A DNA stretch of 35,782 nucleotides, from positions 1 through 35,782 of the forward strand of contig JAUMXO010000008.1 of NCBI GenBank assembly GCA_030529135.1, read 5' to 3'. The notes below the pieces were generated by a model, which saw only the letters and a list, made by a program, of their open reading frames with translations, ran no database searches and was not told the DNA's origin. Positions 1-35,782 of the stretch are shown in pieces (within the stretch, counting starts at the first letter, position 1; every line of letters begins with the position of its first letter). This DNA comes from Candidatus Saccharimonadota bacterium (GTDB lineage: Bacteria; Patescibacteriota; Saccharimonadia; Saccharimonadales; Saccharimonadaceae). The position numbers were made by a program, and so were the translations under genes.

Positions 1-699
1 TTCGATGGCGACAACGCTCCTATCATCAAGGGTTCTGCTACTAAAGCTCTTGAGGGTGACAAAGAGGCCGAGGATGCCATTATGGAACTCGTCACTGCTA
101 TGGATGAATACTTTGACATTCCAGAACACGATCTTGATAAACCATTCCTCATGCCAATCGAGGATGTATTCTCAATCAAAGGCCGTGGTACTGTAGCTAC
201 CGGTCGTATCGAACAGGGTGTCGTAAAGTTGAATGACGAAGTTGAAATTGTCGGTCTTCGTGACACTCAAAAATCCGTGGTAACTGGTATTGAGGCCTTC
301 CACAAGACTCTCGATCAAGGTCAAGCTGGCGATAACGCTGGTCTCCTTCTTCGTGGTATTGAGCGTGATCAAATCGAACGTGGTCAGGTGATTGCCAAGC
401 CTGGTACTATTACCCCACACACCGAATTTGAAGCTCAGGTTTATATCCTAAAGAAAGAGGAAGGTGGTCGTCACACTCCATTTTCTAAGGGTTACAAGCC
501 GCAATTCTACTTCCGTACTACCGATGTAACTGGTGAAGTAGAGCTTCCAGCCGACAAAGAAATCGTCATGCCTGGCGATCAGGTAACCTTCAAGGTTAAA
601 CTCCTCGCCCCAGTAGCTATGAACGATCAAGACCGTTTCGCTATCCGTGAAGGTGGCAAAACCGTTGGTTCTGGTGTGATTACCAAAGTTATTAAATAA
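1..699 (+). CDS. tuf: Elongation factor Tu, C-terminal part (5' end outside window)
   Basis: The open frame runs from the first base with no start, so the gene begins upstream; about 232 residues are present. EF-Tu is the GTPase that carries aminoacyl-tRNA to the ribosomal A site. The visible part starts at the end of the G domain ([15 protein letters not shown]) and continues through domain 2 ([22 protein letters not shown], the usual tRNA-facing barrel, here with [12 protein letters not shown]) and domain 3 ([13 protein letters not shown], ending [14 protein letters not shown]). The GTP-binding motifs lie outside the window. It is followed at once by a rho-independent terminator and faces rpsJ, so it is the last gene of its transcript. 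Identification is secure from the near-canonical sequence. Confidence 0.98.
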
Positions 700-715
700 T
701 AGCTGAAAGCCTTTC

Positions 716-744
716 AAAAATTCCCCGAATGGGGAATTTTTGTT
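716..744 (+). terminator. Rho-independent terminator of tuf
   Basis: Perfect 11-bp stem: 716-726 (AAAAATTCCCC) pairs with 731-741, loop GAAT, and the T-run is part of the 3' arm. It begins 17 nt after the tuf stop. Confidence 0.9.
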
Positions 745-751
745 GTAAACT

Positions 752-789
752 AAAAAAGAAAGTCAGGACATGCGCCTGCTTTCTTTTTT
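752..789. terminator. Bidirectional terminator between tuf and rpsJ
   Basis: Arms 752-767 and 775-789 pair as AAAAAAGAAAG/CTTTCTTTTTT plus CAGG/CCTG, with one bulged T at 763 and a 7-nt loop. The A-rich 5' arm and T-rich 3' arm make it usable from either side, as expected between the convergent tuf and rpsJ. Confidence 0.8.
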
Positions 790-807
790 GTATCAGTGTC
801 TTTTACT

Positions 808-835
808 GGACTTTTCTTTATCTAAAGAAAAGTCC
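808..835. repeat. Perfect 13-bp inverted repeat just 3' of rpsJ
   Basis: 808-820 (GGACTTTTCTTTA) is the exact reverse complement of 823-835 with a 2-nt spacer, starting 7 nt after the rpsJ stop. No clean T-run follows on either strand. It probably protects the 3' end or helps the 752-789 terminator; this role is inferred. Confidence 0.6.
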
Positions 836-841
836 AAGTAT

Positions 842-1168
842 TTACATCTTAATTTCTGCATCTACACCAGCAGGGAGAGAGAGATTTTGGAGACTCTCAA
901 TAGTCTTCGGAGTAGCATTTAGGATGTCGATAAGGCGCTTATGCACCTTCATTTCAAAAGCTTCGCCACCAGTCTTGTAAACGTGTGGTGATTTAACCAC
1001 AGTAAACGTACTCTTCTTAGTAGGTAGTGGGATTGGCCCAGACACTTTAGCACCAGTCCGAATAGCAGTATCTACGATTTGACGAGCACTTTGGTCGATC
1101 ACTCGATGATCGTAAGCTTTTAGTCTGATTCTAATAGTTAGGCCTTCTGTTTTTTTGGCTTCTACCAT
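842..1168 (-). CDS. rpsJ: 30S ribosomal protein S10
   Basis: 108 residues, the usual S10 length with a slightly longer N-terminus. S10 sits in the 30S head and, as NusE, takes part in transcription antitermination. Recognisable stretches are [17 protein letters not shown] near the N-terminus, [19 protein letters not shown] in the middle and [18 protein letters not shown] near the end. The ATG at 1168 is preceded by a strong Shine-Dalgarno (GAGGAGG on the minus strand, in the complement of 1180-1190). In most bacteria rpsJ heads the S10 operon; here it is a single-gene unit facing tuf, with its own promoter and a leader of roughly 90 nt. Confidence 0.97.
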
Positions 1169-1260
1169 TTATCTTTCCTTCCTCCTCTATAACCTTAGGT
1201 TCGCTCTTAGATGGCTGCCAGTAAGTTTTTAGAGGTAGATAATTAATTTAATATATTTTC

Positions 1261-1289
1261 ATTATACCACACTTTGCACGAAAAAGCAA
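1261..1289 (-). promoter_or_regulatory. Sigma-70 type promoter of rpsJ
   Basis: Read on the minus strand: TTGCTT (-35), 17-nt spacer, TATAAT (-10), with TGG just before the -10. Predicted start is near 1254, giving a leader of about 86 nt to the rpsJ ATG at 1168. Confidence 0.75.
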
Positions 1290-1296
1290 GATAGAG

Positions 1297-1302
1297 TATA
1301 AT
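1297..1302 (+). promoter_or_regulatory. -10 box of a leaderless promoter (Mur ligase operon)
   Basis: TATAAT is followed by exactly 6 nt and then the ATG at 1309, so the +1 base would be the A of the start codon. No Shine-Dalgarno is present. This is the only one of the nine 6-nt cases without a TGn extension (GAG instead). It lies back to back with the rpsJ promoter. Confidence 0.7.
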
Positions 1303-1308
1303 TGATAC

Positions 1309-2577
1309 ATGAGTTTCGCAAAATTTAAGAAACGATTTTATTTCAAGTTAGCGAGATATTTTCAGTTTCTGGCGAATCGGTCTCTTAAGAGGTGGCACCC
1401 GCGAATCATTGCGGTGACTGGTTCGGCAGGCAAGACTACAATGCTGAATTTATTAGAGCATGAAATGGGCGTAAAAGCTCATTATTCCCATGACGCCAAC
1501 TCGGCTTTTGGTGTGCCTTTTGATCTCTTAGGTCTTAAAGGCGTTAAATCATCTAAACTCCGATGGATCTGGTTGATTATCGCAGCGCCAATCAGGTCTC
1601 TGTACTATAAACATGATGAACCTTTTTACGTAGTAGAAATAGATGGGGAAAGACCACATGAAGCCGAGTTCCTAGCTGAATGGCTAAAACCAGAAGTGAC
1701 GATTTGGGTGTCGGTGGGGCTTTCGCATGCGGTGCAATTTGAAAAGGTTGTGGAAGAAGGTGAGTATAAAGATCTAAAGAGTGCCATCACGGCAGAATTT
1801 GCAAACCTACCAGAAAACACGCAAAAACTAGTTTATATTGACGCTGATTCAAAGGCGATGGTTAAAGCTACAGAGGGAATTAAAGCAAAAGTTGTACCGA
1901 TTAAAAAATCTTTGCTAAAAAAATACGTAGTTTACCCTGATTCGACAGATTTTACCTACGGAGACACTACTTTTCACTTCAACCATCCTGAAGTAAAAGA
2001 TTTAGCCTTTCATTTATTTGTTTTACAGGATTTAATGAAATATTTGAAGTTGAAATTTGATCCAGATTTCTCACCAGTAAGACAGATGCCAGGGCGAAGT
2101 TCGTATTTTCATGGCATTAAGGGCATAAACATCGTAGATAGTAGCTACAACGCACACATGATTTCAATGGCATCAGTGCTAGATATGGTAAAGAGGATGC
2201 ATGCCGACAAAAAATGGTTGATAATTGGGGATATCGTGGATCAGGGTTCTTTAGAGGAAGAAGAGCACAAGAAACTGGCAAAATTAATCGCTGACGTAGA
2301 ACCTGATAAAGTAATTCTAGTTGGACGGAGAACTAAAAAATATACCGCCCCGGAATTAAAAAAGCTTGGCGTGTCGGCGGTAGCAACTACCGACCCAAAG
2401 AAGGCTCTCACTTATATAGAAAATCATATCACTGGTGGCGAAACATTAATCTTTAAAGGGAGCCAATATCTTGAATGGATTATTGAAAAATTACTTGCAG
2501 ACCCTCTAGATGCAAATAAACTCTGTCGACGTGATAAAGGTTCTATTCAAAGACGAAAGAATTGGGGGCTAGAATAA
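1309..2577 (+). CDS. Mur ligase family protein, MurF-like
   Basis: 422 residues. Mur ligases join amino acids to the UDP-MurNAc peptide using ATP. The P-loop VTGSAGKTT (about residues 36-44) comes almost directly after a short basic N-terminus, so the N-terminal UDP-substrate domain of classical MurF is missing. The middle carries EIDGERPHEAEFL and VSVGLSHAVQFE (Mur central-domain region), and the C-terminal domain has PGRSSYFHGIKGINIVDSSYNAH, the MurF-type signature before the third domain. It lacks the cysteine cluster of MurT. The start follows a -10 box by 6 nt with no ribosome-binding site. It heads a five-gene set with overlapping ends that includes two FemAB-like proteins, so a role in peptidoglycan or another envelope conjugate is likely; the exact substrate is not evident. 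Confidence 0.75.
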   Translation: MSFAKFKKRFYFKLARYFQFLANRSLKRWHPRIIAVTGSAGKTTMLNLLEHEMGVKAHYSHDANSAFGVPFDLLGLKGVKSSKLRWIWLIIAAPIRSLYYKHDEPFYVVEIDGERPHEAEFLAEWLKPEVTIWVSVGLSHAVQFEKVVEEGEYKDLKSAITAEFANLPENTQKLVYIDADSKAMVKATEGIKAKVVPIKKSLLKKYVVYPDSTDFTYGDTTFHFNHPEVKDLAFHLFVLQDLMKYLKLKFDPDFSPVRQMPGRSSYFHGIKGINIVDSSYNAHMISMASVLDMVKRMHADKKWLIIGDIVDQGSLEEEEHKKLAKLIADVEPDKVILVGRRTKKYTAPELKKLGVSAVATTDPKKALTYIENHITGGETLIFKGSQYLEWIIEKLLADPLDANKLCRRDKGSIQRRKNWGLE

Positions 2578-3299
2578 TGGCAGATCTTTATATTATCCAT
2601 GGCTGGACATACACTGTAGAGCCTTGGGCTAGAACACTAAAAATTATGGAAGCTAATGGTGTAAAAGTGAAAATGCTTCACGTGCCAGGTTTGACCGAAC
2701 CAAGTAAGAAAGTTTTTGAGATCGAGGATTATATAAAGTGGGCAGACCAAACTATCCCAGATGGCGCAATTGCACTTGGTCATTCTAATGGCGGGCGAAT
2801 TTTGCTAAATCTTTGTTCCAATAAACCTGGTAAGCTATCTAATCTAATCTTACTCGATTCGGCTGGAGTTTACGAAGCTTCTTATAAGAAACGTATGGTA
2901 GAAAAGCTCGCTAAGATGGGCCGGCCACTCAAGAAAATTCCAGTTGTAGACAAAGCATTTCATAAGTTTACTGGCACAACCGATTATTCTAAAGCGCCAG
3001 AGAATATGAAACAAACCTTGGTAAATATGCTCGAATCAGATAAAAAATTAAATATTAGCAATGTGACAACTAAAACATTTATCTTGTGGGGTAAAAAAGA
3101 TACCACCACGCCACCTAGACAAGCCACAGCAATCTATGAGAAACTGCCGAATGCAGAGCTAAAATTTTATGCTACCTGGACTCACGCACCATACATTTCT
3201 GATCCCGAAGGGCTAGCCAGGGCGCTCACAAAACTAGTAGAAAGGCTCAAAAAATCCAAACCAATAACAAAGATTCCTGCGGAGAAAACTAATGGCTAA
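2577..3299 (+). CDS. Alpha/beta hydrolase
   Basis: 240 residues from the ATG that overlaps the last base of the preceding stop (TAATG). A GGGGG run about 9 nt upstream supports this start over an in-frame TTG at 2562. The alpha/beta-hydrolase fold shows the oxyanion-type IIHGWT, the nucleophile elbow GHSNGG (Ser about residue 70), the acid in LWGKKDTTTP and the His in TWTHAPYISDP, so the catalytic triad looks complete. Substrate is unknown. Placement between a Mur ligase and a DegT-like enzyme suggests an esterase or amidase step on an envelope precursor, but this rests on context only. Confidence 0.75.
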   Translation: MADLYIIHGWTYTVEPWARTLKIMEANGVKVKMLHVPGLTEPSKKVFEIEDYIKWADQTIPDGAIALGHSNGGRILLNLCSNKPGKLSNLILLDSAGVYEASYKKRMVEKLAKMGRPLKKIPVVDKAFHKFTGTTDYSKAPENMKQTLVNMLESDKKLNISNVTTKTFILWGKKDTTTPPRQATAIYEKLPNAELKFYATWTHAPYISDPEGLARALTKLVERLKKSKPITKIPAEKTNG

Positions 3300-4431
3300 A
3301 CGGTTTTATTTAGGATTAAATGCTGGTGGGCCTAAGATCTCCGAAATGCTATTTACCCATGGTAATTCGCAAAACGTTAGGGAATTAAACGAGTATTTGG
3401 CCGGAAAATATCAAGGCGCTCCCATTCTTTGCAAAAATGGCCGCTCGGCCCTAGCAATAGCCTTGAAAGCCTACTTTGATCCGGGCGATAAAATCATTGT
3501 GAATGGATTTACTTGTTATGCAGTGTACGAGGCGATTAAGGCAGCCGAAATGGTCCCAGTTTTTATGGATATAGACCCAAAAAATCTAAATTTTTCAACA
3601 GAAATCTTAGAAAATTTCTGGAAAAAAATGAGAAAAGAACGACTCTCTACTGCCAAGATTAAGGGAATTATTATCCAGAATACCTTAGGCAATCCTGTAG
3701 AAATAGACAAGATAGAAGATTTCGCCGATAAACACGGACTTGTCATCATTGAAGATTTGGCACATTCGGCAGGAGTAAAATACAATCTCAAAAAGGAGGC
3801 CGGAACGGTGGGCGCAGCAACCGTATTATCTTTCGGTAAGGATAAGTCTATTAATACGATCTCTGGGGGCGCCGCCATTTTAAGAGCACCTCAGAAGCAC
3901 GGGGTTTTAGCACCCACCAAACTTCCTCGATTTTCGGATGTTTTAAGAGCCAGGTTTTATCCGCTATTATGCGGAATAAGCAAAGGCTTAAACCATGTTC
4001 ATCTAGGTGGAGCTTTGATGTACTTTTTCATGACAGTGCATTGGGTAGAAAAATCCGCCGACAATAAGTTGAGTCTAAACCGAAGGATGCCTAAATTTGA
4101 AGCAAAATTAGCCTTGAGACAATTAAAGCAACTACATCATAGAGGCGAGCCTCCACTTAGGAAGTTCTATTTGGTAAAAAATCGCGCCGAGGTATTAGAA
4201 AAATTAAAGGAGTCTGGCTATTTCTTTAGTAGTTTTTGGTATGAAAAACCAGTATCGCCACTAAGATACTACAAAAAAGTTGAATTTCCTGAGAAAGATT
4301 GTCCTAATGCAGTAAAAGTAGCTGAAGAAATCATTAATCTGCCGACTTATTATAGCGATACGGAACTAAAAAAAGCTCGCAAAATTATCGAGCCATACCT
4401 AGTGGGAGGAAAATATGGATTCTCAAATTAA
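3292..4431 (+). CDS. DegT/DnrJ/EryC1/StrS-like PLP-dependent enzyme
   Basis: 379 residues, overlapping the upstream gene by 8 nt. The family transaminates keto-sugars of envelope glycans using PLP. Visible signatures: GRSALAIALKAYFDPGDKIIV (cofactor-phosphate region), the pyridine-binding Asp in IIEDLAHSAG and the presumed Schiff-base Lys in LSFGKDKSINTISGGAA. The spacing GKDKS differs from the usual SFH.TK motif, so which Lys forms the imine is uncertain. The C-terminal third (LRYYKKVEFPEKDCPNAVKVAEEIINLP) is typical of the family. Operon context with FemAB-like proteins suggests it makes or modifies an amino sugar or amino-acid unit for the cell wall. Confidence 0.75.
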   Translation: MAKRFYLGLNAGGPKISEMLFTHGNSQNVRELNEYLAGKYQGAPILCKNGRSALAIALKAYFDPGDKIIVNGFTCYAVYEAIKAAEMVPVFMDIDPKNLNFSTEILENFWKKMRKERLSTAKIKGIIIQNTLGNPVEIDKIEDFADKHGLVIIEDLAHSAGVKYNLKKEAGTVGAATVLSFGKDKSINTISGGAAILRAPQKHGVLAPTKLPRFSDVLRARFYPLLCGISKGLNHVHLGGALMYFFMTVHWVEKSADNKLSLNRRMPKFEAKLALRQLKQLHHRGEPPLRKFYLVKNRAEVLEKLKESGYFFSSFWYEKPVSPLRYYKKVEFPEKDCPNAVKVAEEIINLPTYYSDTELKKARKIIEPYLVGGKYGFSN

Positions 4432-5401
4432 ATGGGATAAAATTGTTAAGAAATATCCGGAAGCAAATTTTTTACAGTCGCCAGAATATGCCAAAATGAA
4501 TGAAATTTTGGGTGCGAAAGTAATTGCCGAAGAGTTCCATGGCAAGGGGTACGCACTGATGATTGTAAGAAATGCCAAAAGAGGAAGGTATCTGGAAATT
4601 CCTTGTGGCCCGCTGACTAACTGGCAGGATAAAAAAGCTGTGGATGAAATTTTTCAAAAAATTATTAAGATAGCATCGGAAGAAAAATGCGTGTTTGTGC
4701 GAATACGTCCACAGCTGACGGCGGATCGTAATAATTTACAAATCTTAGAAAAGCACGGAGCAAAAAAATCACCGATGCACCTAGCGGCTGAACATACCGT
4801 AATGATTGATTTAAATAGTACGGAAGAAGAGCTGCTAGCTAAAATGCGACGCCAAACTAGATATGAAGTAAGAAGAGCAGATAAGCTCGGAATCAAAGTG
4901 ATATGTGACCGCGACAAAGCATTATTTGAGGAATTCCAAAAATGCCAGGCCGAAACCGCCAAAAGACAAAATTTTGTACCACCGTCTCTTAAAACTCTAA
5001 TGGCTGAAAGAGAAGCGTTTGGTGACAAAATTATAATCTATAAGGCAATAACTGACAAGAAAGAACCAATTGCCTATGGATTAATTATCAAAAATGGCTT
5101 GGAGGCGGACTATTACGAGGCGGCTTCGACACTTTTAAATCGTAAATTGCCTGGCGCATACGCTTTGCTCTGGCAAGTCATGAAAGATTTGAAAGCAGAA
5201 GGATATCAGCGTTTTAATCTTTGGGGGATTGCGCCAGCAGGGCAGCCAAATCATCGTTACGCTGGAGTGACGACATTTAAAACTGGTTTTGGCGGGGAAG
5301 TTGTGGAATATGTACCAGCGCACGATTTAATAATTTCTAAAATAAAATATATTAAAAATCTGACAGTGGAGACAATGCGAAAAAAACGGAGGCATTTGTG
5401 A
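4415..5401 (+). CDS. FemAB-like (GNAT-fold) peptidoglycan interpeptide transferase, copy 1
   Basis: 328 residues, overlapping the upstream gene by 17 nt; GGAGG at 4406-4410 gives the ATG a good ribosome-binding site. Fem ligases take an amino acid from aminoacyl-tRNA and add it to the lipid II stem peptide. The sequence has the doubled GNAT-like layout: N-terminal PEANFLQSPEYAKMNEILG, a hydrophilic middle with MRRQTRYEVRRADKLGI, and a C-terminal acetyltransferase-like part with AYALLWQVMKDLKAEGYQRFNLWGIAP. It ends in a basic MRKKRRHL tail. It is a paralogue of the next gene, sharing NFLQS, VRIRPQL, MHLAAEHT/MYLSVEYA, RFNLWGI/RYNLWGI and EVVEYVPAHDL/EELKYTPAHDL in the same order. Confidence 0.82.
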   Translation: MDSQIKWDKIVKKYPEANFLQSPEYAKMNEILGAKVIAEEFHGKGYALMIVRNAKRGRYLEIPCGPLTNWQDKKAVDEIFQKIIKIASEEKCVFVRIRPQLTADRNNLQILEKHGAKKSPMHLAAEHTVMIDLNSTEEELLAKMRRQTRYEVRRADKLGIKVICDRDKALFEEFQKCQAETAKRQNFVPPSLKTLMAEREAFGDKIIIYKAITDKKEPIAYGLIIKNGLEADYYEAASTLLNRKLPGAYALLWQVMKDLKAEGYQRFNLWGIAPAGQPNHRYAGVTTFKTGFGGEVVEYVPAHDLIISKIKYIKNLTVETMRKKRRHL

Positions 5402-6417
5402 TCAATCTAAAAGATGCTACATCAAAAAGTGAATGGGACGATTTCGTGGCAAAAAGGCCAGAAGCAAATTTTTTGCAAAGCTGGGACTTTTATGAATTTC
5501 ATATTGCGCGAGGGAATAAAGTAGTGAGAAGGCTAGTACTGGAAAATAATAAGATTGTAGGCGCATACGCTGGAGTAGTAGAAACGGCAAAACGCGGGAC
5601 CTATCTTGCGATTGCAGGCGGACCTCTAATAGATTGGGACAACAAAAAGCTCATCAAAATAGTATTCGACGATATTAAAAAAGCAGGCTTAAAAAATAGC
5701 TGTGTATTCGTACGAGTACGTCCGCAACTTGAATTATCCGAAAAATCCCTGAAGATTATGACGGAGAATGGATTAGTCAAAGCACCAATGTATCTTTCGG
5801 TAGAATATGCTGGAATCTTAGACCTCAACAAATCCGAAGAGGAAATTTTAGCCGGCGCATCGCAGGGTTTTCGAAGAAAACTCAGAAAAGCTAAGAAAAA
5901 TGAAGTGGAAATTAGCGCTCTAGCAGATGATGACTCAATTAAAAATTTTTGCAAACTAGAAAAAATGCATGCCGAAAGACAAAAATACGTAGCCTTTTCT
6001 ACTAACTTTTTGACTAAACAATTTGAGGCCTTTAGAAATGGCGGGGAAGTTTTGATTTATACCGCAAAAAAAGACGGAGAAATCTTGGCGCAAAATTTTA
6101 TGATTTTTTATGGTCCGGAAGCAAGCTATCATTACGGAGTGTCGTCTGAGCTTGGGACGAAGTACTCGGCAGCGCCTTTACTCCATCTCGCCGCAATGGA
6201 AGAAGCTAGAAAACGAGGTTGCGTACGTTATAATCTATGGGGGATTGTAGGAAAAGAAGAAACTTCACATCGTTTTTATGGAGTTTCGGAATTTAAGCGC
6301 TCGTTTGGATGCGAGGAACTAAAATACACCCCGGCGCATGATTTAGTTTTAAAGCCATTAAAGTATCAAGTAACTAAAATGATTGAAAACGCTCGTAAGA
6401 AAAAGCGCCATATTTAA
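5398..6417 (+). CDS. FemAB-like peptidoglycan interpeptide transferase, copy 2
   Basis: 339 residues; starts with GTG inside GTGA, overlapping the stop of copy 1 by 4 nt, so the two are translationally coupled. Same domain order as copy 1 (PEANFLQSWDFYEFHIARG, SCVFVRVRPQLELSEKS, MYLSVEYAGILDLNKSEEE, RYNLWGIVGKEETSHRFYGVSEFKRSFG) and a basic ARKKKRHI tail. Sequential Fem proteins usually add successive residues of a cross-bridge, so two divergent copies would fit a two-step branch peptide; this is inferred from FemA/FemB/FemX precedent. It is the last gene of the operon; a fresh promoter follows directly. Confidence 0.82.
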   Translation: MINLKDATSKSEWDDFVAKRPEANFLQSWDFYEFHIARGNKVVRRLVLENNKIVGAYAGVVETAKRGTYLAIAGGPLIDWDNKKLIKIVFDDIKKAGLKNSCVFVRVRPQLELSEKSLKIMTENGLVKAPMYLSVEYAGILDLNKSEEEILAGASQGFRRKLRKAKKNEVEISALADDDSIKNFCKLEKMHAERQKYVAFSTNFLTKQFEAFRNGGEVLIYTAKKDGEILAQNFMIFYGPEASYHYGVSSELGTKYSAAPLLHLAAMEEARKRGCVRYNLWGIVGKEETSHRFYGVSEFKRSFGCEELKYTPAHDLVLKPLKYQVTKMIENARKKKRHI

Positions 6418-6426
6418 TTCTAAATG

Positions 6427-6435
6427 TGCTATAAT
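6427..6435 (+). promoter_or_regulatory. Extended -10 promoter of the DUF308 gene
   Basis: TGC-TATAAT, predicted start near 6442, leader of about 24 nt carrying AAAAAGG as ribosome-binding site before the ATG at 6466. This is a leadered promoter, in contrast to the 6-nt class. Confidence 0.7.
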
Positions 6436-6465
6436 ATAAGCATAAGAATTTAAAAAGGTATTTTT

Positions 6466-7071
6466 ATGGCACACATTAATCGTAGATTCATCGATAAACA
6501 TTGGTCTGTATTTATTACGAGAGGCTTACTGGCTTCTATATTTGGAATTTTGGCATTATTTGGAAGTATGAGCGACGAAATCGTTATTTCGATGATTTCA
6601 GTATTTTTACTTTTGATGGGTATCGTGGACTCAGTCAGCGCGCTTTATGCCTCTGTTAAAAAGCATGGCTGGCTCAATTCTGTGATTGATGCCTTAATCG
6701 ATATCGCTGCAGCCCTAATATTATTATTTTTCGCCAAGAATAATATCGTAGTTGCTCTTGTGGTGATCGCAGTTTACACTATCGTGTCTGGCATCGTTGA
6801 TATATTCCATGCTTTTCTTTCGACGGTAGATCCAACCGATCGTTTTATTCGAGTACTCGCTGGTGTAATTGGCTGCATAATAGGGGTGGTAATATTGAAT
6901 TCAGGAAATTTTGAAAAGACCACTTTCGTTCGCTTCTTCGGTACATATGCGTTGATTGTAGGGGTAACCAGTTTGATTTATGGGGTACATAATCGTTCGC
7001 AAAATATCGAAGATAAACTAGCAAGAAGCCAATCGGCAAAGAAGAAAGTCAAGAAATCTCATAAAAAATAG
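6466..7071 (+). CDS. DUF308 (HdeD-like) membrane protein
   Basis: 201 residues with about six hydrophobic segments in pairs (GLLASIFGILALFGSM, ISMISVFLLLMGIVDSVSALYA, DALIDIAAALILLFFA, VVALVVIAVYTIVSGIVDIFHAF, VLAGVIGCIIGVVILN, FFGTYALIVGVTSLIYGV), then a very basic cytoplasmic tail ending KKKVKKSHKK. The repeated two-helix pattern with G-rich turns is that of DUF308/HdeD proteins, which are inner-membrane proteins linked to acid stress in enterobacteria. No function can be given here. It is a single-gene unit with its own promoter, and another promoter begins right after its stop. Confidence 0.75.
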   Translation: MAHINRRFIDKHWSVFITRGLLASIFGILALFGSMSDEIVISMISVFLLLMGIVDSVSALYASVKKHGWLNSVIDALIDIAAALILLFFAKNNIVVALVVIAVYTIVSGIVDIFHAFLSTVDPTDRFIRVLAGVIGCIIGVVILNSGNFEKTTFVRFFGTYALIVGVTSLIYGVHNRSQNIEDKLARSQSAKKKVKKSHKK

Positions 7072-7100
7072 TTGACTTTTTAGCTTAAGTGTGATATTAT
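7072..7100 (+). promoter_or_regulatory. Sigma-70 promoter of the 117-residue protein gene
   Basis: TTGACT, 17-nt spacer, TATTAT, with TGA directly before the -10. The TTG begins at the last base of the upstream stop codon. Predicted start near 7107 gives a leader of about 37 nt. Confidence 0.8.
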
Positions 7101-7143
7101 TATAAGATATGCTTTAGGTCATACTAGAAAAGGGGGTGTGTGT

Positions 7144-7497
7144 ATGAAAAGTATGGAAAGAGCATCGTCGTTTAGAGAAAAGAATAAAGAAATATTGGTG
7201 TCAGCAAGCCAAATCTGTAACCTAACCGACCGTACGATGTGGTCGTATGGGTCAGGCGGAGAAGTCGTGGAGTTTGATCCAATCTCCATGAAAGACTCGC
7301 CGGATTTTGAAGGAGACATTCTCTACTATATAGTAGAGAATGGCAGTACTTTATCAAAAGATCCATATCTTAAGAAAAAAGTGCTGCACCCCGAATTCCG
7401 GGGTATCGGAAGAGGGGGTGTTGGTATTGTCCGCTTAAGAAAGCGTGACAATACAGTTATAGTGCCAGTCGGCACAGAATTACTACTGGCAAATTAA
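7144..7497 (+). CDS. Unknown protein of 117 residues
   Basis: I do not recognise the family. ATG 7144 is preferred over GTG 7138 because the Shine-Dalgarno AAAAGGGGG (7128-7136) lies 7 nt before the ATG but only 1 nt before the GTG. The protein is soluble, with a helical charged N-terminus (MERASSFREKNKEILVSASQ) and a C-terminal half likely rich in beta strands (VGIVRLRKRDNTVIVPVGTELLL). There are no membrane segments and only one cysteine. It has its own near-consensus promoter and a perfect terminator, so it is an independent and probably well expressed gene. Confidence 0.7.
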   Translation: MKSMERASSFREKNKEILVSASQICNLTDRTMWSYGSGGEVVEFDPISMKDSPDFEGDILYYIVENGSTLSKDPYLKKKVLHPEFRGIGRGGVGIVRLRKRDNTVIVPVGTELLLAN

Positions 7498-7516
7498 CAA
7501 TTATTTTTTTCTCTCT

Positions 7517-7549
7517 AAGCCCAGAATCTAAATGATTCTGGGCTTTTTT
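7517..7549 (+). terminator. Rho-independent terminator
   Basis: Perfect 12-bp stem (7517-7528 with 7534-7545), loop TAAAT, followed by a T-run within CTTTTTT. It ends the gene at 7144-7497. Confidence 0.95.
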
Positions 7550-7558
7550 CCTTTCATA

Positions 7559-7583
7559 TGGTATAATTTAAAACCAAAGGAGG
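7559..7583 (+). promoter_or_regulatory. Extended -10 promoter and ribosome-binding site of the galU-like gene
   Basis: TGG-TATAAT at 7559-7567; AAAGGAGG at 7576-7583 lies 3 nt before ATG 7587. Predicted leader is about 13 nt. Confidence 0.75.
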
Positions 7584-7586
7584 TTT

Positions 7587-8480
7587 ATGAAAACCGTAAA
7601 AAAAGCAATAATTACTGATGCTGGCTTTGCTAGTCGCTATCTACCGATTACTAAAACTTTGCCAAAGGCAATGGTGCCAATTGGCGCTAAACCAGCTATG
7701 CAACTCTCAGTGGAGGAGTGTATAGCAGCCGGAATTGAAGAAATTATTATTGTAGCAACACCTGGTACGATGGCACGCGAAATATACGACAATTATTTTC
7801 ATGATAAAGCTTTGAATGTACAATCTCTACTAAAAAAACAGGGCAAGTCCGATCGTTTTGAGCCGGTAAAAGAAGTCTTAAATTTTCCTAAAATTACCGT
7901 CATCGAGCAAGACGCTTCTCTTCCTTATGGTAATGGTTCGCCAATCGTTTCCGCAAAAGATTATGTAAAAGACGAAGACGCTTTTGTGGTGCTCTATAGC
8001 GATGATCTCATTTTTGGCAAGTCAGATGTACAAACTTTGATAGAAACCTACGAAAAAAATCCTAAAGCAAAGGCCGTGATTGCAGCGCAAGAAATGCCGG
8101 AAGAAGTTTGGCATAAATATGGCATGATAGCCTTAAAGAAAAATGGCACACTCTCCCATATTGTAGAAAAACCGGAAACACCTGACAAGAGTCCAAGCAA
8201 TTTAACAAGTTACGGACGATATCTCTTGACTCCAGAAGTGTTTGATTATTTAGTACCATCAAACACCGGCCTCGATGGGGAGCTTTGGACGGTAGATGCA
8301 ATTACCAAATTAGCCGAAAAAGGCGATGTAGTAGTTGCTAAAAGTGAAGGTAAATGGATGACTACGGGTGATCCAAAAAACTACTTCATGACGCTATTAG
8401 AATATGTACTAGAAGAAACTGACTATGGCGATGAAGCAGCAGAAATGTGCTATAATAAGTTCAAGGAGAAAAATCTATGA
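7587..8480 (+). CDS. galU: UTP-glucose-1-phosphate uridylyltransferase-like protein
   Basis: 297 residues, the usual GalU length. GalU makes UDP-glucose from UTP and glucose-1-phosphate for glycolipids and surface glycans. Family features: N-terminal nucleotide loop AGFASRYLPITKTLPKAM (residues 12-29), the base-binding QDASLPYGNGSPIVSAKDYV, YSDDLIFGKS with the metal-binding Asp, EKPETPDKSPSNLTSYGRYLLTPEVFDYL, and GDPKNYFMTLLEYV near the end. The loop deviates from the canonical AGLGTRFLPATKAIPKEM: second Gly is Ala, Thr is Ser, and Glu of PKEM is Ala. The enzyme may therefore use another nucleotide or sugar. It overlaps the next gene by 4 nt (ATGA). Confidence 0.78.
   Translation: MKTVKKAIITDAGFASRYLPITKTLPKAMVPIGAKPAMQLSVEECIAAGIEEIIIVATPGTMAREIYDNYFHDKALNVQSLLKKQGKSDRFEPVKEVLNFPKITVIEQDASLPYGNGSPIVSAKDYVKDEDAFVVLYSDDLIFGKSDVQTLIETYEKNPKAKAVIAAQEMPEEVWHKYGMIALKKNGTLSHIVEKPETPDKSPSNLTSYGRYLLTPEVFDYLVPSNTGLDGELWTVDAITKLAEKGDVVVAKSEGKWMTTGDPKNYFMTLLEYVLEETDYGDEAAEMCYNKFKEKNL
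8448..8456 (+). promoter_or_regulatory. Internal promoter near the end of the galU-like gene
   Basis: TGC-TATAAT lies inside the last codons of galU, 20 nt before the next ATG, with AAGGAG at 8464-8469 as ribosome-binding site. It would give the membrane-protein pair and dnaE a transcript of their own. Confidence 0.5.
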
Positions 8481-8752
8481 ATGTAGCAGAATGGATATTG
8501 GTAGTAATACTTTCACTAACGCTATTTGCGTTTCTTGTGATTGGTATTATTTTAATGGTGAAATTACTCGGACTTACCGATGAAGCTCGCAAGATAGTAG
8601 TAAGAGGTCAAGATATCGCCGATAATGCTAATGGCGTAGTATCAAACGTGCGCGGAATGACTTCAATTGGTGGGGTAGTACAAACATTTGTAGATAAATA
8701 TGTAGAGCCAAAATTAAAAGAAAATAAATCAACTAAGAAAGGAAAAGAGTAA
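8477..8752 (+). CDS. Small single-pass membrane protein (DUF948-like layout)
   Basis: 91 residues. An N-terminal membrane segment (residues 4-29, WILVVILSLTLFAFLVIGII) is followed by an amphipathic region (LTDEARKIVVRGQDIADNANGVVSNVRGM) and a Lys-rich tail. This order resembles DUF948/YtxG proteins, which often sit next to YtxH-type proteins, as here. Function is unknown; envelope stress is a guess by analogy with Bacillus YtxG/YtxH. Start and stop overlap or abut both neighbours. Confidence 0.6.
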   Translation: MNVAEWILVVILSLTLFAFLVIGIILMVKLLGLTDEARKIVVRGQDIADNANGVVSNVRGMTSIGGVVQTFVDKYVEPKLKENKSTKKGKE

Positions 8753-8753
8753 G

Positions 8754-9029
8754 ATGGCGGAGAAAAAAGTAGCTAAAAATACTAAAAAAACAGCAAAGGA
8801 GGCTGAAATGAGTGAGAAAAAAGGGAGCGGTAAAGGTAAGTTTTTGTTAGGTGCAGCACTTGGCGCTATCGCTGGAGCAGCTGCTGGACATTTTATATCC
8901 AAGAAAACTCGGGAAGCTAAAGAAGCTGAAGAGAAAGAGGAAGAAGCCTTAGAAAAAGCCGCTGAGGTAGCCGCTAAAGAAGCTGAAAAAGCCGAAAAAA
9001 CCGAGAAATCTACTAAGAAAAGCAAGTAA
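8754..9029 (+). CDS. YtxH-like membrane-associated protein
   Basis: 91 residues, starting 1 nt after the upstream stop. It has a basic N-terminus, one Gly/Ala-rich hydrophobic segment (GKFLLGAALGAIAGAAAGHFIS, residues 26-47) typical of YtxH, then a highly charged Ala/Glu/Lys helix (EAEEKEEEALEKAAEVAAKEAEKAEK) likely to form a coiled coil. An internal ATG at 8809 preceded by AAAGGAGG (8796-8803) is an alternative start giving 73 residues and placing the membrane segment nearer the N-terminus. Function unknown. Confidence 0.62.
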   Translation: MAEKKVAKNTKKTAKEAEMSEKKGSGKGKFLLGAALGAIAGAAAGHFISKKTREAKEAEEKEEEALEKAAEVAAKEAEKAEKTEKSTKKSK

Positions 9030-9037
9030 TTTTGCCG

Positions 9038-12000
9038 ATGGAGTTAAAACCAAGTGATTTTGTGCACTTGCACAACCATACGCATTATTCGCTTCTAGAT
9101 GGTTTGACAAAAGTGCCAGAGTTGGTGGATTTTGTCAAAAATGACGGAATGGAGGCGGTAGCAGTAACCGACCATGGCACAATGAGTGGCCTAGTGGAAC
9201 TTTATGAGTGCTGTAATGCTGCCGGGATCAAACCTTTGCTTGGACTCGAAGCTTATGTGGCGGCGAGGAAGCGTACCGACAAGGAGCCAGAATACGACAA
9301 AAGACGTTTTCATATCACCCTAATCGCAATGAATAATAAAGGGTTTGAAAACCTCTGCCGGATTATGAGCGACGCCGAAATTAATGGCAAATACTACAAG
9401 CCCAGGACCGATCATGAAATGCTCGAGAAATATAGCGAAGGAGTGATTTGCCTTTCTGGATGCATGGGTTCAGAAATTTCCGAAGCCATCCGAGCTGACG
9501 ACGATAAAAGAGCTTTAAAGCTAATTGATTGGTATAAAAAAGTTTATGGCGATCGTTTCTATCTAGAAATGCAGGACCACGGGCATCCTTTATCTTCTAC
9601 ACATTCCCTGGAGCAAAAAAAGGTTAACGATTGGCACATGGCTCACGCCAAAGAGCTTGGTTTGCAGATGGTGGTCACTTGCGATGCACACTATCTAAAT
9701 AAAGAAGATCAGGATGCACACGAAGTGCTCCTCTGTGTTGGCACCGCTTCCAATCTTTCTGATACCAAACGGATGACTCTAAAAGATTATGATTTACATG
9801 TGATACCGGCCGAGGAAATTATCGCTCATTGGCAAGATACCTGTCCGGAAGCGGTATTAAATACCCGGAAGATTGCAGAGCGCTGTGATGTAGACCTCCA
9901 GCTTGGGCGAATTTTAATTCCAAAATTTCCGTTGCCAGATGGGGAAGACGAAAAGACCTATCTAGATAAGCTAGTTTTTCAGGGGCTAGTATATCGTTAC
10001 GGAGGGAAAAAGCTTGAAGAAGTGGCTAATCTAACGATTCCAGAATGTCGCAAAATTCTAGAAAAAATAGATAAAGACCGTGATGATGCTCACAAAATTG
10101 TACCGCGAATTGATTACGAATTGTCAGTAGTAGATAAAATGGGCTACAATGGATATTTCCTGATCGTGCAAGACTTTATCAACTGGGGCAAAAGCCAGCG
10201 AATTGTGTATGGGCCAGGTCGTGGTTCGGCCGCTGGGTCTATTTTGGCCTACGCATTACGGATTACGGATCTCGATCCTCTAAAATACGATTTACTCTTT
10301 GAAAGATTTTTGAATCCCGATAGAGTCTCAATGCCAGATATCGATACTGATATTCAAGATACCAGGCGAGACGAAGTAATAGAATATTGTACTCGCAAAT
10401 ATGGCAATGGGAGAGTTTCGAATATCGTGACTTTTGGTAAAATGATGGCAAAAAACGCAGTAAGAGATGTGGCTAGAGTACTCGAAGTGCCATACAATGA
10501 AGCCGACAGACTCGCAAAAATGGTGCCAGATCCGGTGCAAGGGCACCATGTGCATCTTGCTGATGCGATCAAGGAAGTGCCAGAGTTAAAAGAAGAGTAC
10601 GAAAGCAATCCAACCTCAAAAGAAGTGATTGATTATGCGATTCAGTTAGAAGGAACTATTAGAAATCATGGCGTGCACGCTTGCGGAGTGGTAATCGCAC
10701 CAGACGATTTGGTAAAATTTTTACCACTTGAAGTTTCACAAAAAGGCCCAATTGCAGCACAGTTTCCAATGACCCAAATAGAAGAGCTTGGTCTTTTAAA
10801 AATGGATTTTTTGGGGCTAGCAAACCTATCGGTAATTAATAATGCACTCAGAATGATTCGTAAAGTTTATCATGATGACATCGACATGGCCACTTTACCA
10901 CTGGATGACGAAGAGACTTATAAATTATTCCAGAGAGCCGAGACTACGGGTGTATTCCAGCTAGAATCGGCTGGAATGAAGCGATATTTAAAAGATCTGA
11001 AAGCCTCTTCTTTTGAGGATATTATCGCTATGGTGGCATTATATCGCCCGGGCCCGATGCAATTTATAGATTCTTTCATTCGCCGCAAACACGGCGAGGA
11101 ACCGATCACTTACCTGCATCCAGGTCTAGAAAATTCACTTAAAAATACCTACGGAATTATGATTTACCAGGAGCAGTTCATGCAGATTTCTAAGGAATGG
11201 TGTGGATTTACTGGCGGGCAAGCTGACACTCTAAGAAAAGCTGTAGGAAAGAAAAAAATTGACCTGATGAAAAAGGTGAAGCCAGAATTTATTAAAGGTG
11301 CGGTGGAAGTGGGTGGTGCCACCGAGGAAATAGCCGAAAAATTCTGGTCTCAGCTGCTAGACTTTGCCAATTATTGTTTTAATAAGTCTCACGCCGCATG
11401 TTATGCTTTAATTGCTTATTGGACGGCGTATCTCAAAGCTCATTATCCAGATGCTTTTATGGCGGCGTTAATGACCTCTGATATGATGAAATCCACCGAA
11501 AAACTAGCGCCAGAAATTGCTGAATGCAAAAGAATGGGACTTAAAGTCTTAGGGCCAGATATTAATCAAAGTTATGGCGATTTTGGTATCGTTGGTGGAG
11601 AAAAAACAATTCGGTTTGGACTTTCTGGAGTAAAAAATATTGGAAAGGCTCTGATTGAAGAAATTGTAATACCCGAAAGGGATAAAAATGGACCTTTTAA
11701 ATCAATTTGTGATTTTGCAAAAAGAGTAGATTCGACCAAATTTAATAAAAAGACTTGGGAAGCTGCTATTAAAACAGGCGCCTTTGACAGCTTTGGCTAT
11801 TCTAGATCGGATCTTTTGTTTAATTTGGAGGCGATTCAGGCTTACGGGTCTAAAATCCAGAAAGACGAAAAAACTGGACAGATGGATCTATTTGGATTAA
11901 TGGGAAAAGCTGGAGAAATACCGGATGTAGAGATAAAACCGGCGCCTTCGCAATACTCCGAAAAAGAACAACTTTTATGGGAGAGGGATCTAATGGGTTT

Positions 12001-12730
12001 ATATCTCTCAGCACATCCTCTAGACAAATATGATTTGTATTTTGACGAACAGTGTCATCCGATGGGAGTAGTTTGTGCAGAAAACCACGGAAAGACCGGC
12101 TGCGTTGGTGGGATTATCACGAGCATAAGAACTATTACTACGAAAAAAGGTGACAAAATGGCTTTTGTAAAAATCGAAAATAAGACGAGAGAAGTGGAGA
12201 TTATCATCTTCCCAAAAGTTTATGCTACTTGTGGAGCCAAATTAGAAGTAGATACAGTAATTAGAGTGCAGGGCGAAATTGACGCTGCGGACAGAGATGG
12301 CAATATTGGCAATGACACCAAAATAAAAGCCGAAATCGTAGAGATAGTGTCTGATGAGGTATTGGAAAATTACAAAGCTACTGGGACTAGATTAGCAATG
12401 CCTTGGAAATCAGTAGTACCAGAAGGCCCAGATAGATGGCGGCGCAAAAGACAAACCGAGATTGATGCACCAAAAGTATTAAAAAATATTCCTAAAGACC
12501 CAAGAAAAGAAAAATTATTTATCCTGATGGATAGCTTAAATAACACTGACTTACTCAGTAAAATTCGTCAAATTGCTGAAAACAATCTAGGCATGCAAGA
12601 GGTAATACTAGTATTTTATGAAGGCAAAGAAAAACAAGCTCTCAAAATGCCCTTTAAAGTAGATATTAGCAGTGAACTTATCTCCGAATTGAAAGATTTG
12701 GTCGGGGAAGATCATCTTAAGATAGTATAA
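9038..12730 (+). CDS. dnaE: DNA polymerase III alpha subunit
   Basis: About 1230 residues, slightly longer than E. coli DnaE. This is the replicative polymerase. N-terminal PHP domain: HNHTHYSLLDGL, VTDHGTMSG, CDAHYLN, with the metal-binding His/Asp largely kept, so it may be an active proofreading domain. Polymerase core: GPGRGSAAGS, the catalytic aspartates in FLNPDRVSMPDIDTDIQD, GVFQLESAGM, ALYRPGP and SHAACYALIAYWTAYLKAHYP. A helix-hairpin-helix region, then the OB fold around GKTGCVGGIITSIRTITTKKGDKMAFVKIEN. ATG 9038 is taken as the start; a TTG at 9032 is in frame and neither has a clear Shine-Dalgarno. It starts 8 nt after the YtxH-like gene. Confidence 0.96.
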   Translation: MELKPSDFVHLHNHTHYSLLDGLTKVPELVDFVKNDGMEAVAVTDHGTMSGLVELYECCNAAGIKPLLGLEAYVAARKRTDKEPEYDKRRFHITLIAMNNKGFENLCRIMSDAEINGKYYKPRTDHEMLEKYSEGVICLSGCMGSEISEAIRADDDKRALKLIDWYKKVYGDRFYLEMQDHGHPLSSTHSLEQKKVNDWHMAHAKELGLQMVVTCDAHYLNKEDQDAHEVLLCVGTASNLSDTKRMTLKDYDLHVIPAEEIIAHWQDTCPEAVLNTRKIAERCDVDLQLGRILIPKFPLPDGEDEKTYLDKLVFQGLVYRYGGKKLEEVANLTIPECRKILEKIDKDRDDAHKIVPRIDYELSVVDKMGYNGYFLIVQDFINWGKSQRIVYGPGRGSAAGSILAYALRITDLDPLKYDLLFERFLNPDRVSMPDIDTDIQDTRRDEVIEYCTRKYGNGRVSNIVTFGKMMAKNAVRDVARVLEVPYNEADRLAKMVPDPVQGHHVHLADAIKEVPELKEEYESNPTSKEVIDYAIQLEGTIRNHGVHACGVVIAPDDLVKFLPLEVSQKGPIAAQFPMTQIEELGLLKMDFLGLANLSVINNALRMIRKVYHDDIDMATLPLDDEETYKLFQRAETTGVFQLESAGMKRYLKDLKASSFEDIIAMVALYRPGPMQFIDSFIRRKHGEEPITYLHPGLENSLKNTYGIMIYQEQFMQISKEWCGFTGGQADTLRKAVGKKKIDLMKKVKPEFIKGAVEVGGATEEIAEKFWSQLLDFANYCFNKSHAACYALIAYWTAYLKAHYPDAFMAALMTSDMMKSTEKLAPEIAECKRMGLKVLGPDINQSYGDFGIVGGEKTIRFGLSGVKNIGKALIEEIVIPERDKNGPFKSICDFAKRVDSTKFNKKTWEAAIKTGAFDSFGYSRSDLLFNLEAIQAYGSKIQKDEKTGQMDLFGLMGKAGEIPDVEIKPAPSQYSEKEQLLWERDLMGLYLSAHPLDKYDLYFDEQCHPMGVVCAENHGKTGCVGGIITSIRTITTKKGDKMAFVKIENKTREVEIIIFPKVYATCGAKLEVDTVIRVQGEIDAADRDGNIGNDTKIKAEIVEIVSDEVLENYKATGTRLAMPWKSVVPEGPDRWRRKRQTEIDAPKVLKNIPKDPRKEKLFILMDSLNNTDLLSKIRQIAENNLGMQEVILVFYEGKEKQALKMPFKVDISSELISELKDLVGEDHLKIV

Positions 12731-12738
12731 CAGGGTCT

Positions 12739-12770
12739 AACGCTATATATAGCACACCAGATATAGCGTT
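12739..12770. repeat. 10-bp inverted repeat after dnaE
   Basis: 12739-12748 (AACGCTATAT) pairs perfectly with 12761-12770 across a 12-nt loop. No T-run follows, so it is not a standard terminator; it may mark the dnaE 3' end. Confidence 0.5.
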
Positions 12771-12793
12771 CGGTGGAGTATTAGGGGTATAAG

Positions 12794-12802
12794 TGATATA
12801 AT
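12794..12802 (+). promoter_or_regulatory. Leaderless extended -10 promoter of smpB
   Basis: TGA-TATAAT, then exactly 6 nt (TAGGAT) and ATG 12809. No ribosome-binding site. Confidence 0.75.
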
Positions 12803-12808
12803 TAGGAT

Positions 12809-13225
12809 ATGAAAAAGAAAAAAACGCCAGATTCGGTAACGGTTAATCGACGGGCTCATTTTGACTATCAGCTCGGCGAAGAACTTGTCTGTGGAATGGC
12901 GCTTTCTGGGCCACAAGTAAGGCTAATTCGCGATCATCATGTACAACTCAAAGGCTCATATGTCACAATTAGAAACTCTGAATTATGGCTTTATGGCTTA
13001 ACTTTAGGTGCAGATACAACTTCTGATGTAAAATTGCTAGCAACCAAGAAACAAATTGCGAGTCTGGAGCGAGCGAAAGTTGCCGGTTCCACCATCGTGC
13101 CAGTAAAATTGTTAGGCGGAGGAAGACATATTAAACTCGTAATTGCAATTGGCAAAGGCAAGAAAAAATATGATAAGCGCGAAACTATTAAAAAACGCGA
13201 CATTGAAAGAGGTCGCTATGCTTAA
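12809..13225 (+). CDS. smpB: SsrA-binding protein SmpB
   Basis: 138 residues. SmpB binds tmRNA and brings it to stalled ribosomes for trans-translation. Seen: NRRAHFDYQLGEELVCGMALSGPQVRLIR (oligonucleotide-binding core), LKGSYVTIRNSELWLYGLTLG, and the C-terminal GKGKKKYDKRETIKKRDIERGR tail that enters the mRNA channel. The core cysteine-containing stretch replaces the usual EAG..LTGTEVKSLR by CGMALSGPQVRLIR. The matching ssrA gene was not found in this window. Cotranscribed with xthA (8-nt overlap). Confidence 0.96.
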   Translation: MKKKKTPDSVTVNRRAHFDYQLGEELVCGMALSGPQVRLIRDHHVQLKGSYVTIRNSELWLYGLTLGADTTSDVKLLATKKQIASLERAKVAGSTIVPVKLLGGGRHIKLVIAIGKGKKKYDKRETIKKRDIERGRYA

Positions 13226-13994
13226 AATATTTTCTTGGAACGTAAATGGAATAAGAGCAGTACTAAGAAAAGGCGCTCTAGTTTCCTTTATTGATGAATA
13301 TCAGCCAGATATTTTATGCCTTCAGGAGACCAAAGCCAAACAAGGTCAAGCGGAGATAGACTTACCAGACTATGAAGAAATCTGGAATTCGGCTAAAAAA
13401 GCTGGCTATTCTGGCACGGCAATTTTTACCAAAATTAAACCGATTTCTATAAAAAATTGCGAATTCAAAATAAAAGATGATTATGGAGATTTAGATGCAG
13501 AGGGTAGGATACAGATAGTGGAATTTGAAAAATTCTACTTAGTAAACGTCTATACACCGAACTCTAAGCCAGATTTGTCACGTTTGAAATTACGTCACGA
13601 CGAATGGGATAAAAAGTTTTTAGAGCTATTAAAGGAGCTTGGAAAAACCAAGCCAGTAATAACTTGTGGAGACTTTAACGCGGCGCATGAGGAAATCGAT
13701 ATTGCAAGACCAGATACAAACCACCATAGCGCTGGATTCACCGATGAGGAAAGGGAAGGAATTTCCAATATTATTGGTGCCGGTTTTGTAGATACTTTTA
13801 GAGATTTACACCATGATTCCGAACGCTATACCTGGTGGAGCCATTGGGGTCAAGCTAGGGCCAATAATGTGGGCTGGAGAATTGACTATTTCTTTATTTC
13901 CGCAGACCTAAAAGCAGACTTAAAATCGGCGGATATTTACGAAAGCGTATTTGGGTCTGATCATTGTCCAATTTCAATCGAATTAGATCTATAA
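13218..13994 (+). CDS. xthA: Exodeoxyribonuclease III (AP endonuclease, ExoIII family)
   Basis: 258 residues from ATG 13218, supported by AAAGAGG 5 nt upstream; the frame is open further upstream but inside smpB. ExoIII cuts DNA at abasic sites in base excision repair. Catalytic motifs: SWNVNGIRA (Asn), ILCLQETKA (metal-binding Glu), VNVYTPNS (Tyr), CGDFNAAHEEID (Asp/Asn), NNVGWRIDYFFIS (Asp) and SDHCPI (Asp-His pair). All expected residues are present. It overlaps smpB by 8 nt. Confidence 0.95.
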   Translation: MLKIFSWNVNGIRAVLRKGALVSFIDEYQPDILCLQETKAKQGQAEIDLPDYEEIWNSAKKAGYSGTAIFTKIKPISIKNCEFKIKDDYGDLDAEGRIQIVEFEKFYLVNVYTPNSKPDLSRLKLRHDEWDKKFLELLKELGKTKPVITCGDFNAAHEEIDIARPDTNHHSAGFTDEEREGISNIIGAGFVDTFRDLHHDSERYTWWSHWGQARANNVGWRIDYFFISADLKADLKSADIYESVFGSDHCPISIELDL

Positions 13995-14006
13995 AAAGGA
14001 GGTATA

Positions 14007-14789
14007 GTGGACTTTTTAGAGAAAATTAACGAGAATCCATTTAAGGATTTATACTGGAATGTTCCAGATGAGCAGAAAAAAGGCGAGCTAGCAATTATTG
14101 GTGGTAACGAAAAAAACTTTCGAACGTCGATAAAAGTTTCGGAGTTTGTGACTGCAAATTTTCCTCTGAAAGAGATAAGGACTGCGCTCCCTGATAGGTT
14201 AAGGAACAAATTACCATCACTCCCTAATTTTGTTTTCTTTAAAACCACTGAGGTAGGCACTTTTTCTGACCCAGACGAGATAAAAAATTTGATTGAATCG
14301 GTAGATTTTTCTTTAATTATAGGTGACTTATCTAAAAATTCTGTTACTTCTAAGGCTCTACTGGACGCTCTTCAAAATTCCGAAGAACCGGTGCTAATTA
14401 CACGCGATGCAGTGGATTTAATAGCTGAGATAAAAAAAGAATCTTTAATGATGCGAACAGAGCTTATAATTATGGCTTCTGTCGTACAATGGCAAAAGAT
14501 CCTACATAATTTATACTATCCAAAAATTTTACAACCTTCACAGTCGTTAATACAGGTAGCCGAGAGTTTTCATAAGTTTACTTTAAGTTATCCAGTGCAA
14601 GTAGTGACCCTGCACGAAGGACAAATTATTATCGCAAAAAACGGAAGAGTAGTGGTGGTAGCGTTAGAAAAATCTGGATACGCTCCGCTCACGTTCTGGA
14701 ATGGGGAACTTGCAGCAAAAATTGCAGCAATGAATATTTTCAATCCGAATCAATTCATCGAAGCAACTGTCGCGGCATTATTTAGATAG
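14007..14789 (+). CDS. Degenerate sugar-kinase-fold protein, NAD(P)HX dehydratase (NnrD)-like
   Basis: 260 residues, GTG start with AAAAGGAGG (13994-14002) upstream. The order KGELAIIGGNEKNFRTSIKVSEFV, EIRTALPDRLRNKLPSLPNF, SLIIGDLSKNS, EPVLITRDAVDLI resembles the C-terminal YjeF/NnrD domain (repair of hydrated NADPH), which normally has GG...GA near the start, IGPGLG, and LDADAL. Here the GPGLG loop reads GDLSKN and DADAL reads RDAVDL, and the NNAGDGD nucleotide/catalytic motif near the C-terminus is not visible. It may be a regulatory or retargeted relative rather than an active dehydratase. Its 3' end overlaps the opposite pgsA-like gene by 12 bp. Confidence 0.45.
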   Translation: MDFLEKINENPFKDLYWNVPDEQKKGELAIIGGNEKNFRTSIKVSEFVTANFPLKEIRTALPDRLRNKLPSLPNFVFFKTTEVGTFSDPDEIKNLIESVDFSLIIGDLSKNSVTSKALLDALQNSEEPVLITRDAVDLIAEIKKESLMMRTELIIMASVVQWQKILHNLYYPKILQPSQSLIQVAESFHKFTLSYPVQVVTLHEGQIIIAKNGRVVVVALEKSGYAPLTFWNGELAAKIAAMNIFNPNQFIEATVAALFR

Positions 14790-15404
14790 CTTTTTTTCAA
14801 TATCCACGGCGTCTCTAGAGATATTATGGCGGCGTTGGGAAAGAAAAATCCAGAAGAAGAGCGAACCGGCAAGGCCGATGCCCATAATAATATTTTTGAC
14901 AAGAAGCGGCCATTCGGAAGCATATAAAGTCCAGACAGCCATCGTAAAGAGAATCGCGAGATACACGTTGCGACGAACAAGTATAATTTTTTTAGCCAAT
15001 TTAAAATTACGGCGCATGAGGCATTTTTTAGTACAATCATCTGGATGACCCATGAATTTACCATAAACTACAAATTCTAAAATCAATCCGATGATTGCAT
15101 ACGGAATTAGCATGCAAAGCCCAGCAATTAAGTTAACGCGAAGAGAGAAAAATAGGACCATGGCAAGAGCGATAAAACCATCGGCAAACATATCATATTT
15201 AGCAGCATATTTGCGATACTTTGGGGTCTTATTTTTGGGAAAAGGCCACCTAGTAGCGCAAGTACCATCAAGAGCATCGGTGATTTCGCCAATCATATAC
15301 ACAATAAAAGCAGCATAAAGCGGTGCACCAGAAAAACTCATCACGGTTAGTGTGATCGCCAAGATAATCCTGGAAAAAGTTAAAATATCTGCTAAATATC
15401 TCAT
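14778..15404 (-). CDS. CDP-alcohol phosphatidyltransferase family protein (PgsA-like)
   Basis: 208 residues from ATG 15404, chosen because it lies exactly 6 nt after TATAAT like its neighbours; a GTG at 15410 is in frame. The family swaps CMP of a CDP-alcohol for another alcohol to make phospholipids, in the membrane. Five or so hydrophobic segments (ILAITLTVMSF, AAFIVYMIGEI, GFIALAMVLFF, LIAGLCMLIPYAIIGLILEF, AILFTMAVWTLYA). The motif DxxDGxxAR...GxxxDxxxD appears as DALDGTCATR...AAKYDMFAD: an extra Thr precedes the Arg and the Gly is Ala, while all four metal-binding Asp remain. Located downstream of a glycosyltransferase, so membrane glycolipid synthesis is a natural shared job. Confidence 0.72.
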   Translation of the reverse strand: MRYLADILTFSRIILAITLTVMSFSGAPLYAAFIVYMIGEITDALDGTCATRWPFPKNKTPKYRKYAAKYDMFADGFIALAMVLFFSLRVNLIAGLCMLIPYAIIGLILEFVVYGKFMGHPDDCTKKCLMRRNFKLAKKIILVRRNVYLAILFTMAVWTLYASEWPLLVKNIIMGIGLAGSLFFWIFLSQRRHNISRDAVDIEKKLSK

Positions 15405-15410
15405 ACCCAC

Positions 15411-15419
15411 ATTATATCA
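15411..15419 (-). promoter_or_regulatory. Leaderless extended -10 promoter of the pgsA-like gene
   Basis: On the minus strand TGA-TATAAT, then 6 nt (GTGGGT) and ATG at 15404. It abuts the palindromic element at 15421. Confidence 0.72.
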
Positions 15420-15420
15420 T

Positions 15421-15535
15421 AATAATTAGATAACATTTTCTCGACACGTTCGTGCCGGCCCATCGTCATGGGCGGCACTTCACTCTTCTTGCTCCCGTCG
15501 TCGCAAGATGGTCTCAAAAATATTATCTAATTATT
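15421..15535. repeat. Palindromic repeat element, copy A
   Basis: Outer arms 15421-15433 and 15523-15535 are a perfect 13-bp inverted repeat; the right arm is the last codons of the glycosyltransferase gene, so the left arm looks like an inverted copy of host sequence. Inside an AT-rich setting lies a GC-rich core: hairpin 15452-15478 (11 bp with one bulged G at 15457, loop CGTC) and a second hairpin CTTGC/GCAAG (15489-15508). The core 15456-15474 matches 25882-25900 in copy B at 16 of 19 positions, with an A-T pair replaced by G-C. Confidence 0.65.
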
Positions 15536-16740
15536 TCTTCTAATTTATCCATGATATTAGATACTCTGACTTCATCGCGATGTTTTAGCATTGCGCGAGA
15601 CATTTTTTCGATTTTGTCAGGGTTGTTGATAATATCATTGATGGCGGTGGCGATAGATTGTGGATCGGGCCCAGCCGCTAAAACAGCACCTGAAGGCGAA
15701 ACGACCTCTTTCATATCTGGATCTACGTAAAGAGCGGGTGTACCGGCAGATTCAGCCTCCACTAAAGTCATAGGATAATTGTCGAAATTATACGAGGCAA
15801 GCACGTCTAGATGACTTTTCAGAATCTTAGGGTAGACCTCCTTGAAGGACTTAGCGCCGTGGAAAAAGACGTTGAGATGATGTCTTTCGACATATTTTTT
15901 AGCACGATTTAAATCGTTTCCATCACCGTAAACGTCCAGGCGGTATTTACCTTCAATATATTCCAAAGCTTTGAGAAACGGCATGATGCGCTTTTCTTTA
16001 GAGACACGCGAATGCCAGATAATTTTTAGAGTTTCGCCTGGCAATAAGACTTTTGGCTCAAGATTAGACACGAAATATTCGTCCAAAACTCCGTTCGGTA
16101 AGGTTTCAACGGATTTTTTTACCCCGTAGCTTAAAAGTTTTTTCTTAAAATGTTCGGAAGGAGTAAGGACGAGATCGGAAAAAGAAGCATGATTAACCAT
16201 AAGAGTCCACATTTTAACGGCAGCGATGGTGGTGGCAAGGTAATTATCCCGCTTAATTTTAATCGGGTGGGGAAGATACCAAGAATGGAACCAATTAAGC
16301 AGTGTCGCCACAATGGTTTTGAAGCCTTTGGGTACTAGGTTCTGCTCGCCAATATCCTCACGACCATGCATGACTTGGATGGTTTTAATTTTGAATTTTT
16401 TACCAAGACGCAGTCCGGCAATGGAGCAGCCGGCTTCGTAATGGACGTAAAAACAATCGAAATCTTTTAGCTCTGGGTGCTCTTTTTGAAGTTGTTTCTC
16501 GATGATGTGTGGTTTTCTGGCGATTGGAGTAAGACCTCTGCCAATTAGGCGGCAAGATTTGACCGGGAAAATATTTTCTTTGGCTAGTTTTTGCCGCTCC
16601 TCCTCAGTTTTGGGATAACTGGATGAAAAAACGTAGACAGTATGACCGCGTTTTTCTAATTCTTTTTTTTGCGCAGCGATAGACGTGACAATACCACCAG
16701 TGAGATCTAAGAAACAATCCGAAAAAACCGCAATTTTCAT
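15523..16740 (-). CDS. Glycosyltransferase family 4 protein
   Basis: 405 residues. GT-B fold retaining glycosyltransferase. N-terminal half: GGIVTSIAAQKKELEKRGHTVYVFSS and TIQVMHGREDIGEQN. C-terminal half: IIWHSRVSKEKRIMPFLKALEYI, FFHGAKSFKEVYPKIL, and the donor-site motif FDNYPMTLVEAESAGTPALYVDPD, where the first Glu of the EX7E motif is Asp. The layout is like diacylglycerol glucosyltransferases and mannosyltransferases. Acceptor and sugar cannot be read. The neighbour downstream is a phosphatidyltransferase, favouring a glycolipid product. Start is 6 nt after TATAAT. Confidence 0.85.
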   Translation of the reverse strand: MKIAVFSDCFLDLTGGIVTSIAAQKKELEKRGHTVYVFSSSYPKTEEERQKLAKENIFPVKSCRLIGRGLTPIARKPHIIEKQLQKEHPELKDFDCFYVHYEAGCSIAGLRLGKKFKIKTIQVMHGREDIGEQNLVPKGFKTIVATLLNWFHSWYLPHPIKIKRDNYLATTIAAVKMWTLMVNHASFSDLVLTPSEHFKKKLLSYGVKKSVETLPNGVLDEYFVSNLEPKVLLPGETLKIIWHSRVSKEKRIMPFLKALEYIEGKYRLDVYGDGNDLNRAKKYVERHHLNVFFHGAKSFKEVYPKILKSHLDVLASYNFDNYPMTLVEAESAGTPALYVDPDMKEVVSPSGAVLAAGPDPQSIATAINDIINNPDKIEKMSRAMLKHRDEVRVSNIMDKLEEIIR

Positions 16741-16746
16741 AATTTG

Positions 16747-16755
16747 ATTATATCA
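16747..16755 (-). promoter_or_regulatory. Leaderless extended -10 promoter of the glycosyltransferase gene
   Basis: On the minus strand TGA-TATAAT, 6 nt (CAAATT), then ATG at 16740. No Shine-Dalgarno. Confidence 0.75.
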
Positions 16756-16856
16756 TGGAAGGGCAAGGGTCGGCAGGAATTACTCTGGTATTTATTGCGC
16801 CGCTATATAATACAGACGGCCACCGGCTTAATAGTGTTGTAAAATTTACAGCAGTT

Positions 16857-18176
16857 TTACTGGCCGGTGAGCCAGTTCCAGATACCTTCAAAGAAGGATG
16901 GCTCGTTGGACGGAAGCTCAGCGGCCTCGTCAATATTTACAACTGTACCCTGGGAAGCATCTTGGTAAGCAGTGTCATTATTATAGCTTGGAGAAATCTG
17001 CTCACCAGTAACTAGTAACCGGTAACGCGAAGTGCCGAGTGGCGTACAAGTGACCAAGGTAATTAGTGGCCTATCGGTTTGTACTACTAAGGCTCCCACG
17101 TCTGTTGGTTCAATTACCTGTTTGCCCGTAACTTTGTAAGTATAACGAACTGAATTGTAATTGACGTAGATCAGGTCACCTTCTTCCATTCGTTCTAGAC
17201 CAGAAAAAATGTATTTGTATGGATTTGGGCTATAAACATCGCCCGCAGAATGTCCAGTGATAATAAAATTACCAATTTCGCCTGGGAAGGCACTAGCGCC
17301 AGAAATACGATAGTGTGCCACGCCATGATTCATTGCCGACATAACATCAGATAGAGGAATATTGAAATTAATCGGCACATCGATATTCAACTTAGGAATA
17401 ATGAGACGCGGATCGGCCGAAACGGTCTGAGTAATAGTAGGGTCAAGCGCCTCTATCTCGGTGGCTGGAGCATTCCCGGGCGAGACATAAGCCATAATTG
17501 GTGCGAAAATCAACCTATTATATTGCAAAAAGAGAATCAAAAGCACCACCGTAACGCCGGCAATAATCGGAATAAATCGACGGTGACGACGAGATTTCTT
17601 AGCGCTATCAGTAGCTTTTTTACGAATTTTACGACGTAGATTGTCTATAATTCCGGTAGTATCTTCAGTATTTTGCTTAGTACTAACATCGTCTAAAGAA
17701 AGGCCGGTTTTTTGCTCCTTAGACTCATTTTTATTTCTATTACCAATACGGCTAAGCATGGAATTGATTTCTTCGTCTTCAGCATGTTCACGAGCGTCTT
17801 TGAGACGTTCTTTGGCGATGTAATTACGAGCAGCATTAGAATAATATTCACTGTAATACTTTTGATAGTAATCTTGCCATGCCGAATGATAAGTCCGCCA
17901 TGAATCGGAGTTAATTTTGGAGGGAGCAGGTGCATCTTTGTAGTGGCTGACGGTAGTATAAGAAGAATTGGTAGACGAGTTCCCGCTATAAATAGCCCGG
18001 GAGGGCTGGCTTAAATTAGAGCTATTAGTTTGGCCGAGTGGACCATTTTGGGCGCTCGAAGCATAAGCTGCTAAAACCTTTTGCCTAGCAATATCTACTG
18101 CAGCTCGTCTCTGGAGATCACTGGATGCACTCCTATTAAAGCCATTAGAAAACTGCCCACCGGTATCTGAATCCAT
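16857..18176 (-). CDS. Sortase with a long cytoplasmic N-terminal extension
   Basis: 439 residues, about twice a usual sortase. Sortases cut a C-terminal sorting signal and attach the protein to the cell wall or join pilin subunits. Residues 1-200 are hydrophilic, rich in Ser/Asn/Tyr, then charged and basic (SAKKSRRHRR); one membrane segment at about 201-220 (FIPIIAGVTVVLLILFLQYN); the sortase domain spans about 255-395 with LIIPKLNIDVPI, catalytic His309 (IITGHSAGD), Cys377 (TLVTCTP) and Arg384/386 (SRYRLLV). The order fits class D/E enzymes. A further acidic tail ends EGIWNWLTGQ. Start is 6 nt after TATAAT. The N-terminal region may recruit a partner. Confidence 0.88.
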   Translation of the reverse strand: MDSDTGGQFSNGFNRSASSDLQRRAAVDIARQKVLAAYASSAQNGPLGQTNSSNLSQPSRAIYSGNSSTNSSYTTVSHYKDAPAPSKINSDSWRTYHSAWQDYYQKYYSEYYSNAARNYIAKERLKDAREHAEDEEINSMLSRIGNRNKNESKEQKTGLSLDDVSTKQNTEDTTGIIDNLRRKIRKKATDSAKKSRRHRRFIPIIAGVTVVLLILFLQYNRLIFAPIMAYVSPGNAPATEIEALDPTITQTVSADPRLIIPKLNIDVPINFNIPLSDVMSAMNHGVAHYRISGASAFPGEIGNFIITGHSAGDVYSPNPYKYIFSGLERMEEGDLIYVNYNSVRYTYKVTGKQVIEPTDVGALVVQTDRPLITLVTCTPLGTSRYRLLVTGEQISPSYNNDTAYQDASQGTVVNIDEAAELPSNEPSFFEGIWNWLTGQ

Positions 18177-18182
18177 GAAATA

Positions 18183-18191
18183 ATTATAGCA
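18183..18191 (-). promoter_or_regulatory. Leaderless extended -10 promoter of the sortase gene
   Basis: On the minus strand TGC-TATAAT, 6 nt (TATTTC), then ATG at 18176. Confidence 0.75.
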
Positions 18192-18236
18192 TAAAATAGA
18201 GAAATGTGTTAAAATTATGTTTATAACATCCTCCGT

Positions 18237-18323
18237 GGGCGAATGGCGGAATTGGTAGACGCGCTAGACTCAAAATCTGGTGGTAGCAATACCATGTGGG
18301 TTCGATTCCCACTTCGCCCACCA
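18237..18323 (+). tRNA. tRNA-Leu (anticodon CAA)
   Basis: 87 nt including encoded CCA (18321-18323). Acceptor arm GGGCGAA/TTCGCCC with discriminator A, D-arm with GGAATTGGTAGAC, anticodon loop CTCAAAA giving CAA (reads UUG), a long variable arm (GGTGGTAGCAATACCA) as in class II tRNAs, and T-arm GTGGGTTCGATTCCCAC. A weak -10 (TATAAC, 18222-18227) lies 9 nt upstream. Confidence 0.96.
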
Positions 18324-18397
18324 TTTTTGTTTTACAAAAACTAGGGAATCAAGGGAGTCGTTCTTTAGAATCGATTCCCACTTCGCCCACCATTTTT
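18302..18397 (+). repeat. Duplicated 3' end of tRNA-Leu (27-nt direct repeat)
   Basis: 18302-18328, the T-arm, acceptor, CCA and T-run of tRNA-Leu, is repeated without change at 18371-18397, 69 nt downstream. The rest of the tRNA is not repeated. The second copy runs into the stop codon of the PEGA gene on the other strand. Confidence 0.9.
18336..18379 (-). terminator. Probable terminator of the PEGA-domain gene
   Basis: On the minus strand GGGAATC (complement of 18373-18379) pairs with GATTCCC (complement of 18344-18350), followed after TAG by TTTTT. One arm comes from the duplicated tRNA-Leu T-arm, so the tRNA copy has become part of a terminator. Confidence 0.55.
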
Positions 18398-19824
18398 TAT
18401 TTTTCGATCAGATATTCGCGAATGAGGGAGCCATCGCGGAAGTAATAGAGGTATTTATCAGAAGTGATGGTAATTGGAAAGTGAGCAGAAACGTTGGAAG
18501 CGAGAGTACGGTGATTAAGTCCATTAAAATCATAAACCTCCAAATTGCCGTCTTTTACTGCGTAAATCATACTATTATCCAACCAATTAAAACTATCTGT
18601 TCCGGTTGACCATTCAGTAAGAGACATGGCCTCCATATCTAGAACAGCTAATTGCCCACCGGTGTAGGCAGTAATTACGTCGCCATCTTGACTTGCTTTG
18701 ATTTTTTCTGGTTGAAAAGACAGAGGGAAGCTCTGTTTTTCTTCAAAGTCTTTCTTAAGATAGAGCGTAATAGTAGTATTCGTTACTACGCCAATATATT
18801 CATCATCATAAAATTTTATAGTGACCATTTTCACTGGCTCCATAACGTCTTTTAATTTAGTAACTTCACTATTGCCAAGTTTTAGGATACCAATGTAATA
18901 TGGTGACGCATTGTCTGATCTAATAATTTCTTTGGCGTCAGTTTTGGCGCAAAAAACCACATCTTGATTACGATAATCAAAGGAAATCAAATCAGGTACT
19001 AGGATAGATGATATTTGCTTAGCTTGGACGTCAATGCGACGAAGATTATTATCTATAACCCCTAGTAAATAATTGGCAGATTGGTCAGAAATTTCGAGAT
19101 TTGAAAAATTAGCATTGAATTCTTTGGTAAGATTAATGCTAGAATTAGGATTTTTGACGTTAAGAAGTAGCCAATTAGTCTCGCCATTTGATTCGATTTT
19201 TAGGAGTAGATGCTCGTTGTCGTTAGCCCATTTGGAACTAGTAATACTGCCGGCAAAAAGCCCGGCAGTAGCATCAGTAGCCCGACTAGCAAAAGGTAAA
19301 ATCTCTGATAAATTTAGCGTCATAGGCTTAACAGAATCACTATCTAAATTAAATAGTTGCCACTCGGTAGTATTATTAGCTAAAAGCATAGTATTGCGAT
19401 CTGGGGTGATAGAGGCAAAATTTGCGGAAGATTCAAAGGCGGTCTCATGAGACCGATTTTTTAAGAAAAGCCGGGGATAATGAAGGCGGTACAAGAGCCC
19501 TTCTGTGATGTTAATCGTACGAGACCAAGTATCATACCCCTCTTTAGACAGTTTGATTGTATGTTCGCCAGCAGACAAAGTTTTACTCGTATTAGTACGC
19601 TGCAACCAAGAAGAAGGACTATTGTCTATTTCTATATCAGCGCCAGTTGGCATTGAATAGATTTGAAGCAGACCTTGACGTTCAATTTTGAAATCTGAAT
19701 TTAACCAATAGCCAGATACCACAAAACCCAAAATCAAGACCGTAACAATTACGGCGATTACCATAATTACCTCTGAAATAATGATTCTGAGACTTTGACG
19801 ACGCGCACGTCTTTCTGCATCCAT
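18397..19824 (-). CDS. PEGA-domain membrane-anchored protein with beta-propeller-like repeats
   Basis: 475 residues. N-terminal membrane anchor (about 17-42, EVIMVIAVIVTVLILGFVVSGYWL), then a PEGA domain (about 50-112: GLLQIYSMPTGADIEIDN, KTLSAGEHTIKLSKEGYDTWSRTINI), then about 340 residues with repeats of the type FASITPDRNTMLLANNTTEWQLFNLDS and WANDNEHLLLKIESNGETNWLLLNV, which look like WD40/TolB-type blades. PEGA domains bind at surfaces and are common in surface-layer proteins. Likely an extracytoplasmic scaffold; its partner is unknown. Start is 6 nt after TATAAT; divergent from the next gene. Confidence 0.75.
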   Translation of the reverse strand: MDAERRARRQSLRIIISEVIMVIAVIVTVLILGFVVSGYWLNSDFKIERQGLLQIYSMPTGADIEIDNSPSSWLQRTNTSKTLSAGEHTIKLSKEGYDTWSRTINITEGLLYRLHYPRLFLKNRSHETAFESSANFASITPDRNTMLLANNTTEWQLFNLDSDSVKPMTLNLSEILPFASRATDATAGLFAGSITSSKWANDNEHLLLKIESNGETNWLLLNVKNPNSSINLTKEFNANFSNLEISDQSANYLLGVIDNNLRRIDVQAKQISSILVPDLISFDYRNQDVVFCAKTDAKEIIRSDNASPYYIGILKLGNSEVTKLKDVMEPVKMVTIKFYDDEYIGVVTNTTITLYLKKDFEEKQSFPLSFQPEKIKASQDGDVITAYTGGQLAVLDMEAMSLTEWSTGTDSFNWLDNSMIYAVKDGNLEVYDFNGLNHRTLASNVSAHFPITITSDKYLYYFRDGSLIREYLIEK

Positions 19825-19830
19825 ATAAAC

Positions 19831-19839
19831 ATTATATCA
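19831..19839 (-). promoter_or_regulatory. Leaderless extended -10 promoter of the PEGA-domain gene
   Basis: On the minus strand TGA-TATAAT, 6 nt (GTTTAT), then ATG at 19824. Confidence 0.75.
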
Positions 19840-19874
19840 TAGATTTCGCTCTTGTTTTTTTTGCCATAAACGTG

Positions 19875-19899
19875 TATTATTAATATAAATCAAGTGAGG
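19875..19899 (+). promoter_or_regulatory. -10 box and ribosome-binding site of the DUF4367-like gene
   Basis: TATTAT at 19875-19880 and GTGAGG at 19894-19899, 4 nt before ATG 19904. Divergent from the PEGA-domain promoter. Confidence 0.5.
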
Positions 19900-19903
19900 T
19901 ATA

Positions 19904-21106
19904 ATGTCAGATAAAGCGAAAGAAGCTAAAACCGAAGTACGCGGAATAAGCGTCAGTGCATTTCAGGAAGAAAAACCTGTTGGACGTAAGAGTGAGGCTA
20001 AGCCTGCCGAGAAAAAAGTTGCCAGTAAGACCTCTCCAAAGAAAAAAGGGGCTACAACTAAAATCAAGTCCGAAAAGGAGACTTCAAGGCAAGTAAATCA
20101 AAAGAAAGTCGGTCAAAAAAAAGAAGTTACAAAGAAGAATAATAAGCAGAAAAAAGCAGCCTCGAAGCAGGACGATAAAAAGGAGCTTAGCAAAAAAGAA
20201 CCTGTAGTAAAATTTGAACAGGAAAAAGCAGTCTCGAAGCAGGACGATAAAAAGGAGCTTAGCAAAAAAGAAGAGCCTACACCACAAGCTAAGCAGGAAA
20301 AAACCGAAAACAAAAAGGAAAATACCTTAAATAATAATGACGATTCAACCTTTGAAACTTTTAAAATTGCTAGTATTTTACCAGAGAAAGAATCGAAAGT
20401 TATTTTGCGGGACGTCGCAAAATCTACTCCAATTAAAGAACCCACCGTCCCAGCTGCACCGGTATCAGACAAAAAACCGCAAATCATTACGGTAATGCCC
20501 GACCCGAAACCTACTACGCAGACACCTATGGCTAGCGCTGTTAAACTTTCCGCAAAAGAAATAAAAGAAAGGGAAATCCAAAAAGCACTTAATGCTTCTG
20601 CAAAATTGCCTACGCCAAAAAGGAGAAAAAAGTCGGTATTTAAGCAATTCGGGGTTGCCAGAACGGTTCTTGCAATTACTTGTGTCGCTACCATAGTTTT
20701 TGCAACTATCTATTTTATTAATTTGGCTTCTAAAGATATGTCAATACAAGTAGCGGCAACACAATCAGGGATTAATGCGTCGTACCCATCCTATATTCCT
20801 CGTGGCTATAGTATATCCGATATCACTTCTTCTAAAGGTAAAATTGTCATGAATTTCAAGTCCGAAGATGGTTCTTATACTATTACAGAAGAAAGCTCTT
20901 ATTGGGATTCGGATGGACTTTTGAATAACTACATCAAAGAAGAATATGGTGACGATTATACAGTACTAAAAGAACAAGGTCTCACTATTTATATGGGGGG
21001 CAACTGGGAAGCCTGGGCAAACGGCGGTGTCGTATATAAACTCACTGTTAACTCTGGTTCGCTTACTAAAAAGCAAATGAAGACTATCGCGACTTCCTTT
21101 AATTAG
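19904..21106 (+). CDS. Membrane protein with Lys-rich cytoplasmic region and DUF4367-like exterior domain
   Basis: 400 residues. Residues 1-130 are very rich in Lys/Glu/Ser and contain an internal repeat (SKQDDKKELSKKE, twice). One membrane segment lies at about 249-272 (ARTVLAITCVATIVFATIYFINLA). The C-terminal 120 residues (YIPRGYSISDITSSKGKIVMNF, EESSYWDSDGLL, EAWANGGVVYKLTVNSGSLTKKQMKTIATS) follow the DUF4367 pattern, a domain that in anti-sigma-like proteins lies outside the cell. The polybasic region could bind nucleic acid or the acidic inner face of the membrane. The function is unknown. Confidence 0.65.
   Translation: MSDKAKEAKTEVRGISVSAFQEEKPVGRKSEAKPAEKKVASKTSPKKKGATTKIKSEKETSRQVNQKKVGQKKEVTKKNNKQKKAASKQDDKKELSKKEPVVKFEQEKAVSKQDDKKELSKKEEPTPQAKQEKTENKKENTLNNNDDSTFETFKIASILPEKESKVILRDVAKSTPIKEPTVPAAPVSDKKPQIITVMPDPKPTTQTPMASAVKLSAKEIKEREIQKALNASAKLPTPKRRKKSVFKQFGVARTVLAITCVATIVFATIYFINLASKDMSIQVAATQSGINASYPSYIPRGYSISDITSSKGKIVMNFKSEDGSYTITEESSYWDSDGLLNNYIKEEYGDDYTVLKEQGLTIYMGGNWEAWANGGVVYKLTVNSGSLTKKQMKTIATSFN
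20151..20271 (+). repeat. 49-nt direct repeat inside the DUF4367-like gene
   Basis: 20151-20199 and 20223-20271 are identical except for one C/T difference, 72 nt apart, so the reading frame is kept. The near-identity at DNA level shows a recent duplication of the Lys-rich unit. Confidence 0.9.
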
Positions 21107-21176
21107 GCTTTAGAAAGAGCTTGACAAAAAGCTAAGACAAAATCCCAAATGAAAGTAATGTTTGCCTTTCTTTTTG

Positions 21177-21185
21177 TGTTATAAT
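21177..21185 (+). promoter_or_regulatory. Extended -10 promoter of gltX
   Basis: TGT-TATAAT, then 7 nt to ATG 21193, so the message is leaderless or has one extra base. No Shine-Dalgarno. Confidence 0.7.
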
Positions 21186-21192
21186 ATAAGAG

Positions 21193-22638
21193 ATGAAAAC
21201 AATTACCACACGGTTTGCGCCAAGTCCGACCGGATATATTCATATTGGAAATGTACGGAGTGCAATCTATCCGTATCTTTTAGCACGCCAAAATAATGGT
21301 AGAATGATTTTGAGAATCGAAGACACCGATAGGGAACGTTATGTGGAGGGTGCAACCGAGCTAATTGAAGATACTTTGAAATGGTTAGGGCTAGACTGGG
21401 ACGAAGGGCCAATCGTAGGTGGAAAAAATGGACCATATTTTCAGAGTGAAAGACTAGATATTTATCACACCTGGGTGAAAAAATTAATCAAGGAGGGGCG
21501 GGCCTACGCCGATTCAACGCCACCAGATAAGATTGATGAATACCGTCAACAGTGTAACAAGCAAAAGGTTCCATTTCTTTACCGAAATTTCCGCCCTAAA
21601 AACTTAGATTTTGAATTTAAAGAAGGCGTGCCCATCAGATTTCTTTCTAATCCCAAAGAACGTAAATGGACTGATGCAGTAATGGGCGAAATGACTGCCG
21701 GTCCAGAAGTGCAAGATGACATTATTTTAATTAAGAAAGATGGCTATCCCACCTATAATTTTGCGCATATCGTAGATGACGCCCTCATGGGTGTGACCCA
21801 TGTAATGCGAGGAGTAGAGTATCTATCTTCTACGCCGAATTATTTAGCTTTATATGAAGCATTCGGGCTAGAGGTGCCGGTGCTGGTATCCTTACCGCAT
21901 ATCCTAGCACCAACGGGGAACAAAAAATTAGGGAAGCGAGATGGGGCTAAATCTGTCACTGAGTACCGAGACGATGGGATATTAGCTGAAGCGATGCTTA
22001 ATTACCTTGCATGCCTTGGCTGGAATGACGGAACCGAGCAAGAAATATACACTAAGACTGAACTGATCGAACGATTTTCGCTAGACAAAATCCAGACTTC
22101 CGGTGCGCGTTATGACGAAACCAAACTGCTCTGGATGAATGGACAATGGATTAGACGAATTTTTGATAAAGATGGAGCTAGAGCTTTATACGACCGAACT
22201 ATTGGTTTTTGGCCAGAAGTAGCCGAGAAACAAACAGAAGAATATCGACTCAAGGTATTGTCAATCATTTACGACCGTTTAAAAACTTTGGGGGATTTAC
22301 GAGGAATGACGGAGTACTTCTTTAAAGACCCAGAGATAGATCTAGAGATGCTAAAAAATAATAAATTCCTAAAAAAGATGTCGGAAGCAGAGTTAGAAGA
22401 TTTGTTAAAGACCGCTATTCGTACCTTGGATGATATAAAGGACTGGAATCCGGATAATTTGCAAGAGGTATTAAATCAACTGCTTACAGAAACTAACAAA
22501 AAACCAGCGGAGCTATTTTCTTTGATTAGAATTGCAATAAGTTTTGCTCCGTTTAGTCCAGCACTCAACCTTACCTTAGACGTACTCGGCAAAGATACTA
22601 GCCTAGCTCGTTTAAATGCAGTAGCTAGAAGTATTTAA
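21193..22638 (+). CDS. gltX: Glutamyl-tRNA synthetase
   Basis: 481 residues, a normal bacterial class I GluRS. It charges tRNA-Glu; many bacteria without GlnRS use it also for tRNA-Gln with a later amidation by GatCAB. Motifs: TRFAPSPTGYIHIGNVRSAIY (HIGH box as HIGN), RIEDTDRERYV, GEMTAGPEVQDDIILIKKDGYPTYNFAHIVDDALMGVTHVMRGVEYLSSTP, and KKLGKRDGAKSV (KMSKS box as KLGKR). The C-terminal anticodon-binding region is helical and ends with LTLDVLGKDTSLARLNAV. It shares the window with tRNA-Glu(CTC) but is not linked to it. Confidence 0.96.
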   Translation: MKTITTRFAPSPTGYIHIGNVRSAIYPYLLARQNNGRMILRIEDTDRERYVEGATELIEDTLKWLGLDWDEGPIVGGKNGPYFQSERLDIYHTWVKKLIKEGRAYADSTPPDKIDEYRQQCNKQKVPFLYRNFRPKNLDFEFKEGVPIRFLSNPKERKWTDAVMGEMTAGPEVQDDIILIKKDGYPTYNFAHIVDDALMGVTHVMRGVEYLSSTPNYLALYEAFGLEVPVLVSLPHILAPTGNKKLGKRDGAKSVTEYRDDGILAEAMLNYLACLGWNDGTEQEIYTKTELIERFSLDKIQTSGARYDETKLLWMNGQWIRRIFDKDGARALYDRTIGFWPEVAEKQTEEYRLKVLSIIYDRLKTLGDLRGMTEYFFKDPEIDLEMLKNNKFLKKMSEAELEDLLKTAIRTLDDIKDWNPDNLQEVLNQLLTETNKKPAELFSLIRIAISFAPFSPALNLTLDVLGKDTSLARLNAVARSI

Positions 22639-22648
22639 CAACAACCTT

Positions 22649-22672
22649 AAGCGCTAGGGCATGCGCTTTTCT
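22649..22672 (+). terminator. Possible weak terminator of gltX
   Basis: 6-bp stem AAGCGC (22649-22654)/GCGCTT (22663-22668) with an 8-nt loop and TTC after it. The stronger stem 28 nt further on probably does most of the work. Confidence 0.35.
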
Positions 22673-22699
22673 ATTGTCTTTTTAGATATTATACTTTCA

Positions 22700-22727
22700 A
22701 AAATCCCCTTCAGAAGAAGGGGATTTT
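22700..22727. terminator. Bidirectional terminator between gltX and the surface-protein gene
   Basis: Perfect 12-bp stem (22700-22711 with 22716-22727), loop AGAA, with A-rich and T-rich ends on both sides, between convergent genes. Confidence 0.9.
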
Positions 22728-22748
22728 ATCGGTCAGCTTGTAGCCTTA

Positions 22749-23681
22749 TTAGACTTGGTCTTCATCTTCCTCATCGTCCTTGCGACGTTTTGCTAGAACG
22801 AAGAAGAATAGTCCAGATGTGGCAGCCACTGTAGCAATAACGGCTAGGGTAGTGGCAAGCGTAGAACCGTCACCTTCACCCATGGTAGATGCTGTCACGC
22901 CCTGTGGAGTGACGTACTGATATCCAGTAGTGTCACCTGGCGAAGCAATGGTTGTGGTTGTGGTAGTGGTATTGTCGGTAGAAGTAGTTCTGTACGTATA
23001 GCTAGTCGTTGTGCCATTGTAGGTAGCCGTATTATTAGTAGGAGCGTCTGTGGCTGGATTGGCTGGCGGGACAACTGGGGTAGTAGGATCTGTTGTATTG
23101 ACTCTGCTAACAGCCGCAAAATAGACATTCTGCTCGTAGGTACCAGCTGCTTTGGTATTATCTGCCTTAGCGCCAAAATATACAGATTGTGTACCTGAAC
23201 GACCGGCCTGAGTGGTCGTAATTATCGTAGTAGGCTCACTTGTAGTAGGGATTGGATAATAGCTACTACCATTATTCACGGAGTATCCCCAAGAGTTATT
23301 CGGAAAATCAGCTACCGCTATGTTTTTGGAGATAACTGAAGGAATATACAAGCTATTATCAGAAGCTGGGGTAGCAGAAGTATGCTTCAACCTCGTGTCT
23401 TTAGTGTACATAGACACAGTAGCACCATATTGGGTGTTACTATATGCTTCTACATCAATTTTATTGCTAAGAAATGCACCGGATTCGCCATCGGCCCACG
23501 AGGTTGGCTCCGTAATCGCCACAGTAAGAGCCTCCGCGATATTGACGTTAAAAGTAACGTCCTTTGAATCGTCGTGTGCAGCATTAATATTTTGTGTTTT
23601 GATATTTGTTGTGATCGCGAGAGTACCTGCTACTGCGAAAGCAAATACCGCGATTTTTGTTTTATGTATTGACCTGACCAT
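22749..23681 (-). CDS. Type I surface protein with Thr-rich stalk
   Basis: 310 residues. N-terminal signal sequence (KTKIAVFAFAVAGTLAITTN), an exported domain of about 160 residues opening with KDVTFNVNIAEALTVAITEP, then a Thr/Pro-rich stalk (TTDPTTPVVPPANPATDAPTNN and a run of TTTTTT), and a C-terminal membrane segment (about 272-295, TLAVIATVAATSGLFFFVLA) followed by KRRKDDEEDEDQV. This is the layout of a sortase substrate or pilin-like protein, but no LPxTG-type motif is visible before the membrane segment, so it may simply be membrane-anchored. Start is 6 nt after TATAAT. Divergent from the DUF3048 gene. Confidence 0.7.
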   Translation of the reverse strand: MVRSIHKTKIAVFAFAVAGTLAITTNIKTQNINAAHDDSKDVTFNVNIAEALTVAITEPTSWADGESGAFLSNKIDVEAYSNTQYGATVSMYTKDTRLKHTSATPASDNSLYIPSVISKNIAVADFPNNSWGYSVNNGSSYYPIPTTSEPTTIITTTQAGRSGTQSVYFGAKADNTKAAGTYEQNVYFAAVSRVNTTDPTTPVVPPANPATDAPTNNTATYNGTTTSYTYRTTSTDNTTTTTTTIASPGDTTGYQYVTPQGVTASTMGEGDGSTLATTLAVIATVAATSGLFFFVLAKRRKDDEEDEDQV

Positions 23682-23687
23682 AGCTTT

Positions 23688-23696
23688 ATTATAGCA
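23688..23696 (-). promoter_or_regulatory. Leaderless extended -10 promoter of the surface-protein gene
   Basis: On the minus strand TGC-TATAAT, 6 nt (AAAGCT), then ATG at 23681. Confidence 0.75.
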
Positions 23697-23711
23697 TAAG
23701 TTTTTAAAATA

Positions 23712-23745
23712 TGTTAAAATAATGATAAGAATTTTAAACGTGGAG
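23712..23745 (+). promoter_or_regulatory. Promoter and ribosome-binding site of the DUF3048 gene
   Basis: TGT-TAAAAT at 23712-23720, leader of about 26 nt, GGAG at 23742-23745 placed 7 nt before ATG 23753. Divergent from the leaderless promoter at 23688-23696. Confidence 0.55.
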
Positions 23746-23752
23746 CAAAAAA

Positions 23753-24988
23753 ATGAACGCGAAAAAATCTAAAAACACTGAATTCTCTCTTAAAAAATCT
23801 CCGAGAAGAGAAAAACCACTTGTGGAAAACTCTGGCAAAAAATCTACTAAAATTGCATTTATTCTAGGAATTTTTGGTATTTTGGGCGGAGTTGGATTAA
23901 TCGTAGCTGGATTTTTGTTGCCCCAAAAAACTATGGGTAGTGTAGTGTTTCCAGAAACTAATACAAAAAATCCTGCTGATAATATATATAGTAACCTGAC
24001 TGGCTTGCCGTTAGCTGAAGCTTCCCAGGTGACAGCACCAGCTTATTGCATCCAAACTCCTAACGGGATGGATGGTGCGCGCCCGCAAGCTGGATTAAAC
24101 GAGGCTGGGGTGGTGTTTGAAGCGATTGCAGAGGCAGGAATTACACGTTTTGCGGCAATTTACCAAAATCCAACCTCCGCAATCATCGGGCCGATCCGCT
24201 CTTTACGTTTATACTATCTTGAATGGGACACGCCATTTGATTGTACAATTGTACACGCCGGCGGCGCGCCAGACGCGCTTCAGGCGGTTTCACATGGGTA
24301 TAAAGACCTAACTGAAAATTATACTTACATGTACCGAGGGACTAACGGCGCAAGACGCTGGAATAATCTCTTTACAACTTCTGCCTATCTTGCTGGAATG
24401 AATTCTGACAGGGGTTATGGCGGCTCAAATATCAAGGGATTTACCAGGATGACGCCAGACGAATCTCTGAAATCACTAGTAGATTCTCTTGTGGAAGAAA
24501 AATTAGTAATTTACGAATCTTCCACTGGTAAAACTTCCAGTTTGGTTGCTAAGGTTCCAGAAATTGCGGTGAATTTTGGCGGTATAGCAAATTTTAATGT
24601 AAGATATAATTACGATTCGGCTTCCAATACTTACCTCAGAAGCTACGCGAGCGGAGCTTCGCATGATATCTATGCCTGCCCAGAAGGAGATCTAGGCGAG
24701 AAAAACCCAGAGGACAATTGTGTACTAAAACAGCTTGCTCCTTCAGTGGTAGTAGCGATGATAGTATCAGAAAGACGAGCTTCAGATAATTATCATGAAG
24801 ATATTACCACGATAGGTACGGGGGATGCATATATATTCCAAAATGGTATAGCCATTAAGGGAACTTGGCAAAAGGCATCTGCAGCAGAGCAAATCAAATT
24901 CTTCGACGAGTCTGGCGTAGAAGTCGCTTTAGCACCAGGACAAACCTTTGTGGAGGCTGTACCACAATACGGCTCGGTAGAATACTAA
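23753..24988 (+). CDS. DUF3048 (YerB-like) membrane-anchored protein
   Basis: 411 residues. A basic N-terminus and one membrane segment (about 33-58, IAFILGIFGILGGVGLIVAGFLL) are followed by an exterior DUF3048 domain: ARPQAGLNEAGVVFEAIAEAGITRFAAIYQ, IGPIRSLRLYYLEWDTPFDCTIVHAGGAPDALQAV, and a C-terminal subdomain with GGIANFNVRYNYDSASNTYLRSYASGASHD and KGTWQKASAAEQIKFFDESGVEVALAPGQTFVEAVP. YerB-type proteins are lipoproteins of unknown role in Bacillus; here the lipobox is replaced by an uncleaved anchor. Likely an envelope protein. Confidence 0.85.
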   Translation: MNAKKSKNTEFSLKKSPRREKPLVENSGKKSTKIAFILGIFGILGGVGLIVAGFLLPQKTMGSVVFPETNTKNPADNIYSNLTGLPLAEASQVTAPAYCIQTPNGMDGARPQAGLNEAGVVFEAIAEAGITRFAAIYQNPTSAIIGPIRSLRLYYLEWDTPFDCTIVHAGGAPDALQAVSHGYKDLTENYTYMYRGTNGARRWNNLFTTSAYLAGMNSDRGYGGSNIKGFTRMTPDESLKSLVDSLVEEKLVIYESSTGKTSSLVAKVPEIAVNFGGIANFNVRYNYDSASNTYLRSYASGASHDIYACPEGDLGEKNPEDNCVLKQLAPSVVVAMIVSERRASDNYHEDITTIGTGDAYIFQNGIAIKGTWQKASAAEQIKFFDESGVEVALAPGQTFVEAVPQYGSVEY

Positions 24989-24997
24989 AATGTTTTA

Positions 24998-25147
24998 TGG
25001 TGTTTTCTCGGCGAGATAAGATTTTTGCTTCGGAAAAATCTACGCCGGGCGTCCGAACCCTGCGGGTTCTCATCCCGCCCAAAATAGCCGAATATAAAAA
25101 TCAAGCCCCTTAGGGCCTTGTTTTTGTATGGTGATCTCGGCGGGATT
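24998..25147. repeat. Partial copies of the tRNA-Glu 3' end and associated hairpins
   Basis: This gene-free stretch (24989-25205) holds a 19-nt exact copy of the tRNA-Glu 3' end at 25129-25147 (same as 25206-25224) and a looser copy at 24998-25017 (TGGTGTTTTCTCGGCGAGAT). Between them are a 7-bp hairpin (GATTTTT/AAAAATC, 25020-25040) and a GC-rich hairpin at 25061-25077, GCGGG-TTCTCAT-CCCGC, whose 7-nt loop equals the anticodon loop of the nearby tRNA-Glu but on the other strand. Confidence 0.7.
25102..25125 (+). terminator. Probable terminator of the DUF3048 gene
   Basis: CAAGCCC (25102-25108) pairs with GGG-CTTG (25113-25120, one bulged C), loop CTTA, followed by TTTTT. Confidence 0.65.
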
Positions 25148-25168
25148 GGTAATCCCAGACCTCGTCAC

Positions 25169-25206
25169 AGAAATAAAATTAGCCACAAGTGGCTATTTTT
25201 ATTTCT
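25169..25206. terminator. Bidirectional terminator downstream of tRNA-Glu
   Basis: 18-nt arms 25169-25186 and 25189-25206 pair with a single mismatch; loop AA. The stem ends exactly at the encoded CCA of tRNA-Glu on the minus strand, with A/T-rich flanks that work as a T-run in both directions. Confidence 0.8.
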
Positions 25207-25282
25207 GGTGATCTCGGCGGGATTCGAACCCGCGATTGCCTGGATGAGAACCAGGAGTCCTGGACCGCTAGACGACGAGACC
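25206..25282 (-). tRNA. tRNA-Glu (anticodon CTC)
   Basis: 77 nt including encoded CCA. Acceptor GGTCTCG/CGAGATC with discriminator A, D-arm TCTAGCGGTCCAGGA, anticodon stem CCTGG/CCAGG with loop TTCTCAT giving CTC (reads GAG), T-arm CGGGTTCGAATCCCG. Its promoter ends 8 nt upstream, so the primary transcript would carry almost no 5' leader. Confidence 0.97.
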
Positions 25283-25290
25283 ATAAAATC

Positions 25291-25299
25291 ATTATAGCA
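25291..25299 (-). promoter_or_regulatory. Extended -10 promoter of tRNA-Glu
   Basis: On the minus strand TGC-TATAAT followed by 8 nt and the first G of the tRNA. Predicted 5' leader is about 2 nt. Confidence 0.65.
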
Positions 25300-25374
25300 T
25301 ATTTTATCCCAAGTTACAACCTCCCTCACCTCTTATAGCTCACCCCTTATAATCTTGATTTTTTAGGGGAAATG

Positions 25375-25383
25375 TGCTATAAT
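25375..25383 (+). promoter_or_regulatory. Leaderless extended -10 promoter of der
   Basis: TGC-TATAAT, 6 nt (GAAGAT), then ATG 25390. The -10 lies inside an upstream in-frame ATG reading, which shows that the ATG at 25372 is not the true start. Confidence 0.78.
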
Positions 25384-25389
25384 GAAGAT

Positions 25390-26808
25390 ATGGGACGCCT
25401 TCCGATTGTAGCTCTAATTGGTCAAACAAATGCTGGAAAATCCAGCATTCTTAATCGGATGGCAAAGAAGAATATCGCAATTGTAGCACGCGAGGAAGGC
25501 ACAACGCGTGATAACGTAGTAGCGACAATCGATAATTCTTTTATTTTGATTGACACTGCTGGACTAAAAGATCCTACGGACGAATTTGAAGCATCTATAA
25601 AGGAGCAGATTGATGACGCGATAGAATCTGCCGATGTAATTTTAGTAACCCTGGATTCTTCGAAATATTTTGATCAGAAAGACGCAAAAATTGCCAAAAA
25701 TGCCTTGAGGTCTAAAAAAGAAGTTTTTTTAGTCTTAAATAAAAGTGATCTTAAGGAATCTTTACCGATCACAGAGTTTAGGGCGCTTGGTATTGCGCCA
25801 GAAAAGACTTTTTATGTTTCGGCGACCACTGGAGCAGGGATGAGGGAGTTGGAAATCGCCCTTCAGGGACACGGGTCGCTTCGGCCCGTCGTTACGGGCG
25901 AAGCGCCCTCATTCTCGGTCGTGACCTCCGAAATGTCCCGGAAGGGCGATTCCAAGTCCCTTACCATTGCGCTCATTGGACGGCCGAATGTAGGAAAAAG
26001 TAGTCTTTTTAATGCGTTGGGGAAGAAACAGCAAGCGATCGTAAGTTCAAAACAGGGGACGACTAGAGACGTAAATCGAGTTTTAGTAAAGTATAAGGGG
26101 CAGGAGATTGAAATCCTTGATACCGCAGGCCTCAGAAAACCTGGCAAGAGGGAAGTAGGGATTGAAAAATTTTCAGCAATCCGAACGCTTGCCGCGATTG
26201 AAGAGTCTGATATTTGCTGTCTTTTAGTCGATTCTAGTGAGCCGCACGTAAAATTAGATCAAAGCCTCGCTGGGCAAATTATCGATGCCGGTAAAGGAAT
26301 TATCGTAGTAGTGACAAAGTCTGATTTATTAGAGAATGCTGAGCCAACAAATTATTTTGGTGAAGAAAATATCAAAAATCGCACTGCGGCAGATTTTCTT
26401 TTAGATGATCTGGAACGTGATTTTAATTTTCTGCCTTACGCACCGGTGATTTTGACCTCATCTGAAACGGGAAAAAATGTAACGCAGATTTTTGAGCTAA
26501 TTTTAGAAGTGGATAAGGCGCGCCACACTAAAATAAAAACTGCTGAACTAAACAAAATTTTAAACGAAGCGGTTGTAGAACATACCCCAGCTGGTCTCAA
26601 AAATACAAGACCAAAACCAAAATATTTAGTACAAACCGATACTTGCCCGCCATGGTTTGTATTGCATGGACATAATCTCGAGCTTCTGCATTGGTCTTGG
26701 AAAAGGTTTTTAGAAAGAAAGATTCGTGAAAAATATGCAATGGTAGGAACACCGATCATGTTTTCATATCGGAGTGACGGAGAAAATAATCGTGGGCAGA
26801 AAGGTTAA
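25390..26808 (+). CDS. der: Ribosome-assembly GTPase Der (EngA) with an inserted linker
   Basis: 472 residues. Der has two tandem GTPase domains and a KH-like domain and acts in 50S assembly. G domain 1: ALIGQTNAGKSS (residues 8-19, canonical GRPNVGKS altered), EEGTTRD, DTAGL, NKSDL. G domain 2: ALIGRPNVGKSSLFNAL (about 193-209), KQGTTRDVN, DTAGLRK, VTKSDLL. KH-like end: RPKPKYLVQTDTCPPWFVLHGHN and VGTPIMFSYRS. The linker between the G domains contains about 34 residues (about 155-188) encoded by a GC-rich palindromic element in frame. ATG 25390 is chosen over 25372 from the -10 position. A 21-codon ORF follows after 1 nt. Confidence 0.95.
   Translation: MGRLPIVALIGQTNAGKSSILNRMAKKNIAIVAREEGTTRDNVVATIDNSFILIDTAGLKDPTDEFEASIKEQIDDAIESADVILVTLDSSKYFDQKDAKIAKNALRSKKEVFLVLNKSDLKESLPITEFRALGIAPEKTFYVSATTGAGMRELEIALQGHGSLRPVVTGEAPSFSVVTSEMSRKGDSKSLTIALIGRPNVGKSSLFNALGKKQQAIVSSKQGTTRDVNRVLVKYKGQEIEILDTAGLRKPGKREVGIEKFSAIRTLAAIEESDICCLLVDSSEPHVKLDQSLAGQIIDAGKGIIVVVTKSDLLENAEPTNYFGEENIKNRTAADFLLDDLERDFNFLPYAPVILTSSETGKNVTQIFELILEVDKARHTKIKTAELNKILNEAVVEHTPAGLKNTRPKPKYLVQTDTCPPWFVLHGHNLELLHWSWKRFLERKIREKYAMVGTPIMFSYRSDGENNRGQKG
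25851..25953 (+). repeat. Palindromic repeat element, copy B, in frame inside der
   Basis: Outer arms 25851-25871 and 25934-25953 form an inverted repeat of about 20 bp with one mismatch and one indel. The core hairpin 25873-25908 has 14 pairs with two single-base bulges and loop TCGTTA. The stretch 25882-25900 (CGGCCC..TCGT.A..GGGCG) matches copy A at 16 of 19 positions, and the stem bases differ in a compensating way (GTGCC/GGCAC in A, CTTCG/CGAAG in B). The element is translated as part of the Der linker (SLRPVVTGEAPSFSVV) with no stop. Confidence 0.7.
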
Positions 26809-26809
26809 T

Positions 26810-26875
26810 ATGAAAATTAGAGTTGTGGCAAAAAAATCTAAAGCTGCAGGTATTAAAGTACATCATACAAAATAA
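26810..26875 (+). CDS. Possible 21-residue basic peptide after der
   Basis: ATG 1 nt after the der stop, AAAGG at 26800-26804 as a plausible ribosome-binding site, 21 codons ending in TAA. The peptide opens MKIRVVAKKSKAAG and ends HHTK: seven Lys or Arg and no acidic residue. The opening recalls ribosomal protein L36 (MKVR..VKK), but the cysteines and length of L36 are absent. It may be a coupled micro-protein or chance. Confidence 0.3.
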   Translation: MKIRVVAKKSKAAGIKVHHTK

Positions 26876-26881
26876 TTTATG

Positions 26882-26890
26882 TGCTATAAT
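26882..26890 (+). promoter_or_regulatory. Extended -10 promoter of the phoH gene
   Basis: TGC-TATAAT, predicted start near 26897, giving a leader of about 74 nt that begins almost directly with a terminator-like hairpin. Confidence 0.65.
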
Positions 26891-26899
26891 AATCATAAG

Positions 26900-26943
26900 T
26901 GGGAGCAAATTAGATTGTTCCCATTTTTGATTATTAGGGAACA
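26900..26943 (+). promoter_or_regulatory. Possible transcription attenuator in the phoH leader
   Basis: Terminator form: 26900-26908 pairs with 26915-26923 (9 bp, one G-T), loop ATTAGA, then TTTTT (26924-26928). Competing form: TGTTCCC (26916-26922) pairs perfectly with GGGAACA (26937-26943), using the 3' arm of the terminator. The two cannot coexist, which is the logic of an attenuator. Confidence 0.5.
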
Positions 26944-26970
26944 GGCGTACTTTAAAAAGGAGGTGAGAAT

Positions 26971-28629
26971 GTGAATAGGATGAATTACGAAAACAGACTG
27001 AATTACGTGATCGACACTAATATTTTAGTCGATTACCCCGATATCATCCCGTCGGATGAAAAGGCCTCGGAGCTGAATGAGCCAACAATAGATTTATCGG
27101 AGGCACATATCATTATCCCGACGGCAGTAATACGTGAGCTCTCGAGTTTTAAGAGAGAAAAAAGTGAGCGTGGCAAGGTGGCACGAGTAATTCTAAAAAA
27201 GCTCAGAGATCTGTTTGAGTTAAAGGAATTAACCGTAGAGAACATGAAGCCAATGCTGACTAGCGCCTACAACATGGAGACATCCGTAGATGTAGAAAAG
27301 CAGACTTTTTCAATTTTGCCGATTCATAAGGCTTTTAAGAGATCTCTGGCTTTTGCTCCAGCGGAAGATGATATGGATGGTCAGATTATTTTGGCGGCAA
27401 TTGCAGCTGAGTTTATTTATCAGATGTTACCGGTGGACGGTACGGCAGATCCAGATGAAGTCGCCAGAATAGTACCGACAGGGTCGATTGTCTTGCTCAC
27501 TAATGACAATGGTCTTGCTATTAGGGCAAATAGACGCGGCGTGATCACTTCACGCTATGGATACAAGCCGCCGGCGCCATATACTGGCCGAAGGGAACTT
27601 TTGGTACCGAATGATCTCTTGGTTTACTTTTATGATAATCACGAGATCGAACAGGATATTTGGGACATTTTCATGGGTGATGAGCAGGAATTTGACTTCG
27701 TGGCCAATGAGTTTATTATTATGAGAACGGCTGAGGATTTTTCGGGGGATCTGGACGAATGTGACAAAGATCCGTATTTTCGTCACATCGGAAGATATGA
27801 AGCCAAGAGCAACAGTATCGTGTCCTTGCAGTACCTGTCAAGTTTTCCTGGACAGATCATGAACAATGGTCAGGCTATATACGCGGAGGCGTTAATGAAT
27901 CCAAATTTTGCGGCAGTAATTTGTACTGGTCCGGCAGGTTCTGGCAAAACCTATATGGCCACAGTCTATGGTTATCAGGCCTGTAAAGTCGGTCGCTACA
28001 TTGGGGTAACGGTAGTACCATGTGCTTCTCAGAGCAGAATTGGAGCTTTGCCTGGAGATCTGAACGAAAAAATGGATCCGGACGTACAGCCGCTCAAAAA
28101 TGCCCTGAGAAATTTCCTGTTGAAAACTGATAAGGCCTCTCGGGCTGAACTCAAGGATCTGCAGCTTCATGGTGCAAAGGTGCCAAAACCTAAATGCAAC
28201 CCCGATACATCTGATGACGATAGTGAAGAAGACGAACGCTCTATCAATCAGAAGCTGCGCGATAAAGTTAGCGCAATCTGGGATGCTTGGTTTACCAATT
28301 TGCCGATTGAAAACGCCAGAGGTAGAGATTTTTCCTATGAAGTTGCTATCTACGACGAATTTCAGGATCAGAATGCCACCCAGGCAGACACCCTGATAAA
28401 ACGTCTGGGGACGGACGGAAAGATCATTATTACTGGCGACACCGAACAGATTCATGCGCCATATTTGGATGCGGGGAATAATGGTTTGGTCTATGCAACA
28501 CAGCTTCTTTACGATAATCCGATGGTAGCGCAAGTCCACTTTACCGAGAACGAAGTAGTGAGGCATCCTCTCGTAAAAATGGTAGTAGAGAGGCAGAAGC
28601 TCAATAAGACTATCCGTCACTTGATTTAA
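26971..28629 (+). CDS. PIN domain-PhoH ATPase fusion (PhoH2-like)
   Basis: 552 residues, GTG start; GGAGG at 26959-26963 lies 7 nt upstream (an in-frame ATG is at 26980). PhoH2 proteins couple a PIN ribonuclease to an ATP-driven RNA helicase. PIN domain (about 10-190): VIDTNILVDYPDI, IIPTAVIRELSSFK, LTNDNGLAIRANRRG, keeping the acidic metal ligands. PhoH domain: Walker A CTGPAGSGKTYMA (about 318-330), a basic and acidic insert (KCNPDTSDDDSEEDERS, about 410-426), Walker B IYDEFQDQNATQADTLIKRLG and IITGDTEQIHAPYLD. Single gene between a leader hairpin and a strong terminator. Confidence 0.9.
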   Translation: MNRMNYENRLNYVIDTNILVDYPDIIPSDEKASELNEPTIDLSEAHIIIPTAVIRELSSFKREKSERGKVARVILKKLRDLFELKELTVENMKPMLTSAYNMETSVDVEKQTFSILPIHKAFKRSLAFAPAEDDMDGQIILAAIAAEFIYQMLPVDGTADPDEVARIVPTGSIVLLTNDNGLAIRANRRGVITSRYGYKPPAPYTGRRELLVPNDLLVYFYDNHEIEQDIWDIFMGDEQEFDFVANEFIIMRTAEDFSGDLDECDKDPYFRHIGRYEAKSNSIVSLQYLSSFPGQIMNNGQAIYAEALMNPNFAAVICTGPAGSGKTYMATVYGYQACKVGRYIGVTVVPCASQSRIGALPGDLNEKMDPDVQPLKNALRNFLLKTDKASRAELKDLQLHGAKVPKPKCNPDTSDDDSEEDERSINQKLRDKVSAIWDAWFTNLPIENARGRDFSYEVAIYDEFQDQNATQADTLIKRLGTDGKIIITGDTEQIHAPYLDAGNNGLVYATQLLYDNPMVAQVHFTENEVVRHPLVKMVVERQKLNKTIRHLI

Positions 28630-28655
28630 CCGTAAATTAGCAACATTTTCACCTT

Positions 28656-28684
28656 TCCCCCGTCTTAACGGCGGGGGATTTTTT
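28656..28684 (+). terminator. Rho-independent terminator of phoH
   Basis: T+CCCCCGTC (28656-28664) pairs with GGCGGGGG+A (28670-28678), loop TTAAC, then TTTTTT. The -10 of pth starts right after it. Confidence 0.9.
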
Positions 28685-28685
28685 A

Positions 28686-28694
28686 TGATATAAT
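28686..28694 (+). promoter_or_regulatory. Extended -10 promoter of pth
   Basis: TGA-TATAAT, then 9 nt to ATG 28704, so the leader would be about 3 nt and too short for a Shine-Dalgarno. Confidence 0.68.
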
Positions 28695-28703
28695 ATCTGT
28701 AAT

Positions 28704-29228
28704 ATGAAACTAGTTGTAGGGTTAGGTAATCCAGGCGCAAAATATAATTTTACTCGTCATAATACGGGCTTCCTAGCCCTCGATTTCTATTTTAAGCTAA
28801 ATAACCTTAATTGGAATGAAAAACCGCGCCTTGGCGCAATTTATGGGCGGCTAGACGATGTTTTGTTCATTAAACCCCAGGATTTTTATAATCTTTCCGG
28901 AAGGGCAGTGGCAACTTATGCTAAATATTATAAGATTGATACCTCTGACATTTTAGTAGTTTGTGATAATTTTGATTTAGAATTCGGGAAAATTAGATAT
29001 CGCTCCTCTGGTGTAACAGGAGGTAATAATGGGCTGAAGTCAATAGATGAAGAAATAAAGACTAATTGTTACCCAAGAATTAGAGTAGGTACAAAAAATC
29101 CAGAGTTACAGAGTAAAATAGACGCTATCGATTTTGTCTTGTCTAAATTTACCCCTGAAGAAAAGGCTAGGTTGCCCAAAATTCTCTCTGAAACATGTGA
29201 AAAAATAGATGAGTTTATACGTAATTAA
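28704..29228 (+). CDS. pth: Peptidyl-tRNA hydrolase
   Basis: 174 residues, slightly shorter than E. coli Pth (about 194). It frees tRNA from peptidyl-tRNAs that drop off the ribosome. Conserved: VGLGNPGAKY (Asn corresponding to Asn10), TRHNTGF (catalytic His20), YNLSG (Asn68), CDNFDLE (Asp93) and GGNNGLKSI (Asn114). Two histidines of the E. coli active-site surroundings are changed: His92 (in HDELDL) is Cys and His113 (in GGHNGL) is Asn. The catalytic His-Asp pair is kept, so activity is expected. It converges with dprA with only 2 nt between stops. Confidence 0.95.
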   Translation: MKLVVGLGNPGAKYNFTRHNTGFLALDFYFKLNNLNWNEKPRLGAIYGRLDDVLFIKPQDFYNLSGRAVATYAKYYKIDTSDILVVCDNFDLEFGKIRYRSSGVTGGNNGLKSIDEEIKTNCYPRIRVGTKNPELQSKIDAIDFVLSKFTPEEKARLPKILSETCEKIDEFIRN

Positions 29229-29230
29229 TA

Positions 29231-30226
29231 TTAACTTAGCCCCCAATTATTCATACCAAGCGAGCGAATACGGCCTTTGATTTCAAGCATCGTAATAGTT
29301 TGATTAAATACCTCTGGTGGTAGATTTGATTTTTCCATGATTTTTTCACCAGAGCGAAAACCTTCGCTTAGCGCTTTTAAGATAGTAGTTTCTACATCTG
29401 TATCACCGATGAGTCCACATTTTTTAGCTTTTTGATAGTTTTTGAGATATTCATCAGGGAACAATACTCTTAAAATGTCATCTGGCTCGGTATAAGGAAA
29501 AGCCCCCTGTCCGATAAGCTTGTTACAGCCTCTAGAATAGGGACTAGTAATATTACCTGGCACTGCAAAGACCTCTTTGCCTTGCGATAAAGCATGAGTA
29601 GCAGTATTAAGGGAACCAGATCGTTCGGCAGCTTCTACCACCACGACAATATCTGATAAACCAGAGATGATACGATTGCGATAGAGAAAGGAAGCGCGCT
29701 GATTTATTTCGCGTTTTTTGGATTTTTTGTCTATATATTCGCCAGGAGCCAGCGGCGCATCTTCCAGAAGGTCCTTTGGTGCATATTCAGAGATAATAGC
29801 ACCATTTTTATCTAGAATTTCTTTAGCAAGGGATAAGTGCTTTTTAGGGTAGATGTTGTCTATCCGAGTGCCTAATATTGCAATGGTAATACCACTAGCA
29901 TCTAGGCAACCCCTGTGACCAATACTATCTATGCCATAAGCTAGACCAGAGATAACAATTACGCCGCGTTTTCCTAGCTCATAAGCTAACTTATAGGCCA
30001 CTTCTTCGCCGTATCTGGTATTGTGTCTAGACCCCACAATCGCAACCGTTTTTGGTTTTTCTGGTAGCTGGTTGGGGCCATTTTTTGACATATTCTGCGG
30101 TATTTTACCATAAAAATACAATGTTTTAGGCATAAGCGCAATAGAGCTTAACCCCTCTGTAAAATTGTACTCTAGGGGTGAAAAAGTATTGATTTTATCA
30201 AAAAAGTGTGTAAAAAGTGTTGACAT
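29231..30226 (-). CDS. dprA: DNA processing protein A
   Basis: 331 residues. DprA binds incoming single-stranded DNA during natural transformation and loads RecA. Rossmann-like core: VAIVGSRHNTRYGEEVAYKLAYELGKRG, VISGLAYGIDSIGHRGCLDASG, IAILGTRIDNIYPKKH, IISEYAP, FLYRNRIISGLSDIVVVVEAAERSGSLNTATHAL, VFAVPGNITSPYSRGCNKLIGQGA. Between SEYAP and the RNRII motif there is an insertion of some 20 residues (about EYIDKKSKKREINQRAS) compared with the usual short loop. The C-terminus has a winged-helix-like DprA domain. ATG at 30226 has AGGAGA upstream on the minus strand. Its 5' end overlaps the promoter of the divergent RNA gene. Confidence 0.94.
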   Translation of the reverse strand: MSTLFTHFFDKINTFSPLEYNFTEGLSSIALMPKTLYFYGKIPQNMSKNGPNQLPEKPKTVAIVGSRHNTRYGEEVAYKLAYELGKRGVIVISGLAYGIDSIGHRGCLDASGITIAILGTRIDNIYPKKHLSLAKEILDKNGAIISEYAPKDLLEDAPLAPGEYIDKKSKKREINQRASFLYRNRIISGLSDIVVVVEAAERSGSLNTATHALSQGKEVFAVPGNITSPYSRGCNKLIGQGAFPYTEPDDILRVLFPDEYLKNYQKAKKCGLIGDTDVETTILKALSEGFRSGEKIMEKSNLPPEVFNQTITMLEIKGRIRSLGMNNWGLS

Positions 30227-30248
30227 ATTTTCTCCTGTGTGATATAAT
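30220..30248 (+). promoter_or_regulatory. Full-consensus promoter of the non-coding RNA gene
   Basis: TTGACA (30220-30225), 17-nt spacer, TATAAT (30243-30248), and TGA directly before the -10. It is the best promoter in the window and reaches into the first codons of dprA on the other strand. Confidence 0.9.
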
Positions 30249-30254
30249 TGATAT

Positions 30255-30566
30255 CAGTTAGGGACAAAAAGCCCCTACACCGCACCTAAATAAGTTATAA
30301 TTTCGACTATACTTATTTAAGTATATCAGAAATTGCGTGCTTTTGAAACCCCTTCGGGCTTAGAATTTCTTCAAAAGGTTTTAAGTTATAAGTATTACCT
30401 CCACTTTGCAAGGGACTCTTTCGAAAGCATAGCAATCCCTCTAACCGGCGGGCCCCTGTATTGTGTGAGGTGGGCTTACGCTCCGGGGGTTACCCGGTAA
30501 GACAAATAAGCGTTAGAGGGCCAAAATGAGCTCAGGTGATGCCCACCCTTACCTGAGCTCTTTTTG
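30255..30566 (+). ncRNA. Structured non-coding RNA of about 310 nt, class unknown
   Basis: Runs from a perfect promoter to a strong terminator, with no ORF of note. Helices seen: TAGGG/CCCTA (30259-30263 with 30273-30277); TATACTTA/TAAGTATA (30308-30315 with 30318-30325), which competes with AAATAAGT/ACTTATTT (30288-30295 with 30311-30318); CTTTTGAA/TTCAAAAG (30340-30347 with 30370-30377) around CCC-CTTC-GGG; CCCTCTAAC/GTTAGAGGG (30437-30445 with 30512-30520) enclosing CCGGG-GGTTA-CCCGG (30483-30497); and GGTGGGC (30469-30475) complementary to the terminator loop GCCCACC (30541-30547), a possible pseudoknot. The 5' and 3' hallmarks of RNase P RNA, tmRNA, SRP RNA and T-box leaders were not found. 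Its place beside dprA recalls raiA-motif RNA next to competence gene comFC, but this is untested. Confidence 0.75.
30528..30565 (+). terminator. Terminator of the non-coding RNA
   Basis: Perfect 10-bp stem GAGCTCAGGT/ACCTGAGCTC (30528-30537 with 30551-30560), 13-nt loop, then TTTTT. The loop contains GCCCACC, complementary to GGTGGGC inside the RNA. Confidence 0.95.
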
Positions 30567-30581
30567 GTTTCTTAATTTCTA

Positions 30582-30590
30582 TGCTATAAT
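30582..30590 (+). promoter_or_regulatory. Leaderless extended -10 promoter of the DUF5674 gene
   Basis: TGC-TATAAT, 6 nt (CTAAAT), then ATG 30597. No Shine-Dalgarno. Confidence 0.77.
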
Positions 30591-30596
30591 CTAAAT

Positions 30597-30941
30597 ATGA
30601 AAATATTAGAGGAGCCCATTTCAAAAGCAGATCTAATTAAAGAGTCTACTAATTTCATTGAGGAAAATGCCATTAAGGCCGTAGTAGACGTCAAAAGAGA
30701 GGTGATGGCGGTAGATTCGCCAATGCATTATGACTCAGAACAACTACTCCTGGAAAATGGCTCAAATCCAAATGATCTTTGGGGGATTAACTTATATCTA
30801 GATAGCGATAATATCAACGAATTGGTGGAATTTGATTCAATGATTAATATCCGTCCAGCCCAAAATAATCGTAGCCGTAGCGTAGAAGATCCAAAAATAC
30901 AGCAAAAAATTAAAGAAATAGTCTTAAAATGGCTGATTTAA
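30597..30941 (+). CDS. DUF5674 family protein
   Basis: 114 residues, soluble. The order KILEEPISKADLIKES, IKAVVDVKREVMAVDSPMHYDSEQLLLENGS, DLWGINLYLD and EFDSMINIRPAQNNRSRSVEDPKIQQKI matches what I know of the DUF5674 family, seen in CPR and cyanobacterial genomes and often paired with another small gene. The function is not established. The pattern of a small pair with overlapping ends resembles toxin-antitoxin modules, but no known toxin motif is visible. Overlaps the next gene by 13 nt. Confidence 0.68.
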   Translation: MKILEEPISKADLIKESTNFIEENAIKAVVDVKREVMAVDSPMHYDSEQLLLENGSNPNDLWGINLYLDSDNINELVEFDSMINIRPAQNNRSRSVEDPKIQQKIKEIVLKWLI

Positions 30942-31288
30942 ATTATATTCATAGCAAGGAGGCTCGCGAAGAGTGGCAAAAAATGCCTATCACTCTTCAG
31001 ATGGGGAATATTGGTAGCGAGGTCTCTAGATCACTTAAATGGACTAAACAAGGAAATGGACTTCGAGCAAATTCCGCTATTGACCGAGCATTAGAGCTTT
31101 TTGATTTTACTATAGAGGCAAACATCAAAAACCATGCACGTTTGACCGAAGTTTTAAAAGCCCGTGAGGAGTTTTGTGACTATTTTTTTGGTAATAACTC
31201 TTATCATACCGATCCTGCAAAAATGCAAAAATATTATGATGGGTTTGTGATGATTGAGCGATTAAAGCCCATAAGCCAGAAAATATGA
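30929..31288 (+). CDS. Unknown helical protein paired with DUF5674
   Basis: 119 residues; not recognised. It begins inside the last codons of the DUF5674 gene (13-nt overlap), so the two are translationally coupled. Predicted mostly helical: EAREEWQKMPITLQMGNIGSEVSRSLKW, RANSAIDRALELFDFTIEANI, LTEVLKAREEFCDYFFGNN, DPAKMQKYYDGFVMIERL. There are no membrane segments. A helical bundle of this length could be a small nucleic-acid or nucleotide-associated protein; nothing in the sequence decides this. Confidence 0.7.
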   Translation: MADLNYIHSKEAREEWQKMPITLQMGNIGSEVSRSLKWTKQGNGLRANSAIDRALELFDFTIEANIKNHARLTEVLKAREEFCDYFFGNNSYHTDPAKMQKYYDGFVMIERLKPISQKI

Positions 31289-31297
31289 TATTATAAT
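31286..31297 (+). promoter_or_regulatory. Extended -10 promoter of topA
   Basis: Two overlapping boxes: TGA-TATTAT (31286-31294), 7 nt before ATG 31302, and TATAAT (31292-31297), 4 nt before it. Either gives a leaderless or nearly leaderless message. Confidence 0.6.
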
Positions 31298-31301
31298 ATA
31301 T

Positions 31302-33608
31302 ATGTCTAAAAATTTAGTAATAGTAGAGAGCCCGGCGAAAGCACATACAATTGAAAAATATCTTGGCTCGGATTTTAAAGTGCTAGCTTCGGTTGGCCAC
31401 ATCAGGAAAGACACCAAGGTAGATAAGTCTACTTTTGATGTGACTTACGAAATTGATCCAGAACACAAATCTATTATTACTGAGCTAAAAAAAGAAGCTA
31501 AAAAGGCCGACAAAATTTGGCTCGCGACTGATGAAGACCGTGAAGGTGAGTCAATTTCTTGGCATCTATGTGAAGTTTTAAATTTACCTAAAGACACCGC
31601 CAGAATTACTTTTCACGAAATTACTAAGCCAGCACTAGAGGAAGCTATTAAAAATCCGCGTATAGTGGATATGAATATGGTAGCCTCGCAACAAGCCAGA
31701 CAAACCTTAGACATGTTGGTAGGATACGATCTCTCTGATATGGTACGAAAAAAAGTACCTGGCGCAATTAGTGCTGGGCGAGTACAATCACCAGCATTAC
31801 GTTTAGTCGTGGAAAGAGAAAAAGAAATTGAAAAATTTGAGAGTAAATCTTCCTTTAAAATTACTGGTAAATTTCATAAAGACACTGATTTTGATGCCTC
31901 TTATGATGGGGAAGCACCAAAGGACGAGGCTACCGCTACCAAACTCTTGGAAGACTTGACAAAATCTGATTTTATTGTGGAAAATGTAGAGAAAACTGAG
32001 GGGAGTAAGGCCAACCCAGTACCTTTCACCACAGCATCTCTACAGATTGAAGCCAATGCCAAACTCGGCTTTACTTCTCGCACCACAATGAGTGCAGCAC
32101 AAGGACTCTATCAGGCTGGCTTGATCACCTATCATAGAACCGACTCCCTGAATTTATCTAAACAAGCTGTGGGCGCAATTGCGAGTTATATAGAAGTGAA
32201 TTTTGGCAAAGAATACTTAAAAGTCCGCACATTTAAGACCAAAGATGCTTCCGCGCAAGAAGCTCATGAGGCAATTCGCCCAACTGATGTTACACGAACT
32301 TCCGCGGGAAAAAACGACTACGAAAAGCGGCTCTATAATTTGATTTGGTCGCGCACGGTGGCTACTCAGATGGCCAACGCTAAAGTCGCCAAAACCACCA
32401 TTACTTTATCTAATAAATTTACCGCTAAAGGTGAAGTGGTAATATTTGACGGGTTTTTGAAGATTTATGGCAAGAGTAAAGATTTGGAGTTGCCAAAGGT
32501 CTCTAAGGGTGACGCCATTAAATGCCTGTCGCTTACGGCTAGACAGAACTTTGCCAAGCCGCCAGCCAGATATACCGAAGGCTCTCTGGTTAAAAAGCTC
32601 GAGGAGCTTGGAATCGGACGTCCGTCTACCTATGCTTCGATTATGACAGCTATCCAAGCGCGTGGATATGTAATAAAAGGCGAGTCTGAAGGAGAAGAAC
32701 GTGAAGTTATAGAACTAACTTCACAAAATAACAAGATTACTCGCAATGTAATAAAAGAAAAATATGGCGCTAATAAGGGTAAGCTGGTTCCGACGCCGAT
32801 CGGGGAACTAGTAGCGGGGTTTTTGACTGATAATTTCAAAAACATCGTAGACTACAAATTTACGGCAAACATCGAGAAAGATTTAGATTTAGTAGCAGAT
32901 GCTAAACTTGAACGCGTAAAGATGTTGAAGGATTTTTATGGTCCTTTCCGTGATACCGTACTAATAGCACAGGGCGTAGAGAGATACAATAATGCTAGAT
33001 TGCTCGGGCATGATCCAAAAACTGGTAAGCCAATCTATGCTAAAGTCGGCAGAAATGGTGGTTTTATCCAGCTAGGCGACAACGAAAAAGAATCCGGCGA
33101 GAAACCAAGATTTGCACCATTACCAAAAAGAAAGAGCACCAAAACAGTGACTTTAGAGCAGGCACTTTCGCAATTAGAACTCCCGGCTTTACCGCGTAAT
33201 CTTGGCAAGGCGCCAGACGGTACAGAGATTATTGCCGCCAGTGGACCGTTTGGGCCGTATCTTAAAGGTGGTAAGTATAATATACCGATGAAAGATTTTG
33301 ACCCTTACACTGTGACTTTTGAAGAAGCTTTACCGCTTTATCAAGCTAAGATTGATTCAATTATCGCTGACTGGGATGAGATTATGATTATCAATGGTGC
33401 CTATGGACCGTATATTAAGGGGCCAGGCAGACGGAATAATGTAAAGGTTCCAAAGGAAATAGATCCAAAGAAAATTACTCTGGAACAAGCCGAAGAAATG
33501 TTAAGAAATAAACCGAAAACCTCCAAGACTCGCCGAGGCGGGAGAGGGGGGAGAAGAAAAGCTACCGCCGCTAAGAAGAATAATAGAGAAATTACTAAAA
33601 AATCCTAA
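31302..33608 (+). CDS. topA: DNA topoisomerase I (type IA)
   Basis: 768 residues. TopA relaxes negative supercoils. TOPRIM domain: NLVIVESPAKAHTIEKYLG (residues 4-22) and WLATDEDREGESISWHL with the DxD metal site. Type IA core: QQARQTLDMLVGYDLS, KVPGAISAGRVQSPALRLVVEREKEIE, and the catalytic Tyr277 in LITYHRTDS. C-terminal half has topoisomerase C-terminal repeats with the F/Y-GPYLKGG pattern (SGPFGPYLKGGKYNIP, NGAYGPYIKGPGRRNNV) in place of zinc fingers, and a very basic tail (KTRRGGRGGRRKATAAKKNN). This zinc-free, repeat-type C-terminus is usual for actinobacterial and CPR TopA. Confidence 0.97.
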   Translation: MSKNLVIVESPAKAHTIEKYLGSDFKVLASVGHIRKDTKVDKSTFDVTYEIDPEHKSIITELKKEAKKADKIWLATDEDREGESISWHLCEVLNLPKDTARITFHEITKPALEEAIKNPRIVDMNMVASQQARQTLDMLVGYDLSDMVRKKVPGAISAGRVQSPALRLVVEREKEIEKFESKSSFKITGKFHKDTDFDASYDGEAPKDEATATKLLEDLTKSDFIVENVEKTEGSKANPVPFTTASLQIEANAKLGFTSRTTMSAAQGLYQAGLITYHRTDSLNLSKQAVGAIASYIEVNFGKEYLKVRTFKTKDASAQEAHEAIRPTDVTRTSAGKNDYEKRLYNLIWSRTVATQMANAKVAKTTITLSNKFTAKGEVVIFDGFLKIYGKSKDLELPKVSKGDAIKCLSLTARQNFAKPPARYTEGSLVKKLEELGIGRPSTYASIMTAIQARGYVIKGESEGEEREVIELTSQNNKITRNVIKEKYGANKGKLVPTPIGELVAGFLTDNFKNIVDYKFTANIEKDLDLVADAKLERVKMLKDFYGPFRDTVLIAQGVERYNNARLLGHDPKTGKPIYAKVGRNGGFIQLGDNEKESGEKPRFAPLPKRKSTKTVTLEQALSQLELPALPRNLGKAPDGTEIIAASGPFGPYLKGGKYNIPMKDFDPYTVTFEEALPLYQAKIDSIIADWDEIMIINGAYGPYIKGPGRRNNVKVPKEIDPKKITLEQAEEMLRNKPKTSKTRRGGRGGRRKATAAKKNNREITKKS

Positions 33609-33631
33609 ATAATACTAGTGCCATATATTTA

Positions 33632-33652
33632 TTTTAGTAATACTTACTAAAA
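33632..33652. repeat. AT-rich 9-bp hairpin after topA
   Basis: TTTTAGTAA (33632-33640) and TTACTAAAA (33644-33652) pair perfectly across TAC. The 120 nt between topA and the surface-protein gene also hold a longer imperfect inverted repeat, TGGGACTA (33672-33679) with TAGTCCCA (33730-33737), which reaches into that gene's stop codon. Neither has a clear T-run; they may act as weak terminators for the convergent genes. Confidence 0.45.
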
Positions 33653-33728
33653 CCGTGGTGAAGGCTAGGAGTGGGACTATTGGAGACCAAAGCAATGTTG
33701 CCGGCGTAAACTATTTATTTAGCTCCAG

Positions 33729-35782
33729 CTAGTCCCATTTGAACACGCATCTGATTGGTGCTCTACCGGTTCCTGAGCCACTTTCATAGTCGCTGCCATA
33801 GCCAGTATAATACCACCGACCAGTCATAAGAGTATAATCAAATTCATCAAAAGTTGATGACCATGATTCAGCGTTCCCCAACACTCCTTGTTCACCTAGT
33901 TCTGGCAGTCTCCAACCGGCTGGACAAATATCGAATGCCGCATCAGAACATTGGTTTGAGTGTTGACCACTACTACCATTACAACCACCAGGTCTGGTAC
34001 TAGCAGTAGCCATATAATAGTTATATTCACCAACTCCATTATAACAGGATACATATGGCGTAGTATAACTATTTGAATATGAAGTATAATTTAACGAACC
34101 TGCGCTATTAGTATTGTTTGAATTAAGATTATTTAATGCTACAGTAGAGCTCCCATTACATCCTAGCCCGAGCGGTTCTATCATCACTAAATTATTATTA
34201 TCTATTTTTTTCACATTATAATATTTGCCATCACGGTTATCTTTAAGTTTCGAAATACTTCCTATTGTAGCAGCATTAGCGGTAGTGTAATTTACATCTT
34301 GCATATTGCCGGTTAATCCTGTGGATGGTTTTTGCATGCAACGTATAAGAGCTGGGTCATTTCTATCTGCGTAGTTAGGATATTCGCTTTCAAATGCCCA
34401 TCTGCTATAACCATCTTGAGCAGTTGATGAAAAAGTCCAAAGACCACCAAAACCACCAGTAGTGGCAGAATTATTATTTGGACTAAGCATAGCCGACATA
34501 CTACTACCCATAGCATCATACAAAGTCTGTATTTCACTCCAGGTTGGCATCCTCCATCCTTTTGGACAAATATCTTTCTGAGTATCAGTAGTATTGGATA
34601 AGCCAGAGACGGTTCCTGCCGAAGCCGCATAATAGTTGTATGCCATAGTAATGGCTTTGTCATTTCGATATGGAGCTAATTCACCAGAAGTATAAGTATA
34701 GTCAAATGCGCTAGTAGATGTTTTTTTCCAACTATTAAATGTACTCGTAGCAATGCTAGTAGTTAGATTTGTGTTACTTGAAGTAAGATTTGAGACTTTA
34801 AATGGATAGTCCGACGAGCCTAGATTTAGATTCTCCATCATCCAACAATTACCATCGGCAAGAGAATAAATATTATAACTTTGATTATCACGTGAGTCTC
34901 TATGATACCCATAACATTCATAACTATTATAATGCGTAAAATTCTGTAAACTTGTTCTGCCATAATCTTCGGATACATAAACTGTAATTGATGCAGCGCC
35001 TCCAGTAAAGACGACTTTGGTAGTCGGATCATATAGAGATGCTGTTGTCATATTCTGCGGGGAAGACCATACAGTATCCCATCCCACATAATTATCATCA
35101 TCATAAGGTATCACTTTTATGTAATAAGTAGTGTTGAAAGCAAGACCAGATATAGTTCCAGACCATTCGGAGCCATCACAAGTTGCTCTGCACCCATCGT
35201 CAGTGTCTCTTCCAATATCTATACTACCCACTGTATTAAAATTACTGTCTTGCAATATAACCGTTGCTCTTCCGTAAGCGTCTGAGTCGTTCTCCCCTGA
35301 ATTTAGATGTACCGTGAGAGTTGTTCCCACAAATGACACCCGAGGCCATATAGTTGATGCGCCGTATACCGTAAAGCTGGTGGTAGCAGACCATTCGCCA
35401 TCACTATCTGGATCAAATGCTCCTTTTGAATAATCATCTATTTCCCATTCTTCAAACCTATATCCATCACCTAAAGCAACAGATAAAGGATACGTATGTC
35501 CATATTTAAGTTGTTGAGTGCAACCAGTAGTACTGGTGCAGCTTTGCCCGTTAAGACTTACACTGGACACACCTTCCACCGTTTTTACTGTTACATTATA
35601 GAGCTTTGCGCTCCACATCGCATATAAATCAAGCACATTGATAGAAGATGTTTGATCTATAAAATTATACGTAGAGCCAGCAGCGATGGTGTTACCCGTA
35701 CAAGCAGTATCAGCCGCTACTGGTTTTGTACACCAACCATTAAATGTATATCCAGTCTTAGTAGGAATAGTAGAAGAAACGG
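33729..35782 (-). CDS. Large surface protein, C-terminal part (5' end outside window)
   Basis: The frame is open to the window edge, so at least 683 residues; no start is visible (an internal GTG at 35636 is not a real start). Order from the N-terminal side: a Listeria-Bacteroides (Flg_new/InlB B) repeat, GYTFNGWCTKP...LYAMW; a second cell-surface module (YRFEEWEIDD); a fibronectin-like stretch (SGTISGLAFNTTYYIKVIPYDDDN); then two Fibrobacter succinogenes major paralogous domains: ADGNCWMMENLNLG...ICPKGWRMPTWSEIQTLYDAMG...GGFGGLWTFSS, and KYYNVKKIDNNNLVMIEPLGLG...ICPAGWRLPELGE. It ends RAPIRCVFKWD with no LPxTG or membrane tail. Likely an adhesin for host contact. Confidence 0.8.
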   Translation of the reverse strand, partial: VSSTIPTKTGYTFNGWCTKPVAADTACTGNTIAAGSTYNFIDQTSSINVLDLYAMWSAKLYNVTVKTVEGVSSVSLNGQSCTSTTGCTQQLKYGHTYPLSVALGDGYRFEEWEIDDYSKGAFDPDSDGEWSATTSFTVYGASTIWPRVSFVGTTLTVHLNSGENDSDAYGRATVILQDSNFNTVGSIDIGRDTDDGCRATCDGSEWSGTISGLAFNTTYYIKVIPYDDDNYVGWDTVWSSPQNMTTASLYDPTTKVVFTGGAASITVYVSEDYGRTSLQNFTHYNSYECYGYHRDSRDNQSYNIYSLADGNCWMMENLNLGSSDYPFKVSNLTSSNTNLTTSIATSTFNSWKKTSTSAFDYTYTSGELAPYRNDKAITMAYNYYAASAGTVSGLSNTTDTQKDICPKGWRMPTWSEIQTLYDAMGSSMSAMLSPNNNSATTGGFGGLWTFSSTAQDGYSRWAFESEYPNYADRNDPALIRCMQKPSTGLTGNMQDVNYTTANAATIGSISKLKDNRDGKYYNVKKIDNNNLVMIEPLGLGCNGSSTVALNNLNSNNTNSAGSLNYTSYSNSYTTPYVSCYNGVGEYNYYMATASTRPGGCNGSSGQHSNQCSDAAFDICPAGWRLPELGEQGVLGNAESWSSTFDEFDYTLMTGRWYYTGYGSDYESGSGTGRAPIRCVFKWD

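Follow-up and report, generated by a model that had tools for sequence, protein, structure and literature searches.

Between the end of a glycosyltransferase gene and the start of a pgsA-like gene of a Candidatus Saccharimonadota bacterium lies a long palindrome (element A), which raises the question of how a repeat could acquire outer arms that appear to be made of the adjacent gene end and an inverted copy of it. The window analyzed here, i.e., the whole stretch of 35,782 nucleotides, comes from a 787 kb draft assembly of 23 contigs and contains a second palindrome (element B), which is inserted in the gene encoding the GTPase Der (Table 1). As the first-pass annotation had claimed, positions 15456-15474 (CGGCCCATCGTCATGGGCG) and 25882-25900 (CGGCCCGTCGTTACGGGCG) are identical at 16 of 19 bases, and the pair A15462-T15469 of A is replaced by the compensatory pair G25888-C25895 in B. 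The outer stems of the two elements are also, as stated there, unlike in sequence, with each still pairing: the arms of A are complementary at 18 of 19 positions, while the pairing between those of B is interrupted by a 1-nt bulge and a few mismatches. Element A is intergenic, with the glycosyltransferase stop codon in one arm and its other end close to, but outside, the TATAAT that precedes the pgsA-like gene. The distance of 2 nt given previously between this end and the -10 region was corrected, as the stem end at 15421 lies 4 nt from the TATAAT and 1 nt from a TG extension. Judging from its sequence, this TATAAT may function as a promoter element; a similar sequence is kept in two uninserted relatives.

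Table 1. Positions of elements A and B and of neighbouring features in the window
Feature	Position	Strand	Remarks
Element A, whole palindrome	15421..15535	- (element orientation = minus strand)	Covariance model match 15427-15529, E 4e-30
A, outer stem P1, pgsA-side arm	15421..15439	.	Likely inverted copy, from uninserted relatives
A, core with hairpins P2 and P3	15440..15516	-	
A, P3 tip CCCATCGTCATGGG with compensatory pair 15462/15469	15459..15472	-	
A, outer stem P1, glycosyltransferase-side arm	15517..15535	.	Likely host sequence: gene end and stop codon
TATAAT of pgsA-like gene, adjoins A	15411..15416	-	Putative promoter role, from sequence
Element B, whole palindrome, in frame inside Der	about 25843..25960	-	Covariance model match 25852-25953, E 5.4e-24
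B, 5' arm of P1, host sequence (RELEIALQ of Der)	25843..25868	.	
B, P3 tip CCCGTCGTTACGGG	25885..25898	-	
B, 3' arm of P1, inverted copy of 5' arm	25931..25960	.	
Der GTPase reading frame, reads through B	25372..26808	+	
Glycosyltransferase, stop codon within arm of A	15523..16740	-	
pgsA-like gene, downstream of A	14778..15410	-	

BLAST searches with A and B found more copies in the same genome, in agreement with the proposal that the palindromes belong to a family, and copies were present in 26 of the 60 genus genomes searched. A covariance model, from whose training set B was left out, identified at least 13 family copies in this genome and 8 to 23 copies per genome in five relatives (a few weak matches counted in); within the window, A and B were the only good matches. 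With this model, 83 of 294 genomes of the class were found to be carriers, all of them in one Saccharibacteria family (six genera). A and B are copies of a high-copy, structured palindromic family of about 95-100 nt, which is, as far as searched, confined to one Saccharibacteria family. All Der homologues in named records come from Candidatus Saccharibacteria, and ruminant gut is the source of many of the closely related ones. Read in element orientation, stem P1 encloses a core made up of the hairpins P2 and P3, and many copies have a GA/GA internal loop. At the Rfam gathering score, the only matches in the window were two tRNAs, and no Rfam family matched the elements. A literature search, with most subscription journals outside its reach, found no description of such elements in Saccharibacteria, and the mobile hairpin family is apparently previously undescribed. 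A second, shorter palindrome type (core like GGACCATAAGCTTGGCCGAACGGCCTCGAGCGTGTCC; L276, L277, L278, L279 and L280) was found at the same sites in related genomes, sometimes nested with remnants of other palindromes. In another genus, elements occur as pairs in opposite orientation about 250 bases or less apart (L301/L314 and L308/L320 in genome G249; L309/L330 and L304/L326 in G365).

Among the 120 copies dissected (115 after removal of near-duplicates), 96 lie within long open frames. When inserts are measured against the best uninserted relative, their net length is divisible by three at 34 of 37 sites; A is among the exceptions, as expected because it is located outside a gene. The host genes, named by sequence similarity, include those for Der, LeuRS, IleRS, ValRS, TsaD, TypA, LepA, TruB, QueA, GyrA and TopA, among others. 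Insertion in genes is tolerated because several frames of the elements lack stop codons and because their lengths preserve the reading frame. Splicing or excision from the mRNA was ruled out, since the reading frames are open and the net lengths are multiples of three. A match to a viral contig (L333) was a chance match within a coding gene. At several hot spots, different subtypes occupy the same loop in many species, i.e., the Der linker (25843-25960), loops of TopA and a loop of LeuRS (L002, L068, L085 and L086); the TopA hot spots are uninserted in the window (about 32385-32423 and 32718-32765).

Comparison with uninserted Der proteins showed that RELEIALQ, encoded by the 5' arm of B, aligns with xxKLKxxLP, while GDSKS of the 3' arm is extra. 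The claim that the arms consist of host sequence plus an inverted copy of it therefore holds for B. At A, the end of the glycosyltransferase runs into the element and uninserted relatives show a single junction, of the type TTAGAGCAATATATTAG joined to TGATATAATG, but the assignment of the host arm is less certain than for B because the sequence is AT-rich and partly self-complementary. Arms of this kind would be best explained by the insertion of a hairpin combined with fold-back copying of the adjacent host strand, a mechanism that we consider to have about an even chance of being correct. The element, folded as a hairpin, would first become attached at one side of a break or of a replication gap. 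Its 3' end would then fold back and prime copying of the neighbouring host strand over about 10-22 nt, and this end would be joined to the other side, giving the order host, element, inverted host copy, host. Subsequent strand switches could flip the core. Hairpins can arise through template switching, which can also invert their spacers (PMC8604942, PMC8794818), and template-switch (quasi-palindrome) mutations share with the elements inverted copying of a neighbouring strand, arm homogenisation and spacer inversion (PMC8604942, PMC8794818); those mutations, however, act on existing inverted repeats, whereas here a conserved mobile core is found at each site.

Fold-back copying would give an inverted rather than a direct duplication, with the copy on either side. 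Copies without arms, or a lack of further copies, had been named beforehand as evidence against this architecture, and many copies were found, nearly all of them with arms. The median complementarity score was 23.25 for true left and right flanks and 8 for mismatched flanks, and scores of at least 8 were found in 95% of copies compared to 9% of controls, with arms of about 22 bp. In a stricter test with the 115 unique copies, complementarity of the left and right arms was confirmed (p=3e-62), while direct repeats, as left by a target duplication, were at control level (p=0.18). Both results argue for fold-back copying, as does the pairing that persists in the outer stem alone, beyond its inner part (p=5e-28). 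Arms at different sites are unrelated, apart from those at orthologous sites and those of a few copies in terminators, which are similar (L185, L193), and the arm that resembles uninserted relatives can lie at either side of the gene, which, together with the in-frame net lengths, further supports this mechanism. Among coding copies compared with uninserted relatives, the host-like arm was upstream in 12, downstream in 11 and unclear in 15, with assignments resting mostly on relatives that are 70-80% identical; at the 23 assigned sites, the other arm is the inverted copy. For example, one arm is host-like and the other extra in ValRS (L069), where RFE is conserved, in an aminotransferase-like gene (L232 vs L283) and in a GatA-like gene (L233 vs L282). 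That the host arm would always be the 5' one in the mRNA seemed true in the first cases inspected by eye but fails systematically (12 vs 11). No clean empty/filled pair above 90% identity was found inside a gene, which, along with the fact that no mobilising enzyme was found, counts against fold-back copying. An intergenic comparison between sisters (L185 vs L274/L275) also yielded no clean empty site, as the whole terminator differs.

The arms could also be older than the insertions, if elements entered the loops of pre-existing hairpins such as terminators or natural quasi-palindromes. Several intergenic copies do lie within terminators, there is a small excess of stem score at the sites, and a natural inverted repeat (GAGCACGG..CCGTGCTC) is present at the GatA site that lacks an insertion (L282), although this repeat could also be a remnant of a lost element. 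The excess amounts to a stem score of 6.7 at uninserted sites vs 6.3 at control positions in the same genes, far below the arms of about 22 bp, and most uninserted coding sites show no arms. Pre-existing hairpins as targets were rejected on these scores and we regard them as an improbable origin of the arms. Short hairpins were seen at the uninserted sites L051 (ValRS), L095 (TruB) and L282 (GatA), and these could be remnants of lost elements.

Comparisons of closely related genomes indicate how the elements change once inserted. At one site, genome G186 (L207) and the less related G188 (L203) share the element orientation, while in G187 (L208), the sister of G186, the orientation is opposite and the flanks align only in the flipped orientation. 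A core flipped in one of three close genomes fits the later core inversion expected under fold-back copying. Between orthologous copies, arm changes affected one side in 49 cases and both sides in 9, which argues against concerted evolution as the main cause of arm pairing. The same counts bear on whether the stem was built or kept through compensatory mutation by selection on folded RNA (or DNA), rather than by copying. This could account for two-sided changes such as AAAGCAAATAG/CTATTTGCTTT to AAAGCAAACAG/CTGTTTGCTTT, for two-sided changes in at least one sequence at 18 of the 23 pairs predicted by RNAalifold (with P2 poorly captured by that sequence alignment), and for a bulge of preferred strand and position. 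The orthologous arms, however, change mostly on one side, and compensatory change alone would not give site-specific arms of which one matches the host protein, so selection on the fold is an unlikely explanation for the pairing. Of the two mechanisms suggested in the first-pass annotation, strand switching is still the best given the core inversion and the few two-sided arm changes, while a TnpA/REP transposon is unsupported.

The bulge in the stem fits fold-back copying less well. At least one 1-nt bulge within 20 nt was found in 98 of the 115 copies, with 99 bulges on the 5' strand of the element and 34 on the opposite, 3' strand (p=1.5e-8). Since some of the copies are orthologous but all were counted as independent, the p-values overstate certainty. 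Bulges on the 5' strand are most often located 12-14 nt from the inner alignment end, whereas mismatches are evenly spread. Of the 66 copies with a mid-stem bulge on this strand, 52 have A or G as the bulged base. The 5' outer arm also tends to be purine-rich, whatever the gene orientation. That the bulge keeps to the 5' strand of the element whichever arm was copied argues against fold-back copying, and the preferred strand is not accounted for by plain copying. The inner stem, which is site-specific in the genus of the window, is partly shared between sites in the genera g40 and G354. In g40, the bulge lies at the border between an inner part, which recurs at different sites, and an outer part that is specific to each site. 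In G354, different sites have most of the stem in common, which also speaks against fold-back copying, as the stem there travels with the element. The outer stem of the G354 copies L305, L311, L316, L322 and L329 is nearly identical across sites (about CGAACCATTRCTTCCGCGC), unlike in the genus of the window. Tentatively, a dedicated process could be involved, in which the target is duplicated in inverted instead of direct form, a single unpaired base is required or left near a fixed place in the stem, itself built from host DNA, and the ends are rewritten from each new host site. We know of no class of transposition that makes an inverted target duplication with ends rebuilt from the host.

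Two classes of enzymes were considered as mobilisers, in searches of draft genomes where absence is no proof. In a retroelement, an RNA copy would be reverse transcribed at the target and snap back on the host strand; the core has a structured RNA-like fold, and reverse transcriptase genes, mostly open frames of about 350-450 aa, are present in 39 of the 60 genus genomes. With a fixed RNA strand, however, the host arm would be expected on one side, while it was found on either side of the element, and no reverse transcriptase was found in this draft genome or in several high-copy ones (e.g., G004, G026, G046 and G055). Reverse transcriptase was rejected as a general mobiliser, and a retroelement origin seems quite improbable. 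Y1 (TnpA/RAYT) transposases typically act on hairpins that contain an unpaired base, and REP elements moved by these enzymes resemble the elements described here in being short imperfect hairpins with many copies. The REP-type tyrosine transposase that had been suggested was not found: Y1_Tnp (PF01797) was detected neither in this draft genome nor in more than 2 of the 60 genus genomes, in a search that was positive in E. coli and four other controls. With no Y1 enzyme found for the elements and copies located mostly inside genes, they differ from REP elements; the absence from 58 of 60 genomes largely refutes a Y1 transposase as general mobiliser, and movement by such an enzyme appears very improbable.

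Among known systems, Rickettsia palindromic elements (RPEs) and the protein-coding palindromes of Wolbachia are about 100-150 bp, form long stem-loops and lie in frame in conserved genes of small-genome bacteria (PMC2229807, PMC10969869). The Saccharibacteria elements are also palindromes that fold into a long stem-loop and are also inserted in frame in conserved protein genes, but they occur in a different phylum and probably represent their own sequence family. Compared by description, they may further differ from RPEs in terminal repeats built from each host site and in the preferred 1-nt bulge. By analogy, the elements can be said to behave like RPEs; the likeness concerns form and in-frame insertion, and the elements were not classified as RPEs. 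Bacterial MITEs (Correia/NEMIS, ERIC and RUP) are likewise short repeats that are non-autonomous, carry no gene of their own and have paired ends; the Saccharibacteria elements show an inverted instead of a direct target duplication and were not classified as MITEs because the direct duplication is lacking. How protein-coding palindromes such as RPEs spread is, to our knowledge, not known. The insertion mechanism of the Saccharibacteria elements is testable, given more than 100 copies with readable junctions, a core inverted between sister genomes and the hot spots found in essential genes. In these reduced-genome bacteria, inserts of mobile origin, about 20-40 residues long, are present in many essential proteins.
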